A DNA stretch of 64,000 bases from Oceanicoccus sp. KOV_DT_Chl. GTDB lineage: Bacteria; Pseudomonadota; Gammaproteobacteria; Pseudomonadales; Dasaniaceae. This document shows, one piece after another, positions 1 through 64,000 of the stretch (within the stretch, counting starts at the first letter, position 1; each line of letters opens with the position of its first letter). The stretch covers positions 310,001-374,000 of the forward strand of contig NZ_FQLF01000002.1 of assembly GCF_900120175.1 (NCBI RefSeq), written 5' to 3'. The translations under genes and the position numbers were made by a program. The notes under the pieces are model-generated. The model saw only the letters and a list, made by a program, of their open reading frames with translations, was not told where the DNA came from and ran no database searches.

Positions 1-2267
1 CCGTTCACGCCCTGCTCAATCAATTAATTGAGCTATGTGTAAATAGCGATATGCCTAACCAAACCTTAGAGAAAAAATTTGATACTGCCATTAGCAATAT
101 CACTACAAACTTCCAGCAAGACCCGTCCGTATTCACTCAAACACTGGAAGACCTATCCGGCATTGCAAGCCAGCAACACAATGCCAGTGAACGCAATACC
201 ATGCGCATCGCTCAAACCTATGAAGGGCGGCAGCGTGTAAAACAAGCACAAGAAGCCGTTGATCGTGAAATCCAGCGCAGAATCTCACCGCCACAGGCGC
301 CGGAAGTCGTGCTTAAACTCATCGACAATGGCTGGCGTGAACTATTAAAACTCACTTACCTCAGGTCCGGTCAGGACAGCGACCTCTGGCACGAGCAGCT
401 CGCTACGCTTGACCAATTATTACTGTGGATTAGCGACATCAATAGTGATGAAAATTTATCACAATCTACCATCCAGCGTGATTTAGAAGCAGATTCATTC
501 GCCGACCTGATCAATCAGCAATTGCAGGATATATTCCCTGGTGACTACCGTTTTCAGGATACCGTTGAACACATTTGTGACACCCTTAAAGGCGAACGTC
601 CAGCCACAATGGTGACACTCAAAGAAGCTTTAAGCAGCGAACGTAATAGCCATGAATTGCAAAAGGAATTAGAAGCCGCAAACCCGCAACTTAACCGCTG
701 GTTTAAGCGGGCAAAGAACCTTAAAGCTGGCGACGAGTTTTCCTATTTAGGCGATGCAAGCGGCCAGCGCAACATAAAACTGGCATGGGTAAGCGACAAT
801 CGCCAGCACTTTGTATTTGTTAATAACCGCGGACAAAAAGTGCTGGATTATGACCTGGTAGATCTGGCCAATGAAATGTCAAAAGGGCTGTCGCCAGTGA
901 CTGAAAAATCTGAATGGCCATTAGTCGAACGCAGTTTATATTCCACTGTACAGGAAGCCTACCAGCAACTTGCCTTTAAAAGCAGCCATGATGAACTTAC
1001 CAACCTTCTCAGCCGCAAAGAGTGTGAAAAAATATTAGGCAACACATTGCTTGATGCCAAAAGTAAAAGTGAAAGTCACTGCTTGCTTTATATCGATATT
1101 GATAAGTTTTCTCTCACAAACAATCTTCATGGTCACGTAGCTGGCGACCAACTCATTATAGATACCAGCAAAGTTATTGAAGAATGCGCACCAGAAAATT
1201 CTATAGTTGCAAGAATGGCAGGCAATGAATTTGTAATGCTATTACAACACCGGGATACACAGGACTCACATCGTATCGCTGATGAAATTCGTAAGACAGT
1301 AGCCAATCACAACTTCGGCTGGCAAAAACATAACATAAACTTCACTATCAGCATTGGCCTTAAAGCCATCAATAAGTACACCGAAAATGTTGTCGACTTA
1401 TTACGCAACGCGGTCTCAGCCTGCCAGGTAGCCAAAGACAATGGTGGCAACCGTATTCACGATTCCAGTGAAGATAAAGAACTTCATAGCCGACGTGAAA
1501 AGCTATTAGCCTGGATCGATAAACTTAACAGCGTACTGAGCAGCGATAAATTAGTTCTTCGCGGTCAAAAAATTTGCCCACTTAATGACCGCGAGGCTGA
1601 ACCTCATTATGAAATATTAATTGCACTAAAAGATGATAATGGCGAATTGATTTCACCGGTCGAATTTATTGAAGCGGCCGAATGCTACAACCGTATGCAG
1701 AAGGTAGATCGCTGGGTAATAGAAAACACATTCCTATGGCTACAACAATTAGCACTGGCTAATCAGGATGCCCCTGCAGTATCAATTAATTTATCCGGAA
1801 ATAGTCTCAACGACGACCAATTCCTGGACTTTATTCTGGAACAGTTTGCGCAATACAAAATCCCTACCACCAAAATTTGTTTTGAAGTGACCGAAACGGC
1901 AACCATCAACAACCTCACAGAAGCCGCTGATTTTATTCGCGAAATAAAACGTGTTGGCTGTAAATTTTCGCTAGATGATTTTGGTAGTGGCAATGCATCT
2001 TACCAATATTTAAAGCATCTGCCGGTAGACTATTTAAAAATAGACGGCATGTTCGTTCAGGATATCGTCAACAATAAAAACGATTACGCACTGGTTAAAT
2101 CGATTAACGAAATAGCGCATTTAATGGGTAAGAAAACCATCGCTGAATATGCTGAAACAGAAGAAATCATCACAGTATTGAAAGAGATCGGCGTTGATTA
2201 TATTCAAGGCTATGCCATTTCCAGACCTGAATTACTGACGCAGATAGCTACGGCGCCTAGCACTTAG
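1..2267 (+). CDS. DUF1631-GGDEF-EAL protein (5' end outside window)
   Basis: The reading frame is open to the left edge of the window, upstream of the first Met at 51, so the true start lies outside. The first roughly 300 residues after that Met resemble the C-terminal part of DUF1631 proteins. A GGDEF domain follows (about residues 330-480), then an EAL domain to the end. The GGDEF signature reads AGNEF, so diguanylate cyclase activity is doubtful. The EAL motif reads EIL, but the other phosphodiesterase residues are recognisable: the Asn of SINLSG, Glu of FEVTET, Asp pair of LDDFGSG, Lys of LKIDG and Glu of IAEYAET. It is probably a c-di-GMP phosphodiesterase or effector; the activity is inferred. 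It ends about 75 bp before the LuxR-type gene. Confidence 0.85.
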   Translation, partial: VHALLNQLIELCVNSDMPNQTLEKKFDTAISNITTNFQQDPSVFTQTLEDLSGIASQQHNASERNTMRIAQTYEGRQRVKQAQEAVDREIQRRISPPQAPEVVLKLIDNGWRELLKLTYLRSGQDSDLWHEQLATLDQLLLWISDINSDENLSQSTIQRDLEADSFADLINQQLQDIFPGDYRFQDTVEHICDTLKGERPATMVTLKEALSSERNSHELQKELEAANPQLNRWFKRAKNLKAGDEFSYLGDASGQRNIKLAWVSDNRQHFVFVNNRGQKVLDYDLVDLANEMSKGLSPVTEKSEWPLVERSLYSTVQEAYQQLAFKSSHDELTNLLSRKECEKILGNTLLDAKSKSESHCLLYIDIDKFSLTNNLHGHVAGDQLIIDTSKVIEECAPENSIVARMAGNEFVMLLQHRDTQDSHRIADEIRKTVANHNFGWQKHNINFTISIGLKAINKYTENVVDLLRNAVSACQVAKDNGGNRIHDSSEDKELHSRREKLLAWIDKLNSVLSSDKLVLRGQKICPLNDREAEPHYEILIALKDDNGELISPVEFIEAAECYNRMQKVDRWVIENTFLWLQQLALANQDAPAVSINLSGNSLNDDQFLDFILEQFAQYKIPTTKICFEVTETATINNLTEAADFIREIKRVGCKFSLDDFGSGNASYQYLKHLPVDYLKIDGMFVQDIVNNKNDYALVKSINEIAHLMGKKTIAEYAETEEIITVLKEIGVDYIQGYAISRPELLTQIATAPST

Positions 2268-2344
2268 CACCCGACCATTTCACTCACCTCGAAAAAACCG
2301 TAAACTGCGCTCTTAATTAACCAGCGCCAACACTGAGAACACCC

Positions 2345-3511
2345 TTGCTCAATTCTGATCTCATCCACTATGACGCACTTATTAGTGCTATCTATCAAGG
2401 CCCATTGGAAGCCACTCCATGGCAACAATTTTTACCGCTGTTAAGTCAGCGACTGGATGCCTTTGCAGTGTCATTGGTATTACGACCGCCAGCCATTGGC
2501 GACTCCGGACTGATCCTTAATTATCAACGCCCTGCAGCTGGCGAACAAAGTAAAACTGAATTAGCTGACCCTGAAGATTGGCAAGCCTCAGCCTATAAAG
2601 AGCAATTTTTTGCGCTGGACCCTTTCGTCAATTTGCCCATCGGCGAAGTTGTCACCCTGGCAGAAATGGTAGCGCAGGATCAATTGGAAACCAGCGAATA
2701 CTATATTCAGTATCTTCAACCCGCCGGGGTCTACCACATCATTGGTGCCGACACCCGTGAACCGGAAGGACTGGTGGCCTGCTTACGTGTTTGCAGAGGC
2801 AAGCAAGAACAGGCTTTTAACAGCGAACACAAGCAATTGATTGCGATGATTATGCCGCACTTGAAACGGGCTATTCAGTTCCACGCGCGGATCAATCGCA
2901 TTGAATCTGAACGTGACCTCTATGCCCACGCCGTTGATAAACTCGCTGTGGGCACCATCATTCTCGATGAACAGGGAAAAATTCTTAGCACCAATCCACT
3001 GGCAGGACAGCTGCTGGCTGAAAAAGACGGTCTATTCCAAAAGCAACAGCAATTACACATCAGCAACACCCTGCAGGCCACAGAACTACACACAACTGTA
3101 ACCAATATACTGGCTCAGCGGGATAGCGCAAAACCGGCCATGGCCGAAGCGATGCGAGTACAGCGTCCCTCGGGCAAAGCGGATTTAGGCCTGGTTATCC
3201 GCCCCGTACCGAGTTCACAGTGGTCTGAAGGACAAGCGAGCCCAACAGTCGCTATATTTATCAGTGACCCGGAGCAGCAATCGGAAACATCGCAACAGGT
3301 TATTACTCGTCTATTCGGCTTCACGCCCGCCGAAGCGGCTTTAGCGCTGCTACTGGCGAAAGGCCGCTCTCTAGCTGAGGCTTCCGAGCAACAACATGTC
3401 AGCCAGCACACCGCCAGAGCCCAATTAAAGTCAATATTTTCCAAAACTGGTGTATCAAGACAAGCTGAACTGGTGCGCCTGCTAGTCAAAAGTGTGGCGA
3501 ACCTAGGCTAA
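2345..3511 (+). CDS. LuxR-family transcriptional regulator (paralogue 1)
   Basis: A 388-residue protein from a TTG start. The start is chosen because the N-terminus then aligns with the paralogue at 6115-7236 (shared IYQGxLExxPWQxF and LVLRPP blocks). The C-terminal 65 residues form a LuxR-type helix-turn-helix (LFGFTPAEAALALLLAKG, then SxHTARAQLKSIFSKTGVSRQ). The middle contains a PAS-like stretch with LAVGTIILDEQGKIL. Together with its paralogue it brackets the dioxygenase and Rieske oxygenase genes, which suggests control of that catabolic cluster. The ligand is unknown. No REC domain or autoinducer-binding domain is recognisable. Confidence 0.85.
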   Translation: MLNSDLIHYDALISAIYQGPLEATPWQQFLPLLSQRLDAFAVSLVLRPPAIGDSGLILNYQRPAAGEQSKTELADPEDWQASAYKEQFFALDPFVNLPIGEVVTLAEMVAQDQLETSEYYIQYLQPAGVYHIIGADTREPEGLVACLRVCRGKQEQAFNSEHKQLIAMIMPHLKRAIQFHARINRIESERDLYAHAVDKLAVGTIILDEQGKILSTNPLAGQLLAEKDGLFQKQQQLHISNTLQATELHTTVTNILAQRDSAKPAMAEAMRVQRPSGKADLGLVIRPVPSSQWSEGQASPTVAIFISDPEQQSETSQQVITRLFGFTPAEAALALLLAKGRSLAEASEQQHVSQHTARAQLKSIFSKTGVSRQAELVRLLVKSVANLG

Positions 3512-3704
3512 ATAGCGCCAAATGGTCCTAACTACCACCAATAACGCTATTGAATATGCCTTTTATTGCATTTTGGTCATAAAATTTGATTGAAGAGTTA
3601 TAAATGACTGCTAATCTTAAATTTACCTAATGGATTTTCTGCGGGATAAGGCAGTCCTTGGGAGAGCTATCCAGGTCGAACTCAAATGTAACGGATGTCA
3701 TTAT

Positions 3705-3737
3705 GCGGAGAGGGCAATACCCTACTCCGCTTTTTTT
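3705..3737 (+). terminator. Rho-independent terminator-like hairpin
   Basis: A stem GCGGAG-AGGG pairs with CCCT-A-CTCCGC around a CAATA loop and is followed by seven T residues. It lies about 190 bp downstream of the LuxR gene, in the 341-bp gap before the dioxygenase gene. Confidence 0.6.
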
Positions 3738-3738
3738 A

Positions 3739-3835
3739 TCCCCATGGATGGGGAGTATGCCGCGGTTGCAGGAGCATTGAGCGGCGATCCTCATCGGCGG
3801 GAAGCCTGTAGTGGATGCAGGAGCATCAAAAGACG
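3739..3835. repeat. Structured intergenic element of unknown type
   Basis: Just past the terminator lies a short palindrome (TCCCCAT-gg-ATGGGGA, 3739-3754). It is followed by two imperfect direct copies of GCAGGAGCAT about 50 bp apart, separated by GC-rich sequence. No convincing reading frame crosses it. It has the look of a dispersed intergenic repeat, but this window holds only one copy, so that is a guess. The rest of the gap (3512-3704) shows only a weak inverted repeat (ATAGCG / CGCTAT). Confidence 0.3.
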
Positions 3836-3852
3836 CTCCCTCTCACCCCTCA

Positions 3853-4755
3853 TCACATACTAAATTTATGCCCCCACAAACTCGGTAAAGTACTGACAGT
3901 TGGGGTATACCCCTCCCAATTCATCTGCAAACCGCCGGTACCAAACTCCAACGCAAAACCCGTTGGCGTTGCCATATAAAATGACAACATACGATCATTG
4001 GTATGACGACCCAGAGAGGAAATAATCGGCACGTCTTTGGCTTGTACCCGATCCAGACAGTAACCCACCTCATCAACATCAAGAACTTCCAGCATCAGAT
4101 GCACACAGCCCAGCGGGTTATTCGCATCCTCGTATAACGCCAGACTGTGGTGGCGAGGGTTGTTAACATGCATAAAGTGCAGCCCCTGACCAGGATCATT
4201 GGCGTCATCAGTAAATTTGAAATGCATATAATCAGTATCACCAAAACCTAATAAGTCACGATAAAAAGCATGCGTCTCTTTTAACTTTCCGCAAGGCAGC
4301 ACTGCATGACCAAAACCCATATCTCCGTTAAATCCGGTTTCAAAACCGGCAATACCCAGTGGCGAGACGAATTTGGCATAGTCCAGGTCGGCTCCCCAAT
4401 ACAACTCCAGAGTATTCCCGGAGGGGTCTTGTAAGCGAATTAAGTCTCGCACCCGACGTAACTGGGCAAGCTCTTGATCAGCCTGCTCAAAAGCCACCCC
4501 AGCAGTTTGCAGGTGCTGTTTAGTTTGCTCGAAATCAGCCTGACTGCTAAGTTCCCAACCACAAATTGCCAGGCGATCAGTCTCAGCTTTATTAATCGCA
4601 AACCGGAACGGGCGTGCATCCATTTTCAAGTAGACATTACCATCGTCAGGCATACCCGGCGCCACCATCAAGCCTAATACTTCGGTACCATAACTTAACC
4701 ATTGCTGCGGATCAGCGGCATCTATTACTACATAGCCTAAGCTGCGAACATCCAT
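3853..4755 (-). CDS. Extradiol ring-cleavage dioxygenase, VOC family (BphC/HsaC type)
   Basis: A 300-residue two-domain vicinal-oxygen-chelate protein of the usual length for type I extradiol dioxygenases. The Fe(II) ligands line up with the BphC pattern: H150 (GFGHAVL), H219 (CVHLML) and E270 (FALEFG). The second-sphere residues H203, H251 and Y260 are also at the expected spacing, so it should be active. The family cleaves catechol rings; HsaC/TesB does so on the secosteroid 3,4-DHSA. Divergence from the KshA-like oxygenase supports a steroid role, but a biphenyl-type or other catechol substrate cannot be excluded. An AAGGGG ribosome site precedes the ATG. Confidence 0.85.
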   Translation of the reverse strand: MDVRSLGYVVIDAADPQQWLSYGTEVLGLMVAPGMPDDGNVYLKMDARPFRFAINKAETDRLAICGWELSSQADFEQTKQHLQTAGVAFEQADQELAQLRRVRDLIRLQDPSGNTLELYWGADLDYAKFVSPLGIAGFETGFNGDMGFGHAVLPCGKLKETHAFYRDLLGFGDTDYMHFKFTDDANDPGQGLHFMHVNNPRHHSLALYEDANNPLGCVHLMLEVLDVDEVGYCLDRVQAKDVPIISSLGRHTNDRMLSFYMATPTGFALEFGTGGLQMNWEGYTPTVSTLPSLWGHKFSM

Positions 4756-4950
4756 CTTTTACCCCTTGAGTTTGTTTATACATTATTAAAACTGGTACTT
4801 AATATTGAACCAATATCGATAATCAAAGTGTCTCACAAGCGAATTATTACGCCCTCATCCATTCAGACGACCCTGAAAAAGTGATCATCGATTATACTCA
4901 TGCTCGAATCGACTACCATTAAAAATAACTTAGGTACTGGAGACAGTGTT

Positions 4951-6044
4951 ATGGCAACAGCAACAGATTACGGACTTGGTCCAGAAACATTTCCACGGGG
5001 CTGGTTTATCGTCGCCGAAGCCAAGGAATTGAATGAAACCCCGAAAGCAGTACGGTTTTTTGGTCAGGACTTTGCCCTCTATCGCGGTGAGAGCGGCAAA
5101 CCGGTGATGCTGGATGCCTACTGCCCACACATGCAAACCCATATTGCGGCAAGTACCACGGCCCATATCGCCGCCAACGGCGAGCAGATTGAAGGTGATT
5201 CCATTCGCTGCCCATACCACGGCTGGCGCTTTGATGCCGATGGTCAGTGTGATGATATCCCTGGCTACGATGGCCCTATTCCACGTTCAGCCAAATTAAA
5301 ATCCTACCCAGTGCAAGAAGTCATGGGAACCATCATGGTGTGGTGGGACCCGGAAGAAGGTGAGCCCATGTATCCGGCACCCGGCTTAAAAGAATGGGAC
5401 AACCCCGACTGGGTGCGCTGGCAGGGTATTGACCACCTAGGTTCCATCCCCATACACGGCATCGAAATTTTGGATAACATGGCCGACTGCCAACATCTGG
5501 GCCCCACCCATGGCGCGCCTTGCGAATTTTTGAAAATGAATTCCGCGATCATATAGTTATTCAACGTCAGGGTGGATATCACAAACTCTATGATGCGCAG
5601 TTGAACACGGTAACCTGGTACACCGGCCCGGGAATTTTGTGGTCAAAGCAAAATTTTGGTGAAGCAACGATGTACGAGTTGATCGCCAACACACCAGTTG
5701 ATGATGGTGTTACGCAAGCCTGGCACGCGGTCTTGTTATTTGGCGGTGGCATGCCAGCCGACGTAGCTCAAGCCGCGCAAATAGAAGCCCAAGCTGGGGC
5801 CCTTGCCGCTTTTTCCGCAGACTTTAATGTGTGGGCGAATAAGAAACCGGCGATTCGCGTACTGCAGCTAAAACATGACGGACCTTTTAATATGGTGCGT
5901 AAATGGTACAAACAATTTTTTGACAGCCGTGAAAGCCTGAGTAAGCATCACCAGGAGGTCAACGGTCTCTACCATATCGAAAACTTCGCTAAGCCAGGTG
6001 CTGATACCGTAAAACTGGAAGAGAGCATTGAATCGCTGGCTTAA
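4951..6044 (+). pseudogene. kshA: KshA-like Rieske oxygenase, interrupted by one frameshift
   Basis: The first half (from the ATG at 4951, GGAG eight bases upstream) carries the Rieske [2Fe-2S] motif CPH...CPYHGW and the mononuclear iron motif N-x2-D-x2-H-x4-H (NMADCQHLGPTH). It then stops at 5556. The second half continues in another frame with FENEFRDH and a normal KshA C-terminus ending at 6044. One extra T in the run at 5527-5531 would join them as THGAPCEFFENEFRDH, giving about 364 residues. KshA is the oxygenase of 3-ketosteroid 9alpha-hydroxylase, which opens steroid ring B. No reductase (KshB) gene is adjacent. It is either a recent inactivation or a homopolymer sequencing error; the substrate is inferred from family resemblance. 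Confidence 0.8.
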
Positions 6045-6071
6045 GTACAGACTGTATAATTAGCACAATGC

Positions 6072-6101
6072 AAAAGCCCGGCAACAATGCCGGGCTTTTT
6101 T
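6072..6101. terminator. Bidirectional terminator
   Basis: AAAGCCCGGC and GCCGGGCTTT form a perfect stem around a short loop, with A-rich and T-rich flanks. It sits between the convergent ends of the Rieske oxygenase and the second LuxR gene and can serve both strands. Confidence 0.85.
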
Positions 6102-6114
6102 ATACTCTATTTTC

Positions 6115-7236
6115 TCACGCCAGCGAAGCGACACTTTTTAAAATCAACCGTACCAACATAGGTTGTCGACTCACACCGGTTTTGGAGAATACCGCCCGCA
6201 AATGTGTTCTCGCCGTATTGCGACTGACTGATAATTGCTCCGCCGCTTCATCCAAACTTAAACCATTTGCCAGTAACATCGTCAATGCAGCTTCAGTTGG
6301 GGTAAGATCAAATAGCCGGGTAATAATTTGAACCGGGGCCTCTGACTGCTGCTCAGGATCGCTAACAAATATCGCTACCGAAGGCACTGCCTGCCCCTCA
6401 GACCATTCGTTAGTGGGGATAGGTCGAATCACAAACCCTAAATCCGCCAGCCCCGATGGCCGCTGAACTTTCATAGCCTGCACCACCGCCGGTAAACCTC
6501 GGCGTTGATTTTCCAAGACTTCCGCAATCAATTTTTGTAATTCTACGGTTTGATCGCGCGTTGCCAACTGCAAATTATTTTTGTGCTGGAGCAGGCCATC
6601 TTTAGCGGCAATCAAACGAGCCGCCATCTCATTTGCATTCAATACCCGGCCATTTTCATCGAGAATAATACTACCCACTGATAGCTGCTCAACTACACCC
6701 GCATATAAAGCGCGCTCCGATTCCATTTTATTCAACCGCGCATGAATACTGATCGCCCGCTCAAGATGCGGTAATAACGTTTTCACAAACGTTTTATCGT
6801 CATCCGCGAACGGTTTTGCGCCTTTAACTCTGGCTACGCGAAGTCGGGCTTCCATCACCCCGGCCACATTTAAATCTGCACCTAAACTATGATGCAAACC
6901 CGCCGGCGCCATACATACCTGGTAGAGTTCACTGCTTAACAAGGCTTCTTCACTAATAAACTCGGACAAGGTTTTAACTTCGCCAGGCTTCAAATCAATA
7001 AAAGGGTCATGCACGAACATGCTTTCATTATATGTCGCTATCCCCTCCATTGAACCACCATCGGTAAGCAACACCCCCTTGCCGCGATCTGAGGGCGGAC
7101 GTAATACCAAGGTGGTATTCACCGCAGCCATTTCCTCGCGCAACAAGGCCAAAAAACTTTGCCACGGCTGCTCTTCCAGCGCGCCCTGATAAATAGTCCC
7201 CAGCAGCTGACTAAAATCTTTATCCAACACCATCAT
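6115..7236 (-). CDS. LuxR-family transcriptional regulator (paralogue 2)
   Basis: A 373-residue paralogue of the regulator at 2345-3511 with the same architecture: an unassigned N-terminal domain with LVLRPPSDRG, a PAS-like middle (LSVGSIILDENGRVL) and a C-terminal LuxR helix-turn-helix (LFDLTPTEAALTMLLANG, then SRNTARTHLRAVFSKTGVSRQ). Its ATG overlaps the tadA stop codon as ATGA, so translation is probably coupled to the guaB-guaA-tadA transcript. It lies convergent with the Rieske oxygenase. Control of the neighbouring catabolic genes is inferred from position only. Confidence 0.85.
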   Translation of the reverse strand: MMVLDKDFSQLLGTIYQGALEEQPWQSFLALLREEMAAVNTTLVLRPPSDRGKGVLLTDGGSMEGIATYNESMFVHDPFIDLKPGEVKTLSEFISEEALLSSELYQVCMAPAGLHHSLGADLNVAGVMEARLRVARVKGAKPFADDDKTFVKTLLPHLERAISIHARLNKMESERALYAGVVEQLSVGSIILDENGRVLNANEMAARLIAAKDGLLQHKNNLQLATRDQTVELQKLIAEVLENQRRGLPAVVQAMKVQRPSGLADLGFVIRPIPTNEWSEGQAVPSVAIFVSDPEQQSEAPVQIITRLFDLTPTEAALTMLLANGLSLDEAAEQLSVSRNTARTHLRAVFSKTGVSRQPMLVRLILKSVASLA

Positions 7237-7724
7237 AGTTTTGGTGCCTGTTTATTTTCACGCTGATGCTGTCGGCGGCGCTGGAAAAAACCAGAAATCA
7301 GATCCGAACACTGCGCTGCCAACACACCACCAATCAATTCCACTTGATGATTCAAGTGTGCACCTTGAAAAATACAGCCGTTGCTTTCTGCCACACCTGA
7401 CTTAGGCTCCACCGCACCGTAAACCACACGGCCGATACGCGCATGTACCAACGCTCCCGCACACATAGTGCAAGGTTCAATAGTGACATAAAGAGTGGCT
7501 TCAGGAAGACGGTAGTTGGCTAGCTTTTTAGCCGCATTACGCAACGCAATCACTTCCGCATGGGCGGTGGGGTCATGACTACTGATAGGTTGATTCCAAC
7601 CTTCGCCAATAATTTCATCATTGAGTACTACCAGTGCACCTACCGGCACCTCATCAACAGCGGCTGCTTTTGCTGCTAACGCAAGTGCGTGATGCATGTA
7701 GCTTTCATCCTGGCTCGAATACAT
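7233..7724 (-). CDS. tadA: tRNA-specific adenosine deaminase
   Basis: A 163-residue cytidine-deaminase-fold enzyme that converts wobble adenosine 34 to inosine, in bacteria chiefly in tRNA-Arg(ACG). The zinc site is intact: H55-A-E57 with the proton-shuttling Glu, and P84-C85-x2-C88. The flanking PVGALVV and TLYVTIEPCTMCAGA blocks are typical of TadA. It starts 33 bp after guaA on the same strand and overlaps the next LuxR gene by four bases. This places it in a guaB-guaA-tadA-luxR transcription unit. Confidence 0.95.
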   Translation of the reverse strand: MYSSQDESYMHHALALAAKAAAVDEVPVGALVVLNDEIIGEGWNQPISSHDPTAHAEVIALRNAAKKLANYRLPEATLYVTIEPCTMCAGALVHARIGRVVYGAVEPKSGVAESNGCIFQGAHLNHQVELIGGVLAAQCSDLISGFFQRRRQHQRENKQAPKL

Positions 7725-7757
7725 GTAATAAAGCCCAGTAAATAATAGCCGGGCAGG

Positions 7758-9338
7758 CTATTCCCACTCAATAGTAGCTGGTGGCTTACTAGATACATCA
7801 TAAGTAACCCGCGACACACCACTGATTTCATTGATGATACGGTTAGACACTTTTTCTAATAATTCGTAAGGCAGGTGCGCCCAGCGCGCGGTCATAAAAT
7901 CAATCGTTTCAACGGCACGCAAAGCAATTACGTATTCATACCGCCGTGCGTCGCCGACCACACCCACTGACTTCACGGGTAAAAATACGGCAAAAGATTG
8001 GCTGGTTTTATGATACCAATCAGCGGCGTGCAACTCTTCGAGAAAAATGGCATCGGCTTCACGTAAAATATCAGCGTATTCTTTTTTCACTTCACCCAGA
8101 ATACGCACACCTAAACCCGGACCTGGAAATGGATGGCGATAAACCATGTCGTAAGGCAAGCCCAATTCCAAACCGATTTTTCTGACTTCATCTTTAAATA
8201 ATTCACGCAGCGGCTCTACCAATTCAAACTGCATATCATCCGGCAAGCCACCCACATTATGGTGTGACTTGATCACATGGGCCTTGCCGGTTTTAGCGGC
8301 GGCCGACTCAATCACATCCGGATAAATAGTGCCTTGCGCCAACCATTTTACATCCTGTATTTTCGACGCTTGCTGATCAAAAATATCGATAAAGGTACCA
8401 CCAATAATTTTACGTTTTTTCTCAGGATCCGCTTCACCCGCCAATTTACCCAGAAAAATATCGGCAGCGTCAGCGCGAATCACTTTCACCCCCATATTTT
8501 TAGCGAACATGTCCATCACTTGATCGCCTTCGTTTTTACGCAGCAAACCATTATCGACAAATACACAGGTCAGCTGATCGCCGATAGCACGATGCAACAA
8601 AGCCGCTACTACTGAGGAATCTACGCCGCCAGATAAGCCCAACAACACCTTATCGCTACCGACTACATTGCGTACGGTATTAATAGCGTCTTCAACAATA
8701 TTCGCTGGTGTCCACAAGGCATCGCAGGCACAGGTTTCTAACACGAAGTGTTCAAACATACGTTTGCCTTGCAAGGTATGGGTAACTTCAGGGTGAAACT
8801 GTATACCAAAGAAATTTTTCTCCGCTTGATACATACCAGCAATAGGGCACGAATCGGTAGACGCCATTAACTGAAAACCTTCCGGCATGACGGTCACTTT
8901 GTCACCGTGACTCATCCACACATCTAACAGCGCAGCGCCGTCATTGCTATCAACATGGTCTTTAATATCATGTAGCAGTGCCGACTCGCCCTGTACTTTA
9001 ATTTGCGCATAACCAAACTCACGGATATCCGAAGAGGCTACCTTGCCACCTAACTGTTCAGCCATGGTTTGCATGCCATAACAAATACCCAATACCGGAA
9101 CACCCAATTCAAATACCACCGCAGGTGCCCGTGGCGAAGAACCTTCAGTCACCGATTCAGGGCCGCCAGCCAAGACAATACCCTTGGGGTTAAATGCTCT
9201 GATCTCGTCTTCGGACATATCAAAGGCACGAATTTCTGAAAACACCCCAATCTCGCGCACACGACGGGCAATCAATTGAGTATATTGGGAGCCGAAATCT
9301 AAAATCAGAATTCGTTGGGCATGAATATCAACAGACAT
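7758..9338 (-). CDS. guaA: GMP synthase (glutamine-hydrolysing)
   Basis: A 526-residue enzyme that aminates XMP to GMP, the last step of guanine nucleotide synthesis. The N-terminal class I glutamine amidotransferase domain has the nucleophile C86 (GICYGMQ) and the His/Glu pair in FHPEVTH. The ATP-pyrophosphatase domain has the P-loop GLSGGVDSS. The C-terminal dimerisation domain ends in the conserved PPATIEWE. Length is normal. It follows guaB by about 60 bp on the same strand, the standard guaBA arrangement. Confidence 0.98.
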
Positions 9339-9364
9339 AGTAAATTCTCAGTAACTTGAATAGT

Positions 9365-9390
9365 GTCATTCCCACTGACGCAGGAATGAC
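9365..9390. repeat. Inverted repeat between guaB and guaA
   Basis: GTCATTCC and GGAATGAC form an 8-bp stem around CACTGACGCA. This resembles the short GTCATTCCC-type palindromes common between proteobacterial genes. It has no T-run, so an mRNA stem within the guaBA transcript is more likely than a terminator. Confidence 0.5.
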
Positions 9391-9400
9391 CAAAGATAGG

Positions 9401-10870
9401 CTAGGCTCTTGGGTAGTTTGGCGCTTCTTTAGTGATGCTAACGTCATGCACATGGCTTTCACTCATTCCCGCCGCTGTCACTTTCACGAACTGTGGACGA
9501 CTGCGCATGGTTTCCATATCCATACTACCGGTATAGCCCATAGCTGATCGCAAACCACCTAACAGCTGATGAACAATGGCCGCCAGCGGCCCTTTATAAG
9601 GCACTCGCCCCTCAATGCCTTCGGGCACTAATTTTTCGGTTCCGGCTTCGACACTTTGAAAATAGCGATCACTGGAACCCTGGGTTTGCGCCATCGCACC
9701 CAATGACCCCATGCCGCGATAAGACTTGTAGGTACGCCCCTGATACAACTCCACTTCACCTGGCGCTTCTTCGGTACCTGCAAACATACTGCCCATCATA
9801 ATGCAGGAAGCACCGGCAGCGACTGCTTTGGAAATATCCCCCGAGAAGCGAATACCGCCATCGGCGATCAAGGGAATATCTGTCTCTTTTAACGCCGCAG
9901 CCACATTGGCAATAGCAGAAATTTGCGGAACACCGATACCTGTTACGATACGTGTTGTACAGATTGAACCTGGGCCAATGCCGACTTTAACGGCATCTGC
10001 TCCCGCTTCGGCTAACGCCAACGCAGCTTCAGCAGTAGCAATATTGCCACCAATCACTTGCATTGCGGGGTATTTCTGTTTGATCCAACGCACCCGGTCC
10101 AACACATTTTTAGAGTGGCCATGAGCAGTATCAACCACTAACACATCCACACCAGCTTCAACCAAAGCGGCAACACGGTCATCGGTATCGGCACCGGTAC
10201 CCACTGAAGCCCCGACCAATAACTGGCCAGAAGTATCTTTACAGGCATTGGGGTAAGTTTGCGCTTTATTAATATCTTTAACGGTAATCATTCCACACAG
10301 ACCAAAGTCGTCATTGACTACCAATACTTTTTCAATGCGATTTTTATGCAGTAACTCTTTAACCATATCCAGATCAGCACCTTCCTTGACGGTGACCAGC
10401 TTATCTTTTGGTGTCATAATGCTGGAGACAGGGTGATCCATATGGGTTTCAAAACGCACATCGCGACTGGTAACGATGCCAACCAGGTTGCCTTTATCCA
10501 ATACCGGTACGCCGGAAATATTATGTTCCTGACGAATTTCAAATAGCCGATGGATGGGCGCAGACGCATCAATAGTAATCGGGTCTTTAACGACACCACT
10601 TTCGTGTTTTTTTACTGCCCGCACCTGATAGGCCTGCTTTTCGATGCTCATGCTTTTATGAATAATACCGATGCCGCCTTCCTGCGCTAGCGCAATAGCT
10701 AAACGGGATTCGGTCACGGTATCCATCGCCGCAGAAAGCAGCGGAATATTTAGACGGATATTACGAGTAAGTTGAGTTTTGAGGGAAACATCTTTTGCGG
10801 TCACTTCGGAGTAGCCAGGCAATAACAAGACATCATCAAAAGTAAGGGCTTCTTCGGCAATTCGTAGCAT
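9401..10870 (-). CDS. guaB: Inosine-5'-monophosphate dehydrogenase
   Basis: Oxidises IMP to XMP with NAD, the committed step towards GMP. The start is placed at the ATG ending at 10870 ([15 protein letters not shown]) because this gives the usual length of 489 residues; an in-frame ATG 15 codons upstream adds a non-conserved extension. The catalytic Cys is in [11 protein letters not shown] (C304). Two CBS domains are inserted after about residue 95 ([10 protein letters not shown] and [11 protein letters not shown]). The flap has [10 protein letters not shown]. It is the first gene of the guaBA unit and divergent from xseA. Confidence 0.97.
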
Positions 10871-11105
10871 TTGTACATTCCAATTAGTAATAGCTCGCCG
10901 CCGAAATGCTGTCACATCACGATCAAACGAACTTAGCCAGTGGGACCCAAGACAGAGTGTAGAGCATACCCTGCAAGAATTATAACCCGGTATTTTAAGC
11001 GATTGTTTTTGTTCAGTAAATCAATAACTTTGATTATCTCGCCAGTAAACCAACATCCTTGAGAAAGCGCAGACAGCCGCGCAGCTCTGCCCTACAATAC
11101 CCGCC

Positions 11106-12908
11106 ATGCAAAATTATCAACCAGCAAAGTCTCCCCCCAAGCGCGACACGCTTACTATCAGCCAGCTCAACCGGCAAGCAAAAAGACTGCTGGAAGGCCA
11201 CTTTGCCTCGGTTTGGGTGGCTGGCGAGATCTCCAATTTATCGCAACCCTCCTCCGGCCATTGGTACTTCTCCTTAAAAGACAGTGGCGCGCAAGTGCGC
11301 TGCGCCATGTTCCGCAGTAGCAATGCGCGCTTGCGCTTTAAGGTAGAAGCAGGACAGCAAGTGCTCGCCCGCGCCAAACTGAGCCTGTATGAACCGCGCG
11401 GTGACTACCAATTAATTGTTGAGCATTTAGAGCCCGCCGGTGAAGGTGCGCTAGCCTTAGCCTTCGAACAACTGAAAGCCAAACTGCAACAGCAGGGCTG
11501 GTTCGATGCCAGCTATAAAAAAGCCATCCCCAGCCTACCTCGGCATATCGCCGTCATCACCTCGCCTACGGGCGCCGCTATCAGAGACATTCTGACGGTA
11601 CTGGGCAGACGCTTTGCGGGTATCCAGGTTACAGTATTACCGGTGGCAGTACAGGGACAGGGCGCCGCCGCCGAAATAGCAAAAGCCATTAATACTGCCA
11701 ATGAACAAGCCGAGGTTCTCGGCTTTGATGTTATTTTAGCGGGCCGTGGTGGCGGCTCCATCGAAGATTTGTGGGCCTTTAATGAAGAAGTGGTGGCTCA
11801 GGCAATTTTCCACAGCCAGCTACCCGTAGTCAGCGCGGTAGGCCACGAAACCGATTTCACCATTGCCGACTTTGTGGCCGATATACGCGCCGCCACCCCA
11901 TCCGCAGCGGCCGAATTGCTCAGCCCCAACAGCATTGAAATGATGGCCAGCTTTAATGGCTACGAACAATTACTGCGCCGCAATATACAGCAAACCCTCA
12001 CTGACAAGCGGCAAAAATTGGACTGGCTGCAATCCCATATTCGCCACCCCGGCAGTCGCCTACAGGAACACAGTCAGCGACTGGACGAGCTGGAGCTGCG
12101 CCTACTGAATGGCTGGCGCAATCACAGCCAACAGACTCAAATGGGGATTGATCTGCTAAAGTCGCGGCTGCAACAACAAACGCCCAGGCACTTGATTCGA
12201 CAGTTGCAGCAAACAGCGAGTAACTTGCTACAGCGACTGGAAAAAAACAGTCAACATGCGCTACTTAAAAAGCAACAAAGACTTGCCTCGGCGATACACT
12301 TACTGGAAACAGTGAGCCCGCTGGCCACACTCAAGCGCGGCTATGCCATCACTACCGATACCGCTGGCAAAGTCGTTAGACAAGCCGATGAAGTCATTAT
12401 TGGCCAGACCTTGCTGACCAAGCTGGCCAACGGCAATGTAGAGAGCACCGTCACCGCAACCAACCCGGCGCCCAGCCCACAAATAATCCAGGCGAAAAGC
12501 AACAAGCTTGAGGGCCACATGGACTTGCAACTTTACCCGTTGATAAAACTGCTACACATGGCTACCGCCACCTTCACCATAAGCTGTTTTATCTATCGGG
12601 GTAGCTTGAAATTAATCCGCGAGAACTATAAGCCTACCGGCTGGTTACGCTATGCCCCGCACCTTAATGACACCGTATTATTCAGCTGCGCTATTTTTCT
12701 TGCCTGGCAAAGCCATCAATACCCATTCAGTACAGATTGGGTAACTGCCAAGCTTGTCGCTTTATTGCTATATATTGGCTTGGGGATGGTCGTGCTGCGC
12801 TTTGGGCGCAACCGACAGCAACGGGGTGCGGCTTTTGTGATGGCTTTGCTGTGCTTTGGCTATATTGTCGCAGTCGCCATCAATCGCACACCCTTACCGG
12901 GCTTTTAA
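11106..12908 (+). CDS. xseA: Exonuclease VII large subunit, apparently fused to a SirB2-type membrane domain
   Basis: Residues 1 to about 450 are XseA: an N-terminal OB-fold (VWVAGEISNLSQPSSGHWYFSLKD) and a catalytic core with GRGGGSIEDLWAFN and GHETDFTIADFVAD, then the coiled-coil C-terminal part. With XseB it degrades single-stranded DNA. From about residue 472 the frame continues into a SirB2-like membrane protein (YPLIKLLHMATATF, YAPHLNDTVLF, four hydrophobic helices). An internal ATG at 12519, preceded by GAGGG, could start SirB2 on its own. In another frame a TGA lies at 12509-12511. One extra C in the run at 12464-12466 would end XseA there, just before this ATG. The fusion may therefore be a frameshift artefact. 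Confidence 0.85.
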   Translation: MQNYQPAKSPPKRDTLTISQLNRQAKRLLEGHFASVWVAGEISNLSQPSSGHWYFSLKDSGAQVRCAMFRSSNARLRFKVEAGQQVLARAKLSLYEPRGDYQLIVEHLEPAGEGALALAFEQLKAKLQQQGWFDASYKKAIPSLPRHIAVITSPTGAAIRDILTVLGRRFAGIQVTVLPVAVQGQGAAAEIAKAINTANEQAEVLGFDVILAGRGGGSIEDLWAFNEEVVAQAIFHSQLPVVSAVGHETDFTIADFVADIRAATPSAAAELLSPNSIEMMASFNGYEQLLRRNIQQTLTDKRQKLDWLQSHIRHPGSRLQEHSQRLDELELRLLNGWRNHSQQTQMGIDLLKSRLQQQTPRHLIRQLQQTASNLLQRLEKNSQHALLKKQQRLASAIHLLETVSPLATLKRGYAITTDTAGKVVRQADEVIIGQTLLTKLANGNVESTVTATNPAPSPQIIQAKSNKLEGHMDLQLYPLIKLLHMATATFTISCFIYRGSLKLIRENYKPTGWLRYAPHLNDTVLFSCAIFLAWQSHQYPFSTDWVTAKLVALLLYIGLGMVVLRFGRNRQQRGAAFVMALLCFGYIVAVAINRTPLPGF

Positions 12909-12916
12909 ACCATCAT

Positions 12917-12951
12917 AAAAAAAGCCCCCGTAGCTTGGCACTACGAGGGCT
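12917..12951 (-). terminator. Terminator of the CRP-family gene
   Basis: Read on the minus strand, an 11-bp stem (AGCCCTCGTAG with CTACGGGGGCT, one G-T pair) is followed by a run of T. It lies 20 bp beyond the CRP-family stop codon and may also slow transcription from the xseA side. Confidence 0.8.
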
Positions 12952-12970
12952 CTTAAACAGTGCTCACTAC

Positions 12971-13618
12971 TTAGTAATTATCAGGCAATTTGCCATTGAT
13001 AATAATATTGCGTCCTTCAAATGTAATGTACTCACCGATGGTTAAATCTTTCAAAATACGGGCAACCATTTCCCGTGAGGCACCAACACGATCAGCAATA
13101 TCCTGCTGAGTCAGCTTTTCAGGGATGATCGAAGTATCGTCATCCCGTGGTGTCGCCAGCGTGGTCAACACAGTTGTAACGCGGCCATAAACATCTTGCA
13201 GCGCCAGTGCTTTAACATCCTTGGTCAATTTACGGACTCTGCGAGTTAAATTACGGATCAAAATCGAAGCAATATTTGGCTGCTGCTCTAACACCTGATT
13301 AAAGTCTTCTTTATAGATAATACAGAAGCTGGATTTCTCCATAGTACGTACCGATGCTGAGCGCTTGTCATCATCAAGCAAGGCCAACTCACCGAAGTAG
13401 TCACCGGCCTGCAAGGTGTTCATGATAAATTCTTTACCGTTTTTATCGCTGCAATACACCTTCACCTTACCGCTCTCGATAATATACAGAGAATCGGCAT
13501 GGTCATTTTCATTAATAATCACTGTATTTTTGGGGCTTCGCACTACACTGCTCGCCGCCAGAGCTTCCAGCTCCGCTTGAGACAGTCCATCAAAAATTTC
13601 TACTTTGTCGAGTATCAT
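12971..13618 (-). CDS. CRP/FNR-family transcriptional regulator
   Basis: A 215-residue protein with an N-terminal cyclic-nucleotide-binding domain (residues 1-120) and a C-terminal Crp-type winged helix-turn-helix (about 165-200; recognition helix ASREMVARIL). The phosphate-binding cassette G76-E77-L78-A79 ... R86-S87-A88 matches cNMP-binding members. There is no N-terminal cysteine cluster of the FNR type. It is divergently transcribed from a class III nucleotide cyclase gene, so cAMP or cGMP made next door is a plausible ligand. That link is inferred from position and from the intact cassette. Confidence 0.9.
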   Translation of the reverse strand: MILDKVEIFDGLSQAELEALAASSVVRSPKNTVIINENDHADSLYIIESGKVKVYCSDKNGKEFIMNTLQAGDYFGELALLDDDKRSASVRTMEKSSFCIIYKEDFNQVLEQQPNIASILIRNLTRRVRKLTKDVKALALQDVYGRVTTVLTTLATPRDDDTSIIPEKLTQQDIADRVGASREMVARILKDLTIGEYITFEGRNIIINGKLPDNY

Positions 13619-13776
13619 CGGGTTTTCGCCATTGGTTAATAATTGCTGTTATAGTTATTGACCGCCTAAACCACGCTATTGAAAAGTTTAACGTTCAGGC
13701 AGTTAGCTAAGCATATGCGCTTTTTACTGCCTAAGGTGGTTAGCTATAGACAGCAGGTCGTATCGTCATGCAATAT

Positions 13777-13827
13777 AGCACAGGAATGGTACTTTTCCAG
13801 TTGACAAGCCGACATTTTCCCTGTGCT
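13777..13827. promoter_or_regulatory. Inverted repeat in the CRP/cyclase divergent intergenic region
   Basis: AGCACAGG (13777-13784) and CCTGTGCT (13820-13827) are perfect 8-bp inverted arms 35 bp apart, upstream of both the CRP-family gene and the cyclase gene. The spacing allows an operator pair or a DNA loop. No binding protein can be assigned. Confidence 0.35.
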
Positions 13828-13865
13828 GATATATACTTAGGCCAGATTAATAACAAAATACTGTA

Positions 13866-15403
13866 ATGCAAAATACTCTCCCCGCGATCAATACCCCAAC
13901 TGGTTACCACTGTCCAGACTATTACTGGAACAGCTTAATCAACTGGAATCAAAGCTCTCTGGCAGTTATAGCGAGGAGACCAATAACGACCTGCAAAAGC
14001 TCATCGCTGTCGGCGGCAAACTGCAAGAATTTAACGCTGCCGTCATTAACCTCGAAATAACCACGCAAAGTAATATCTGGCACGACCTTAGAAACATACT
14101 CGGCACATTAATAGGTTACTGCGAGCTGATTGACGAAGAAGTCTCCTACCTCGACGACCACTCACTTAAACCGCAACTGCAAAAGCTGATGGTATACAGC
14201 CAACAATTACTGGAATTGGGTGAAAATCCCAGCCAGGAAAGTACTAACAGTCAACAGATCATTGCTGCTGGCACCTCAGGCACTATTTTAATCGTCGACG
14301 ACCAACAGGAAAGCCGGGAAATTTTGCGTCGCTATTTACAGCAAAGCAAACACAAGGTGGTTGAAGCAGCCGGCGGTAGAGAAATGTTCGAATGCCTAAA
14401 AACAGAGGTGATTGATCTGATCTTACTGGATTTAATCCTGCCTGAGATGGATGGCGATGAACTATTACAACAACTTAAACAAGATGACGTGTTACGCGCT
14501 ATTCCAGTAATCGTAGTTTCAGGCAACAAGGATACTGCCCGTGTTATTCGCTGCATTGAAGCAGGAGCTGAAGATTATCTGTTCAAACCATTCAACCCAG
14601 CCCTTCTCCACGCCCGCATTAGTGCTGGCGTTGATCGCAAACTTTGGCACGACAAAGAAAAATTGTATCGCGAAGAATTAGAGCGTAATCAAACCTTTAT
14701 CCGTAAAGTTTTTGGTCGCTATTTATCAGAAGAAATAGTATCCAAATTATTAGAAGATCCCGATGGTCTGGAGATGGGTGGCGAGCAACGCAAAGTAAGT
14801 GTACTAATGGCAGACATTCGCGGCTTTACTACTATCGCCGAACAATTATCTCCGCAACGAGTGGTACGGTTACTGAATAATTATCTTGGCACGATGAGTG
14901 AAATCATTATGAAATATAATGGCACCGTCGATGAATTTATCGGCGATGCTATCCTTGCCATCTTTGGCGCACCGATTAGTCGTGAAAACGACACTGACCG
15001 CGCCATCAGCTGCGCCATTGAAATGCAAACGGCAATCAGTGCTATCAACCAACGAAACCGCGCGGAAAACCTGCCAGAAATCAGCATGGGCATCAGTATC
15101 AATACCGGCCTGGTTGTCGCTGGCAACATAGGCTCAGAAAAACGGACAAAATATGGCGTCGTCGGCCACGCCGTTAATCAAACTGCAAGAATCGAAGAGC
15201 ACTGCGGGGCTGGCAACATTTTAATATCTGAAGCAACATTGAAAGATTGTCAGGCCACACTGCGCACTGGTGAAAGCAAAACGATTCAAGCCAAAGGCAT
15301 TCTTCAATCAATAAAAATTTATGAACTACTAGGCATTGAGTCCCCCTCTGCGAATACCGACGACTACCCCACATCGACACCTACCAGTGACATCAACGGG
15401 TAA
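13866..15403 (+). CDS. DHp-like/receiver/class III nucleotide cyclase protein (frameshift near its start)
   Basis: The uninterrupted frame from the ATG at 14189 encodes a receiver domain (phospho-acceptor D81 in that numbering, LLDLILPEMDG) and a class III adenylate/guanylate cyclase domain with both metal aspartates (D209 in MADIRGF, D253 in GDAILAIFG) and the VNQTARIE block. The same frame stays open and protein-like back to 13841, with a histidine-kinase-like H-box (WHDLRNILGTLIGYCELI), but has no ATG. One extra A in the run at 13870-13873 would connect it to the ATG at 13866, giving about 512 residues. It makes a cyclic nucleotide under phosphorelay control (inferred) and leads a three-gene operon. 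Confidence 0.8.
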
Positions 15404-15425
15404 TTAGCATTCAAGGAGCTTCCCA

Positions 15426-15776
15426 ATGAAAACAATTTTACTGGTAGAAGATAACGAAATGAATCGCGATATGTTATCGCGCCGACTTATAAGACGGAAC
15501 TATCACGTCATTATTGCTGAAAATGGTGGTACTGCAGTTGAAAAAGCCATTAGTGAACATCCCGATATCATCCTGATGGATATGGAACTACCGGTAAAAG
15601 ACGGCTGGACTGCCAGCCGCGAAATAAGCCAACAAAGTAACATCCCGATTATAGCGCTCACCGCACACGCACTATCAGGTGATAAAGAAAAAGCCCTCGC
15701 TGCAGGCTGTAGAGACTACGCAACAAAACCCATTGATTTCCCTGCGCTACTCGCCATTATTGAGCGGTATCTATAA
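15426..15776 (+). CDS. Single-domain response regulator (DivK/CheY-like)
   Basis: A 116-residue stand-alone receiver with E8/D9, phospho-acceptor D52 (ILMDMELPVKDG), the switch Thr in ALTAHAL and the Lys in ATKPIDF. It has no output domain, so it probably passes phosphate or interacts with partner proteins. It has a strong AAGGAG ribosome site. It lies 22 bp after the cyclase gene and about 40 bp before the hybrid kinase, which is its likely partner. Confidence 0.93.
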   Translation: MKTILLVEDNEMNRDMLSRRLIRRNYHVIIAENGGTAVEKAISEHPDIILMDMELPVKDGWTASREISQQSNIPIIALTAHALSGDKEKALAAGCRDYATKPIDFPALLAIIERYL

Positions 15777-15819
15777 TGTCAAAGTGCGCTTTTTTGAAAT
15801 CCAGTAAAAACAAGTTGCC

Positions 15820-18143
15820 ATGAGCTTACGCGAACGCCTGGTTCTGTCCATTACAACTATATTGATTTTTTTTCAATCAATCTAGCCACTGACTCGTGGA
15901 GTAACAGCACCCGCAACGCCAGCTTGCTCGAATTACGCCAAGCAGTTACCGGCCAACTACAAGCTTCTTCGCTAAAACAAAATCTAGATGACCTACATAA
16001 AGCCATCCTATTATTAAGCTCACTGCGCAGCACCTTGGACGAAGAGCTTACACAGCAAGAAACGGCACAAGCGCTGAATGAAATTGCCTCGCTACAAACA
16101 CAAATTCAACAACTAGGCCTAATCTCCCAGGAAAGTACGCGCGTAGCGTTCAAATCACTGGAAAGCAGTTTTCTTGAACTTGTTCCCCACTGGCAGAGTT
16201 TTTACCAGCAATACAATTTCGATGATTATGATCACTACGAAAATAGTGACTACCGTGAACTGGTCTTCAAACAAGTTATCAATGACTTGGAATTTTTGAG
16301 AAAAAAGCAAGTTCGTGTTGCCGACCGTCAAGCGGTCGAAATCGAAGGCATAGAACAACTGACAAACCGCATCACCTTTACCGTATTCTTTACCTCTATT
16401 GTGCTAACCATCGGTCTCGGCCTATTTCTTATTCGCTACACCGATAACGCTTTCCGCCAACTGAAGAAGGGGACCATTCTCATTGGCAGCGGCGATCTCG
16501 ACTATCGTATTCCAATGAAAAATCGCGACGAAGTCGGTGAAGTCGCCGCAGCATTTAATGCCATGTCGGCTAAACTATTGCAGGCTGTCACAGAAGTCCG
16601 ACACGCTAAAGATATTGCCGACCAGGCTAACCAAGCCAAAAGTGCCTTTCTCGCCAATATGTCGCACGAACTTCGCACGCCATTAAATGCCATCATCGGC
16701 TACAGTGAAATGATGCTGGAAGATATCGAACTCAATGAAGCCGACATAAAAGCACAAAGTAATGACCTGGCAAAAATATTAACTGCCGGCAGGCATTTAC
16801 TTAATCAAATTAACGACGTGCTCGACTTTTCAAAAATTGAAACAGGAAAAATGTCGGTCTATAACGAGAACTTTGATAGCGTCGCGGTGATTAATGAAGT
16901 TATCTCAACCATCACACCGTTAGCACAAAAAGGAAATAACAGCCTGTCGTTTGACAATACTGGCAATCTGCCACAACTCTTCAACGACATCACAAAATTT
17001 CGACAAATATTTTTCAACCTGTTGAGTAATGCCTGCAAATTTACCGAGAATGGCCATATTAGCCTTCACGCTGAATACGATACTTCGCGATTCCCAGCCA
17101 TATTGAGATTTGTAGTGTCCGATAACGGCATCGGCATGACCGAAGAACAAACCAAAATAGTCTTTAATGCCTTTATTCAAGCGGACTCTTCCACCACCCG
17201 CAGATATGGCGGCACCGGATTAGGCTTGGCACTTTGCCGACAATACTGCGACCTTATGGGCGGCAGCATAGACGTGACAAGTAACAGCGGACAAGGCACC
17301 ACATTTACCGTGGAATTTCTGGCACCCACCACAGAAAAACCGTTAAATACCTCACCAAAACTACCCAAACCTAAAGCTGACCCAAACGCGATTACAGTAT
17401 TAGCTATCGATGATGATCCTGTCGCTCTAGCACTCACTGAGCGTTTTCTTCACCGCGGCAACTATAAAACGCTATTAGCAGAAAATGGCAAAAAAGGCAT
17501 CGAACTCGCACAGCAACAGCAACCCGACATTATCCTGTTAGACCTGATGATGCCCGGCGTTGATGGTTGGACAGTTCTCTCATTACTGAAAGAAAATCCC
17601 AACACGCAAAACATACCTACTATTTTATTATCCATGCTGGATGAACAAAAACTGGGCTTGGAAATGGGGGCCGTAGATTACCTGCGCAAACCTATCGACT
17701 GGGATAAACTTGCCGAAGTATTTGCTCAGCTCAAACCGCAACAAGAACTTAAGCAACTGCTATTAGTCGATCGCAAATCCATTCAGCGTGACATTCTTAT
17801 TAACACCCTAAATCGCAATGGCTGGGCCGTTAGTAATAACGACAACCCTAGCAACGCCTTACAACAACTAAGTAATGGCGAACTGATTGGCCACACCAGC
17901 GACTCTGAATTAGCTGCCATCATTATTGCCGCTTCCGCTTTCAACAACGGACAAGCAACAACCATCAGCGACTTTATCAAACAGATAGAACAACAACTGC
18001 CTGCATCAATCCCGATTATCGTATTAGACAATAGCGTGCAAGCAGAGCAGATCCACGCCAACGCCATTCACGTACAGCGCGATGGTTTGCACACCCAGCA
18101 AATTGTTGCTGCACTAACGCAATCTATGGAAACTGAAGTCTGA
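15820..18143 (+). CDS. Hybrid sensor histidine kinase with two receiver-like domains (frameshift near its start)
   Basis: The ATG at 15820 opens [18 protein letters not shown], the start of a membrane helix, then hits a stop. Adding one T to the run at 15866-15873 continues it into the long downstream frame ([11 protein letters not shown]), giving about 774 residues. The domains are: TM1, a periplasmic helical region, TM2, HAMP, HisKA ([10 protein letters not shown]248 from the TTG at 15924), HATPase ([24 protein letters not shown]), a receiver with its Asp (LLDLMMPG, D540) and a degenerate second receiver with no obvious phospho-Asp. It is the third gene of the cyclase/receiver operon and is probably the sensor for both. 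The signal is unknown. Confidence 0.88.
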
Positions 18144-18240
18144 AAAGTTTCGGGAATTAATACGGCTGCCTTCCAGGTTTGCATTGATAACCCAAAGCCC
18201 AAAGAAACCACTCACACTCTGAGCCCAATCTCAGAACTGA

Positions 18241-18263
18241 GTTTTTACTCTGACCCCGAACTC
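18241..18263 (-). repeat. RAYT-associated repeat, family 1, copy 1
   Basis: GTTTTTACTCTGACCCC followed by GAACTC, the inverse of the repeat bordering the RAYT gene at 22615-23295. It abuts and overlaps the end of the aldo/keto reductase remnant. Confidence 0.75.
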
Positions 18264-19175
18264 AAGACAACACGTTCAGCATCTTCGCCCGCAATGCCTG
18301 ATCAGGTAATCGACCGAAGCCCGCGGCCATATTATCTAGCATATGATGCAGTTTGGCAGTGGCCGGTATGTCGCGGTAACGGCCGGATGAGAAACCACAA
18401 ACTTGAGAAAAAATTGACCCAGCTAGCGCAATCGAACTCTGCTGCCCACACCGGTAAAGATTGGTGTTTAACTTTTTTAAATAAATCACCACGTTGAAAG
18501 GCACGATTAGTTAGCACAGCAATCCCTTTATCAGCAGCCAGTGGTAATAATCGATTTTCAACTGCACGGTCGGCCAGATTGTAACTCAGCTGAACAAAGT
18601 CAAAAGCTTCGGCTTTTAGCGCTTGTTCGAGTTCGTCGTGCATGCGGCCATGGGATGTAGTGATACCAATATAGCGAATCTTTCCTTGCTCCTTCCATTC
18701 TCGCAACGTTTTAATATGAACCTTCCAGTCACGTAAATTATGAATCTGCATAAGGTCCATGGTTTCAACACCCATACGCATAAAAGAGCGATCCATTTGC
18801 ACCACGCCTCTTCCTTACCGTCAGTCCACACCTTGGTGGCGGCAAAAACAGCTGGCTTACTATTGAGCTGTTTTATCAAATCGCCAGTCACCTGTTCAGC
18901 ATTCCCATACATGGGGGATGAATCGATCAGACTGCCACCACGCTCGAAAAATGCAGCGATCACATCCTGCAACTGGCCATCCAAAGCGCTGCGAGTAGCT
19001 ACATCAAAAGTACGGGAAGTACCAATCCTATAACAGGGAGCGATTCCCCCGATACCGGAATCACTTTATGAATAGCCTTTTGTGTACCAGCAAATGAGCC
19101 CAGCGGTGACAAGGAGATAGCACCCAACGCAGCGATAAATTGCCGACGGTTAATAGCAAAAGTATTTTTATTCAT
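18262..19175 (-). pseudogene. Aldo/keto reductase with Tat-type signal, multiply frameshifted
   Basis: From the ATG at 19175 (GGAG upstream) the protein begins with a twin-arginine signal (INRRQFIAALGAISLSPLGSFA), then AKR sequence (SGESLPVIGL, RTFDV, SLIDSSPMYGNAE, GVETMDLMQIHNLRDWK, KIRYIGITTSHG, FVQLSYNLADR) and a C-terminus ending MLNVLS. The reading frame changes four times, near 19022, 18807, 18408-18413 and 18375. Each change is repairable by one extra base in a short homopolymer. The family comprises NADPH-dependent periplasmic oxidoreductases; the substrate is unknown. Four lesions in 0.9 kb fit a decayed gene, but their uniform type also fits a sequencing artefact. Confidence 0.8.
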
Positions 19176-19270
19176 ACTGTCTCCGTGTATACGGGAAATG
19201 TGAAGTTTGTTAGACAGTTACCTTTAAGAAAATGCACAAACGTTATTGTTTATTAACGCCGAAATTATTT

Positions 19271-19292
19271 AAAAACCCATCACGAGGATGGG
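19271..19292 (-). terminator. Terminator of the VPxPA-CTERM gene
   Basis: On the minus strand, CCCATC and GATGGG pair around a 5-base loop, followed by TTTTT. It lies about 20 bp after the stop at 19314. Confidence 0.75.
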
Positions 19293-19313
19293 CTTCTGAA
19301 ATTTTTTTTTGGT

Positions 19314-20015
19314 TTAAACAGCTTGTTTTCGTCTCACCCACCCCAAAGCTACGAGACCCGAACCGAATAGCCAAATGGCTGCGGGGACTGGAATAGCCGA
19401 GGTACGAACAAGGTAGCTTCCAATGAACGGGTCAGAAGCAGTTTCTTGTTGTGCGGTCCAGATGCTGGCCACGATATCCGGACGATCTCCGGGGTTGCCA
19501 CTGGGCACATAATAATCCTGTTGATCAAGGATCATGCCGATGTCGCGGTAACCCGGGTAACCAGCCGAGCCGGCAGTAGAACCTAATATTCCATATGTGT
19601 AACCGGCACCACCAGCCTGAAGATCGTAATAGCCAAGCAGGTTTTCATCAACAAGATACTGGTAATAAGTATCACCCAAAGTCTGGATCATGGTTTCGAT
19701 GAGATTGTTGTCACCCGGTAGCGAGTTGTCACAATAGACCTGACCTAGAGAGCAGGGCGTGATGACAGGACTATAGCCGAAACCAGCAATCAACTGGTCG
19801 AGTTCGGAATAAGTTGCATAGCGCCAACCTTGCCATGTACCCCCAGCACCCAACTGAGCAGAAACCTGATTGTAGGACAAACCGATGGTGGCTGTTACAT
19901 CCAGCCATTCAAGCCCAGTAGCGGTATCAAAAGTGGTGCCACCAAGGTTAACGATGGCCGAATGAGATGACAATGAAAATGTCAGAATTGAAATCGTCAG
20001 AATTCGCTTAAACAT
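19314..20015 (-). CDS. Secreted protein with VPxPA-CTERM sorting signal
   Basis: The start is placed at the ATG ending at 20015 (CGGAG upstream), which puts a signal peptide (MFKRILTISILTFSLSSHSA) at the N-terminus. The mature part has FDTATGLEWLDVTATIGLSY and WRYATYSELDQLIAGFGY, which recall DUF1566-like PEP-CTERM proteins. The C-terminus has IPVPAAIWLFGSGLVALGW followed by RRK, a VPxPA-type exosortase signal. It is expected to be exported, processed by an exosortase and released or anchored with exopolysaccharide. No exosortase gene is in the window. The specific function is unknown. Confidence 0.85.
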   Translation of the reverse strand: MFKRILTISILTFSLSSHSAIVNLGGTTFDTATGLEWLDVTATIGLSYNQVSAQLGAGGTWQGWRYATYSELDQLIAGFGYSPVITPCSLGQVYCDNSLPGDNNLIETMIQTLGDTYYQYLVDENLLGYYDLQAGGAGYTYGILGSTAGSAGYPGYRDIGMILDQQDYYVPSGNPGDRPDIVASIWTAQQETASDPFIGSYLVRTSAIPVPAAIWLFGSGLVALGWVRRKQAV

Positions 20016-20257
20016 AGCTGACTCCGAAAAAGTCCAAATTGAAGTTTTAGTATCCGCAATATCCAAGCTTTCTTTGCGCTTGGCCTCTAAAAATGCCCAA
20101 TAATCCCCTCAATGTAAAGCCGCGATTAGCCCGAATATCAATAAATTCGATAAGTCATAACTTTCGTGTACCCGGTTAAGCCGCATAACCAGTTTTAAGA
20201 TTTGTTCGCTACAAAAATTGCATTTTAAAATAACGAATCAGAATTAAAAAATCAGAA

Positions 20258-20322
20258 GTTCGGGGTCAGAGTAAAAACTGATCGGGATTGAACGATATAG
20301 ATTTTACTCTGACCCCAAACTC
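20258..20322. repeat. RAYT-associated repeat pair, family 1 (REPIN-like)
   Basis: GGGGTCAGAGTAAAAAC (within 20258-20278) and its inverse ATTTTACTCTGACCCC (from 20301) face each other across about 22 bp. This is the two-REP arrangement called a REPIN. It lies just past the stop of the small membrane gene. Confidence 0.65.
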
Positions 20323-20326
20323 TGTG

Positions 20327-20616
20327 TTAACTTTTAGTGCCCCATATTTTTGACACTGCACCTTTTGATCCAAGCGCACCTACAACGACGGCTACTATAC
20401 CGACACTCCCGAATATTATTACAGGCAGAAGTGCACCTATATCACCAGTTGAATTCGCAGCACCAAAGGATACCAGTGACAGGAATATAAACAGCGTGCC
20501 TAATACATTTAGCGCAACTCTATGTGACTTTTTATAGTTAGCCGGGACCTTTCAGTCTCGAAGAACTGAAGTATTGGCCAGAATATTTTCGTTAATGTAC
20601 TTTTCATCATTTTCAT
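20327..20616 (-). pseudogene. Small two-helix membrane protein, frameshifted
   Basis: From the ATG at 20616 the frame reads MKMMKSTLTKIFWPILQF to 20534 and soon stops. A second frame continues with HRVALNVLGTLFIFLSLVSF and LLPVIIFGSVGIVAVVVGAL to the stop at 20327, giving two hydrophobic helices. One extra base in the homopolymer at 20529-20533 joins the parts as IKKSHRVAL, giving about 96 residues. I do not recognise the family. It is flanked on both sides by family 1 RAYT repeats, which suggests it travelled or was captured with them. Confidence 0.55.
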
Positions 20617-20696
20617 CACTTCACCATCAAACAATTTTCAATTCACTCCCACACATAACGTCGCGCTAAAGGCAGAATCAATATATTTTCATCATA

Positions 20697-20719
20697 GTTT
20701 TTACTCTGACCCCGAACTC
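20697..20719 (-). repeat. RAYT-associated repeat, family 1, single copy
   Basis: GTTTTTACTCTGACCCC then GAACTC, identical to the copy at 18241-18263. It lies in the gap between the small membrane gene and the nitronate monooxygenase. Confidence 0.75.
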
Positions 20720-20816
20720 GATAGTGATTTAGGTGCGATGTGCGTATTGATCAAACTATCGTTATATCGGAGAAATTGGCAGACGCTCATCCTTATGTAC
20801 CTGCCACTTCAATAAA

Positions 20817-21797
20817 TTATACCGCGTAAGCCTTCTGCGCTACGGTAATTTCTTCGCTGAGTTGCGCAATTATTTGGCTAACAGGCCTGATCGCTTGAAT
20901 TCGAGCCGCTTCCGTCCCCATCGTTAGCGCCATCAAATCTACATCGCCTTGCGTATCAGCCATAGGTAAAATCGCAGAGTAACGTGGCATCTCGATCGGC
21001 TGCCCGCCGATGTAGGACGTACCAATACAGTCGATATGGGGATGATCAACTTTTCCACCCAGCGCTTTTACCGCAGTATTTTGATAAACACGCATTGGTT
21101 GATCCGGCCACTCCGGCCCAAACGCCGTGCTTATCTGGGTCTGGCCAGCCTCACAATCAATAACTTTCTTTTTGTAATCAGGATGAGCATTGGCTTCAAC
21201 GGATGCCAGAAAAACAGTGCCACACCAAACCCCCTGAGCACCTTTATCCAACGCTTGCTTAACATCTAAACCATTTACGATGCCACCAGCGATAATCAAC
21301 GGAATATCAGGGAGCGCATCGTAGGTCGCTTTAAATAATTCCTCAACACTGAGGCTAGCCTTGTTGTGCCCTCCGGCTTGCGATCCCTGTAGCACTATCG
21401 CATCTGCCTGCAGACTTTGTGCATGCCTGGCTTCCTCCAGACTATTGACGATAGCCCATACTCGCGTGCCCTGCTGTTGAATGGTCTGCAATTGTTCAGC
21501 TTCAGGCAAGCCAAAAAAGAAAGCAGCCACCGCTGGTTTCTCGGACAAAATAAACGCAAGATGATCTTCGGTGAAGAATGGCATTAGAAAGTCGACACCG
21601 ATTGGCCCTTGATGACTTGCACTCTTCGCTGCCTTATACTGCGCAGAAACTAGAGGAACCGGGAGTATGCCTGCGCCCAGAAATCCCAACCCACCCGAAT
21701 TTGTCACGGCCGAGGCCAATTCCGGGCCGGCGATAAAGGCCATTCCCGCATTAAAAATCGGGTAGTGTATATCCAGTTCTTGTGTCAGCGTGTACAT
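20817..21797 (-). CDS. Nitronate monooxygenase / 2-nitropropane dioxygenase-like flavoprotein
   Basis: A 326-residue FMN-dependent TIM-barrel protein of the NPD family. Typical blocks are PIFNAGMAFIAGPELA at the N-terminus, GGLGFLGAG, the QGSQAGGH segment that carries the conserved His region, and the phosphate-binding IPLIIAGGIVNG and GAQGVWCGTVFL. The family includes nitronate monooxygenases and enoyl-reductase-like enzymes, so the substrate is not defined by sequence. It is divergent from a TetR-family gene with a palindromic candidate operator between them, the usual layout for a locally regulated catabolic enzyme. Confidence 0.85.
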   Translation of the reverse strand: MYTLTQELDIHYPIFNAGMAFIAGPELASAVTNSGGLGFLGAGILPVPLVSAQYKAAKSASHQGPIGVDFLMPFFTEDHLAFILSEKPAVAAFFFGLPEAEQLQTIQQQGTRVWAIVNSLEEARHAQSLQADAIVLQGSQAGGHNKASLSVEELFKATYDALPDIPLIIAGGIVNGLDVKQALDKGAQGVWCGTVFLASVEANAHPDYKKKVIDCEAGQTQISTAFGPEWPDQPMRVYQNTAVKALGGKVDHPHIDCIGTSYIGGQPIEMPRYSAILPMADTQGDVDLMALTMGTEAARIQAIRPVSQIIAQLSEEITVAQKAYAV

Positions 21798-21848
21798 ATC
21801 CTTGTCCTCTTTTATCTGGTTTTTATCTGGTTTGTTTGAAATCTGGTA

Positions 21849-21867
21849 AACCTAGTATATGTAGGTT
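21849..21867. promoter_or_regulatory. Candidate TetR operator
   Basis: AACCTA-GTATATG-TAGGTT is a perfect 6-bp inverted repeat over 19 bp, the size expected for a TetR dimer site. It lies in the intergenic region between the nitronate monooxygenase and tetR genes. Confidence 0.5.
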
Positions 21868-21978
21868 GCTACAATAAAACTCAGCCTTTGTTAATCAAAA
21901 GCAGGACATTGTTTAACAGAGTGGATAACCACAAAATTATCAAAGGCTTATGACGTATAAAATTCCCTGGAGTTAACC

Positions 21979-22579
21979 ATGAGTGAGTCAAATGTTCGAG
22001 AGCGAATTCTGCAGGCCGCCGCCAAGTGCTTTCTGGAGAACGACTATAAAAAAGTGACTACGCGGGAAATTGCCAGCCAGGCCAATGCTAATGTTGCCAT
22101 GATTTCCTATTACTTCGGCAACAAGTCACAATTGTTCGAAGCGGTGATTACGGAGTACTTTGCAGAAATCTATCAGAGCCTTGACGTGTCAGGCAAAGAG
22201 GCCTCCTTAGAGGACGCGCTGCTCGAATCCTGGCAAGTCTACTACAGCGTTATGATGAAAAATCCGGAACTCCCCGCTTAATGGTCCGCGCTCTGGTTTA
22301 TAGCGATGTACCCGGTCATGACTATCTCGTGGAAAATATATTGGGCAAGAAAATGGATGGTTTCGTCAATAAACTCAAAAAAGGCCAGGAAAATGGCCTT
22401 TTCCGCAATGACATCCCAGCAAAACACATCTGGTTGATGTGTGCATCGATCGCCATGATGCAGTGGTGTTTCGTTCCATCATCGGACCGCTGCTGGGTAA
22501 TGATGAGGAAGCTGAGCTGCAAACTCTATCGGAAACAGCAAGCCAAGTGATAGCGAAGGGATTGACGCTTCATTTGTAA
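21979..22579 (+). pseudogene. TetR-family regulator, frameshifted twice
   Basis: The N-terminus is a standard TetR helix-turn-helix (RERILQAAAKCFLENDYKKV, TTREIASQANANVAMISYYF). The frame stops at 22281 just after MKNPELP. A second frame continues (LMVRALVYSDVPGHDYLVEN), and a third gives the natural C-terminus (RSIIGPLLGNDEEAE, ending LTLHL at 22579). Adding one C at 22272-22275 and one T at 22469-22471 restores a full-length TetR of about 200 residues. A spaced GGAG sits upstream of the ATG. It probably controls the divergent nitronate monooxygenase gene; if the frameshifts are real, that control is lost. Confidence 0.82.
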
Positions 22580-22589
22580 ACCACTCAAA

Positions 22590-22613
22590 GAGTTCGGGGT
22601 CAGAGTAAAAACT
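22590..22613 (+). repeat. RAYT-associated repeat, family 1, left end of RAYT element
   Basis: GGGGTCAGAGTAAAAACT, inverse of the copy at 23371-23391. The pair encloses the RAYT gene at 22615-23295. Confidence 0.8.
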
Positions 22614-22614
22614 A

Positions 22615-23295
22615 CTAATTCTTCGGGCCGGGCTTTAGTAATCGCTGCCTCCGGCTTCCAAGACTCTCAACTCTATCCTTAAAGTGCTCTGAGCCAAGCG
22701 CCAAACCTCTTTGGGTAGATTGCCTGATATCTGTTATTAATTCACCATCAATCTCAGTTTCGAATAACTGTCTGTAGCAAGACTGCCGCTCGATAGCGAT
22801 CCGTCCCAATCTTAAATACTCAAAATGGGGAGACCACAAACTCATGGCTTTACCAAACGCATTGGCACAATAGCTCGACCAGCGGTAATCGGCAGGATCA
22901 CTAACCATCCCCGCACGCACAGGGTTCAATTCAATATACCGAAGACAAACTAAAAAGTACTTCTCTGTCTCTACTGGACAAGATTTAAATCGTCCCTCAA
23001 AAAGAGTACCCGTCCGTCCATATTCACGATTAAAGTATCGTACATAATGCCGCCCCAAAAACTGCATCATCCGTGAAATAGCATCGTCATTCTTAGGGGT
23101 TGCAAGTAGATGCACATGATTATTCATAAACACCCAACCATGAATAGCAACATCATACTTCTCCGCTCCTTTTGACAACCAATGGGCATAAGCAGCAAGA
23201 TCAATGTCCGATGTGAAGCATACCTGGCGATTGTTACCGCGCTGAATAATGTGTTGAGGTATACCGCCTGGTGTATAACGACGTAGTCTGGCCAT
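22615..23295 (-). CDS. REP-associated tyrosine transposase (RAYT), family 1
   Basis: A 226-residue Y1 HUH transposase of the RAYT (TnpA-REP) group. Features are IIQRGNNR at the N-terminus, the HUH metal motif HVH in MNNHVHLLATP, the helix with the candidate catalytic Tyr (YVRYFNREYGRTGTLFEGRF), and RYIELNPVRAGMV plus YRWSSY. It is bounded by inverted family 1 repeats at 22590-22613 and 23371-23391. It should cleave and join single-stranded REP-like sequences. At least four further copies of the same repeat lie upstream to 18241, consistent with this gene spreading them. Confidence 0.92.
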   Translation of the reverse strand: MARLRRYTPGGIPQHIIQRGNNRQVCFTSDIDLAAYAHWLSKGAEKYDVAIHGWVFMNNHVHLLATPKNDDAISRMMQFLGRHYVRYFNREYGRTGTLFEGRFKSCPVETEKYFLVCLRYIELNPVRAGMVSDPADYRWSSYCANAFGKAMSLWSPHFEYLRLGRIAIERQSCYRQLFETEIDGELITDIRQSTQRGLALGSEHFKDRVESLGSRRQRLLKPGPKN

Positions 23296-23370
23296 CCATT
23301 CATCCTTGAATAATTTTAGGTTTTTAATAATGTGAGGGGGACATTAAAAAACAAATGTAGCTTTATTATA

Positions 23371-23391
23371 GTTTTTACTCTGACCCCGAAC
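23371..23391 (-). repeat. RAYT-associated repeat, family 1, right end of RAYT element
   Basis: GTTTTTACTCTGACCCCGAA, inverse partner of 22590-22613. It lies about 75 bp upstream of the transposase start. Confidence 0.8.
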
Positions 23392-23469
23392 CCCTAAATC
23401 AGCGACTCGACCTCTGACCAACACTATCTCCGATCTATTTTAAAATATTGTCTAACAAATAAGTTCTAC

Positions 23470-24048
23470 TTACTTAAATAAATCATAAGCTATTAAACAT
23501 AAAACCGGTACACAAAGATAAACAGTATACATAAAGCTGGGGTGGCGTATTTTCCATAACAACTTCATCAAAGCCATTTCACTAAGTTTTTCTGCTTCTT
23601 TAAGGCGTGGTAAAACCCATTTTTGTAACTCATCACGATCAAACAAATAGCCAACCTGCGGGCTACCCATCATGGAAATGACAACATTCCCATCAATAAT
23701 CATGCGAGTTGTATATTTAATTTCCGAAGGGTAAAAACGACTTTCATCACCTTTATTATTGCGGAGAATAATATGATCACGACTCACGCCTACACCGATA
23801 TTTTTTATTGACTGGCTAACAGTACGCACAATGAAATAAATCGCTGTAAAAAAAACCAGCATCATTGTGACTATAATCAAGGTGAAACGGTCAAATTCTT
23901 TTATGCCAAACAATATTGATAGTGCCCCTAATACAGCTAGACCTACTATTAAATAACAATAGTAGGTTGTTTTTTTTATGAACGAAGTGTTTTTCGATAC
24001 CCAGAAATCACCTTCACTGGGGGTAAATAGCTTCAGCCTGTTCATCAA
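23470..24048 (-). CDS. Membrane protein of unknown function
   Basis: A 192-residue protein. Two close hydrophobic helices lie near the N-terminus (YYCYLIVGLAVLGALSILFG and FTLIIVTMMLVFFTAIYFI). They are followed by a soluble segment that could be a small PH-like fold (GVSRDHIILRNN, SRFYPSEIKYTTRM) and a C-terminal helix (FMYTVYLCVPVLCLIAYDLF). I do not recognise the family. It follows the gene at 24059 by 10 bp, so the two are probably cotranscribed. A near-identical copy of its last 57 or so codons lies at 28291-28461. Confidence 0.7.
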   Translation of the reverse strand: MMNRLKLFTPSEGDFWVSKNTSFIKKTTYYCYLIVGLAVLGALSILFGIKEFDRFTLIIVTMMLVFFTAIYFIVRTVSQSIKNIGVGVSRDHIILRNNKGDESRFYPSEIKYTTRMIIDGNVVISMMGSPQVGYLFDRDELQKWVLPRLKEAEKLSEMALMKLLWKIRHPSFMYTVYLCVPVLCLIAYDLFK

Positions 24049-24058
24049 CGCTTATAGA

Positions 24059-25110
24059 TTATTCCTGCTTCTTTTTCATTGCAGTTAAATCACCGCGTTT
24101 AATACCGACAATAATTCCCAGAATAAATAGAACAATAGCTATCCCAATACAAAAGTACACAACATTCATCATAAAGGCACTATGCTCACGCGCAGCAACT
24201 AACACCTTATCCATAGCCGGGCTATAAAGCTCACCCAGAAGCTCTCCAGATTGATCGTAAATATATAAACGCTTATTTACATAATCAGAAACTAAAATAT
24301 CACTACCAAGCTTCTTAAGTAAAAAAGGCTCCGCTCCCTCCGGCATTGATAAAGCACCTATTAATTCACCTTCATCGTTATATCGATAAATCAATCCATG
24401 CTGCCATCTATCGCCGAGAATATTGACCCACCAACTCCCTTTTGGTTCAGTAGCAACATAACCAAGTGGATAGCGCTGCGTCCTGCCTTGTTTAAACTTT
24501 TGAAAATCTTTAGTCGAGAGATTGTTGTTAATATCAACTGACAACAGCATTGCCCGGTTTGTTTCCATTAATAACAATTCATCATCGATTAACTGTAGTG
24601 GTCCAGGCTGACGAAAACCTCCTACTTCAACCAAAATCTCACCCTTCCTGTCTAGTTGATACAAGGCATCATTACTAACATGCGAGATAAATAAATTCTC
24701 TTTTTTATTATCATACAAAGAAAACCAATGTCGACGAATCGCCGGCATGTCAGTTTGGAACTTTAGGCATTTTTTCTCACTTAAGTCACACTGATATAGG
24801 CCCGATTCTTCATTCTTGCCACCAAGACTGTTAACCAAAAAAGTAGAGCGTTCTAAAAACTGGAAATTACCCCAACTATAGAATAATCCTAAGTCACTAA
24901 TTTCAATTTCTCTAACAACAACTTTATCATCAGAAAATTCTGTTAATAGGTCATCAGTACGGACAATAGTCGTCCCCACTCCGTGCGCTGCATATAATCA
25001 ACTGAGACAGAGTCAAAAGCTTGATCATAGGCCCAAAAACCTCCACCACCCAGAATAATAAAAAGAGTTAATATAACTGTTGTTTGAAGAGGTGTTAAAT
25101 CACTTCCCAT
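24059..25110 (-). CDS. Membrane-anchored propeller-like protein of unknown function (frameshifted near start)
   Basis: The intact frame (ends 24059, from about 24979) lacks a natural start. Upstream, an ATG at 25110 opens MGSDLTPLQTTVILTLFIIL, a signal-anchor helix, and reads on to VDYMQRTEWG. One extra base in the C4 run at 24974-24977 (G on the coding strand) joins the two as EWGTTIVRTDDLLTEF, giving about 350 residues. The body has repeated short strand blocks (LFISHVSNDALYQLDRKGEI, DILVSDYVNKRLYIYDQSG) like NHL or propeller repeats. A second helix follows near the C-terminus (VVYFCIGIAIVLFILGIIVG). The function is unknown. It is cotranscribed with the next gene. Confidence 0.65.
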
Positions 25111-25180
25111 GAGAACATTCCTTTATATGAAAATTTATTTAAGTTTTATAAAAAGTAGATAACAATTAATTTAATTAATT

Positions 25181-25511
25181 GGGCCAGAGTCACTGACCCT
25201 CCGCGCCTAACAAGAATTCCTCTCATTTCCTATCGCCCCTTTTACTGGGCACGGCACACCTACCAGTTTTTTCTTCGATTTTCACTTTAAAGCGATCACT
25301 TCCTAATACCCAGGATTTATTTGTAGCCTCCTTGATTGCAGCATCGTCACAAAAACAAGCCTCCCGATTATTACCACGCCGAATCACATACTGAGCACAG
25401 CCCTCCAAATAAAGTCGAGGGAATCGTGCCACCAGAAAATCCTTTCTCCAAAGTAGTAAAATGATATTGAAGACTAACCAGCCTAGGTGTCGATATCAAT
25501 GACTCTGACCC
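25181..25511. mobile_element. Internally deleted RAYT mini-element
   Basis: About 330 bp bounded by imperfect inverted ends GGGCCAGAGTCA (25181-25192) and TGACTCTGACCC (25500-25511). The only coding content is the short RAYT remnant at 25223-25432. It looks like a non-autonomous derivative that keeps both ends of a RAYT element. Confidence 0.6.
25223..25432 (-). pseudogene. RAYT remnant: N-terminus joined to C-terminus
   Basis: A 69-residue frame from a GTG start. The first 27 residues (MARFPRLYLEGCAQYVIRRG, NNREACF) are a RAYT N-terminus. The last 35 (ATNKSWVLGSDRFKVKIEEK, TGR) are a RAYT C-terminus. The catalytic core with the HUH motif and Tyr is missing, so the deletion is internal and in frame. 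It cannot be an active transposase. Confidence 0.7.
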
Positions 25512-25534
25512 TGATGAGTCCTGATAGCGGTCTT

Positions 25535-26203
25535 TTATTTATTGCCCAGAAGCTCTTTTTGTAATAGCAATAAATCCCTTAGATCTACTAACCCATCGTT
25601 ATTAATATCACTGCTCGTGCCTTCCTCAGCACTTATTACAATATTATCAAGCTGATGATAGCTTGATAATGTGGTACCTTGGTTAGTCCATTGAACATAC
25701 TTTAAATTGCTAAATTCGCTCGAAAAATAGAATGTTTGTCCACCCCACGTACGATCGAGTAAAAATGATTGAGTTACTAGATTGTTATCCTGGTCGGTTC
25801 CGTAATAGGTAATTGTTTGGGGGGATTGTGTAAATCCGCTCCAATGCTCCCATAAATCTACTGAAATGAGCGTGAAGGGCCTCCTATCGCTTCTAGCCAT
25901 TCTGGTGCCAATAGAACTACCACCACCAAGATTTTGGCGAAAAGCGCTCTGGCCTGTATACCTAATACCGGCATTACTACCCCATATACCGTAATAGTTA
26001 TCAAGCTGAGACTTCGCAAGAAGGCCATTCGTGGCCTCAAAAATATAACCTTTGCTGGTAAAACCTGACGAAAATATCAAGCCTTCGGCACCAGCATCAA
26101 ATTCTTCGAAGTCCAGAACAGTTATTACATCGTCAGAATAAACCACTGGTGTGTACAATATATTGAAAGTTAATGCTATAAAGAAAATTTTATCTAATTT
26201 CAT
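25535..26203 (-). CDS. Secreted protein with a C-terminal dockerin-like repeat
   Basis: The start is placed at the ATG ending at 26203 (AAGGG upstream), giving a signal peptide (MKLDKIFFIALTFNILYTPV). The mature part has a beta-rich, carbohydrate-binding-like pattern (VLDFEEFDAGAEGLIF, RRPFTLISVDLWEHWSGF, LKYVQWTNQG). The C-terminal 22 residues match one type I dockerin-like calcium loop (DINNDGLVDLRDLLLLQKEL). In non-cellulosomal bacteria such repeats occur on many secreted proteins. The specific function is unknown. It stands alone between RAYT elements. Confidence 0.65.
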   Translation of the reverse strand: MKLDKIFFIALTFNILYTPVVYSDDVITVLDFEEFDAGAEGLIFSSGFTSKGYIFEATNGLLAKSQLDNYYGIWGSNAGIRYTGQSAFRQNLGGGSSIGTRMARSDRRPFTLISVDLWEHWSGFTQSPQTITYYGTDQDNNLVTQSFLLDRTWGGQTFYFSSEFSNLKYVQWTNQGTTLSSYHQLDNIVISAEEGTSSDINNDGLVDLRDLLLLQKELLGNK

Positions 26204-26234
26204 ATTTACCCTTAATTGTTGCGATTCCATTTAA

Positions 26235-26270
26235 CGCTTCGCTTTGAGGCAACCGAATCAGAGCGAAGCG
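26235..26270. repeat. Inverted repeat upstream of the dockerin-like gene
   Basis: CGCTTCGCT and AGCGAAGCG are perfect 9-bp arms 18 bp apart. No T-run follows on either strand. The rest of 26271-26448 shows nothing I can identify. Confidence 0.5.
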
Positions 26271-26515
26271 GCGAGTAGGCTACCCCAACCGCGTATGCCC
26301 TCTGCTGACTTCTGTAATGCGATCACAGCGGATCTCTCCACTGTCACTTTTTTCCAGCAACACACTACAGACCTCCCGGGGTAAGTCACTTAACTTTCAT
26401 CGCGTAGACGCTTGATTTATAAGAAAACATATCCCGATTAGAGCTCCAGGGACAGTTTACTTAATTCTACGGTAGTTCCCGGGCAATTGGGAGTTCCCGG
26501 GCAATTGAGTCAAAA

Positions 26516-27550
26516 AGGGGTCAAGTCTGTTTTATAATAGCCAAACCCTTTTCCACCGCCGACAACTCCCTTTTCAACTCACCCCGCGCCACCCTTCTCT
26601 TAATGTCCGCCACTGCCGGTGACACGCTACCAGAATGGGACAATCCGAAATACACCGCGATAACATTTAATGGCATAGCCCCATAGTGCTGACAACAATA
26701 GATGGCCAGCTTACGCGGAAGATTCGCCGCTTGCCTTCCTGATTGTCGAGTAACAAGGCTGGTTCCCTTGACCTTACAGACCTTGGCCACAACCGAAATA
26801 ATACGATCTGCATCGGGACGCTCTATAAGCATTTGCAGTTTATCCGTATCCAATTGCTGTTGTTGCATGAGCTGAGCCAGTGACTCTTTGAATTCACTCC
26901 CACCTAACAGGCTCGCCAAATTGCCTTTATTGTAAAACTGCAACAACCCTTCATCGTTACCTGCTTCGATATAGGCCTGATACCCTTTATAACGCTGTCG
27001 CTGCCCCAGCATTTGATAGGTTTTTTCCCGTATTAACCACCTAGGTAAGGGTGCTCGATTAATATAAGCCAAATAGCTCGACCAAGGGTAGGTGGATAGC
27101 ACATCAGAAACGGCGCCTTTGACTTCGGCCGGATTGCGATGAATGTAGCGACTGAGCTGCAAAAGGTAATTATCTTCATCCACAATAATAGCTTTGTAAC
27201 GCCCTCGAAACAGGGCGCCATCAGTGTGTTTGAGACGGTTATAGCGCTGGGTGTATACGCCGTTGATATGGCGCATGATGCGATCTAAATTGGCGCGCGG
27301 TGTTTCAATGAGCAAATGATAGTGATTACCCATCAAACAATAAGCATGTATCTGCGCATCGAAACGTTGATGCGCTTCCGCCAATGTCTGCAAAAAAGCC
27401 TGGTAATAAGCTTCACTGTGAAAGATTGCTTGGCGTCCCCGACCACGATTCATTACATGGTAAAAGGCGTGCTCATATTGAAGGCGCTGAGGTCTTGGCA
27501 TTAACGGAGTATAACAAGGGTTTGATCATTATAAAACAGACTTGACCCCT
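26516..27550. mobile_element. RAYT family A element, copy 1 (intact)
   Basis: About 1,035 bp bounded by inverted copies of AGGGGTCAAGTCTGTTTTAT (26516-26535 and 27531-27550). It carries a complete RAYT gene. It is almost identical to 28755-29788; I see only three or four substitutions and one 1-base deletion between them, so the duplication is recent. Confidence 0.85.
26521..27501 (-). CDS. REP-associated tyrosine transposase (RAYT), family A
   Basis: A 326-residue Y1 HUH transposase. The N-terminal HUH domain has YHVMNRGRGRQAIF, the metal motif HYH in LMGNHYHLLIETP, and RLKHTDGALFRGRYKAIIV near the candidate catalytic Tyr. RYIHRNPAEV and YPWSSYLAYI follow. The C-terminal 90 residues form a DnaA-like helix-turn-helix extension (LPRKLAIYCCQHYGAMPLNV, IAVYFGLSHSGSVS), typical of the longer RAYTs. 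All motifs are intact, so this copy is probably the active source of copy 2. Confidence 0.93.
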   Translation of the reverse strand: MPRPQRLQYEHAFYHVMNRGRGRQAIFHSEAYYQAFLQTLAEAHQRFDAQIHAYCLMGNHYHLLIETPRANLDRIMRHINGVYTQRYNRLKHTDGALFRGRYKAIIVDEDNYLLQLSRYIHRNPAEVKGAVSDVLSTYPWSSYLAYINRAPLPRWLIREKTYQMLGQRQRYKGYQAYIEAGNDEGLLQFYNKGNLASLLGGSEFKESLAQLMQQQQLDTDKLQMLIERPDADRIISVVAKVCKVKGTSLVTRQSGRQAANLPRKLAIYCCQHYGAMPLNVIAVYFGLSHSGSVSPAVADIKRRVARGELKRELSAVEKGLAIIKQT

Positions 27551-27691
27551 ATTCCCTTCCCATGTTAGCAGTGCCTGTCCCTTATGAATGTTCTCTAGTC
27601 CACAACTGGTACGGTGGAAGCCACCAATGGAAAGCGCTTTATCCCTTGAAGGCTTGGAAGAATATGAGCCACCTAGCAATGGTGATGCTCG

Positions 27692-27802
27692 TTACGTAAA
27701 CAAGCTTGGTGTTGCATTGGTATATATTGGAAAAATCCGGGGCTGGGTGGCGCTGACGCATTGTGCATAACCCGGCACAACCAATCGTGGCATCCTTGCC
27801 AT
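27692..27802 (-). pseudogene. N-terminal remnant of a RAYT gene (family B)
   Basis: A strong AGGAGG site precedes an ATG at 27802 that opens MARMPRLVVPGYAQ, a standard RAYT N-terminus, after which the frame diverges and stops at 27692. The rest of the gene appears to have been lost when the family A element inserted. Confidence 0.6.
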
Positions 27803-27895
27803 AACGACCTCCTAGTGTTTTTTTCTTTCTATTGTGAAAACTAATACTAGGTTATTAATTAAGTAAACTGTCCCCGGAGTTCTCGGAATTCTCAA

Positions 27896-28222
27896 TCATT
27901 GAGCCAAAACAGGCAGGCCACACTTTTTACATGCCTCTGGCATCGGAAAACAGATAAGAGAAATTTCTTCAATTTTTTCATTACACTTAGGGCATCTAGC
28001 TGTGCACGCATCGTTAAAACGACTAGAAATAATAAGTCCTAGAGGTAACGATATGGTCGCAAAAAAAATCATAGTGGGGAGGTAAAAATTACCTAAAATA
28101 TCTTTCATATCTATAGATATAAATAAGGGTAAAAGCAACAAGCAGCCTATAACCGCCAATAAACTATTGACCCTTCTCGCAGTTTTAGTTCGCTCAAATG
28201 CGACTTCAGACAAGTTATTCAT
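27896..28222 (-). CDS. Small zinc-ribbon membrane protein
   Basis: A 108-residue protein. Two hydrophobic helices (VNSLLAVIGCLLLLPLFISI and PTMIFFATISLPLGLIISS) are followed by a C-terminal four-cysteine zinc ribbon (CPKCNEKIEEISLI ... CKKCGLPVL). I do not recognise the family. It resembles in layout, though not in order, the small protein at 30009-30263, where the ribbon comes first. It sits between two RAYT-derived segments and has no obvious operon partner. Confidence 0.65.
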   Translation of the reverse strand: MNNLSEVAFERTKTARRVNSLLAVIGCLLLLPLFISIDMKDILGNFYLPTMIFFATISLPLGLIISSRFNDACTARCPKCNEKIEEISLICFPMPEACKKCGLPVLAQ

Positions 28223-28290
28223 TAGGGTTGGTATACAGATCTGAAAATAAATACAAGAAGATCATAAATAAAAACCTAACCTCCAACCTC

Positions 28291-28461
28291 TACTTAAGTA
28301 AATCATAAACTATTAAACATAAAGCCGGCACACAAAGATAAACAGTATACATAAAGCTGGGGTGGCGTATTTTCCATAACAACTTCATCAAAGCCATTTC
28401 ACTAAGTTTTTCTGCTTCTTTAAGGCGTGGAAAAACCCATTTTTGCAACTCATCACGATCA
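28291..28461 (-). pseudogene. Duplicated 3' fragment of the membrane protein gene at 23470
   Basis: About 170 bp nearly identical to 23468-23640, covering the last 57 or so codons and the stop. There are only a few substitutions. Homology ends abruptly about 10 bp before the family C RAYT end at 28472, so the copy was probably truncated by or carried with that element. Confidence 0.75.
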
Positions 28462-28475
28462 AGTAACTCAGGGGG

Positions 28476-28763
28476 TCAGGTCTTGCCTTTTGCCATCGTA
28501 ATTATTCTACTAACCCTCGAATAATGCAGACCAAAATATTTTCCTATTTCTTTCATGCTAAAACCACCACTCGCATACGCTTGTACCATCGCATCATTAC
28601 GATTCTGGGCGTGTTCTTGATATTCAGTTAATGTTTTAGGTATTGGTCGTCGCTGCTTTAACGGTATCTCTGATAGTTCTTGCGTATCATCAATATGATT
28701 GAGTATCCGACCCACAAATTCATCACTGCCCAAATACACTTGGTTTTTTAAAAAAGGGGTCAA
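28476..28763 (-). pseudogene. C-terminal fragment of a RAYT gene (family C)
   Basis: A 95-residue frame. The C-terminal half (RRPIPKTLTEYQEHAQNRND, GGFSMKEIGKYFGLHYSRVS, RIITMAKGKT) is the helix-turn-helix tail of long RAYT proteins. The preceding residues (YLGSDEFV) also fit that family. The catalytic domain is absent: the frame begins at the junction with the inserted family A element. It is not a functional transposase. Confidence 0.7.
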
Positions 28764-29788
28764 GTCTGTTTTATAATAGCCAAACCCTTTTCCACCGCCG
28801 ACAACTCCCTTTTCAACTCACCCCGCGCCACCCTTCTCTTAATGTCCGCCACTGCCGGTGACACGCTACCAGAATGGGACAATCCGAAATACACCGCGAT
28901 AACATTTAATGGCATAGCCCCATAGTGCTGACAACAATAGATGGCCAGCTTACGCGGAAGATTCGCCGCTTGCCTTCCTGATTGTCGAGTAACAAGGCTG
29001 GTTCCCTTGACCTTACAGACCTTGGCCACAACCGAAATAATACGATCTGCATCGGACGCTCTATAAGCATTTGCAGTTTATCCGTATCCAATTGCTGTTG
29101 TTGCATGAGCTGAGCCAGTGACTCTTTGAATTCACTCCCACCTAACAGGCTCGCCAAATTGCCTTTATTGTAAAACTGCAACAACCCTTCATCGTTACCT
29201 GCTTCGATATAGGCCTGATACCCTTTATAACGCTGTCGCTGTCCCAGCATTTGATAGGTTTTTTCCCGTATTAACCACCTAGGTAAGGGTGCTCGATTAA
29301 TATAAGCCAAATAGCTCGACCAAGGGTAGGTGGATAGCACATCAGAAACGGCGCCTTTGACTTCGGCCGGATTGCGATGAATGTAGCGACTGAGCTGCAA
29401 AAGGTAATTATCTTCATCCACAATAATAGCTTTGTAACGCCCTCGAAACAGGGCGCCATCGGTGTGTTTGAGACGGTTATAGCGCTGGGTGTATACGCCG
29501 TTGATATGGCGCATGATGCGATCTAAATTGGCGCGCGGTGTTTCAATGAGCAAATGATAGTGATTACCCATCAAACAATAAGCATGTATCTGCGCATCGA
29601 AACGTTGATGCGCTTCCGCCAATGTCTGCAAAAAAGCCTGGTAATAAGCTTCACTGTGAAAGATTGCTTGGCGTCCCCGACCACGATTCATTACATGGTA
29701 AAAGGCGTGCTCATATTGAAGGCGCTGAGGTCTTGGCATTAACGGAGTATAACAAGGGTTTGATCACTATAAAACAGACTTGACCCCT
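28755..29788. mobile_element. RAYT family A element, copy 2
   Basis: Same inverted ends as copy 1 (28755-28774 and 29769-29788). One base shorter because of the deletion in the transposase gene. It is inserted inside the family C element. Confidence 0.85.
28760..29739 (-). pseudogene. RAYT family A transposase, copy 2, one-base frameshift
   Basis: Nearly identical to the gene at 26521-27501. CATCGGGACG in copy 1 is CATCGGACG here (about 29051-29057), a lost G. This separates the catalytic N-terminal part (from 29739, closing in the wrong frame at 28906) from the C-terminal helix-turn-helix (28760-29029). The HUH and Tyr motifs remain on the N-terminal piece. It is inactive if the deletion is real. 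Confidence 0.85.
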
Positions 29789-30008
29789 ATTCCCTTCCCA
29801 GACTTGACCCCTATTCCCTTCCTCATTTGTCACCGACCCCATTTATCTTCGACCCGTTTATCAATGACTCCCCCCTTTTCGACCTATGCGACCTCCATGT
29901 GAATTTCGCAGCTAAGCTTAAGTGTTTGAACAATGTAAGACCTGACCCCGTTGGCTTGTGTTGGTTTGTTCGTTATTGATTCTGTTCACCCTTTAATTAC
30001 AACCTTAC

Positions 30009-30263
30009 TCAATCGCGAACTACATATTTTTTGTTAAAAAATAAATACAGAAGCAGGAAAAACCCCAATATAAATGGAAGATAAATACTTATTTCGATAG
30101 TCAAAACAGTACTTATTACAACAAGAGATCCAACTTTAATAAGTTGAACTGGATCATCCCCAAGGCTAATATTGCAGGTACCACAATTAAATTTGGATTT
30201 TAAGCGCTTAGCACCAGTTATCTTGGCACCACAGCTAGGACACTCTGGTCTATGTAGTTTCAT
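30009..30263 (-). CDS. Small zinc-ribbon membrane protein
   Basis: The start is placed at the ATG ending at 30263 (AGAGG upstream), giving 84 residues. A four-cysteine ribbon comes first (CPSCGAKITGAKRLKSKF, then CGTC), followed by two hydrophobic helices (GSLVVISTVLTIEISIYLPF and ILGFFLLLYLFF). It lies directly after the end of the transglutaminase-like gene (stop at 30272), so it is probably in the same transcript and may work with that protein. The family is not recognised. Confidence 0.65.
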   Translation of the reverse strand: MKLHRPECPSCGAKITGAKRLKSKFNCGTCNISLGDDPVQLIKVGSLVVISTVLTIEISIYLPFILGFFLLLYLFFNKKYVVRD

Positions 30264-30271
30264 AGCAACCT

Positions 30272-30589
30272 CTAACATCTATTTGCAATTATATCTTTCG
30301 TTGCATAGTAAGATAATACCGTAAGCAAAACTAAAGAAGCGATCAAAATAAAACCACCGACACCTAACGTAAAAAGTATCGCCGGCCATAAAGTCGTTAG
30401 GAGAAGCGTAGGAAGCATTGCTACTAAAACATTTCCCCCAGAACAACTAGAAAAGGCTTGAAATGTGCTCATCGCCAAAGCAACTCCAGAAATTATTTTT
30501 CCGAATATAGCAGGAACTCCAGAAATCAATTCGTCTAATACCGACAAGCTCAAGTCTAAAATTGTTGAAAGCAGACCTAAAGCATTCAT
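30272..30589 (-). CDS. Detached C-terminal part of the transglutaminase-like protein
   Basis: On its own this is a 105-residue hydrophobic protein (MNALGLLSTILDLSLSVLDE, with strong helices LVAMLPTLLLTTLWPAILFT and VGGFILIASLVLLTVLSYYA). The sequence between it and the upstream gene can be read without a stop after two one-base repairs in G runs near 30640-30660. It then gives ETGAGGYKISGGADGG, continuing SSLPGPVMNALG into this frame. That ETGAG-YKISGG motif is how I remember this protein family continuing, so I read this as the natural membrane-spanning C-terminus of the 30624-33299 gene. An independent small gene remains possible. Confidence 0.6.
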   Translation of the reverse strand: MNALGLLSTILDLSLSVLDELISGVPAIFGKIISGVALAMSTFQAFSSCSGGNVLVAMLPTLLLTTLWPAILFTLGVGGFILIASLVLLTVLSYYATKDIIANRC

Positions 30590-30623
30590 AACTGGCCCTG
30601 GTAATGAGCTTGCCTCCCCACCA

Positions 30624-33299
30624 TCAGCCCCCCACTAATCTTATACCCCCAGCCCCAGTCTCCGGATCCACAATCGTATACCCAGCCCCAGTCCAACCCG
30701 CATAACTAATCGGATTCTGATGCACCGTAGCCACCATTCCATTCTCCACCTGCGCGCGAATTTCATCAACCGTCCCTTGATCAACCGTTAAATCACTTAG
30801 GTACTGTAGGTTATCCTGCGTAAAGGTATAAATCCTTTGGCCTTGTTGACTGGCAATCGCCAACGCCTTCACTGCACTAATCCCTTCAACCGGTTCTTCA
30901 TCCGTAGAAAACAATTGCTCCGGCACCAAATGCTCATACGCCGAATAGGTACTGCCCATCTGCTGATTAAAGTCCCGCCAGTTACCCCAACAATTACTTT
31001 TACATTCAGTGCTGAATTTCATGGAATCCATATCCATCAGTAATCCAGTCATTTCTACATTGGTAACCGTACCCAACAAACCGTTTGTTTTGGCATTGGT
31101 TTGAAAGGTACCGTAACTGGGTTCGCGGTAGTAAACAATATCCGAGCTTTGTGCGGCAAGTCGCGATTGCACGTCGGTAATGGCCATATAGCTCATCACA
31201 CCGGATTGCATTAAATCCCCCACCACTTCGTGTTTGGTGAGGCCGGTAAATTCTTCTGCTTCCAGTTTGGCTTTGGTGGCTTCAAGGCGGGTTTGCAATG
31301 CTTGTAACTGCGCAGGTGATATACCGTGGTAATCCAAGCCAATGGCTTGATACTCGCCGGTGATGATGGGATTAATGGTCGTACTCCAACCACGGCCTGG
31401 CACAAAATAGCCTTTTTCTGTTTGCAGTACCTGCCCAAAACTCATGGCAGCGCTGCTGGCGACGACTTGGCCACTGGCAGTTAACTCACCGACTACATTC
31501 ATTAAACCTGCGGGGATGATATTGGGTAAATCCTCTGCACTTTGTGGGTTGTCGGGTAAGTAATCCAATAAGGCTTGTTCATCTGCGGCTGTGGCGGGGT
31601 TGAATGAGATTGCCAAGGATTGGCCAGCCAGCTCAACGGTAGTCGCAGTATGGCTTAGTAACTCACCACCAAATTGGTCCTGTAGTTTGAAGGTGAACTT
31701 ATAGCGCAAGTGGTCAGGAATTTCGGTGAGCGCCTGACTGACAACGATTTGGTTGTAGGGCAACTGCGTGGGCAATGATACGCTGGTGGTTTCTATAATC
31801 GTTTTACTGCCGATGACGTCGCCTACTGTCGCCTCGGGTTGTTGATTCGTTAAATAATCTTCCAGCGCTTGCCGGTAATCCTCCAGTTCTGTTTCGATAA
31901 AGGCCTGATTCACATTTTGCACCCAGCCTTCGGTTTCATTAACGGTAGCCGTGCTTTGCAAGGTATTGGCAAACGCTTCAGCATCAAAACTAACTTCGCT
32001 TTGTAAATCCATGCCCTCGGTGTATTGGTACTGTTTAAAGCTAGGGTCCACCTCTACCCACTGGCTACCATCCCACAGCTGCACCCAGACGTGCTCCATG
32101 GTCATGAATTTATTTGTTCCATTAACTGATAATAGTGCGCTGGGAATCCCCCCTTGGCCAAGTAGGTTTTGTGCCGCCTCGTACACACGAACACCGCCTA
32201 CCCAGTTCATCACTTCATCTAAAGTGATCCATACATTACCGTACTGGTAGCGCGCGGGAATATTCGCTGCACGCAGCAAGGCAACTAATAAACTGGCTTG
32301 GTCAAAGGCATTACCACGACGGGTTTGCAAAGTGTAATCGGCACCCTGCAATGAACCATAACTGGGAATAAATTCGATGTTGTTATGGACCCAGTTATAA
32401 ATAGCGACTTCATCATTGCTTAAATCATTAGCCAATTGTTGAATGGCAGGGCTAATGGGCGCATCTAAGGTGGCAGTGGTATCTGCGGCAACGGGGTCAC
32501 CGGTAACAGGTGCCACACCCAGCATGCTTTCTAATGCCGCTGCGCTGTTAACCGGTGCGCCACTGACGGCATCCAACGGACCAAAAGGCATGGTTTGGTC
32601 GTAGGGATGTTGGATTGGATTATATAAACGTGCAAGCAATGCAGTAGCGAGTCGCACTTCCTGCTGTAACGCTGGACCTTGCACACGATCAATCCGTTGC
32701 AGCTGATCTTGCAAGGTTGCCATTTCACGCTGGTAGCGTTGCTGCTTTTGATCCAGTACTGTTATGGCTCGCTGTGGTAATTGCTGCTGCGTGTAATATC
32801 GTCGCTGATCAGCAAAGTAATCGCTGGCACCCTCATCGAGATCACTGAAAATTTCACGCTGCTGGCTAATCGCCTTTTTCAGGATAGCCAAGCCCAAATG
32901 TTCATTCGTATTTTCACCTGTTTGCTTCAACGCAATGGCAGTTTTCTGCAAGAGCTGCTGCGTTTCTGCAAGCGCACTATCCATTTCAGAAAAAACAGGA
33001 TAGTCAGGTTTATAACGTAAGTACTCATCAATAGATTTAACCGTGGCATTGACTGCCGGCGAGTAAAACACCACAGCAAAACAACACAGTACAACAATAG
33101 CTGTGGCGCGCATGAATCGGTGCCCTTCACGAAACTGAGTTAACAACGGCTTATTATGATTCAGTGCGTAATCACTATTACTATATACGACGTCCATTTC
33201 GTAATCCTTTTTTTGCGCTATTGTTTGACCCATTGAAACCAAACGCAATGCCATTAATCGAAGACTAAGCGCCGTGAGACTTTTTATTAACGCGCTCAT
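30624..33299 (-). CDS. Transglutaminase-like secreted or membrane protein
   Basis: The start is placed at the ATG ending at 33299: it overlaps the upstream stop as ATGA and has GGAGG eight bases before it. A signal-anchor helix (FMRATAIVVLCCFAVVFYSP) lies after a 60-residue cytoplasmic-type leader. A coiled-coil region follows, then a transglutaminase-core-like domain (DEVAIYNWVHNNIEFIPSYG, RGNAFDQASLLVALLRAANI, MEHVWVQLWDG, WVEVDPS). His and Asp of the triad are present, but the Cys position appears to be Ala (GNAFDQ), so it may bind rather than catalyse. The frame ends at GAGGIRLVGG; the true C-terminus is probably 30272-30589. It is coupled to the Ig-repeat protein. Confidence 0.75.
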   Translation of the reverse strand: MSALIKSLTALSLRLMALRLVSMGQTIAQKKDYEMDVVYSNSDYALNHNKPLLTQFREGHRFMRATAIVVLCCFAVVFYSPAVNATVKSIDEYLRYKPDYPVFSEMDSALAETQQLLQKTAIALKQTGENTNEHLGLAILKKAISQQREIFSDLDEGASDYFADQRRYYTQQQLPQRAITVLDQKQQRYQREMATLQDQLQRIDRVQGPALQQEVRLATALLARLYNPIQHPYDQTMPFGPLDAVSGAPVNSAAALESMLGVAPVTGDPVAADTTATLDAPISPAIQQLANDLSNDEVAIYNWVHNNIEFIPSYGSLQGADYTLQTRRGNAFDQASLLVALLRAANIPARYQYGNVWITLDEVMNWVGGVRVYEAAQNLLGQGGIPSALLSVNGTNKFMTMEHVWVQLWDGSQWVEVDPSFKQYQYTEGMDLQSEVSFDAEAFANTLQSTATVNETEGWVQNVNQAFIETELEDYRQALEDYLTNQQPEATVGDVIGSKTIIETTSVSLPTQLPYNQIVVSQALTEIPDHLRYKFTFKLQDQFGGELLSHTATTVELAGQSLAISFNPATAADEQALLDYLPDNPQSAEDLPNIIPAGLMNVVGELTASGQVVASSAAMSFGQVLQTEKGYFVPGRGWSTTINPIITGEYQAIGLDYHGISPAQLQALQTRLEATKAKLEAEEFTGLTKHEVVGDLMQSGVMSYMAITDVQSRLAAQSSDIVYYREPSYGTFQTNAKTNGLLGTVTNVEMTGLLMDMDSMKFSTECKSNCWGNWRDFNQQMGSTYSAYEHLVPEQLFSTDEEPVEGISAVKALAIASQQGQRIYTFTQDNLQYLSDLTVDQGTVDEIRAQVENGMVATVHQNPISYAGWTGAGYTIVDPETGAGGIRLVGG

Positions 33300-36200
33300 T
33301 GGCATAACCTCCGGTTCCATGGTCCGGGTGCAGTCACTACCAACTGATAAAATTGTTGATCACTATTACCATCACTATCACTGACCTCAATTTCTACCGA
33401 GTGCACACCGATATTTTCTACTGTCGGTGACCAACTCACTAAACCGACATCATCGATCGTCATACTGTCTGGCGCGGTGACGAGCTGATAATTGATAGTG
33501 TCGCCCTGAGGATCAGTCACTGTTAGCTGATAGCTATAACCCTCTTCCGTTTTAGTCGACGTTATCGCATCACTGGTAATGACTGGCGAAAACTCATCTT
33601 CAATCACAAATATTGCAAACTCATATACCGTACTTGAGCCCTGTGCATCACTAATGCGAAGACTAATTAAATGTCTCCCCAATTCAACGGCGGCCGGTTG
33701 CCACTCAATCAAACCGCTATCAGCTAATGTCATTGTGCCCGGCGCGCCTAGCAATTGATAATTCAGGCTGCCCCCCTCAGGATCAAAGGCTTGTATTTGG
33801 TAGCTATACAACTGATCGACAAGAGCGGTTAAGGGCGCATCTGAAATAATAAGCGGCGCTTGATCTACCGTCACCAACACACTGAAATTTTGAATCGTAC
33901 TTAGCTTGCCATCAGTCGCTTCCACGGAAATTGCTTGCACACCTAATTGCTCAGAAGCGGGCACCCAAGTCAGAGCGTTACCGTCTAGCGACACGCCTTC
34001 AGTATTACTGACCAAGCTATAGCAGACAGGGTCATTTTCTAAATCCACTGCGTTGATTAGATACTGATAGACAGACCCAATAATAGCTACATTACTCGGC
34101 TTGGAAGTAAAAACAGGGCCCGTCTCTGCATAAACCGATAGCGAGTAACTCTGCTGCGCATAGCCCCCACGACCATCGAGCACACTAACGACAATCGTCT
34201 TATCGCCCACCTCATCTAAAGAAGACTGCCAACTAATAAGACCGGTTGAACCGATACTCATCGCTGTTGGCGCAGAATCTAATGTATAAGTTAACAGATC
34301 GCCATCTTCGTCTGTCGCTATCAATTGATAGGTATAAAACTGCCCAGCGGATAACTGCCTGCTGGGAGAGCTACTTATTGAGGGCGCTGTGTTTACTGCA
34401 ATTTCAGCAGCCACCGTAATAGTAAAGTTTTGAGCAACTGCGTTAACACCATCGTCGATATTGAGCACAACATTATGATTACCCACTTGTGACAGCGACG
34501 GCACCCATGTAATTAGACCCTCTGAACTAAGTTCCATACCATCTGGCATGATATCTAAAGAATAATTTAACCTATCATCTCTATAATTATGCGCCGTAAC
34601 TTGGTAGTAATAACCCTGACCAAAATAGGCATTTATCGCGGGCGAGCTGGTGACTTGCAAACTGTTACTAGCGTAAACAGTAAGCTCAAAACCCTGGGAA
34701 AACTCAATTCCTTGATTATCTTTAACGGAAAGTAATACAGCATGAACACCGACATCCTCTGCCGTTGGCACCCAAGTGATATGCCCAGTATCCGTAATAT
34801 TCATACCGACTGGTGCTGCAGATAATTCATACCCAATAACTTTGCCAACTGCTACCACCCGGTAGTGATAGAGTTCTGAATCATAGGTGACCGCAGACGG
34901 ACTAGACGTAATTGATAAGGACGGCACTACCTCTATAAAGAAACTCACGGTAGAACTTTCTTCAGAATTAGAAACCTGGACCACAACTTCATGATAACCA
35001 ACACTCAGTTCACCGGGTGCCCAGCTAACGACTCCGACCTCATTAATTATCATACCGTCTGGTGCAGTAGATAGTGAGTACAGCAACGTGTCACCCAGTG
35101 GATTCGTGGCGTCAACACTAATCTCAAAATTTTGATTTACTGCAAGCGCAACAGAATCGATAGCCGACACTAACGGAGAGTTATCGTTATTACTTTGCAG
35201 ATATATATTTACCCCCCAGTTATGAATAGTGACAGCGCCATTGGAGTCAATCATTTCAATCACTAAAGTGCTATAACCCTCTCTTAATTGAACCCATTCA
35301 TAGGTTTCAATAGTCGGCGTCCAAGTAATTCGATAGTTCTCATCGATTTGAAAAGCACCTGGCTCCGTGGAATCACCCTCAGTCAAGATAGTAATTTCAT
35401 CACCATCCGGATCAACCACCTCAAGCTGGTAGACATATTCCTCACCGACAAATGCATCAATAGGCGGCACTGAAACAACCACGGGCTTTTGATTATCAGG
35501 GAGATCTAATACCGTTACCGCTGCTGTTTTTACTACATCCTGACCAGAACCATCGGCTACACTCAGAGTAAATATATGCTGGCCAACATCTGTATCCATC
35601 GTCTGCCAGCGCACTTCTCCTTCCGCATTTACCGTAGCGCCATTAGGCGCACCTATTAACTCGTAAACGTAATTACCATCACCACCAAAAACTTCCGCAT
35701 GATAAATATAAACAGAACCATCATAAATTTTTTCAGGGAAATCATTAGATACTTCCAAATGATCATTATCACCGGCCACCCAAAAATCCTGCGTGGTAAT
35801 AACCCCTAAAGCAGAGCGCGCAAGTAGTTTAAAGTAGTACAGATCGAGAGCTTGGTTACTCGTATCGCATTCAAGTGCCACGCTATTATTGTAATCAATT
35901 TGAATGCGCACATTACCAGTAATTGGGCGCCCAACATCAACCGAATAACTTGATGTACCTGAAAGCCCAGCAACATCAACTTGTCCAATAACTTGATAGG
36001 CGTTATTAACCTCTTCATAAACTCTAACGGCAAAAGCACCTGTCGCTACCAACCCTCTATTACTGAGATCAAATTTCACCACACGTGAATTTTCAACATA
36101 GGCATCCACTATTGCTAAATCAGCCAACCATAAACTGGCCTGTGGCAGCTCATTGGTAACGCCATATTCACCCCAATCATTATAGACACAAGCTTCCCAC

Positions 36201-36991
36201 GAATTATTTTGCTGACCAGTGATAACCCCAAAGTTATTCTCGCTCTCGCAAACATTATGTGACCGCCGAGCAGCCCACGTATCATTGTGAAATGCTAACG
36301 CCCTTTCCTCATCGTTAGCCCTAGGCCTTGAATAAAAATTACTACCTTTAGAAAACCCCAAATCCCCACCCTGCGCATCAGGCACAACCAAGCGTGTCAA
36401 CACTCCACTCCAGCTCGGTGCAGCGGTGGTGTATTCGAAGGTATTATCAAAGCCCCATTTTTCTCCTGCGGCAATCCTTGCCAAAGTTCCTAATGAAATT
36501 TGATTATCTATATCAGACGTATCACTTACAGTCGGCGATATCACTTCATACAGCGTAGGGAAACGTACTGAATCATAAAAACTTTCTATATAGAGGGAAA
36601 ATGCACCATACGCACCGATAACAAAATCATCATAATTAATACAAGACTGAAGTCGAGTATCTTCTTCCAACGTATTTTCGGTGCTTATAGGCCGCCAAAA
36701 AATCTCACCTCCTAATAAGGAGACCCCCTCTGGCCCCGCAACTATTTCATATGTAACTTCATCATCAGGGTATGTTGTTTCAGGAAAATATTGATAACCC
36801 GAAATGGTAGAAGCGCGTGTAGCCGGTATCGATGTTATAACCAACTCAACTGTAGGTGGTTCGATAACGCTAACTACAAAACTTTGACTAACTGTATTTT
36901 CAACATCCTCAATATAAATAACAGTGTTGTAATCACCAATCTCCGCCGATGACGTATCCCAGACGACTGAACCAAACTGGCTGACTGTCAT
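33296..36991 (-). CDS. Giant Ig/cadherin-repeat protein, C-terminal part
   Basis: 1,231 residues made of about ten repeats of roughly 90 residues of the He_PIG/cadherin-like type. The core pattern is YxYxxxAxDxDGDxLxY, then APxGMxIxxxGxIxWxP, then GxHxVxVxVxDG. A non-repeat block of about 250 residues near the start includes a CARDB-like segment (SLWLADLAIVDAYVENSRVV). It lacks its own signal peptide and ribosome site. One extra T in the run at 37011-37015 joins it to the upstream frame as DELVYFLNSAADEMTV, so 33296-39453 is one gene of about 2,050 residues. It is likely a surface or periplasmic binding or adhesion protein, coupled by ATGA to the transglutaminase-like gene. Confidence 0.8.
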   Translation of the reverse strand: MTVSQFGSVVWDTSSAEIGDYNTVIYIEDVENTVSQSFVVSVIEPPTVELVITSIPATRASTISGYQYFPETTYPDDEVTYEIVAGPEGVSLLGGEIFWRPISTENTLEEDTRLQSCINYDDFVIGAYGAFSLYIESFYDSVRFPTLYEVISPTVSDTSDIDNQISLGTLARIAAGEKWGFDNTFEYTTAAPSWSGVLTRLVVPDAQGGDLGFSKGSNFYSRPRANDEERALAFHNDTWAARRSHNVCESENNFGVITGQQNNSWEACVYNDWGEYGVTNELPQASLWLADLAIVDAYVENSRVVKFDLSNRGLVATGAFAVRVYEEVNNAYQVIGQVDVAGLSGTSSYSVDVGRPITGNVRIQIDYNNSVALECDTSNQALDLYYFKLLARSALGVITTQDFWVAGDNDHLEVSNDFPEKIYDGSVYIYHAEVFGGDGNYVYELIGAPNGATVNAEGEVRWQTMDTDVGQHIFTLSVADGSGQDVVKTAAVTVLDLPDNQKPVVVSVPPIDAFVGEEYVYQLEVVDPDGDEITILTEGDSTEPGAFQIDENYRITWTPTIETYEWVQLREGYSTLVIEMIDSNGAVTIHNWGVNIYLQSNNDNSPLVSAIDSVALAVNQNFEISVDATNPLGDTLLYSLSTAPDGMIINEVGVVSWAPGELSVGYHEVVVQVSNSEESSTVSFFIEVVPSLSITSSPSAVTYDSELYHYRVVAVGKVIGYELSAAPVGMNITDTGHITWVPTAEDVGVHAVLLSVKDNQGIEFSQGFELTVYASNSLQVTSSPAINAYFGQGYYYQVTAHNYRDDRLNYSLDIMPDGMELSSEGLITWVPSLSQVGNHNVVLNIDDGVNAVAQNFTITVAAEIAVNTAPSISSSPSRQLSAGQFYTYQLIATDEDGDLLTYTLDSAPTAMSIGSTGLISWQSSLDEVGDKTIVVSVLDGRGGYAQQSYSLSVYAETGPVFTSKPSNVAIIGSVYQYLINAVDLENDPVCYSLVSNTEGVSLDGNALTWVPASEQLGVQAISVEATDGKLSTIQNFSVLVTVDQAPLIISDAPLTALVDQLYSYQIQAFDPEGGSLNYQLLGAPGTMTLADSGLIEWQPAAVELGRHLISLRISDAQGSSTVYEFAIFVIEDEFSPVITSDAITSTKTEEGYSYQLTVTDPQGDTINYQLVTAPDSMTIDDVGLVSWSPTVENIGVHSVEIEVSDSDGNSDQQFYQLVVTAPGPWNRRLCQ

Positions 36992-37008
36992 TTCATCCGC
37001 AGCCGAGT

Positions 37009-39453
37009 TTAAAAATAAACTAGCTCATCACCATCGGCATCAAAGGCCTCGACATCATAGGTAAAAGTCTCCCCACTAATGACGGTAGTAGTGAATGGAA
37101 TGCTGGTAATTATTGGCGCCTGGTTACTTTCATTTACAGTAAAGTTGACCGTAGCTATTTCTGAATAAAATTCAGCATCGCTTACATAGAATGTTAGCGA
37201 ATCAGTACCATGATAATTGGAGTTAGGAACATAAATTAAATCTGGAGGACTACCTAATAAAGTGCCATACTCAGGCTCAGTCAGCAGCGTGAATATTAAT
37301 GCATCACCATCACTATCAGTTGCTTGCAACAAGAAATTTTCAGCACCACCCTCCAGCACACTCACACTGTCCGGCACCGCAATAGGCGCTTGATTAGTAT
37401 TGCTAATGGCAATTAGAAAGCGCTGACTAATATTGACATCACCATCTGTAACAACAACCTCAATAGCTTGTTCACCAGCACTATTGATATCCGGAACCCA
37501 AGATATCAAGCCCTCTGTTGAAATTATCATTGATGAGGGTGCTATTGCTAATCTATATGAGAGCACATCGCCGTCATCATCACTGGCTGCTAGCTGGTAT
37601 TGATAAAGAACATTTTCTTTAGCAATCAACACCGGCACGGAAGATATTTGGGGGTCACGGTTGGTACTACTGACATTGAGCGTAAATGCATGATTACTAC
37701 TTCCCCCTTTACCATCCAAAACGTTTATCGCAACATGGTATTGTCCTTCATCGTCATAACCGGGAACCCAACTGATCAACCCTTCACCATCAATCGATAA
37801 ACCTGCTGGCCCATCAACTAAAACGAAATTTAATGGATCACCATCAGCATCGTTTGCTTCCAGCAGATATTGATATGCTTGGCCTTCGGCTATTTCAACC
37901 ACAGGGATGGAGGTAATTTCAGGATCGCGATTGGTATCCGCTACTATGACCGTAAAACCTTGGCTAGCGGTGCCACCCTGACTATCGCTAACAGCTATCA
38001 ACACACTGTGTTCACCGGCATCACTATAAGTTGGTATCCAACTGATAGTATCTCCGATAACTGTCATCGACACAGGTGCAGTGACTAAACTAAAAATAAG
38101 CGTATCGCCATCGGGGTCGGACGCGGTCAATATATATTGATAGTGACTGCCTTCCGATGCATTTGTTAAAGGAACTGTAGTGATGGACGGCGCAGTATTA
38201 GGTTTGGGGGAAATAGCCAATGTGTAGGTCTGCTCCACTACGATTTGACCATCACTGACCTGCAAAATAATATCATAACTACCTGTGCTACCAACCGCTG
38301 GTGACCACTGAACAAGCCCATTAGAACTCACCGACATATTTTCTGGCGCCAATACCACGTTATAAACCAGTGCATCACCCTCTGCGTCACTGACTTCGAT
38401 CTGGTATTGATAGGCCTGCCCCTCAATGCCGCTCAAGACGGGAGTTGAGGTGATAACTGGTGCATTATTTGGTCGCGGCGAAACAATTAAAGTGAATAAC
38501 TGTTCAGCACTACCACCGCGACCATCATCAACAGTAACCATAATTGAATGGCTACCAATATCTGCCGTGCCAGGAGTCCAAGCTATTTCACCTTCACTAC
38601 TAATCGTCATACCAGCTGGGGCTGTTTCAAGTAGATAACCCAGAACATCATCATCGGCATCAGAGACTGAAACAACATATTGATACGCCACCGATTCAGT
38701 GGCAGAGGTAATTGCAGTGCTGGTAATCTCGGGACTGGAATTATTACCTTCGCGGCAGGCTACGCCTCCTTCAAGAGAGGGATAGAGCTTACCCTCATCC
38801 TGCGCTTTACCGTGCTTATGGTGAGGCACTTCAACCGCAACGCTACCACTACAACTCTCACCCGCAGCTTCGTCGTGGGCAAAAAAATCAATATGATAAA
38901 CGCGGCCATTACCGCCACCGGCCCGCTCTTTACGCAGCGAGATTCTATTATCTGACAACCACTTAGCATCATAAGCTGTATTGCTATCCCCCTGTCCATT
39001 CACAGGCTCGTCTTGAGATACACACTGGATGATAACCACAGGCTCTACACCACTAGCGGTGCTTAAACCTTTTATAGAGACAGTTTTAAATTTATGGTTT
39101 GCTGGCCATAGAACACTAGGCGAGGCGTAAGCATTTAAACAATTAAGTGATGAGTCTGAGCGGTCGCGATGATGATGCTTCCCCTTGGTATTACAACCTT
39201 TATGCGGGCCACTCCATCGGGTATGACCTTTTTCATTATTATGTCGGCCACTATGGGCATCATGATGACCATAGCCATTTTTATAACCAAAACCTCTCTG
39301 TAAATCTTTGTCACCACTAGCCATCAGTGACTGACTAAGCACAACAGCCAGAAAACAGAGCCCCCACCTCAACATGACTAAATTTGAAGTAAGCTTCGTT
39401 TTAGCAGCAAAGTTTTTCGAAAATACAGGCAGGCGAAATAGATAACAGTCCAT
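37009..39453 (-). CDS. Giant Ig/cadherin-repeat protein, N-terminal part
   Basis: 814 residues. A signal peptide (MLRWGLCFLAVVLSQSLMAS) begins at the internal ATG ending at 39375; the ATG at 39453 gives a longer leader, and neither has a strong ribosome site. A His/Gly/Lys-rich stretch follows (GYGHHDAHSGRHNNEKGHTR, KGKHHHRDR) that could bind metal. Next comes a Cys-containing domain (LNCLNAYASPSVLWPANHKF), then seven Ig/cadherin-like repeats, each opening with N-x-x-P-x-I-x-S and a YQY motif. The frame ends at GDELVYF in mid-repeat. Its natural continuation is 33296-36991 after a one-base repair at 37011-37015. Confidence 0.8.
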   Translation of the reverse strand: MDCYLFRLPVFSKNFAAKTKLTSNLVMLRWGLCFLAVVLSQSLMASGDKDLQRGFGYKNGYGHHDAHSGRHNNEKGHTRWSGPHKGCNTKGKHHHRDRSDSSLNCLNAYASPSVLWPANHKFKTVSIKGLSTASGVEPVVIIQCVSQDEPVNGQGDSNTAYDAKWLSDNRISLRKERAGGGNGRVYHIDFFAHDEAAGESCSGSVAVEVPHHKHGKAQDEGKLYPSLEGGVACREGNNSSPEITSTAITSATESVAYQYVVSVSDADDDVLGYLLETAPAGMTISSEGEIAWTPGTADIGSHSIMVTVDDGRGGSAEQLFTLIVSPRPNNAPVITSTPVLSGIEGQAYQYQIEVSDAEGDALVYNVVLAPENMSVSSNGLVQWSPAVGSTGSYDIILQVSDGQIVVEQTYTLAISPKPNTAPSITTVPLTNASEGSHYQYILTASDPDGDTLIFSLVTAPVSMTVIGDTISWIPTYSDAGEHSVLIAVSDSQGGTASQGFTVIVADTNRDPEITSIPVVEIAEGQAYQYLLEANDADGDPLNFVLVDGPAGLSIDGEGLISWVPGYDDEGQYHVAINVLDGKGGSSNHAFTLNVSSTNRDPQISSVPVLIAKENVLYQYQLAASDDDGDVLSYRLAIAPSSMIISTEGLISWVPDINSAGEQAIEVVVTDGDVNISQRFLIAISNTNQAPIAVPDSVSVLEGGAENFLLQATDSDGDALIFTLLTEPEYGTLLGSPPDLIYVPNSNYHGTDSLTFYVSDAEFYSEIATVNFTVNESNQAPIITSIPFTTTVISGETFTYDVEAFDADGDELVYF

Positions 39454-39659
39454 TGTTATTTAAAATCCATTTAAAGAGAAAATTATCGTGGCCCATCAAC
39501 ATGAGCCAACTCTTGACGAATCCTAACAAAGTTTTTTGGGGGATTACTAGTACTAATTTACAAGAATTGGAAAATCATCACTCACGAGCTTAAGTTACGA
39601 GGAAGCTAAACCAGCCTTCCAATTCAAAAATAATAATTTGAAATAAAAGAAATAACGAA

Positions 39660-39690
39660 CGCCGTTAAACGCAATCCAGCGTTAACGGCG
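39660..39690 (-). terminator. Hairpin downstream of lysS
   Basis: CGCCGTTAAACGC pairs with GCGTTAACGGCG around a 6-base loop, followed on the minus strand by a weak T-rich stretch. It lies about 50 bp beyond the lysS stop. The remaining intergenic sequence up to 39453 shows nothing definite. Confidence 0.55.
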
Positions 39691-39737
39691 CCCTATTGGG
39701 GAGATTTGCAAGCCGCCATCAAAGCGACTAATAGAGA

Positions 39738-41270
39738 TTAACCCTGCGCCCGCATATGCGGAAACAACAACACATCGCGAATCGTCGGTGAGTCACTAAA
39801 CAACATCACTAACCGGTCAATACCAATCCCCTCACCCGCCGTCGGTGGTAAACCGTATTCCAGCGCGGCGATATAATCAGCGTCGTAGTGCATCGCTTCA
39901 TCATCACCCTCTTCTTTATCGGCAACCTGCGCAAGAAAACGCTCCGCTTGATCTTCGGCATCATTCAGCTCGGAGAAGCCGTTAGCTAGCTCACGGCCAC
40001 CGACAAAAAACTCGAAGCGATCGGTTACGAAAGGATTATCATCACTGCGACGTGCTAGTGGTGATACTTCGGTCGGGTATTCGGTAATAAACGTGGGCTG
40101 ATCCAAACGGTGCTCTACGGTTTTATCAAATATTTCAATTTGAATTTTACCCAAGCCATAACTGTCTTTAAGCGGGATATGTAAAGACTCTGCCAACTTG
40201 CGTGCGGCTTCCAGGTTATCGATATGCTCTGCTTTTATTTCTGGATTGAAATGCAAAATAGAATCAAATACGGATAAACGTCTGAACGGCTGCGATAAAT
40301 CATATTCGGTGGTTTGGGTGACTTCACCCTCTTCATCACGCACGGTACTGACCAGAGTGGTTGTACCCAACAGCTCTTGCGCCATTTTGCGCAGCATATC
40401 TTCGGTTAAATTCATCAGGTCATGGTAATCGGCGTAGGACTGATAAAATTCCAACATGGTGAATTCAGGGTTGTGACGGGTTGATAAACCTTCGTTGCGG
40501 AAGTTGCGGTTAATTTCATACACCCGCTCAAAACCACCGACGACTAAACGCTTTAAATATAATTCCGGTGCAATACGCAAATACATATCCATGTCGAGGG
40601 TATTGTGGTGAGTGATAAAAGGACGCGCTGCGGCACCGCCGGGGATGACATGCATCATTGGCGTTTCCACTTCCATAAAATTGGCAGCATCCAAATAGTT
40701 GCGCATAAAGGTGATCATTTTTGAGCGCAGGGTAAATACGCTGCGCGACTCTTCACTCATAATCAGGTCAACATAACGCTGACGGTAACGCATTTCCTGA
40801 TCTTGCAGGCCGTGAAATTTGTCTGGTAAAGGGCGCAGTGATTTGGTGACCAGCTCTACCGATTCCATATAGACATAGAGATCGCCTTTGCCGGATTTAT
40901 GGACCGGGCCTTCACAGCCAATGATGTCGCCGATGTCCCAGGTTTTAATTTCGGGCAGTAATTCTTCTGGCAGTTTTTTCTTATCCACATACGCCTGAAT
41001 GCGGCCGGTCATATCCTGCAATACCAAAAACGGGCCACGCTTGGCCATGATTCTACCGGCGACAGCGGCTCGGCGATTCAGACCTTCCAAGGTTTCTTTA
41101 TCCTTTTCACCCAACTCTGCCTGTAAATCCTTGGCATCATCAGTGCGACGAAAGCTGTTAGGAAACGCATTGCGTTTTTCACGAATGTCTTTCAGCTTGG
41201 CGCGACGTTCAGCGATTAATTTGTTTTCTTCGGCGGCTGATTCGTTGGTGGTGTTTTGCTGTTCTGACAT
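39738..41270 (-). CDS. lysS: Lysyl-tRNA synthetase, class II
   Basis: A 510-residue enzyme that charges tRNA-Lys. The N-terminal OB-fold anticodon-binding domain ([20 protein letters not shown]) is followed by a class II catalytic core with motif 2 ([20 protein letters not shown]) and motif 3 ([26 protein letters not shown]). Length and order match bacterial LysS. It follows prfB on the same strand, the classic prfB-lysS operon, with two hairpins in the 95-bp gap between them. Confidence 0.98.
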
Positions 41271-41312
41271 GGGTAAACTCTTGTGTATATAAACTTTGAT
41301 TTGAGGGTTAGG

Positions 41313-41373
41313 GGGGACAGAGCTGAAGATCTGTCCCCGGCTTTAAAAAAGGCGTCAAGCCTTTTTTAAAGCC
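41313..41373 (-). promoter_or_regulatory. Double hairpin between prfB and lysS
   Basis: Two adjacent perfect hairpins: GGGGACAGA/TCTGTCCCC (41313-41338) and GGCTTTAAAAAAGGC/GCCTTTTTTAAAGCC (41339-41373). The second covers the prfB stop codon. They may act as an attenuator, an RNA-processing signal or a partial terminator reducing lysS expression from the prfB promoter. Confidence 0.6.
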
Positions 41374-42464
41374 CCATTTTTAACGATGCTTCAATAAATA
41401 AATCTAAATCACCATCCAGTACGTTGTTGCAATTACTGGTTTGCACATTGGTGCGCAAATCTTTGATGCGCTGATCATCCAATACATACGAGCGGATTTG
41501 ACTGCCCCAACCGATATCGGATTTGCTGTCTTCCAACGCCTGCGATGCTGCCGAGCGCTTTTGCATTTCCATCTCGTACAGTTTTGCTTTTAATTGCTTC
41601 ATTGCCGAGTCACGGTTTTGATGTTGCGAGCGCTGGTTTTGACACTGCACCACAATACCCGATGGCTCGTGGGTAATACGCACCGCCGAATCGGTTTTGT
41701 TAACGTGCTGACCACCGGCGCCACTGGCGCGATAGGTGTCGGTACGGATATCGGCCGGGTTAATTTCGATATCGATATTGTCATCCACTTCGGGAGAGAC
41801 AAACACCGAACAAAAAGAGGTGTGGCGACGGTTTCCCGAATCGAAGGGCGATTTACGCACCAAGCGATGGACACCGGTTTCGGTACGCAGCCAACCGTAG
41901 GCGTATTCACCACTAAACTGGATGGTGGCACTTTTAATACCGGCAACGTCGCCATCGGAGGCTTCCATTAATTCGGTTTTAAAACCCTTGGCTTCGCCCC
42001 AGCGCAAATACATGCGGCAGACCATCTCTGCCCAGTCCTGGGCTTCGGTGCCACCAGAGCCAGACTGAATTTCAAGGAAGGCGTTATTCGGGTCCATTTC
42101 ACCGGAGAACATCCGGCGGAACTCCAGCTTGGCCAAATGCTGGTCCAGTGTCTCCAGCTCGGCTTCAACCTCAGCAACGGTGTCGGCATCATCTTCTTCG
42201 AAAGCCATTTGCAGTAATTCGGCGACATCGGAGACACCACTGGTTAAGGTATCTATAGTGCTGACCACTGACTCCAGCGACGCACGCTGTTTACCCAGCT
42301 CCTGTGCTCTGGCGGGATCATCCCAAACCGCAGGTTCGCCTAACTCCAACTCAATTTCAGCGAGTTGCTCCTGCTTGGTCGCATAGTCAAAGATACCCCC
42401 TAAGGGTTTCAGTCCGCTCAGTGAGATCTTTGATGGTTTGCTTAATGGCGCCGACTTCAATCAT
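41366..42464 (-). CDS. prfB: Peptide chain release factor 2, with programmed +1 frameshift
   Basis: Releases peptides at UGA and UAA. The ATG ending at 42464 opens [20 protein letters not shown], which runs to an in-frame TGA at 42387-42389 (LRGYL-stop). The second frame continues [19 protein letters not shown] to 41366. The junction AGGGGGTATCTTTGAC is the universal RF2 autoregulatory site: a Shine-Dalgarno-like AGGGGG, then CTT TGA C. The RF2-specific SPF tripeptide ([12 protein letters not shown]) and the GGQ motif ([11 protein letters not shown]) are both present. Full length is about 365 residues. This frameshift is genuine biology, unlike the homopolymer lesions elsewhere in the window. 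Confidence 0.97.
42384..42399 (-). promoter_or_regulatory. prfB: prfB programmed +1 frameshift site
   Basis: On the minus strand: AGGGGGTATCTTTGAC. Slow recognition of the UGA when RF2 is scarce, helped by the upstream Shine-Dalgarno-like element, lets the ribosome slip one base forward on CUU U. Confidence 0.95.
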
Positions 42465-42537
42465 GCTTGGGTGCTGCCTAGGGTGCTGGTGTATGAGAAA
42501 GCGCGGCATTTTACAGCAACAAACAATGCAGGTAAAT

Positions 42538-43107
42538 TCAAACCCTGCGCAGAGTGCTGTTATCGGTGTGATCAAATTCCCGACCATAAATATCTAAAAA
42601 CGTGGTTTGCGAGTATTCCATAGCATCACCGTTCACCGATAACTGCATTTTAAACCCCTTGGTTTTTGCGTTATCGCGCATGAAAGGCGACTGTGCCACG
42701 CCCCAATCACTGCCCTCTGCGGATTCCACCGTCAAGGTAGCGGTCTCCCCATCAACATCGGCAATACCACCCGCAACTAAACTTACCCCGCGCGGTATTG
42801 ATAAGGTAAACATGACGCGCTGATCGTCCGCATCCCAGATCCAATAGCCGATTTGATCGTGAAATTGCTGACCATCACTCACACGAAAAACTTTTTGGTG
42901 ATAGCGCAATACCGCCAACCTCTGTTTTTCAGCATTAGTGGCACCGCCTGCCACTTCAATCAATAACTCCTCATAATAGGGGTTGGCTTCCTTCGAACCA
43001 TCTGACTCAGGGGCGATATCCATACCTTTATCCCCTTTCCACAATCCTACCAATCCAGCCAAGGGACCAAAATCCACACTATTGATTATCGTACTCGACA
43101 CAGTCAT
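42538..43107 (-). CDS. Nitrobindin-like heme-binding beta-barrel protein
   Basis: A 189-residue protein of the FABP-like/DUF1794 group. The N-terminal block FGPLAGLVGLWKGDKGMDIA matches the conserved LxGxWxGxG start of nitrobindin-like barrels. Several strands follow (YYEELLIEVAGG, QIGYWIWDADDQRVMFTLSI, FKMQLSVNGDAMEYSQTT). The family binds heme or hydrophobic ligands; a proximal His is not certain from sequence alone. It is a single gene, convergent with nothing and upstream of prfB in the same direction, about 75 bp away. Confidence 0.75.
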   Translation of the reverse strand: MTVSSTIINSVDFGPLAGLVGLWKGDKGMDIAPESDGSKEANPYYEELLIEVAGGATNAEKQRLAVLRYHQKVFRVSDGQQFHDQIGYWIWDADDQRVMFTLSIPRGVSLVAGGIADVDGETATLTVESAEGSDWGVAQSPFMRDNAKTKGFKMQLSVNGDAMEYSQTTFLDIYGREFDHTDNSTLRRV

Positions 43108-43363
43108 TCCTCCTTACTTTTGTCGTGACTGTTAATTTAACCCAGCAGCCATCAAAAAACGAAATAAATGCCGCAGTGACTGGCTTAATTATCGCTATCA
43201 TCGCGCAGCCAAGGCCTTGAGACAAGCGACTCAAACCACCATTAACAATTCACCTTTTTTACACAACTGGTTTCCTTTCCCCTGATTTACAGTAGGATAG
43301 CGGGCGAAATTAAAATAATAATTTTAATAACCACCTATTAATGATGACCATGGGGGAATTTTC

Positions 43364-44086
43364 ATGTCAGCGTATGACTTAACGCTACTCATTCATATCG
43401 TGCTTTTTTGCTATTGGCTAGGCGGCGACGTGGGGGTATTTTATTCAAGCAAATTTGTAGTGGACCCATCCCTGCAACGCGAAACCCGATTGATAGCTAC
43501 CAAGATCATGATGGGCTGCGATTTGATCCCCAAAATCTGCATGACGATGATGCTCACCGTTGGTGGGATACTCAGCGAATTTCACGGCATCACTCACCCT
43601 ACCTGGCAGATGGTCGGTATCGTTTTATTGGGGCCATTCTGGGTAAGTATTGTCTTACTTCTGCACTTCAAACATAACGCCAGCTATATTCCTCTGCTGA
43701 CCAAATTTGATTTTTATTTGCGCTGGTTAATCGTCATTGGCTTGATTGTCTCAACCAGCTATTCCTGGATGACTGGCCGCCTGGCAGATGACCCATGGAT
43801 GGCTGGCAAACTGATTGTCTTTGCCGGTCTGGTATTTTGCGGGCTAATGATTCGTGTTGGCTTAAAAGATTTTGGCGCCAGCTACGGTAAAATTATTGCT
43901 GATAAGGTCACTGACGAAGACAACCAAAAAATGATCGCCAGTCTGGACCGGGTTAGACCCTGGGTTTACACCATTTGGATTGGGCTGTTGATTGAAGCCA
44001 CACTGGGTATCGTACAGCCTGGTAGCCCGGACAGTCTCGGATATGTCCCCGCGACGGAAACTATCGAGCAACACGTTAGCCGCTAA
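43364..44086 (+). CDS. Integral membrane protein of unknown function
   Basis: A 240-residue protein with about six hydrophobic helices (LTLLIHIVLFCYWLGGDVGV, VGIVLLGPFWVSIVLLLHF, WLIVIGLIVSTSYSWM, LIVFAGLVFCGLMIRVGL, WVYTIWIGLLIEATLGIV). Conserved-looking His and Asp in the first helices (IH ... GGD) and KICMTMMLT recall small heme-binding or DUF-type cytochrome-like membrane proteins, but I cannot assign a family. A GGGGGAA ribosome site precedes the ATG. It is a single gene on the plus strand between minus-strand genes. Confidence 0.7.
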   Translation: MSAYDLTLLIHIVLFCYWLGGDVGVFYSSKFVVDPSLQRETRLIATKIMMGCDLIPKICMTMMLTVGGILSEFHGITHPTWQMVGIVLLGPFWVSIVLLLHFKHNASYIPLLTKFDFYLRWLIVIGLIVSTSYSWMTGRLADDPWMAGKLIVFAGLVFCGLMIRVGLKDFGASYGKIIADKVTDEDNQKMIASLDRVRPWVYTIWIGLLIEATLGIVQPGSPDSLGYVPATETIEQHVSR

Positions 44087-44197
44087 TTAAGCAATGCCCG
44101 GATGGGAGAAGGTTCTCAGCGGGCACTTTCAATAATGCAGACAATGGCGAGCGTTAGTCAGCAAGACCGCTTCAGCTGGCCAACAAGTAACACGCGT

Positions 44198-44434
44198 TTA
44201 TTTATTGAGTATAATCAGTAGGTTTTGCGCATGCTCGGCAGCATCCCTACCCAACCCCGTTAAATAACCGCCATCCTGTTGCGAGATCAGCCCCTTATTA
44301 AACAAGCGCTCAGTGGCAGCCACTACTTCATTGGCAGCCTCGCTGGTGTGCACTTTGATTCCCTCTTGGGTAGTGTCCAGGTTATAGCGTGCAAGTATAT
44401 TGAGCTCTTCAATAATTTCCGCTGAATAGAGCAT
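44198..44434 (-). CDS. TIGR02647-family small protein
   Basis: A 78-residue protein with the compact sequence pattern of TIGR02647 (EIIEELNILARYNLDTTQEG, then AATERLFNKGLISQQDGGYL, TGLGRDAAEHAQ), a gammaproteobacterial winged-helix-like family of unknown function. It stands about 35 bp upstream of nothing on its own strand except the permease gene beyond, which is transcribed separately or downstream on the same strand. Confidence 0.75.
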   Translation of the reverse strand: MLYSAEIIEELNILARYNLDTTQEGIKVHTSEAANEVVAATERLFNKGLISQQDGGYLTGLGRDAAEHAQNLLIILNK

Positions 44435-44468
44435 ATTGGATCCTCACTTGGGATTATCTAACCCATTA

Positions 44469-45230
44469 TTATTCGAAGTACAGTGCAGCCACACTACCAC
44501 ATAAAGTCATCACAAATAAAAACCATTTTAAGGTTTCCGGCTTGGCGCTGATGGCAAATTTAACGGCAATTTGAGCACCCACCATGGTGCCACAAGCCAA
44601 AATCAAACCCGGCACCCACAGCACTTGTCCGCGGGCGATAAATAAACCCAACGCCAGTACGGTAAAGGCCAGGGTACACACGACTTTTAAGGCATTAGTG
44701 CGGACCAAATCATAACGCAGTGAACCGGCCAAGGCGGTAATTAAAATAAAACCCACACCGGCCTGCACAAATCCGCCATAAAAACCGGCAACCGCCAACC
44801 ACCACCACGCCGATGGGCGCTCTTTCATTTTAAACGGGACGGTGCCGGCTGGCGGCGAAATAATCCCGGGCCGTACCAACATGATGACAGTCATACTCAG
44901 CATCATGCCCAACAATAACGGCTTTAATAAATAGGCAGGCGCGTAGGAAGCAGCGATGGCACCGAGCACACCGCCGAACAATGTTGGTATCAGTACTGGC
45001 ACCAAATCATCAGTAGGTAATTTATCGTGCTGATGAAAGCCTCGCATAGCAACCAGGTTTTGCAAAGCAACACCAATACGGTTAGTGGCATTGGCAATAT
45101 CGGCCGGCAAGCCCATCACCATCAACGCTGGCAAGGTTAAATTGGAGCCGCCACCCGCCAAGGTATTGATTACACCCGCCACCAAACCGGTCGCTAATAA
45201 CAGCGCAATAAATTCAATACCTATATCCAC
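44469..45230 (-). CDS. TauE/SafE-family sulfite exporter-like permease
   Basis: A 253-residue membrane protein with about eight helices in two similar halves. The first half has the typical GxxAGxxNxxxGGGSxLxxPxL motif (GLVAGVINTLAGGGSNLTLP), and FYGGFVQAGVGFI opens the second. The family exports sulfite, sulfoacetate or other organosulfonates; the substrate is not predictable here. The stop lies 34 bp from the start of the TIGR02647 gene, and the start is 18 bp after the haloalkane-dehalogenase-like gene ends, so all are probably on one minus-strand transcript. Confidence 0.88.
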   Translation of the reverse strand: MDIGIEFIALLLATGLVAGVINTLAGGGSNLTLPALMVMGLPADIANATNRIGVALQNLVAMRGFHQHDKLPTDDLVPVLIPTLFGGVLGAIAASYAPAYLLKPLLLGMMLSMTVIMLVRPGIISPPAGTVPFKMKERPSAWWWLAVAGFYGGFVQAGVGFILITALAGSLRYDLVRTNALKVVCTLAFTVLALGLFIARGQVLWVPGLILACGTMVGAQIAVKFAISAKPETLKWFLFVMTLCGSVAALYFE

Positions 45231-45248
45231 AAAATCTCTCTTGGCAAC

Positions 45249-46169
45249 TCAAGGAACCGATGACGATTGAATAAAGCCCAGCACATGTTCGGCTAATAAT
45301 TGCGGGTAATCTTCAATGATAAAAAAACCAGCGTTGGCAATGGTAGCATGGGGCTGATTATTTGTGCCGGGGATATGCCGATGAAATTCTGCGGGATTAA
45401 AACCACGGCGCGCTAAACGTTCGCTGACTAAGGTTAGCGTCGGTTTCGTCCACTGCGCTAACTGCTGCCAGGCTTCACGATTAGTCGCAGTCGCCGGGTT
45501 CAGTCCAGTGGCAGGAATCAACAGGGGGAACGCTCTTGGTCCCGCCTTAAACGATTCATCCGGGAACGGTGCATCCAGCCCCTGTAAAGTAGTTGGTTCT
45601 AAATGAGTATCCGTCATCCGATCAACCATCGCGGCGACGGGAAAAACCGGATCTTTTAAAATATGGCGCCGCCACCAGGCAATCCATAAGGCATTTAGCA
45701 GACCGTTAGCACGCGGCAAGGTGGTATTGACCAATACCAAACGAGAAAATAAATCCGGCTGTCTGGCCGCTAGCGGCAAACCAAAATATCCGCCCCAATC
45801 GAAGAAAAAACCAGTGGCATTGCTAACGTCTAATTGCGTCAGTATTGCTGCTAACCAATCGACATGTTGCTGAAAGCTGTAGTCTTCCGAGCGCGATAGT
45901 TTATCGGAGCGACCAAAGCCAATAAAATCTGGCGCTATTACCCGTAAACCAGCGTTGACTAACAGCGGTATCATGTGGCGATAGCTGTAACTCCAGGTGG
46001 CCTGCCCATGCAGCAACACTATAACCGGCCGCCCCACTTCACCTTCATCAACATAGTGAACCCGCAGCGAGCCATGTACGTCGTCATCGATAAACATGTA
46101 CTTAGGCTGATAACTACAATCACTCAAGCCAGCAAAACGAGCATCCGGTGTACGTAAAATTGAGGCCAT
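45249..46169 (-). CDS. Haloalkane dehalogenase-like alpha/beta hydrolase lacking the catalytic His
   Basis: The start is placed at the ATG ending at 46169 (MASILRTPDARFAGL), giving 306 residues; an upstream ATG adds 24 non-conserved residues. The family signature is clear: LLHGQATWSYSYRHMIPLL, PDFIGFGRSDK, the nucleophile Asp in FFDWGG (D124) with the halide-binding Trp beside it, and DAPFPDESFKAGPRAFP. In haloalkane dehalogenases the base is the His of AGHFxQED; here the segment reads NAGFFIIED, with Phe in that position (F282). It is therefore probably not a normal dehalogenase. It follows an NTF2-like gene by 14 bp. Confidence 0.82.
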   Translation of the reverse strand: MASILRTPDARFAGLSDCSYQPKYMFIDDDVHGSLRVHYVDEGEVGRPVIVLLHGQATWSYSYRHMIPLLVNAGLRVIAPDFIGFGRSDKLSRSEDYSFQQHVDWLAAILTQLDVSNATGFFFDWGGYFGLPLAARQPDLFSRLVLVNTTLPRANGLLNALWIAWWRRHILKDPVFPVAAMVDRMTDTHLEPTTLQGLDAPFPDESFKAGPRAFPLLIPATGLNPATATNREAWQQLAQWTKPTLTLVSERLARRGFNPAEFHRHIPGTNNQPHATIANAGFFIIEDYPQLLAEHVLGFIQSSSVP

Positions 46170-46182
46170 AAGGTTTTCGTGG

Positions 46183-46607
46183 TTAAGGCAGATAGGTTTT
46201 AAACATTTCGCCCAATTCATTATCAGAATGCGCGGGTACACGGTAGTAGGTTCGAATCATGACAGAGCCATCGTCATCAAAACGATAGGTTTCGATACTG
46301 TGACCAATGGAGATTTCACCCCCCGAATCAATATGATTTTCTAACAGCCAAGCCACTTCATTATCACAAACAAATAATGAGCCGGGATAAATTCTGAATT
46401 GAACATTGGCTTGAAATAAGTCGAATGAATCCAGCGCGCAATGCTGGAAGCCTACTTTTTCCGGTGTACCCACCGGGTCGAGCATTCTGAACTCCCCGGT
46501 GCGACACTGCGCCAATTGGCCGCCCAACCTTCACGGTCACCGGCATTCCAAAGCGCGACATAATTGTCCGCCCACTTTAATAATTGCTTCGTCGTTAATC
46601 TGGCCAC
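46183..46607 (-). pseudogene. SnoaL/NTF2-like protein, one-base frameshift
   Basis: A GTG start ending at 46607, with AGGGG eight bases upstream, opens MARLTTKQLLKWADNYVALW, then NAGDREGWAANWRSVAPG. After that the frame is lost. One extra base in the C4 run at 46494-46497 (G on the coding strand) continues it as GEFRMLDPVGTPEKVGFQHC to the stop at 46183, about 141 residues. The pattern WNAGDREGW ... PVGTPEK ... HSIETYRFDDDG is that of SnoaL-like NTF2-fold proteins, often isomerases or polyketide/steroid-related enzymes. It is cotranscribed with the hydrolase gene. Confidence 0.7.
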
Positions 46608-46668
46608 GAACACTTCCCCTTTGTTGTTATTCTCAGGTTGAGATGAGCGGCTAAGTTTGGCTATAACC

Positions 46669-47238
46669 CTAGGTTTTAGGCAGTGTTACGCCAGTTTGCC
46701 CCTGATACTTACCGCCGCGATCTTTATAGCTGACATCACAAATCTCATCGGATTCAAAAAACAGCATTTGTGCCACGCCTTCATTTGCATAAATTTTTGC
46801 TGGCAAGGTGGTGGTGTTAGAAAATTCCAGCGTCACATGCCCTTCCCATTCCGGTTCCAGCGGTGTGACGTTAACGATAATACCGCAGCGCGCATAAGTA
46901 GATTTGCCTAAACAAATCGTTAATACGCTACGGGGGATACGAAAGAATTCGACGGTGCGCGCCAAAGCAAAAGAGTTAGGAGGGATAATACATTCATTGG
47001 CTTTAACATCGACAAAGCTGGCTTCATCAAAATTTTTCGGATCAACCGTGGCGGAATGCACATTGGTGAAAATTTTAAATTCATCAGCGCAGCGCACATC
47101 ATATCCGTAGCTGGAGGTCCCGTAAGAAATCAAGCGGCCACCGGCCTCGTTATAACGAACCTGTCCCGCTTCAAAGGGCTCGATCATGCCCTCATTTTCA
47201 GCCATGCGACGAATCCAGTGATCTGATTTAATGCTCAT
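46669..47238 (-). CDS. dcd: dCTP deaminase
   Basis: A 189-residue trimeric enzyme that deaminates dCTP to dUTP for dTTP synthesis. Conserved blocks are [55 protein letters not shown] and [17 protein letters not shown]. These contain the catalytic Glu and the Ser/Arg pair. Length matches the E. coli enzyme closely. It stands downstream of apbC on the same strand, as in many gammaproteobacteria. Confidence 0.97.
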
Positions 47239-47323
47239 ACTTGGTCTATCTCAAAAAGGAAAAATGTTTGCTACAAAAGGCCGCCATCATAGCGGCTCGC
47301 GCCGCTAGATTCCAGAACCTGCC

Positions 47324-48418
47324 TTAGTCGTTGTTAATGACGATATTGGGGAAAGCCGACGCGGTACTAGCCGTTTTTGCCAGCTCCACTGCGATATTGC
47401 GAGCGATATCACCGTACAATAACGCTTCATCACTCTCCGGCTCAGCCACTACCGTGGGCGCACCGGCATCAGATTGTTGACGAATTTTCAGCGACAGCGG
47501 CAAGGAGCCTAGTAAAGGCACATGGTAATCAGCAGCGATACGACCACCACCGCCTTCACCAAAGACATGCTCTTTATGACCGCAAGCGCTACAGATATGG
47601 ATCGCCATATTTTCCACCACACCGAGTACTGGCACTTCCACTTTATTAAACATCTCGATACCTTTTTGTGCATCGAGCAACGCAATATCCTGCGGCGTAG
47701 TCACAATAACTGCACCCGCAACCACTGCCTTTTGCGACAGCGTCAGCTGGATATCACCGGTACCCGGCGGCATATCAATAATCAGATAATCCAGCTCGCC
47801 CCACCAGGTTTGAGCGAGTAATTGATTCATCGCGCCACCGGCCATAGGGCCGCGCCATACCATCGGTGTTTTATCGGTGACCAAATAGCCCATCGACATG
47901 GTTTTCAAACCGTGCGCCTCAATCGGCATTAAATACTGCTGACCTTCCTGTTCCGGCCGCGCACTTTTATCCACCCCCAGCATTAGTTGTTGGCTGGGAC
48001 CGTAAATATCGGCATCCAACAATCCCACTTTGGCACCATCACGCGCCAGCGCCAGCGCCAGGTTTACTGAGGTGGTCGATTTACCGACCCCACCTTTACC
48101 TGACGCTACCGCAATAATATTTTTCACTTTATCCATATTGCGTAAATCGCGCTGGCTTTTGATCGCCGCAATCTGCCAGCTGATATCGATATTGACGCTA
48201 TTAACACCCGGAATTTGAGTGACCAAATCCACCAGCGCTTTTTGCATCACCGCCTTGATAGAAGCGACCGCAAACCCGAACTCGATGGCGATAGTGACCA
48301 TACCGCCATCTATAGCGATGGACTTGATCACATTGGCAGCTAACAGGTTTTGGTTCAGGTGTGGAACGGTATAGTGTTGCAGGGCTTCTTCAACTTGCAC
48401 CTGAGTGACTTCAGACAT
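47324..48418 (-). CDS. apbC: Iron-sulfur cluster carrier protein ApbC/Mrp
   Basis: A 364-residue P-loop NTPase that holds and transfers [4Fe-4S] clusters. An N-terminal DUF59/MIP18-like domain (residues 1-85) precedes the deviant Walker A ASGKGGVGKSTTSVNL (about 105-120). Next come LLDADIYGPSQQ and IIDMPPGTGDIQLTLSQ, and the cluster-binding CSACGH near the C-terminus (an additional downstream Cys would be expected in the CxxC pair with a partner subunit). Divergent from metG, a common and conserved pairing. Confidence 0.96.
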   Translation of the reverse strand: MSEVTQVQVEEALQHYTVPHLNQNLLAANVIKSIAIDGGMVTIAIEFGFAVASIKAVMQKALVDLVTQIPGVNSVNIDISWQIAAIKSQRDLRNMDKVKNIIAVASGKGGVGKSTTSVNLALALARDGAKVGLLDADIYGPSQQLMLGVDKSARPEQEGQQYLMPIEAHGLKTMSMGYLVTDKTPMVWRGPMAGGAMNQLLAQTWWGELDYLIIDMPPGTGDIQLTLSQKAVVAGAVIVTTPQDIALLDAQKGIEMFNKVEVPVLGVVENMAIHICSACGHKEHVFGEGGGGRIAADYHVPLLGSLPLSLKIRQQSDAGAPTVVAEPESDEALLYGDIARNIAVELAKTASTASAFPNIVINND

Positions 48419-48614
48419 GGATTCTCCAGATTAACCATTAAGGTTTGCCAATAGTGGCCTTATAAAACGAGGGTCGCCGCAGCGAAAACCTGAGCATTTT
48501 ACTCAGGCTAGCGACAAAGCTCAAAAATAATAGCGGAAACAGCGCGCCAGCACAGCTACTAATAATGAAATAGCGGCTCAAAACCGCTATAGTTCGCGCT
48601 TTTATCAAGCGGAA

Positions 48615-50687
48615 ATGATTCAGCCCAGCTGCCAACAAACTATGACATCAACTAAGCCAAGAAAAATACTCGTTACCAGCGCCCTACCCTATGCCAATGG
48701 CTCGCTGCATCTGGGTCATTTGCTAGAAACCATCCAAACCGATATTTGGGTAAGATTTCAACAACAGCGCGGCAACGACTGTATTTATGTCTGTGCAGAT
48801 GATGCCCATGGCACGGCGATTATGCTGACCGCTGAAAAAAACGGCATTAGCGCTGAACAACAAATCGCCAACGTGCAAGCCGAACACGAGCAAGACCTCG
48901 CTGGTTTTTTAATCAATTTCAATAATTACCACTCCACTCATAGTGCCGAAAACAAACACTATTCCGAATTGATTTATAAAAGACTACGCGACAACGGGCA
49001 TATTGCCAGCCGCGAGATCACCCAGTTATTCGACCCGGAAAAAGAACTGTTTTTAGCCGACCGTTATATCAAAGGCAGCTGCCCCAAGTGCAAAACCGCT
49101 GACCAGTATGGCGACAATTGCGAAGCCTGCGGCGCTACTTATAGCCCTGCGGATTTAATCGAGCCCAAATCGACCATCTCTGGTGCGACGCCGATTGAAA
49201 AAGCCTCCACCCACTACTTTTTTAAACTGCCAGAATTCAGCGAGATGCTGAAGACCTGGACTACCAGCGGTCGCCTGCAAAAAGAGATCGCTAACAAATT
49301 AGGTGAGTGGTTAGAGGCCGGCTTACAGGAATGGGATATTTCCCGCGACGCGCCTTACTTTGGTTTTGAAATTCCCGATGCTCCCGGCAAATATTTTTAT
49401 GTCTGGCTGGACGCGCCTATCGGCTACATGGCCAGCTTCCAGAATTACTGTGATCGCGCCGGATTAAACTTTGACGATTACTGGGCAGAAGATGCCAGCA
49501 CCGAGCTTTACCACTTTATCGGCAAAGACATTATTAATTTCCACGGTCTGTTTTGGCCGGCCATGCTGGAATCAGCAGGTTATCGTAAACCCGATGCGGT
49601 TTATGTACATGGTTTTGTCACCGTCAATGGTCAGAAGATGTCAAAATCACGGGGCACATTTATCAAAGCCTCGACCTACTTGCAGCATCTGGATGCCGAG
49701 TATCTGCGCTACTACTATGCGGCAAAATTATCCGCCGGAGTCGATGATATCGATCTGAACCTGGAAGATTTTGTGCAGCGGGTGAATTCGGACCTGGTCG
49801 GCAAAGTCGTCAATATCGCTTCCCGCTCGGCTAAATTTATTAGCAAAGGTGCTGCTAATGTGATGTCTGCCAAACTCGCTAACGAGGCACTGTGGCAACA
49901 AGCCGTAGCCAAAAGCCCCGTTATTGCCGGGTTTTATGAGCAGCGCGAATACAGCAAAGCGATCCGTGAAATTATGGCGTTGGCCGATGCCACCAACGAA
50001 TACTTTGATTCGCAAGAACCCTGGAAACTCGCCAAGCAAGAAGACCAGCAACAGCAAGTGGTAGCCATCGCCTCGCTGTGTATCAACCTGTTCCGCTTAA
50101 TTGTGATTTATCTACAGCCTATCGTACCGGCCACGGGCGCTAAAGCGGCGGCTTTTTTAAATGCTGAACTCAACTGGAATGACGATTTACAACCTTTACT
50201 GAATCACCAACTGAATGATTTCACGCCACTAATGACGCGCATTGAAAAAGACAAGGTTGCCGCTATGGTTGACGCTGGCAAAGAAGCGCCCGCTGCGAAG
50301 CCCGCCAAAAAAGCGAAGAAATCCAAACCCGCAGCAGAGGCTACCGGCGCTAAGCCCGAAACCATCCAATTCGAAGACTTTGCCAAAGTCGATTTACGGG
50401 TGGCAGAAATTATTGCTGCCGAACATGTCGAAGGCGCGGACAAGTTATTGCAGCTAACCCTTAGCTTGGGTGAAGACGGCACCAAGAATGTCTTCGCCGG
50501 TATTAAAGCTGCATACCAGCCTGAAGATCTGGTTGGCAAGCTGACAGTAATGGTTGCCAATTTGGAACCCCGTAAAATGAAATTCGGTATGTCCGAAGGC
50601 ATGGTGATTGCCGCCGGCCCCGGTGGCGCCGACATCTGGCTACTGGAACCGGATCAAGGCGCCAAAGCCGGAATGAAAATTAAGTAA
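48615..50687 (+). CDS. metG: Methionyl-tRNA synthetase
   Basis: Charges tRNA-Met. The conserved start is probably the second ATG at 48642 ([20 protein letters not shown]), nine codons in; the first ATG follows GCGGAA and may also be used. The HIGH motif reads HLGH ([13 protein letters not shown]), the KMSKS motif is [11 protein letters not shown], and a zinc knuckle ([20 protein letters not shown]) is present. A Lys/Ala-rich linker joins the C-terminal tRNA-binding OB domain ([20 protein letters not shown]), which dimerises the enzyme. Length is normal for the long MetG form. Confidence 0.97.
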
Positions 50688-50870
50688 TATCAAAGAGTTA
50701 AACATTAGTAATATGTCCATATTAGTAACTATTTACGGCCGTTTTAGCTAGCAGCTAAGGTGGGCATCCATGCTAAACTACAGGCCATTAGTTAACAGCG
50801 AAGCTCTACTTTTTGACGCTACGTTTTTGGTAACACCGTTACACTGATAAGAAAAAGGTAAAGACAACAG

Positions 50871-51449
50871 ATGCTGGCAGATTATTCACTGCTACTGATC
50901 GGAGCGATTCTGGTCAACAACTTCGTACTGGTACAGTTTTTGGGACTGTGCCCGTTTATGGGTGTGTCCAATAAACTGGAAACAGCGATTGGCATGTCCA
51001 GCGCCACTACCTTCGTACTCACTCTCGCCTCTATCGTCAGCTGGCTGACGTATAACTGGTTGCTGCTGCCGCTAGGGCTGGAATACCTGAAAACCATCGC
51101 CTTCATTTTGGTGATTGCCGTGGTCGTGCAGTTCACTGAAATGGTAGTCCGCAAAAGCAGCCCCATGCTGTACAAAGTTCTTGGCGTATTCCTGCCACTG
51201 ATTACTACCAACTGCGCCGTGTTAGGTGTCGCATTACTCAATATCAACAAGCAAAACAGTTTTCTGGAATCCGCCTTCTACGGCTTTGGTGCGGCACTGG
51301 GCTTTTCACTGGTGCTGATATTATTTGCCGCTATGCGTGAACGACTGGCCGTTGCCGATGTACCCACTCCCTTTAAAGGTGCTGCCATTGGCATGATCAC
51401 CGCGGGTTTAATGTCTTTAGCCTTTATGGGCTTTGCTGGATTGGTATAG
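50871..51449 (+). CDS. rnfA: Rnf complex subunit A (membrane)
   Basis: A 192-residue protein with six helices. The conserved stretches [20 protein letters not shown] and [18 protein letters not shown] are those of RnfA/RsxA, including the Cys pair thought to carry a membrane [2Fe-2S] cluster. AAGGT upstream of the ATG. First gene of the rnfABCDGE operon, which couples ferredoxin:NAD electron transfer to ion transport or, in the Rsx form, reduces SoxR. Confidence 0.96.
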
Positions 51450-51462
51450 GCGGTAGTCAAGC

Positions 51463-52071
51463 GTGATTGAATTTATCAACCAACAACCCTTTGTCGCCGC
51501 ACTGATTGCCCTGCTTATTTTGGGCGTGCCTTTTGGTGCCTTGCTGGGCTTTGCCGCAGTAAAATTTAAAACCGAAGGCGACCCCATTGCCGATCAAATT
51601 GAATCTTTGCTGCCACAAACACAGTGTGGTCAATGCAGCTACCCTGGCTGCCGTCCTTATGCCGAAGCCATTGCCAATGGCGAAGCCATTAATAAATGCC
51701 CACCCGGCGGTGAAGCTACTATCAACGCCTTGGCTGATCTGTTAGATGTTGAAGCACTGCCGCTGGATGGCGAACACGGTGTCGAAAATGTAAAAAACGT
51801 TGCCTATATTCGCGAAGACGAGTGCATCGGCTGTACCAAATGTATTCAAGCCTGCCCAGTCGATGCCATTCTGGGTGCCGCCAAGCAAATGCACACGGTC
51901 ATCAGCAGTGAGTGCACCGGCTGTGACCTCTGTGTTGAACCCTGCCCTGTTGATTGTATTGATATGCTGCCGTTACAAACCACGCTGCAAACCTGGAGCT
52001 GGGATTTGCCCAAACCCGCTGAAATTATTGCTACCGATTTACAACCCAAAACGGATGAGGCGGCGGCATGA
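51463..52071 (+). CDS. rnfB: Rnf complex subunit B (Fe-S)
   Basis: 202 residues from a GTG start 13 bp after rnfA. An N-terminal membrane anchor ([20 protein letters not shown]) precedes a 4Fe-4S domain ([20 protein letters not shown], then CPPGG) and two ferredoxin clusters ([18 protein letters not shown] and [15 protein letters not shown]). It is the electron-entry subunit of the Rnf complex. Its stop overlaps the rnfC ATG as ATGA, so translation is coupled. Confidence 0.97.
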
Positions 52072-54434
52072 GTGCAGCTCGCTCCAGAAAAGTATGGGAT
52101 ATTCACGGCGGTATTCATCCCGCAGAAAACAAACAGCAATCAACACAGCTGCCGATTACTGCTGCCGGTATCCCCGATGAGCTAATTTTTCCTTTATCAC
52201 AGCATATTGGCGCGCCTGCTGCAGCTATCGTCGAGCCAGGACAAAAAGTATTAAAAGGTGAAATGATTGCGGCCGCCAAAGGCTTTGTCAGCGTGCCGGT
52301 ACATGCTTCCACTTCCGGTGAAGTGATAGCAATAGAGCAACGACAAATTCCCCACCCCTCGGGAATGAGCGCCCCTTGTATCATTATCAAACCCGATGGT
52401 CTCGACCAATGGGGAGAACGAAAAAGTATTGCCGATTATCGCAATACCGATAAAAAAACATTACTCGACCACATCCGCGAGTCCGGCATTGCCGGTATGG
52501 GTGGCGCCGGATTCCCCTCTGCCATTAAGTTAGGTACGCGCGACGACCAGGTTATAGAAACACTGATTATCAATGGCACCGAGTGTGAACCTTATATCAC
52601 CTCTGACGATATGTTGATGCGGGAACGCGCTGAACAAATTATTGCTGGTGCCAACATTCTTAAGCACCTGATCAACCCCAGCAAAGAAACGCTGATTGGG
52701 GTAGAGGATAATAAACCGGAAGGTATTGCCGCACTGCGCAAGGCCGCCGAAGGTTTCGACATAGAAATCGTTAGCTTCCCCACTAAATATCCCTCCGGTG
52801 GCGAAAAGCAGTTGATTCAAATTTTGACTGGTAAAGAAGTCCCCTCAGGCGGACTGCCAGCAGACGTCGGTATTGTCTGCCAAAATATCGGCACCACTGT
52901 GGCAATCTACAAAGCCGTTGAATTTGGTGAACCCCTGATTTCCAGAATCACTACTATCACCGGTTTTGCCTGCGAACAACAACGCAACTTTGAAGTATTG
53001 TTAGGCACACCGGTTAACTATTTATTAGAACGTTGCGGCTATCAAGCCAAAAAATGTTCACGCTTGATTATGGGCGGTCCCATGATGGGGTTCACCTTAC
53101 TCAGCGAGCAAACTCCGGTAGTGAAAACCACCAACTGTATTCTGGCCCCTACTGCCGAAGAGATTGCCCCACCGACACCAGCACAAGCCTGCATCCGCTG
53201 CGGTCTATGTGCAGAAGCCTGCCCGGTATCATTATTACCGCAGCAAATGTACTGGTTCGCCCGCGGCAAAGAATACGACAAGCTGGAAGCACACAATCTG
53301 GCTGACTGTATTGAATGTGGCGCTTGCTCTTATGCCTGCCCCAGCAATATACCGTTAGTGCAATATTATCGGGCATCGAAAGCCGATATCCGCGAGCAGA
53401 AACAAGACGCCATTAAAGCTGAACAATCCAAAGCGCGCTTTGAAGCCAGACAACTTCGCCTGGAACAACAAGCCGCAGCCAAAGAAGCCAAACGCGCTGA
53501 ACGCAAAGCAGCGGCTGAAGCCCGTGCCGCCGGCAACGCCGCTACCGGCAAGGGTGACGCTATCCAAGCCGCTGTCGATAGAGCAAAAGCCAAAAAAGCC
53601 GCCGCCGATCCTGCCCAGGCAGCTATCGAAAAAGCCAAAGCCAAGCGTGCCGGTGGTGCTGAAGAAGCACCCACCAAAGAATCTTTGGAAAAAGCCTTGG
53701 CCGCGGTAGAAAAACGTTTAGCTGCAGCCACAGAAAAATTACAGCAAGCCGAGCAACAAGGCGCTGATACCGTAGACGCCTTTAGAACCGGCGTTGAAAA
53801 AACCAAGGTAAAATATGAGCAAGCTAAACAGGCGCTAGCCGAGTTTGCTGCCAATAACCCGACTGCCACAACAAACAATGTCAGTACCGATCCTGCACAA
53901 CAAGCGATTGAACGCGCCAAACAAAAACGCGCCCATCAAGGTGACCAATCACCACAGGAAAAAGCGCAGCAAGCAGTCAGCTCGTTACAAACCCGTCTGG
54001 AAAAAGCTGAGGCTAAACTAAAAACAGCGACCGAAGAGAATGCCGATAATCTGGACATTTTTAGTAACACGGTTAACAACCTAAAAGAAAAACTGGCTGC
54101 CGCTGAACAAGAGCTTGCCAGCTTGCCTGCAACGGAACCGGAGCAGCAAACAGATCCTCAGCCTGGTGCCACTGGTGATGCCGCTCAGGATGCAATCGCC
54201 CGCGCTTTAGCCAAGCGTGAAGCAGCGTCTAAAATGACCGATGAAGAACGTTTACAAAATGCCGTCGATTCAATCGAAAAGCGATTGGAAAAAGCCAAAG
54301 AAAAACTGGCGAGCGCCGAACAGGAAGGTAGTGACAATATCGAACTACTCACCGATGCCGTCGCCAAAATGAAACTGAAACTGGTCGACGCCAAACAAGC
54401 TTATGCTGAATACCAGCAAACGAAAAACGGATAA
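52068..54434 (+). CDS. rnfC: Rnf complex subunit C with three C-terminal repeats
   Basis: 788 residues. The N-terminal part has [14 protein letters not shown], an NADH/FMN-binding domain ([16 protein letters not shown]) and a SLBB-like region. Two 4Fe-4S motifs follow ([20 protein letters not shown] and [20 protein letters not shown]). After about residue 445 comes a long Ala/Lys/Glu-rich coiled-coil tail with three copies of an 85-residue unit, each opening AxxAIxxAxAKR and containing an SLxxRLEKAxxKL segment. Such tails occur in gammaproteobacterial RnfC but vary in length. It is cytoplasmic, on the NADH side of the complex. Confidence 0.96.
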
Positions 54435-54445
54435 AGAAACCGGAT

Positions 54446-55498
54446 ATGGCACTGCTAAAAGTCACTTCACCTCACGCTACCGGGCCACTCAATACTGCCA
54501 GAGTGATGCAGCTGGTATTGCTGGCGACTATTCCCGGTATTCTGGCATTGAGCTGGCATTTTGGCTGGGGCACACTGGTTAATATCTGCTGGGCTAGCTT
54601 AACGGCCATCGCATTTGAAAGTGCCGCTTTAAAATTACGTGGTCGCCCTATTGGCTTTTATCTCAATGACTACAGCGCGCTGGTCACCGCCTTTTTATTA
54701 GCTATCGCATTGCCACCTTACTCGCCTTGGTGGCTCATTACTGTCGCTATTGGCTCGGCAATTTTAATGGCTAAACATCTTTACGGAGGCATGGGCTACA
54801 ACCCGTTTAATCCAGCCATGGTCGGCTATGTCGTAGTATTAATTTCCTTCCCGGTAGAGATGACGACCTGGACCGCACCGACCCAAGCCCTTGCCGGCGA
54901 GCTACCCAGCCTGCTTGATGCTGTTAGTGCTTTATTTGTAGGCCGCGAAGCCGTTGCCGCGTTTGCTGTTGATGGCTTAACCATGGCCACACCGCTGGAT
55001 GTACTAAAACAGAATAACTCACTCTTAATTGCAGATTTATGGCAGCAATCACCACAGTTTGGACAGTGGGCTGGTTTAGGCTGGGAATGGGCAAACCTTG
55101 GCTTTCTTGCCGGCGGGTTATTTTTACTGTCACAGCGAGTATTTACCTGGCATGCGCCACTGAGCATGCTGGCCAGCCTCACCATTTTATCCGCCATCTT
55201 TTATGATGGTGGCAGTTCAGCATCCGGCGGCTCGCCACTGTTCCACCTGCTCAGTGGCGCAACGATGTTTGGCGCCTTCTTTATTGTTACCGACCCAGTC
55301 ACTTCAACGGTGTCTAATAGAGGCCGAATGATTTATGGCGCACTCATAGGGGTACTGCTTTATATTATTCGCGTCTGGGGTAACTACCCTGACGCTATCG
55401 CCTTTGCGGTACTGCTGATGAACTTTGCTGCGCCGCTGCTAGACTATTACACTCAACCCCGCACGTACGGTCATGGGGTAATCGCTAATGCTAGGTGA
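54446..55498 (+). CDS. rnfD: Rnf complex subunit D (membrane, flavin)
   Basis: 350 residues with about nine helices. The covalent FMN site is the Thr of LLSGATMFGAFFIVTDPVTS. Other conserved blocks are GGMGYNPFNPAMVGYVVVLI and RPIGFYLNDYSALVTAFLLA. Starts 11 bp after rnfC and overlaps rnfG by 11 bp. Part of the ion-translocating membrane core. Confidence 0.96.
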   Translation: MALLKVTSPHATGPLNTARVMQLVLLATIPGILALSWHFGWGTLVNICWASLTAIAFESAALKLRGRPIGFYLNDYSALVTAFLLAIALPPYSPWWLITVAIGSAILMAKHLYGGMGYNPFNPAMVGYVVVLISFPVEMTTWTAPTQALAGELPSLLDAVSALFVGREAVAAFAVDGLTMATPLDVLKQNNSLLIADLWQQSPQFGQWAGLGWEWANLGFLAGGLFLLSQRVFTWHAPLSMLASLTILSAIFYDGGSSASGGSPLFHLLSGATMFGAFFIVTDPVTSTVSNRGRMIYGALIGVLLYIIRVWGNYPDAIAFAVLLMNFAAPLLDYYTQPRTYGHGVIANAR

Positions 55499-56150
55499 GT
55501 CGATAAGTCGTAACGCCCTATTGCTGGGATTCTTTGCCGTCATTAGCACCGCGATTATTGCCGGTACGTTTTTAAGTTCGCAGGAAGCCATCAAGGAAAA
55601 CATTCGTCAGGCTGAAGAGCGCGCGCTGATCCAAATAGTACCCAAGTCGCGTCATAACAATTCCATGTTGGATGATGCTCACGCCATCAGTGACAATGAA
55701 CTTCTTGGACTGCGTAGCGAAAAACACTATTACATTGCCAGACAAAACAATGAGGCTGTCGCTATTATTTTTCCGGCAACCGCCAGAGAAGGCTATACAG
55801 GGGATATTGATTTAATTATTGGTGTTAATGTAGACGGAACTGTCGCGGGCGTAAGGGTACTATCGCACCGTGAAACACCCGGCTTAGGTGATGCAGTAGA
55901 TTATAAAAAGAGTCAGTGGGTCGATGGTTTTATTGGGAAGTCACTGGTCAATCCCGGCCTGGATTTATGGAAAGTAAAAAAAGACAAAGGCGTATTTGAT
56001 CAGTTTACCGGGGCCACGATTACCCCAAGAGCTGTGACCAAAGCAGTCTTACAAACGCTGCAGTATTTCGATCAGTACCAGCATAAAATTTTAGGCGGCA
56101 AAGCTGACGCTAAAGCTGAAATAATTAATGAGGCAAGCAGCCATGAGTGA
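55488..56150 (+). CDS. rnfG: Rnf complex subunit G (flavin)
   Basis: 220 residues with an N-terminal membrane anchor ([19 protein letters not shown]) and a periplasmic FMN-binding domain. The covalent FMN Thr lies in [24 protein letters not shown] is also typical of the family. It overlaps rnfD at its start and rnfE at its end. Confidence 0.96.
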
Positions 56151-56856
56151 TGCAAACTATAAAGAATTATCACTAAATGGGCTTTGGAAAAATAACCCCG
56201 CCATCGTACAACTGCTAGGCCTTTGTCCGTTATTAGCGGTTACCGGCTCGGTAATTAACGCCATCGGCATGGGTTTAGCCACAACACTGGTACTGACTAT
56301 TTCCAACAGCTGTGTGTCTTTAGTTCGTGGGGTAGTGTCAGATGCGATTAGGCTACCTGCTTTCGTCATGATCATTGCGGCTGCAGTAACCTGTATCGAA
56401 CTACTGATGCAAGCGTATACTTACGAATTGTTTCAAATACTCGGTATTTTCCTGCCACTCATTACCACCAATTGCGTCATTCTGGGCCGCGCCGATGCCT
56501 ACGCTTGTAAAAATTCTTTAGCACCTGCAATGTATGATGGCTTTATTATGGGTGTTGGCTTTACTGTGATATTAGTTTTATTAGGTGCCATTAGAGAACT
56601 GATTGGTACTGGCGCATTATTTAATAACATGGATTTACTATTTGGCGAATCAGCCAAGCATTGGAAAGTTGTAATTTTCAATGACTACAAACAATTTTTA
56701 CTTGCTATTCTTCCACCTGGCGCGTTTATCTTTACCGGATTAATAATCGCTTGCAAAAATTTAATAGACGCCAACATTAAACAACGACAAGATGCGCTCA
56801 AGGAAAAGCCAGTTGCAGGTTCAAAACGCGCCAGAGTTACCGGTAATATTTCATAA
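56143..56856 (+). CDS. rnfE: Rnf complex subunit E (membrane)
   Basis: The start is placed at the ATG at 56143 ([24 protein letters not shown] upstream), which overlaps the rnfG stop, giving 237 residues; an ATG five codons upstream is less typical. Six helices, homologous to RnfA ([39 protein letters not shown]). It completes the six-gene operon. The endonuclease III gene nth, which often follows rnfE, is not here. Confidence 0.95.
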
Positions 56857-57133
56857 TTATTTTTGCTGCTGAAACTTTAGTAAAAAATAACAAAAACCTT
56901 GTTAGGTATTCTCCTCTGTTTTTTGTGAACTAGCGCACAAAAACAAGCTGTTTTTATCGCACTTTTACTACCTCTCCCTAGTTTTTAGAGTATTTAAGCA
57001 CATAGGTTGAACTACCTATATTAATGACTATGTTATCTACATACATTGATGAACAATGGATCCTTCTCGACATGATGCCGCAATAAATTCAGGCAAAGAA
57101 GGCAAACGGAATGAACAAAGCGAGGTTTTCAAC

Positions 57134-57889
57134 ATGCAACTATTGAAACCAATTATTATCGCCTTAACAGTGGTGCTGTTAAGTAGCACAGCTATGGCGA
57201 ACGACCCACTATTTAGCAAAGGTTTGATTGCCTACCATGAAAATGATGGTAAAAAGGCTGTTAAATACTGGAAGCGTGCTGCGAAACACGACAATGTTTC
57301 GGCGATGTACAGCTTAGGACTCCTGTATTCACAAGGCAAGATAGTTAAACAAGACCTGGATGAAGCAGAAAAGTGGTTTGGCCGCGCTGCCAAAAAAGGG
57401 GTTCCTGAAGCTCAATTCCAATTAGGGCAATTAGACGCCGATAAAAACAAGTATGAGGACGCCGCAAAGTGGTATATGCGCGCGGCGAAATCTGACTATG
57501 CCAGAGCCCAGTTTGAATTAGCGCTCTACTATGAAGAAGGTAAAGGCGTTGAAAAAGATCTAGAACAAACAGAATTCTGGTTACTAAAAGCCGGAGAAAA
57601 TGGTTCTGCTCCCGCCCAATTTAAATTAGTTCTGATTTACATGAAAGGCCTCGGCGTAGAACAAAATAATGCCAAAGCTTTTTATTGGGCAACTAAAGCG
57701 TCAGAGTCCGGAGACGCCAATGCAAAATACTTGCTGGGCTATATGTACTTAACTGGAACAGGCACAGTACAGAGTGATCAAATGGCGGGGATTTGGCTGG
57801 AAGACGCTTTGGATAATGGCCAGGAAAAAGCGCAGCAATTATTGGACGAATTAGAAAAACGTGCGAAAAAGCAGCTTTCGTCTATCTAA
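57134..57889 (+). CDS. Secreted Sel1-repeat (TPR-like) protein
   Basis: The start is placed at the ATG at 57134 (GAGG eight bases upstream), giving a signal peptide (MQLLKPIIIALTVVLLSSTA, cut after MAN). The mature 225 residues are about six Sel1 repeats of 36 residues (AMYSLGLLYSQGKIVKQDLD, EAEKWFGRAAKKGVPEAQFQ, and so on). These form a helical solenoid that usually mediates protein contacts in the periplasm. Specific partner unknown. It ends at the bidirectional terminator before aceF. Confidence 0.85.
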   Translation: MQLLKPIIIALTVVLLSSTAMANDPLFSKGLIAYHENDGKKAVKYWKRAAKHDNVSAMYSLGLLYSQGKIVKQDLDEAEKWFGRAAKKGVPEAQFQLGQLDADKNKYEDAAKWYMRAAKSDYARAQFELALYYEEGKGVEKDLEQTEFWLLKAGENGSAPAQFKLVLIYMKGLGVEQNNAKAFYWATKASESGDANAKYLLGYMYLTGTGTVQSDQMAGIWLEDALDNGQEKAQQLLDELEKRAKKQLSSI

Positions 57890-57904
57890 CTTTTCAAGCA
57901 GACA

Positions 57905-57943
57905 CAAAAAAGCCGTACTGAATGACTTCAGTACGGCTTTTTT
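57905..57943. terminator. Bidirectional terminator
   Basis: AAAAAAGCCGTACTGAA and TTCAGTACGGCTTTTTT form a long perfect stem with A and T tracts on both sides, between the convergent Sel1-repeat gene and aceF. Confidence 0.9.
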
Positions 57944-57957
57944 ACGCCAATACTTTT

Positions 57958-59586
57958 CTATAACACCAAACGTCGAATATCCGCTAGCAACTCACCTAAG
58001 TAAGTCATAAACCGCCCACCATCACCACCATTTATAGCCCGGTGATCATAGGACAATGCCAATGGCAGCATTTTTCTAGGTACAAACTCTTTTCCATTCC
58101 AATGCGGCTTAACCGCTAGTTTGGATATACCCAAGATTGCCACCTCTGGTGTATTCACGATAGGGGTAAACCCCTGACCGCCAATCCCGCCCAAGCTTGA
58201 AATGGTAAAACATCCGCCTTGCATTTCAGCTGGCTTTAATTTTCTGTCCTTGGCTTTTTGCGCCAGTTCGACAGTTTCTGCCGCTAAATCCCAGATAGAT
58301 TTTTTATCGACATCCCGTATTACCGGTACCACCAAGCCAGCCGGAGTATCAACGGCCATCCCAATATGAACGTAATGCTTAAACACCATGTTTTCGCCAT
58401 CACTATCCAGCGACGCATTGAATTTCGGGTGATCAAGCAAGGCCTTGGCACAGGCTTTTAATATAAAAGGCAATGGCGTAATTTTTACCCCTCGACGCTC
58501 AGCTTCCGCCTTCAAAGACTGACGAAAATCTTCCAAATCAGAAATATCGGCGTCATCAAACTGGGTAACATGCGGCACATTCAACCAACTGCGATGCATA
58601 TTTTGGGCGGTGATTTTATGAATTTTGGTCAACGGTTCAATGGTCACGTCACCAAACTTGCTAAAATCCACCGCCGGCACTGCAGGTATACCGCTACCGC
58701 CAGAGCTGCTCGCTTTATTCGCTAAAGCCGCTTTCACATGCGCTTTTAAATCATCTTTGGAGATACGACCTTTGGGGCCACTCCCCTTAACGTCAATTAA
58801 AGGTGCGCCCAATTCTCGCGCCAAACGCCGAACGGCTGGCCCAGCGTAAATAGACGGATCAGAATCTGCGGCTGGCGGCTTCGAATCACTTGATTGCGCA
58901 GCCGGGGCAGGAGCACTGGCAACTACCGGTGGCGGCGAAGCCACGGCCTCAGCCGGAGCTGGGCTAGAAGTAGTCTCTGTAGCTGGCTCAGCGGCTGCAG
59001 CCATCACCTCCAACTTTAAAATCTCGCCACCTTCAGAGATTGTATCGCCCTCTGCTACCGCGAGTGAAATGACTTTACCTGCCATTGGCGCTGGCACTTC
59101 CATAGACGCTTTATCAGTCTCCAGCACAATAAGCGAATCACCTTCGGCCAAGTCATCGCCGACTGCAACACAAACCTCAATGACATCAACATTAGCGGCA
59201 CCACCAATATCAGGCACCTTTATGGTTTGGGTAGAAGCGGCAGCTGCGTTATTTTCATTGACACTTGGTGCCACAGGTTCGGGGTCGGGTTTTACTTCTG
59301 CAGACGCTTGCACAGGGGCGTCTTCTGGTTCGGCAACAGCCTCCCCAGCCTCAACCTCCAATTCAAGAATCACATCACCCTCAGATAGCGAATCACCATC
59401 CGAGATCATGATTGCAGACACTGTCCCCGCCATAGGGGATGGCACTTCCATTGAAGCCTTATCAGACTCGAGCACAACCAACGAATCTTCAGCAGCAATC
59501 TGATCACCTACTGCCACACAAATCTCAATCACCTCGACGCCTTCTGCGCCGCCAATATCAGGCACTTTAATTATTTCTTTACTCAC
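57958..59586 (-). CDS. aceF: Pyruvate dehydrogenase E2 (dihydrolipoamide acetyltransferase)
   Basis: 542 residues. Two lipoyl domains (lipoyl-Lys in ESDKASMEVPSP and ETDKASMEVPAP, around residues 44 and 160) are joined by Ala/Pro/Glu-rich linkers. A peripheral-subunit-binding domain (AGPAVRRLARELGAPLIDVK) and the catalytic domain follow (SYDHRAINGGDGGRF, where His and the following Asn/Gly replace the usual DG). It transfers acetyl groups to CoA in the E1-E2-E3 complex. It follows aceE by about 65 bp. No lpd (E3) gene follows. Confidence 0.96.
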   Translation of the reverse strand: MSKEIIKVPDIGGAEGVEVIEICVAVGDQIAAEDSLVVLESDKASMEVPSPMAGTVSAIMISDGDSLSEGDVILELEVEAGEAVAEPEDAPVQASAEVKPDPEPVAPSVNENNAAAASTQTIKVPDIGGAANVDVIEVCVAVGDDLAEGDSLIVLETDKASMEVPAPMAGKVISLAVAEGDTISEGGEILKLEVMAAAAEPATETTSSPAPAEAVASPPPVVASAPAPAAQSSDSKPPAADSDPSIYAGPAVRRLARELGAPLIDVKGSGPKGRISKDDLKAHVKAALANKASSSGGSGIPAVPAVDFSKFGDVTIEPLTKIHKITAQNMHRSWLNVPHVTQFDDADISDLEDFRQSLKAEAERRGVKITPLPFILKACAKALLDHPKFNASLDSDGENMVFKHYVHIGMAVDTPAGLVVPVIRDVDKKSIWDLAAETVELAQKAKDRKLKPAEMQGGCFTISSLGGIGGQGFTPIVNTPEVAILGISKLAVKPHWNGKEFVPRKMLPLALSYDHRAINGGDGGRFMTYLGELLADIRRLVL

Positions 59587-59651
59587 ACGAATTTCCTGTA
59601 GTTAAGTGGCTAGACTTTTTATGCATCATTCCCATTTATATGACTCTTAGA

Positions 59652-62300
59652 CTAACATCCCATCGGGTCCCTTTTATCGCTACTAATGCCAAATTTTTTG
59701 GCCGCATCAACGGCTACCGAAGCATCCAACTTATCTTCATCTACCAAAGATTTTAAAGCCGCCAAGACCACGAAATAACGATCTACTTCAAAGTGGTAAC
59801 GCAACATTGCGCGCGTGTCAGAGCGACCAAAGCCATCAGTACCTAACACCCGATACTGGCGACGAATAAACGGCGCTATTTGCTCACCATAAGACTTCAT
59901 ATAATCGGTAGCGCAGATAACCGGCCCTTCACAATCCTCTAATTGCTGTGCCACATAAGACTTACGTGCAACCTTCTCTGGATTCATTAAGTTCCAGCGA
60001 TCAACAGCCATACCCTCGCGACGTAACTCATTGATACTGGTCAAACTCCACACATCAGCATCAACATCATAGTCATTACGTAGAATTTCAGCAGCAGCCT
60101 GAACTTCACGTAAAATCGCGCCGCCACCCATCAACTGTACAGTATGCGTCTTGCCGTGGGTCGCCTGCTCAATTTTGTACATACCTTTGATAATGCCTTC
60201 TTCACAATTTTCAGGCATTTCAGGGTGATGATAATTTTCATTTTCAACGGTGATGTAATAAAAACAGTTCTTCTTCTCTGCATACATCTGCTGTAAACCG
60301 TGCTGAATAATCACTGCAAGCTCATAGGAGTAAGTAGGATCATAGGCGACGCAATTAGGAATCATATTAGCCATTAACAAGCTATGGCCATCCTGATGCT
60401 GCAGGCCCTCACCATTCAAAGTAGTGCGTCCTGCAGTAGCGCCCAACAAGAAACCTCGAGCCTGTGTATCACCCGCCGCCCAGGCTAAATCCATAATGCG
60501 CTGAAAACCAAACATGGAATAAAAAATATAAAACGGCACCATGGGGTAGCCGTGATTACTGTAAGAGCTCGCCGCAGCTAGCCAGGCTGAAAAAGCCCCT
60601 GCTTCGTTGATACCCTCCTCCAAAATCTGACCTTTTTTATCTTCCTTGTAATACATAATTTGATCGGCATCGTGTGGCGTATAACGCTGGCCTTGCGATG
60701 AATATATACCCAGTTGGCGGAACATCCCTTCCATCCCAAACGTGCGCGCCTCATCAGGCACGATAGGGACTACACGCTGGCCAATTTTTTTATCTTTAGT
60801 CAGGGTTGAAAGCAACCGTACAAACGCCATCGTGGTAGAAATTTCGCGCTTGCCGCTGCTCTTTAACTGTCCGCTAAAACTTTCTAGTGATGGCACTTCC
60901 AGCGCTTCAAAATCATCTTTGCGCGAAGGAATAAAACCACCTAACTCTTCCCTGCGTTTGCGCATATAAACCATTTCAGGACTATCGTCAGCTGGCTTGT
61001 AATACGGGACATTTTTTAATTCATCGTCATTGATAGGAATACCAAAACGATCGCGGAATTTTTTCAAGCTCTCGATATCCAGCTTTTTCAACGAGTGCGT
61101 TTCATTTTGCGCCTCGCCGGAATGGCCCATACCATAGCCTTTCACTGTCATTGCCAAAACCACTGTCGGGCGTTCTACCGTTTCTACCGCCTGCGCATAA
61201 GCTGCATACATTTTATAAGGGTCATGACCCCCACGATTTAGATACATAATATCGTCATCGGATAAATCTTTAACCAATTCCAACAGCTCTGGGTACTTGC
61301 CAAAAAAGTGCTCACGGGTATAAGCGCCGCCATTGGCTTTATAATTTTGCAATTCACCATCGCACACTTCATTCATGCGCTTTTTCAACAAGCCAGTTTT
61401 GTCTTTCTCTAATAGTGCATCCCAGTGGCGGCCCCAAATAACCTTGATAACATTCCAACCAGCACCGCGAAACACCCCTTCTAATTCCTGAATAATTTTG
61501 CCATTGCCACGTACCGGACCATCCAAGCGTTGCAAATTACAATTTACAACAAAAATGAGGTTATCCAGGCGTTCGCGTCCAGCCAACGCGATAGCACCCA
61601 AGGATTCGGGTTCATCACACTCGCCATCGCCCAAAAAGGCCCATACTTTACGACCACTTTGATCAAGCAGTTCACGGCTGTGTTGATACTTCATCACGTG
61701 TGCCTGGTAGATCGCCTGAATAGGGCCCAAGCCCATCGAAACAGTAGGAAATTGCCAATAATTAGGCATCAACCATGGGTGTGGATAAGAAGACAAACCA
61801 TTACCACCTACTTCACGGCGGAAATTATCCAGCTGATCTTCGCTTAACCGCCCTTCCAGATAAGAGCGCGCATACATGCCAGGTGCGCTGTGACCCTGAT
61901 AATAAATAAGATCGCCATGGCGATCATCATTACCTTTAAAGAAATAATTAAAACCAATATCGTAGAGAGTGGCTGCGGAAGAAAATGAGGATATGTGCCC
62001 ACCCAGTCCATCATCATTATCGTTGGCACGCATCACCATGGCGAGCGCATTCCATCGAATCAATGAACGAATACGGCGCTCCATAAATAAATCACCAGGC
62101 ATACGACGTTCATCCGTAGGCTTGATGGTATTGCGAAAGGGAGTAGTGATTGCAGAGGGAACCTGGCTACCGGACTGAGCTACCTCCTCCGCCATGGTCT
62201 TTAACAAGAATGTTGCCCGCTCGGGACCACCATCCTGACCAAGCACATCGGAAAGTGCTTCCAACCATTCTGCTGTTTCGATTGGATCATTGTCTTGCAT
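59652..62300 (-). CDS. aceE: Pyruvate dehydrogenase E1 component
   Basis: 882 residues of the homodimeric gammaproteobacterial E1 type, which decarboxylates pyruvate and acetylates the E2 lipoyl groups. TPP-binding motif GDGECDEPES ... NCNLQRLDGP is at about residues 235-265. SSYPHPWLMPNYWQFPTVSM and TAGRTTLNGEGLQHQDGHS are also typical. AGGGGAG precedes the ATG. It is the first gene of an aceE-aceF operon. The 282-bp upstream region shows no regulator gene and no PdhR-type palindrome that I could find. Confidence 0.97.
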   Translation of the reverse strand: MQDNDPIETAEWLEALSDVLGQDGGPERATFLLKTMAEEVAQSGSQVPSAITTPFRNTIKPTDERRMPGDLFMERRIRSLIRWNALAMVMRANDNDDGLGGHISSFSSAATLYDIGFNYFFKGNDDRHGDLIYYQGHSAPGMYARSYLEGRLSEDQLDNFRREVGGNGLSSYPHPWLMPNYWQFPTVSMGLGPIQAIYQAHVMKYQHSRELLDQSGRKVWAFLGDGECDEPESLGAIALAGRERLDNLIFVVNCNLQRLDGPVRGNGKIIQELEGVFRGAGWNVIKVIWGRHWDALLEKDKTGLLKKRMNEVCDGELQNYKANGGAYTREHFFGKYPELLELVKDLSDDDIMYLNRGGHDPYKMYAAYAQAVETVERPTVVLAMTVKGYGMGHSGEAQNETHSLKKLDIESLKKFRDRFGIPINDDELKNVPYYKPADDSPEMVYMRKRREELGGFIPSRKDDFEALEVPSLESFSGQLKSSGKREISTTMAFVRLLSTLTKDKKIGQRVVPIVPDEARTFGMEGMFRQLGIYSSQGQRYTPHDADQIMYYKEDKKGQILEEGINEAGAFSAWLAAASSYSNHGYPMVPFYIFYSMFGFQRIMDLAWAAGDTQARGFLLGATAGRTTLNGEGLQHQDGHSLLMANMIPNCVAYDPTYSYELAVIIQHGLQQMYAEKKNCFYYITVENENYHHPEMPENCEEGIIKGMYKIEQATHGKTHTVQLMGGGAILREVQAAAEILRNDYDVDADVWSLTSINELRREGMAVDRWNLMNPEKVARKSYVAQQLEDCEGPVICATDYMKSYGEQIAPFIRRQYRVLGTDGFGRSDTRAMLRYHFEVDRYFVVLAALKSLVDEDKLDASVAVDAAKKFGISSDKRDPMGC

Positions 62301-62582
62301 AAAACTCCCCTAAAATACATGTATAAGCCAATGCCGTGCGGCTGCAGACACCGGGCTACGAATAAAGATAGAACACCGGATTAATCAACAGCGTTAGCCA
62401 AAAACCACTATTTCATTACCGGAGACAGGATTTTTGAACAGCCAAACTACCTGCACGACGTAAAAACCGGCACATCGTAGCACATTTTTTAAATAAATAC
62501 TGGGAATAACTCAAGAAAATATAGCTCTATCTCACTGTATTTAATGGATAAATCTCTAAAATCGGGCCAAAAATGCCACTCA

Positions 62583-63734
62583 TTAATCTGACAACAACAC
62601 AAATTTGACCCGGTTATTTTTCAGCGCAACAGCATTCCAGTCCCCGCTGGTATTACCTCTTAAATCATCAGGGTAGGGAAATAGAGGGTTTGAGGCACCG
62701 AACGGAAGCATTTCGAGACGGATATCTTTGGTTATCGCGGCTAGATCCTGAACATACTCCGAAAACTCATCACTTTGCTCAATGGATGCCGCCAATGCTT
62801 GCGCTGTAGACAAACCTATCACATCGCACTCTAGTAACGGTAGGTCTGCGGCCGGCAACATAAACACCTCGGAGCCATCACCTAAGGCCAATAGCGACAA
62901 ACAGAAATCCCCCACATAACCCTCCATTCGAATCACACCTTTAAAACCTGCCACCTGCAAGCGCTCAACCACGCCTTTGAGCAACACCAAGCGATCTCCC
63001 GCCAATGGCAACTCGCCATAATCATACCCTGGCTGCTGATTAAGCAACCACTCGATCGACTCAACAAAATACCCCTGTTGCCGCTCAAACTGCTGTATTT
63101 CTTGCTGCTGTTCAAAATAAAGATTTAACAACCAAAGAATAGGCATTAACCAAATAACAACTACCAACCACTGACGCACAGAGCCCCAAAAAGAAGTCCC
63201 AACAACCATCGGCTCGGGCTCTACGTCGACTGCTTGCGGAGCCGCTAACGGCCTGTCGAATGATTGGGTCACTATGGGAATGCCACCCGTGAGCGCCATT
63301 GGGTCTATCGGCAAATTCTGATCGACAAGATTTAACTCATTCTGGCTTATCTCCTGATTAGCGGCGCCTGCATCGCTATTAACCCTATCCAATACCGCCA
63401 GTAAATCCTGATCTTTGGCTGGCTTGGCCAAGATATCAATAGCGCCTAGCGCTTTAGCCTGCCCCAAATAAATATCACCCTGCTTAGTGGTATGCATCAC
63501 GATGGGAATGTTAGCCGTGACAGGATTAGATTTGATAGCTTTTACTGCACTAAAACCATCCATACCCGGCATCATATGATCCATAAAAATTACATCGGGC
63601 TGATGTTGCTGCAGATAGTCCAGCGCCTCCTGTCCAGATTCAACCATTGCCACTTCAATGCGATGCTTATCCAGCATTTTACGTAGCATAAAACGTGCAG
63701 TTTTAGAATCGTCAACAATTAAAGCCAGTTGCAC
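62583..63734 (-). CDS. Membrane-anchored receiver-domain protein
   Basis: 383 residues. A complete receiver domain comes first (VDDSKTARFMLRKMLDKHRI, phospho-Asp in VIFMDHMMPGMDG at about 51-53, switch residues in VMHTTK, Lys in ILAKPAKDQD). A Pro-rich linker follows, then one transmembrane helix (WLVVVIWLMPILWLLNLYF, about 190-210). The C-terminal 170 residues (LQVAGFKGVIRMEGYVGDFC, IGLSTAQALAASIEQSDEF) lie on the far side and match no domain I know. A receiver linked through the membrane to an apparent extracytoplasmic domain is unusual. It is a stand-alone minus-strand gene. Confidence 0.8.
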   Translation of the reverse strand: MQLALIVDDSKTARFMLRKMLDKHRIEVAMVESGQEALDYLQQHQPDVIFMDHMMPGMDGFSAVKAIKSNPVTANIPIVMHTTKQGDIYLGQAKALGAIDILAKPAKDQDLLAVLDRVNSDAGAANQEISQNELNLVDQNLPIDPMALTGGIPIVTQSFDRPLAAPQAVDVEPEPMVVGTSFWGSVRQWLVVVIWLMPILWLLNLYFEQQQEIQQFERQQGYFVESIEWLLNQQPGYDYGELPLAGDRLVLLKGVVERLQVAGFKGVIRMEGYVGDFCLSLLALGDGSEVFMLPAADLPLLECDVIGLSTAQALAASIEQSDEFSEYVQDLAAITKDIRLEMLPFGASNPLFPYPDDLRGNTSGDWNAVALKNNRVKFVLLSD

Positions 63735-63840
63735 AGTGTAGTATTCCCATAAAGTTATCAGCCGCAGCTACTACCAGACCCCCGTACCTTTCACTGATTT
63801 ATTAGCGAGCAGCGGCAGTCCGAACCTCTTCATAGGATAG

Positions 63841-63869
63841 CTGGAATAACATAATTTTCACTATTCCAG
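63841..63869. repeat. Inverted repeat between the receiver protein and the last gene
   Basis: CTGGAATA and TATTCCAG are perfect 8-bp arms 13 bp apart. No T-run follows on either strand, so it could be an operator or an mRNA stem. Confidence 0.45.
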
Positions 63870-63891
63870 CACGGATATGAGCGATAAAGTT

Positions 63892-64000
63892 TTATTGAAA
63901 GGAATAACTGGGTAACGACTCTTTAAACGCTTCAACATCGACAACGGGCTGACCAGAAACCTCTCCCGCCTCCACAAACTGACCTTCAGAGAAAATGACC
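63892..64000 (-). CDS. C-terminal end of an unidentified protein (5' end outside window)
   Basis: A minus-strand frame enters from the right edge and ends at the TAA at 63892-63894. Its 35 visible residues read VIFSEGQFVEAGEVSGQPVV, then DVEAFKESLPSYSFQ. This is too short to identify; the codon use and absence of stops support a real gene. It lies about 155 bp upstream of the receiver-protein start in the same direction. Confidence 0.5.
   Translation of the reverse strand, partial: VIFSEGQFVEAGEVSGQPVVDVEAFKESLPSYSFQ

Follow-up and report, generated by a model that had tools for sequence, protein, structure and literature searches.

Near-identical copies of a TIRtron lie within the remnants of two other TIRtrons and appear to have moved as a whole unit

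The window analysed here, a stretch of 64,000 nucleotides from Oceanicoccus sp. KOV_DT_Chl, contains two copies of a ~1.03 kb unit, TIRtron C, in which a TIRYT gene, encoding a single-tyrosine HUH transposase, lies between inverted ends. The copies have cores of 1,033 bp (26517..27549, minus strand) and 1,032 bp (28756..29787, minus strand), delimited by the inverted ends and by alignment of the copies, and each lies inside the remnant of another TIRtron, host A or host B; the nested arrangement reported in a preliminary description of this DNA is therefore real. The best overall explanation, which we regard as probable, is that a mobile TIRtron C inserted itself into two decayed TIRtrons and at one further site, its ends possibly shaped by nicking and re-copying.

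Positions 26512-27562 align with 28751-29800 at 99.62% identity with four differing columns, in agreement with the few-base difference noted before, and this length and identity exclude chance as the source of the match. A third full copy, 99.7% identical, is found ~228 kb away (G000:C2:107290-108333), adjoined by partial end copies of 163, 59 and 26 nt; among the three copies six columns differ in total. The terminal inverted repeats that bound the gene have 38-nt arms, 87-89% complementary, and begin with GGGGTCA; they start as AGGGGTCA, and the GTAG head of REPs is absent. The 20-nt end occurs ten times in the genome (nine times exactly, once with a mismatch), versus no occurrence of the reversed control. 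Ten nucleotides outside the left tip (GGAAGGGAAT) are common to the TIRtron C copies, and the flanks of copies 1 and 3 have in common GAGTCAAAAAGGGGTC and the motif of family E, whose REP-like tip GGGACAGGCACTGCTAA is separated by ~14 nt from the left tip of copy 1 on its outer side (27565..27581, minus strand) and also adjoins copy 3. At copy 2 a second 24-nt left-end copy, missed in the preliminary description, is present at 29799-29822, forming a junction repeat in which a 24-nt unit, made up of flank GGAAGGGAAT and AGGGGTCAAGTCTG, occurs twice (29775..29822, minus strand).

The gene of copy 1 (26521..27501, minus strand) is intact and encodes a protein of 326 aa with a Y1_Tnp domain and a tail resembling DnaA domain IV, while that of copy 2 (28906..29739, minus strand) is frameshifted by a 1-bp deletion, leaving a reading of 277 aa in which the C-terminal HTH match is lost. 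Judged by its sequence, TIRYT C has the HUH motif, the putative catalytic tyrosine and the class 2 Y---NP motif, and H60-Y61-H62, Y119 and N123-P124 are invariant across 34 alignment rows. The Y1_Tnp profile scores 54.8 bits (cut-off 23). The match to Bac_DnaA_C (E 2e-6, 28.2 bits) is below the cut-off of 31.5; the predicted model resembles DnaA domain IV 1j1v with a TMt of 0.84 and a Foldseek E of 0.017, and the tail is assigned to the C-terminal HTHs of the Bac_DnaA_C, HTH_23 or HTH_28 type. The HUH core, the DnaA-like C-terminal domain and the inverted ends starting with GGGGTCA assign the inserts to the TIRYT/TIRtrons. The elements had been taken for RAYTs; they are indeed Y1 transposase relatives, but the GGGGTCA or GGGGACA tips of insert and hosts and the DnaA-like HTH set them apart from the GTAG-REP RAYTs.

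TIRtrons and TIRYTs have been in print since 2013 (Di Nocera et al. 2013, PMC3733652), and TnpA Y1 subclass 2.1 was reported by Quentin et al. 2018 (PMC6006769). TIRtron C is like both, as far as the available text of these papers describes them, in its RAYT-like Y1 transposase, its long inverted repeats instead of REPs and its C-terminal HTH, which is Bac_DnaA_C in group 2.1.2; its tips come close to their GGGGWSAS type. For class 2 they describe a low number of copies, except in subclass 2.3, and little conservation from one copy to the next (PMC3733652, PMC6006769). Unlike this published picture, the unit studied here has three copies of near-identical sequence, is found nested in other TIRtrons and shows junction repeats; the earlier expectation of single-copy genes fits RAYTs and most class 2 proteins, but not the TIRtron C family.

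With RAYTs and REPtrons the element has in common the HUH Y1 fold (best PDB match of the predicted model, 4er8), but membership was rejected, given the lack of a GTAG head, an NCBIfam REP_Tyr_transpos score of 62.9 bits against a cut-off of 80, and three near-identical copies where a single, immobile one is the rule; for RAYTs, passages of Nunvar 2010 (PMC2817692) report that no multiple copies or changed locations were found. IS200/IS605 elements also have a Y1 HUH transposase, are multi-copy and move as units, but reportedly have no terminal inverted repeats (see also PMC2817692, PMC8266576). TIRtron C differs in having such repeats, a much longer protein and the DnaA-like tail, and scores 22.8 bits with transpos_IS200 (cut-off 55), so it was not placed in this group. 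RAYT-type transposases are seen as domesticated and single-copy. Family D in this genome, with one gene and many paired tips, resembles REPINs, and its presence in one genome with a still-mobile relative allows the two life-styles to be compared side by side.

Host A (26449..27874, minus strand) is what remains of a TIRtron whose ends are of the GGGACAG type, the right one reading GGGGACAG. One end has GGGACAGTTTACTTAATT at 26449-26466, and the other has the complement of this sequence, up to 27874; the arms 26440-26466 and 27857-27883 agree at 93%. It retains an N-terminal TIRYT fragment of 36 aa (27692..27802, minus strand), 52% identical over 29 aa to the N-terminus of the gene of L156, a complete element of ~755 bp with a whole gene and the ends of host A. 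Host B (28472..29949, minus strand) is a remnant TIRtron in which GGGGTCAGGTCTT begins at 28472 on one side and the complement of this sequence reaches 29949 on the other, with arms 28472-28489 and 29932-29949 agreeing at 89%. Its C-terminal TIRYT fragment of 95 aa (28476..28763, minus strand) includes the HTH, has its apparent start inside the insert tip, and resembles the C-terminal parts of related proteins from six loci, at 52-59% for five of them and at 38% for the sixth; both GGGGTCAGGTCTT-type tips are found in L046, at 990 and 1922. For each host, then, elements with identical ends and a Y1 transposase exist at other places. The host interiors had been described as replaced by the insert; the insert is present in both, but the hosts are also largely deleted and not merely interrupted.

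Between copies 1 and 2 the unit is the same but the flanks differ, similarity ending within ~10 nt of the element ends, which excludes a single segmental duplication and bears out the earlier proposal that an entire Y1-transposase unit moved into what is left of two other families of this kind. Other genomes also hold copies that are bounded by the element ends, which indicates that the unit moves in one piece in this family, in the manner of an insertion sequence. Four pairs from different genomes (L066/L075, L074/L107, L078/L088 and L105/L110) are 81-93% identical, with alignments of 1,017-1,055 bp ending within ~15 nt of the element ends, and similar elements occupy unrelated sites in distant genomes. 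The Thiotrichaceae MAG NORP103 has three full copies of a related element, 99.5-99.7% identical, two of which have ~1 kb of flank in common. Two other matches run past the element: L100/L101 is a 5-kb segmental duplication, and L076/L077 extends beyond the ends. It is very likely that TIRtron C moves as a whole unit.

Empty sites were sought, as the preliminary description had advised, and no clean one was found. The region of the window was compared with 57 related genomes, of which 12 gave any match, with no uninterrupted site among them. In the three genomes of the genus of L062 the element was found in both of the other two without its flanks, and no empty site was seen; in another genus, the related gene of L045 keeps its syntenic position in all 15 genomes examined and the whole locus is conserved with it, so that no empty site exists there. 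Of 18 genomes compared for L046, a single one gave a match, confined to the right flank and beginning ~50 nt away from the element. Long same-strand frames on both sides of the element were present in 4 of the 48 loci listed, so gene interruption was no help in finding sites. Matches in plasmid (24) and phage (1) records were all below 60% identity, none spanning 80% of the protein.

The three copies occupy only two places, at C2:107 kb and C2:337 kb. A transglutaminase-like gene lies near the element in both, its two versions being 98% identical over 1,583 bp, and recombination between the two places may have helped; both loci also have tips of family D (C2:95-96 kb and 328-333 kb) and family E. 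That homologous recombination or gene conversion between the duplicated loci moved the element, true transposition being rare or old, is nevertheless unlikely, since the sequence between gene and element is unmatched between the loci and similarity goes no further than the element ends, copies 1 and 2 occupy different hosts 2.2 kb apart without common flanks, and end-bounded similar elements are found between unrelated genomes.

Less likely still is a preference for insertion beside existing TIR or REP-like tips, proposed earlier as targeting by REP-like ends, which would explain both nesting and arrays. Copies 1 and 2 do sit within other TIRtrons and copy 3 has a tip of family E next to it, and other-type tips reach 0.445 per kb at 120-500 nt from elements versus 0.124-0.164 per kb further out. 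However, the enrichment is confined to 500 nt and belongs in part to the element's own arrays, several near tips being derived from its own ends; the reversed-motif control gives 0.16-0.25 per kb, and the repeat units hold site-unique flank, which would not be expected of arrays already in place.

Often, the host DNA next to an element end is repeated head to tail together with the element tip. Such junction repeats at TIRtron ends are new here; in the open-licence literature searched, as far as its available text goes, no earlier description of them or of whole-unit TIRtron mobility was found. They occur at 30 of 112 ends versus 36 of 11,033 random points, the remaining 82 ends having none at the stringency used. 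An earlier count, with near-copies still included, gave 21 of 114 ends versus 39 of 23,243 random points, and another 22 of 107 ends versus 0.2-0.3% beyond 160 nt and 36 of 10,700 shuffles. The repeats are short, include flank unique to each site, and often have 0-6 nt of matching sequence at the joint. In 17 of the 30 ends with repeats, the repeat closest to the element breaks off 5-8 nt inside the tip GGGTCA, and elsewhere in the other 13. In other genomes, the repeated scars at the ends of family members may hint at the mode of movement.

The concentration of stops suggests a transposase nick in the tip. TIRYT would nick the GGGGTCA tip in single-stranded form, at its CA or directly beside it, and stay on the 5' end of the element, leaving the flank with a 3'-OH that would normally be used for strand transfer. 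Alternatively, the flank 3' end might re-anneal upstream through a few matching bases and be extended, which would give both the flank-plus-tip units repeated head to tail and the truncated copies of the ends. Cleavage by TnpAREP enzymes is at C|T, and by the Marinomonas enzyme also at CA, leaving a 3'-OH (PMC8266576). Such an origin of the repeats has somewhat less than an even chance. Plain replication slippage at an end blocked by a hairpin or by protein, with no transposase cutting, is a lesser but substantial possibility, in keeping with the short head-to-tail units and matching joints; REPIN clusters that repeat with their flanks, a published precedent for either reading, have been ascribed to a second mechanism to which no name was given (PMC3116915). 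The stops 5-8 nt into the tip lie beside CA, a dinucleotide cut by one TnpAREP, which argues against slippage, but a bound protein could also stall synthesis there. For nicking and re-copying, a cut exactly at GGGGTCA leaves the shared ten nucleotides outside the left tip unexplained.

It is rather doubtful that one reaction, a CA cut of the element's own ends followed by repeated flank and tip re-copying, lies behind the junction repeats, the truncated end copies, the tandem REP/REPIN clusters of relatives and the uptake of adjoining host DNA into the ends; if it did, repeat breakpoints would reveal the cleavage sites of many uncharacterised Y1 enzymes from sequence alone. If junction repeats mark the cutting site, the cutting reaction of a large enzyme group becomes directly testable, and a breakpoint-level model is at hand for tandem repeat clusters.

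The tips themselves vary among families. That of TIRtron C, GGGGTCAA, agrees with GGGGWSAS at 7 of 8 positions, and a full match is seen in the right end of A and in the tip GGGGTCAG of B and D; this tip is described for some TIRs only (PMC3733652, PMC6006769). A possible hairpin, not seen in family C, looked conserved by eye in the ends of some families (for example GTCAA-ATC-TTGAC).

Unit C, a TIRtron bounded by inverted ends AGGGGTCAAGTCTGTTTTAT, occurs in three whole copies in the genome. Copy 1 (core 26517-27549) lies inside host A and copy 2 (core 28756-29787) inside host B, the hosts being remnants of two other element families. Aligned over 26512-27562 and 28751-29800, these copies are 99.62% identical with four differing columns, which confirms the preliminary description of one unit residing, nearly unchanged, within two other elements. 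Copy 3 (G000:C2:107290-108333, on the same contig) is 99.71% identical, and six columns in total differ across all three. The gene product has 326 aa in copies 1 and 3 and, owing to a frameshift, 277 aa in copy 2. Next to copy 3 lie three partial end copies (163, 59 and 26 nt), and next to copy 2 an additional 24-nt end.

The C protein scores 54.8 bits for the Y1_Tnp domain (cut-off 23) and matches Bac_DnaA_C less well (28.2 bits, under the cut-off of 31.5); its scores against NCBIfam REP_Tyr_transpos (62.9) and transpos_IS200 (22.8) are below the respective cut-offs of 80 and 55. An alignment of 34 rows shows no variation at the HUH histidines, at the tyrosine or at the NP of the Y---NP motif. 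The best structural match of its AlphaFold2 model (mean pLDDT 81.9, pTM 0.59) was the E. coli RAYT 4er8, and the tail of the model resembles DnaA domain IV (1j1v; TMt 0.84, E 0.017). TIRYTs and their TIRtrons have been described with inverted ends in place of GTAG-REPs and with a DnaA-like tail (PMC3733652), and TnpA subclass 2.1 has been described in the same way (PMC6006769). Unit C fits both through its inverted ends and DnaA-like tail, but its tip GGGGTCAA deviates at the last base from the TIRtron consensus GGGGWSAS as given there.

Judged from sequence comparisons, the C family very probably moves as a unit, as the preliminary description had proposed, while the targeting of insertions by REP-like ends, suggested in the same interpretation, was not supported. 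Related places in genome contigs number 519, and many of the best 80 have AGGGGTCA tips about 45-50 nt upstream of the start codon. Thiotrichaceae NORP103 carries three full copies, 99.5-99.7% identical, and a 242-nt end fragment. Four cross-genome element pairs share 81-93% identity over 1,017-1,055 bp, ending no more than about 15 nt from the element ends, and in one genus the element is present without its flanks in two of two other genomes. Counting against unit movement, loci L100 and L101 have 5 kb in common (a segmental duplication), similarity between L076 and L077 extends past the element, and one flank is common to two NORP103 copies. Some relatives of the mobile family are settled: a TIRYT-like gene with no recognised right tip (locus L045) has kept its synteny in another genus, that of G226 (15 of 15 genomes). 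In the protein tree the window copy belongs to a supported five-row group of Gammaproteobacteria and one Nitrospirota bin, and bins may contain stray contigs.

Both hosts are themselves TIRtrons. Host A (26449-27874) has GGGACAG-type inverted ends, and its fragment matches, at 52% over 29 aa, the N-terminus of the complete gene in family A member L156, whose two tips lie about 755 bp apart. In a genome of the same genus (G001) the A tips are paired, about 51-54 nt apart, and resemble REPINs; a 56-nt stretch within host A is 80% similar to other DNA of a same-genus genome. Host B (28472-29949) has GGGGTCAGGTCTT ends; its fragment has matches in six loci, at 52-59% in five of them and at 38% in the other, and family B locus L046 has two GGGGTCAGGTCTT tips 933 bp apart. 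The only exact match of the B end in its own genome is host B, whose other end has two mismatches, and further two-mismatch matches number three versus one in the control. Hosts A and B have also undergone deletion, because only about 394 and 446 bp, respectively, remain without the insert.

Two life styles coexist in this genome, family C as whole copies and family D in a REPIN-like state. Short tip pairs of family C were not found in the genome outside arrays at its own loci. Family D has one gene, in a TIRtron at 22592-23391 with GGGGTCAGAGTAAAAACTA tips near both boundaries, and further solo or paired tips nearby at 18240, 20257 and 20696; eight of its 15 exact tips in the genome form four close inverted pairs, a REPIN-like pattern. 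Tips of a further family, E, form an inverted pair, 19 nt start to start, at G000:C2:1099131-1099166 and resemble a REP hairpin.

The most useful new lead is that many tips have head-to-tail repeats outside them, made up of 8-20 nt of flanking host DNA together with the tip. A second copy of eight flank nucleotides plus GGGTCA lay within 90 nt (at most one mismatch) at 21 of 114 testable ends versus 39 of 23,243 random points. Among the other GGGTCA sites of the loci, 9 of 223 were also positive, and they resemble the ends of further elements of this kind. With five redundant loci removed, 22 of 107 ends had the 8-mer ending at the tip a second time within 40 nt, compared with 36 of 10,700 shuffled flanks; this rate declines from 8.2% (1-10 nt) to 5.3% (11-20 nt) and 1.4% (21-40 nt), and is 0.9-1.0% at 41-160 nt and 0.2-0.3% beyond 160 nt. 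An exact repeat of 10 nt or more spanning the junction was present at 30 of 112 ends versus 36 of 11,033 random points. At 17 of these 30 ends the nearest repeat extended 5 nt (3 cases), 6 nt (6), 7 nt (4) or 8 nt (4) into the tip, the remaining reaches being 0 nt (2), 1 (1), 2 (2), 3 (1), 9 (2), 19 (2), and 28, 35 and 60 nt (1 each). After the window copies were added, 36 of 126 ends had junction repeats, near-copies included.

HUH enzymes bind the 5' phosphate, and the 3'-OH that they leave is able to prime synthesis; TnpAREP cleaves at C|T, and CA is an additional site for the Marinomonas enzyme (PMC8266576). A cut at the CA of the C-type tip GGGGTCA would leave flank-GGGGTC(A)-3'-OH; if this freed 3' end re-annealed upstream and was extended, junction repeats would arise, and longer extension would yield truncated ends. 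Nicking at CA with re-copying may be the source of both. This model does not account for the 10 nt common to the C copies outside the left tip or for the repeats that stop elsewhere (13 of 30). REPIN clusters are likewise tandem repeats that include flanks, for which Bertels and Rainey suggested a second mechanism (PMC3116915); the junction repeats extend this pattern to single ends of full elements.

Just outside host A, 129 bp (26294-26422) match, at 76%, five places in G034, another genome of the taxonomic order, and are another repeat. A 172-bp gene piece is duplicated at 23471-23642 and 28291-28462 (96.5% identity), ends 10 bp before the host B tip and possibly moved along with a neighbouring element. 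The ORF at 25223-25432 has a RAYT-like start (MARFPRLYLEGCAQYVIRRGNNREACF) and seems internally deleted; the ORF resembles the N-termini of other Y1 genes (39-50%). A large protein with a transglutaminase-like core is encoded at 30624-33320; the 3' 1.58 kb of its gene has a 98% copy adjoining C copy 3 (L009 7317-8898), and the small genes downstream differ between the two.
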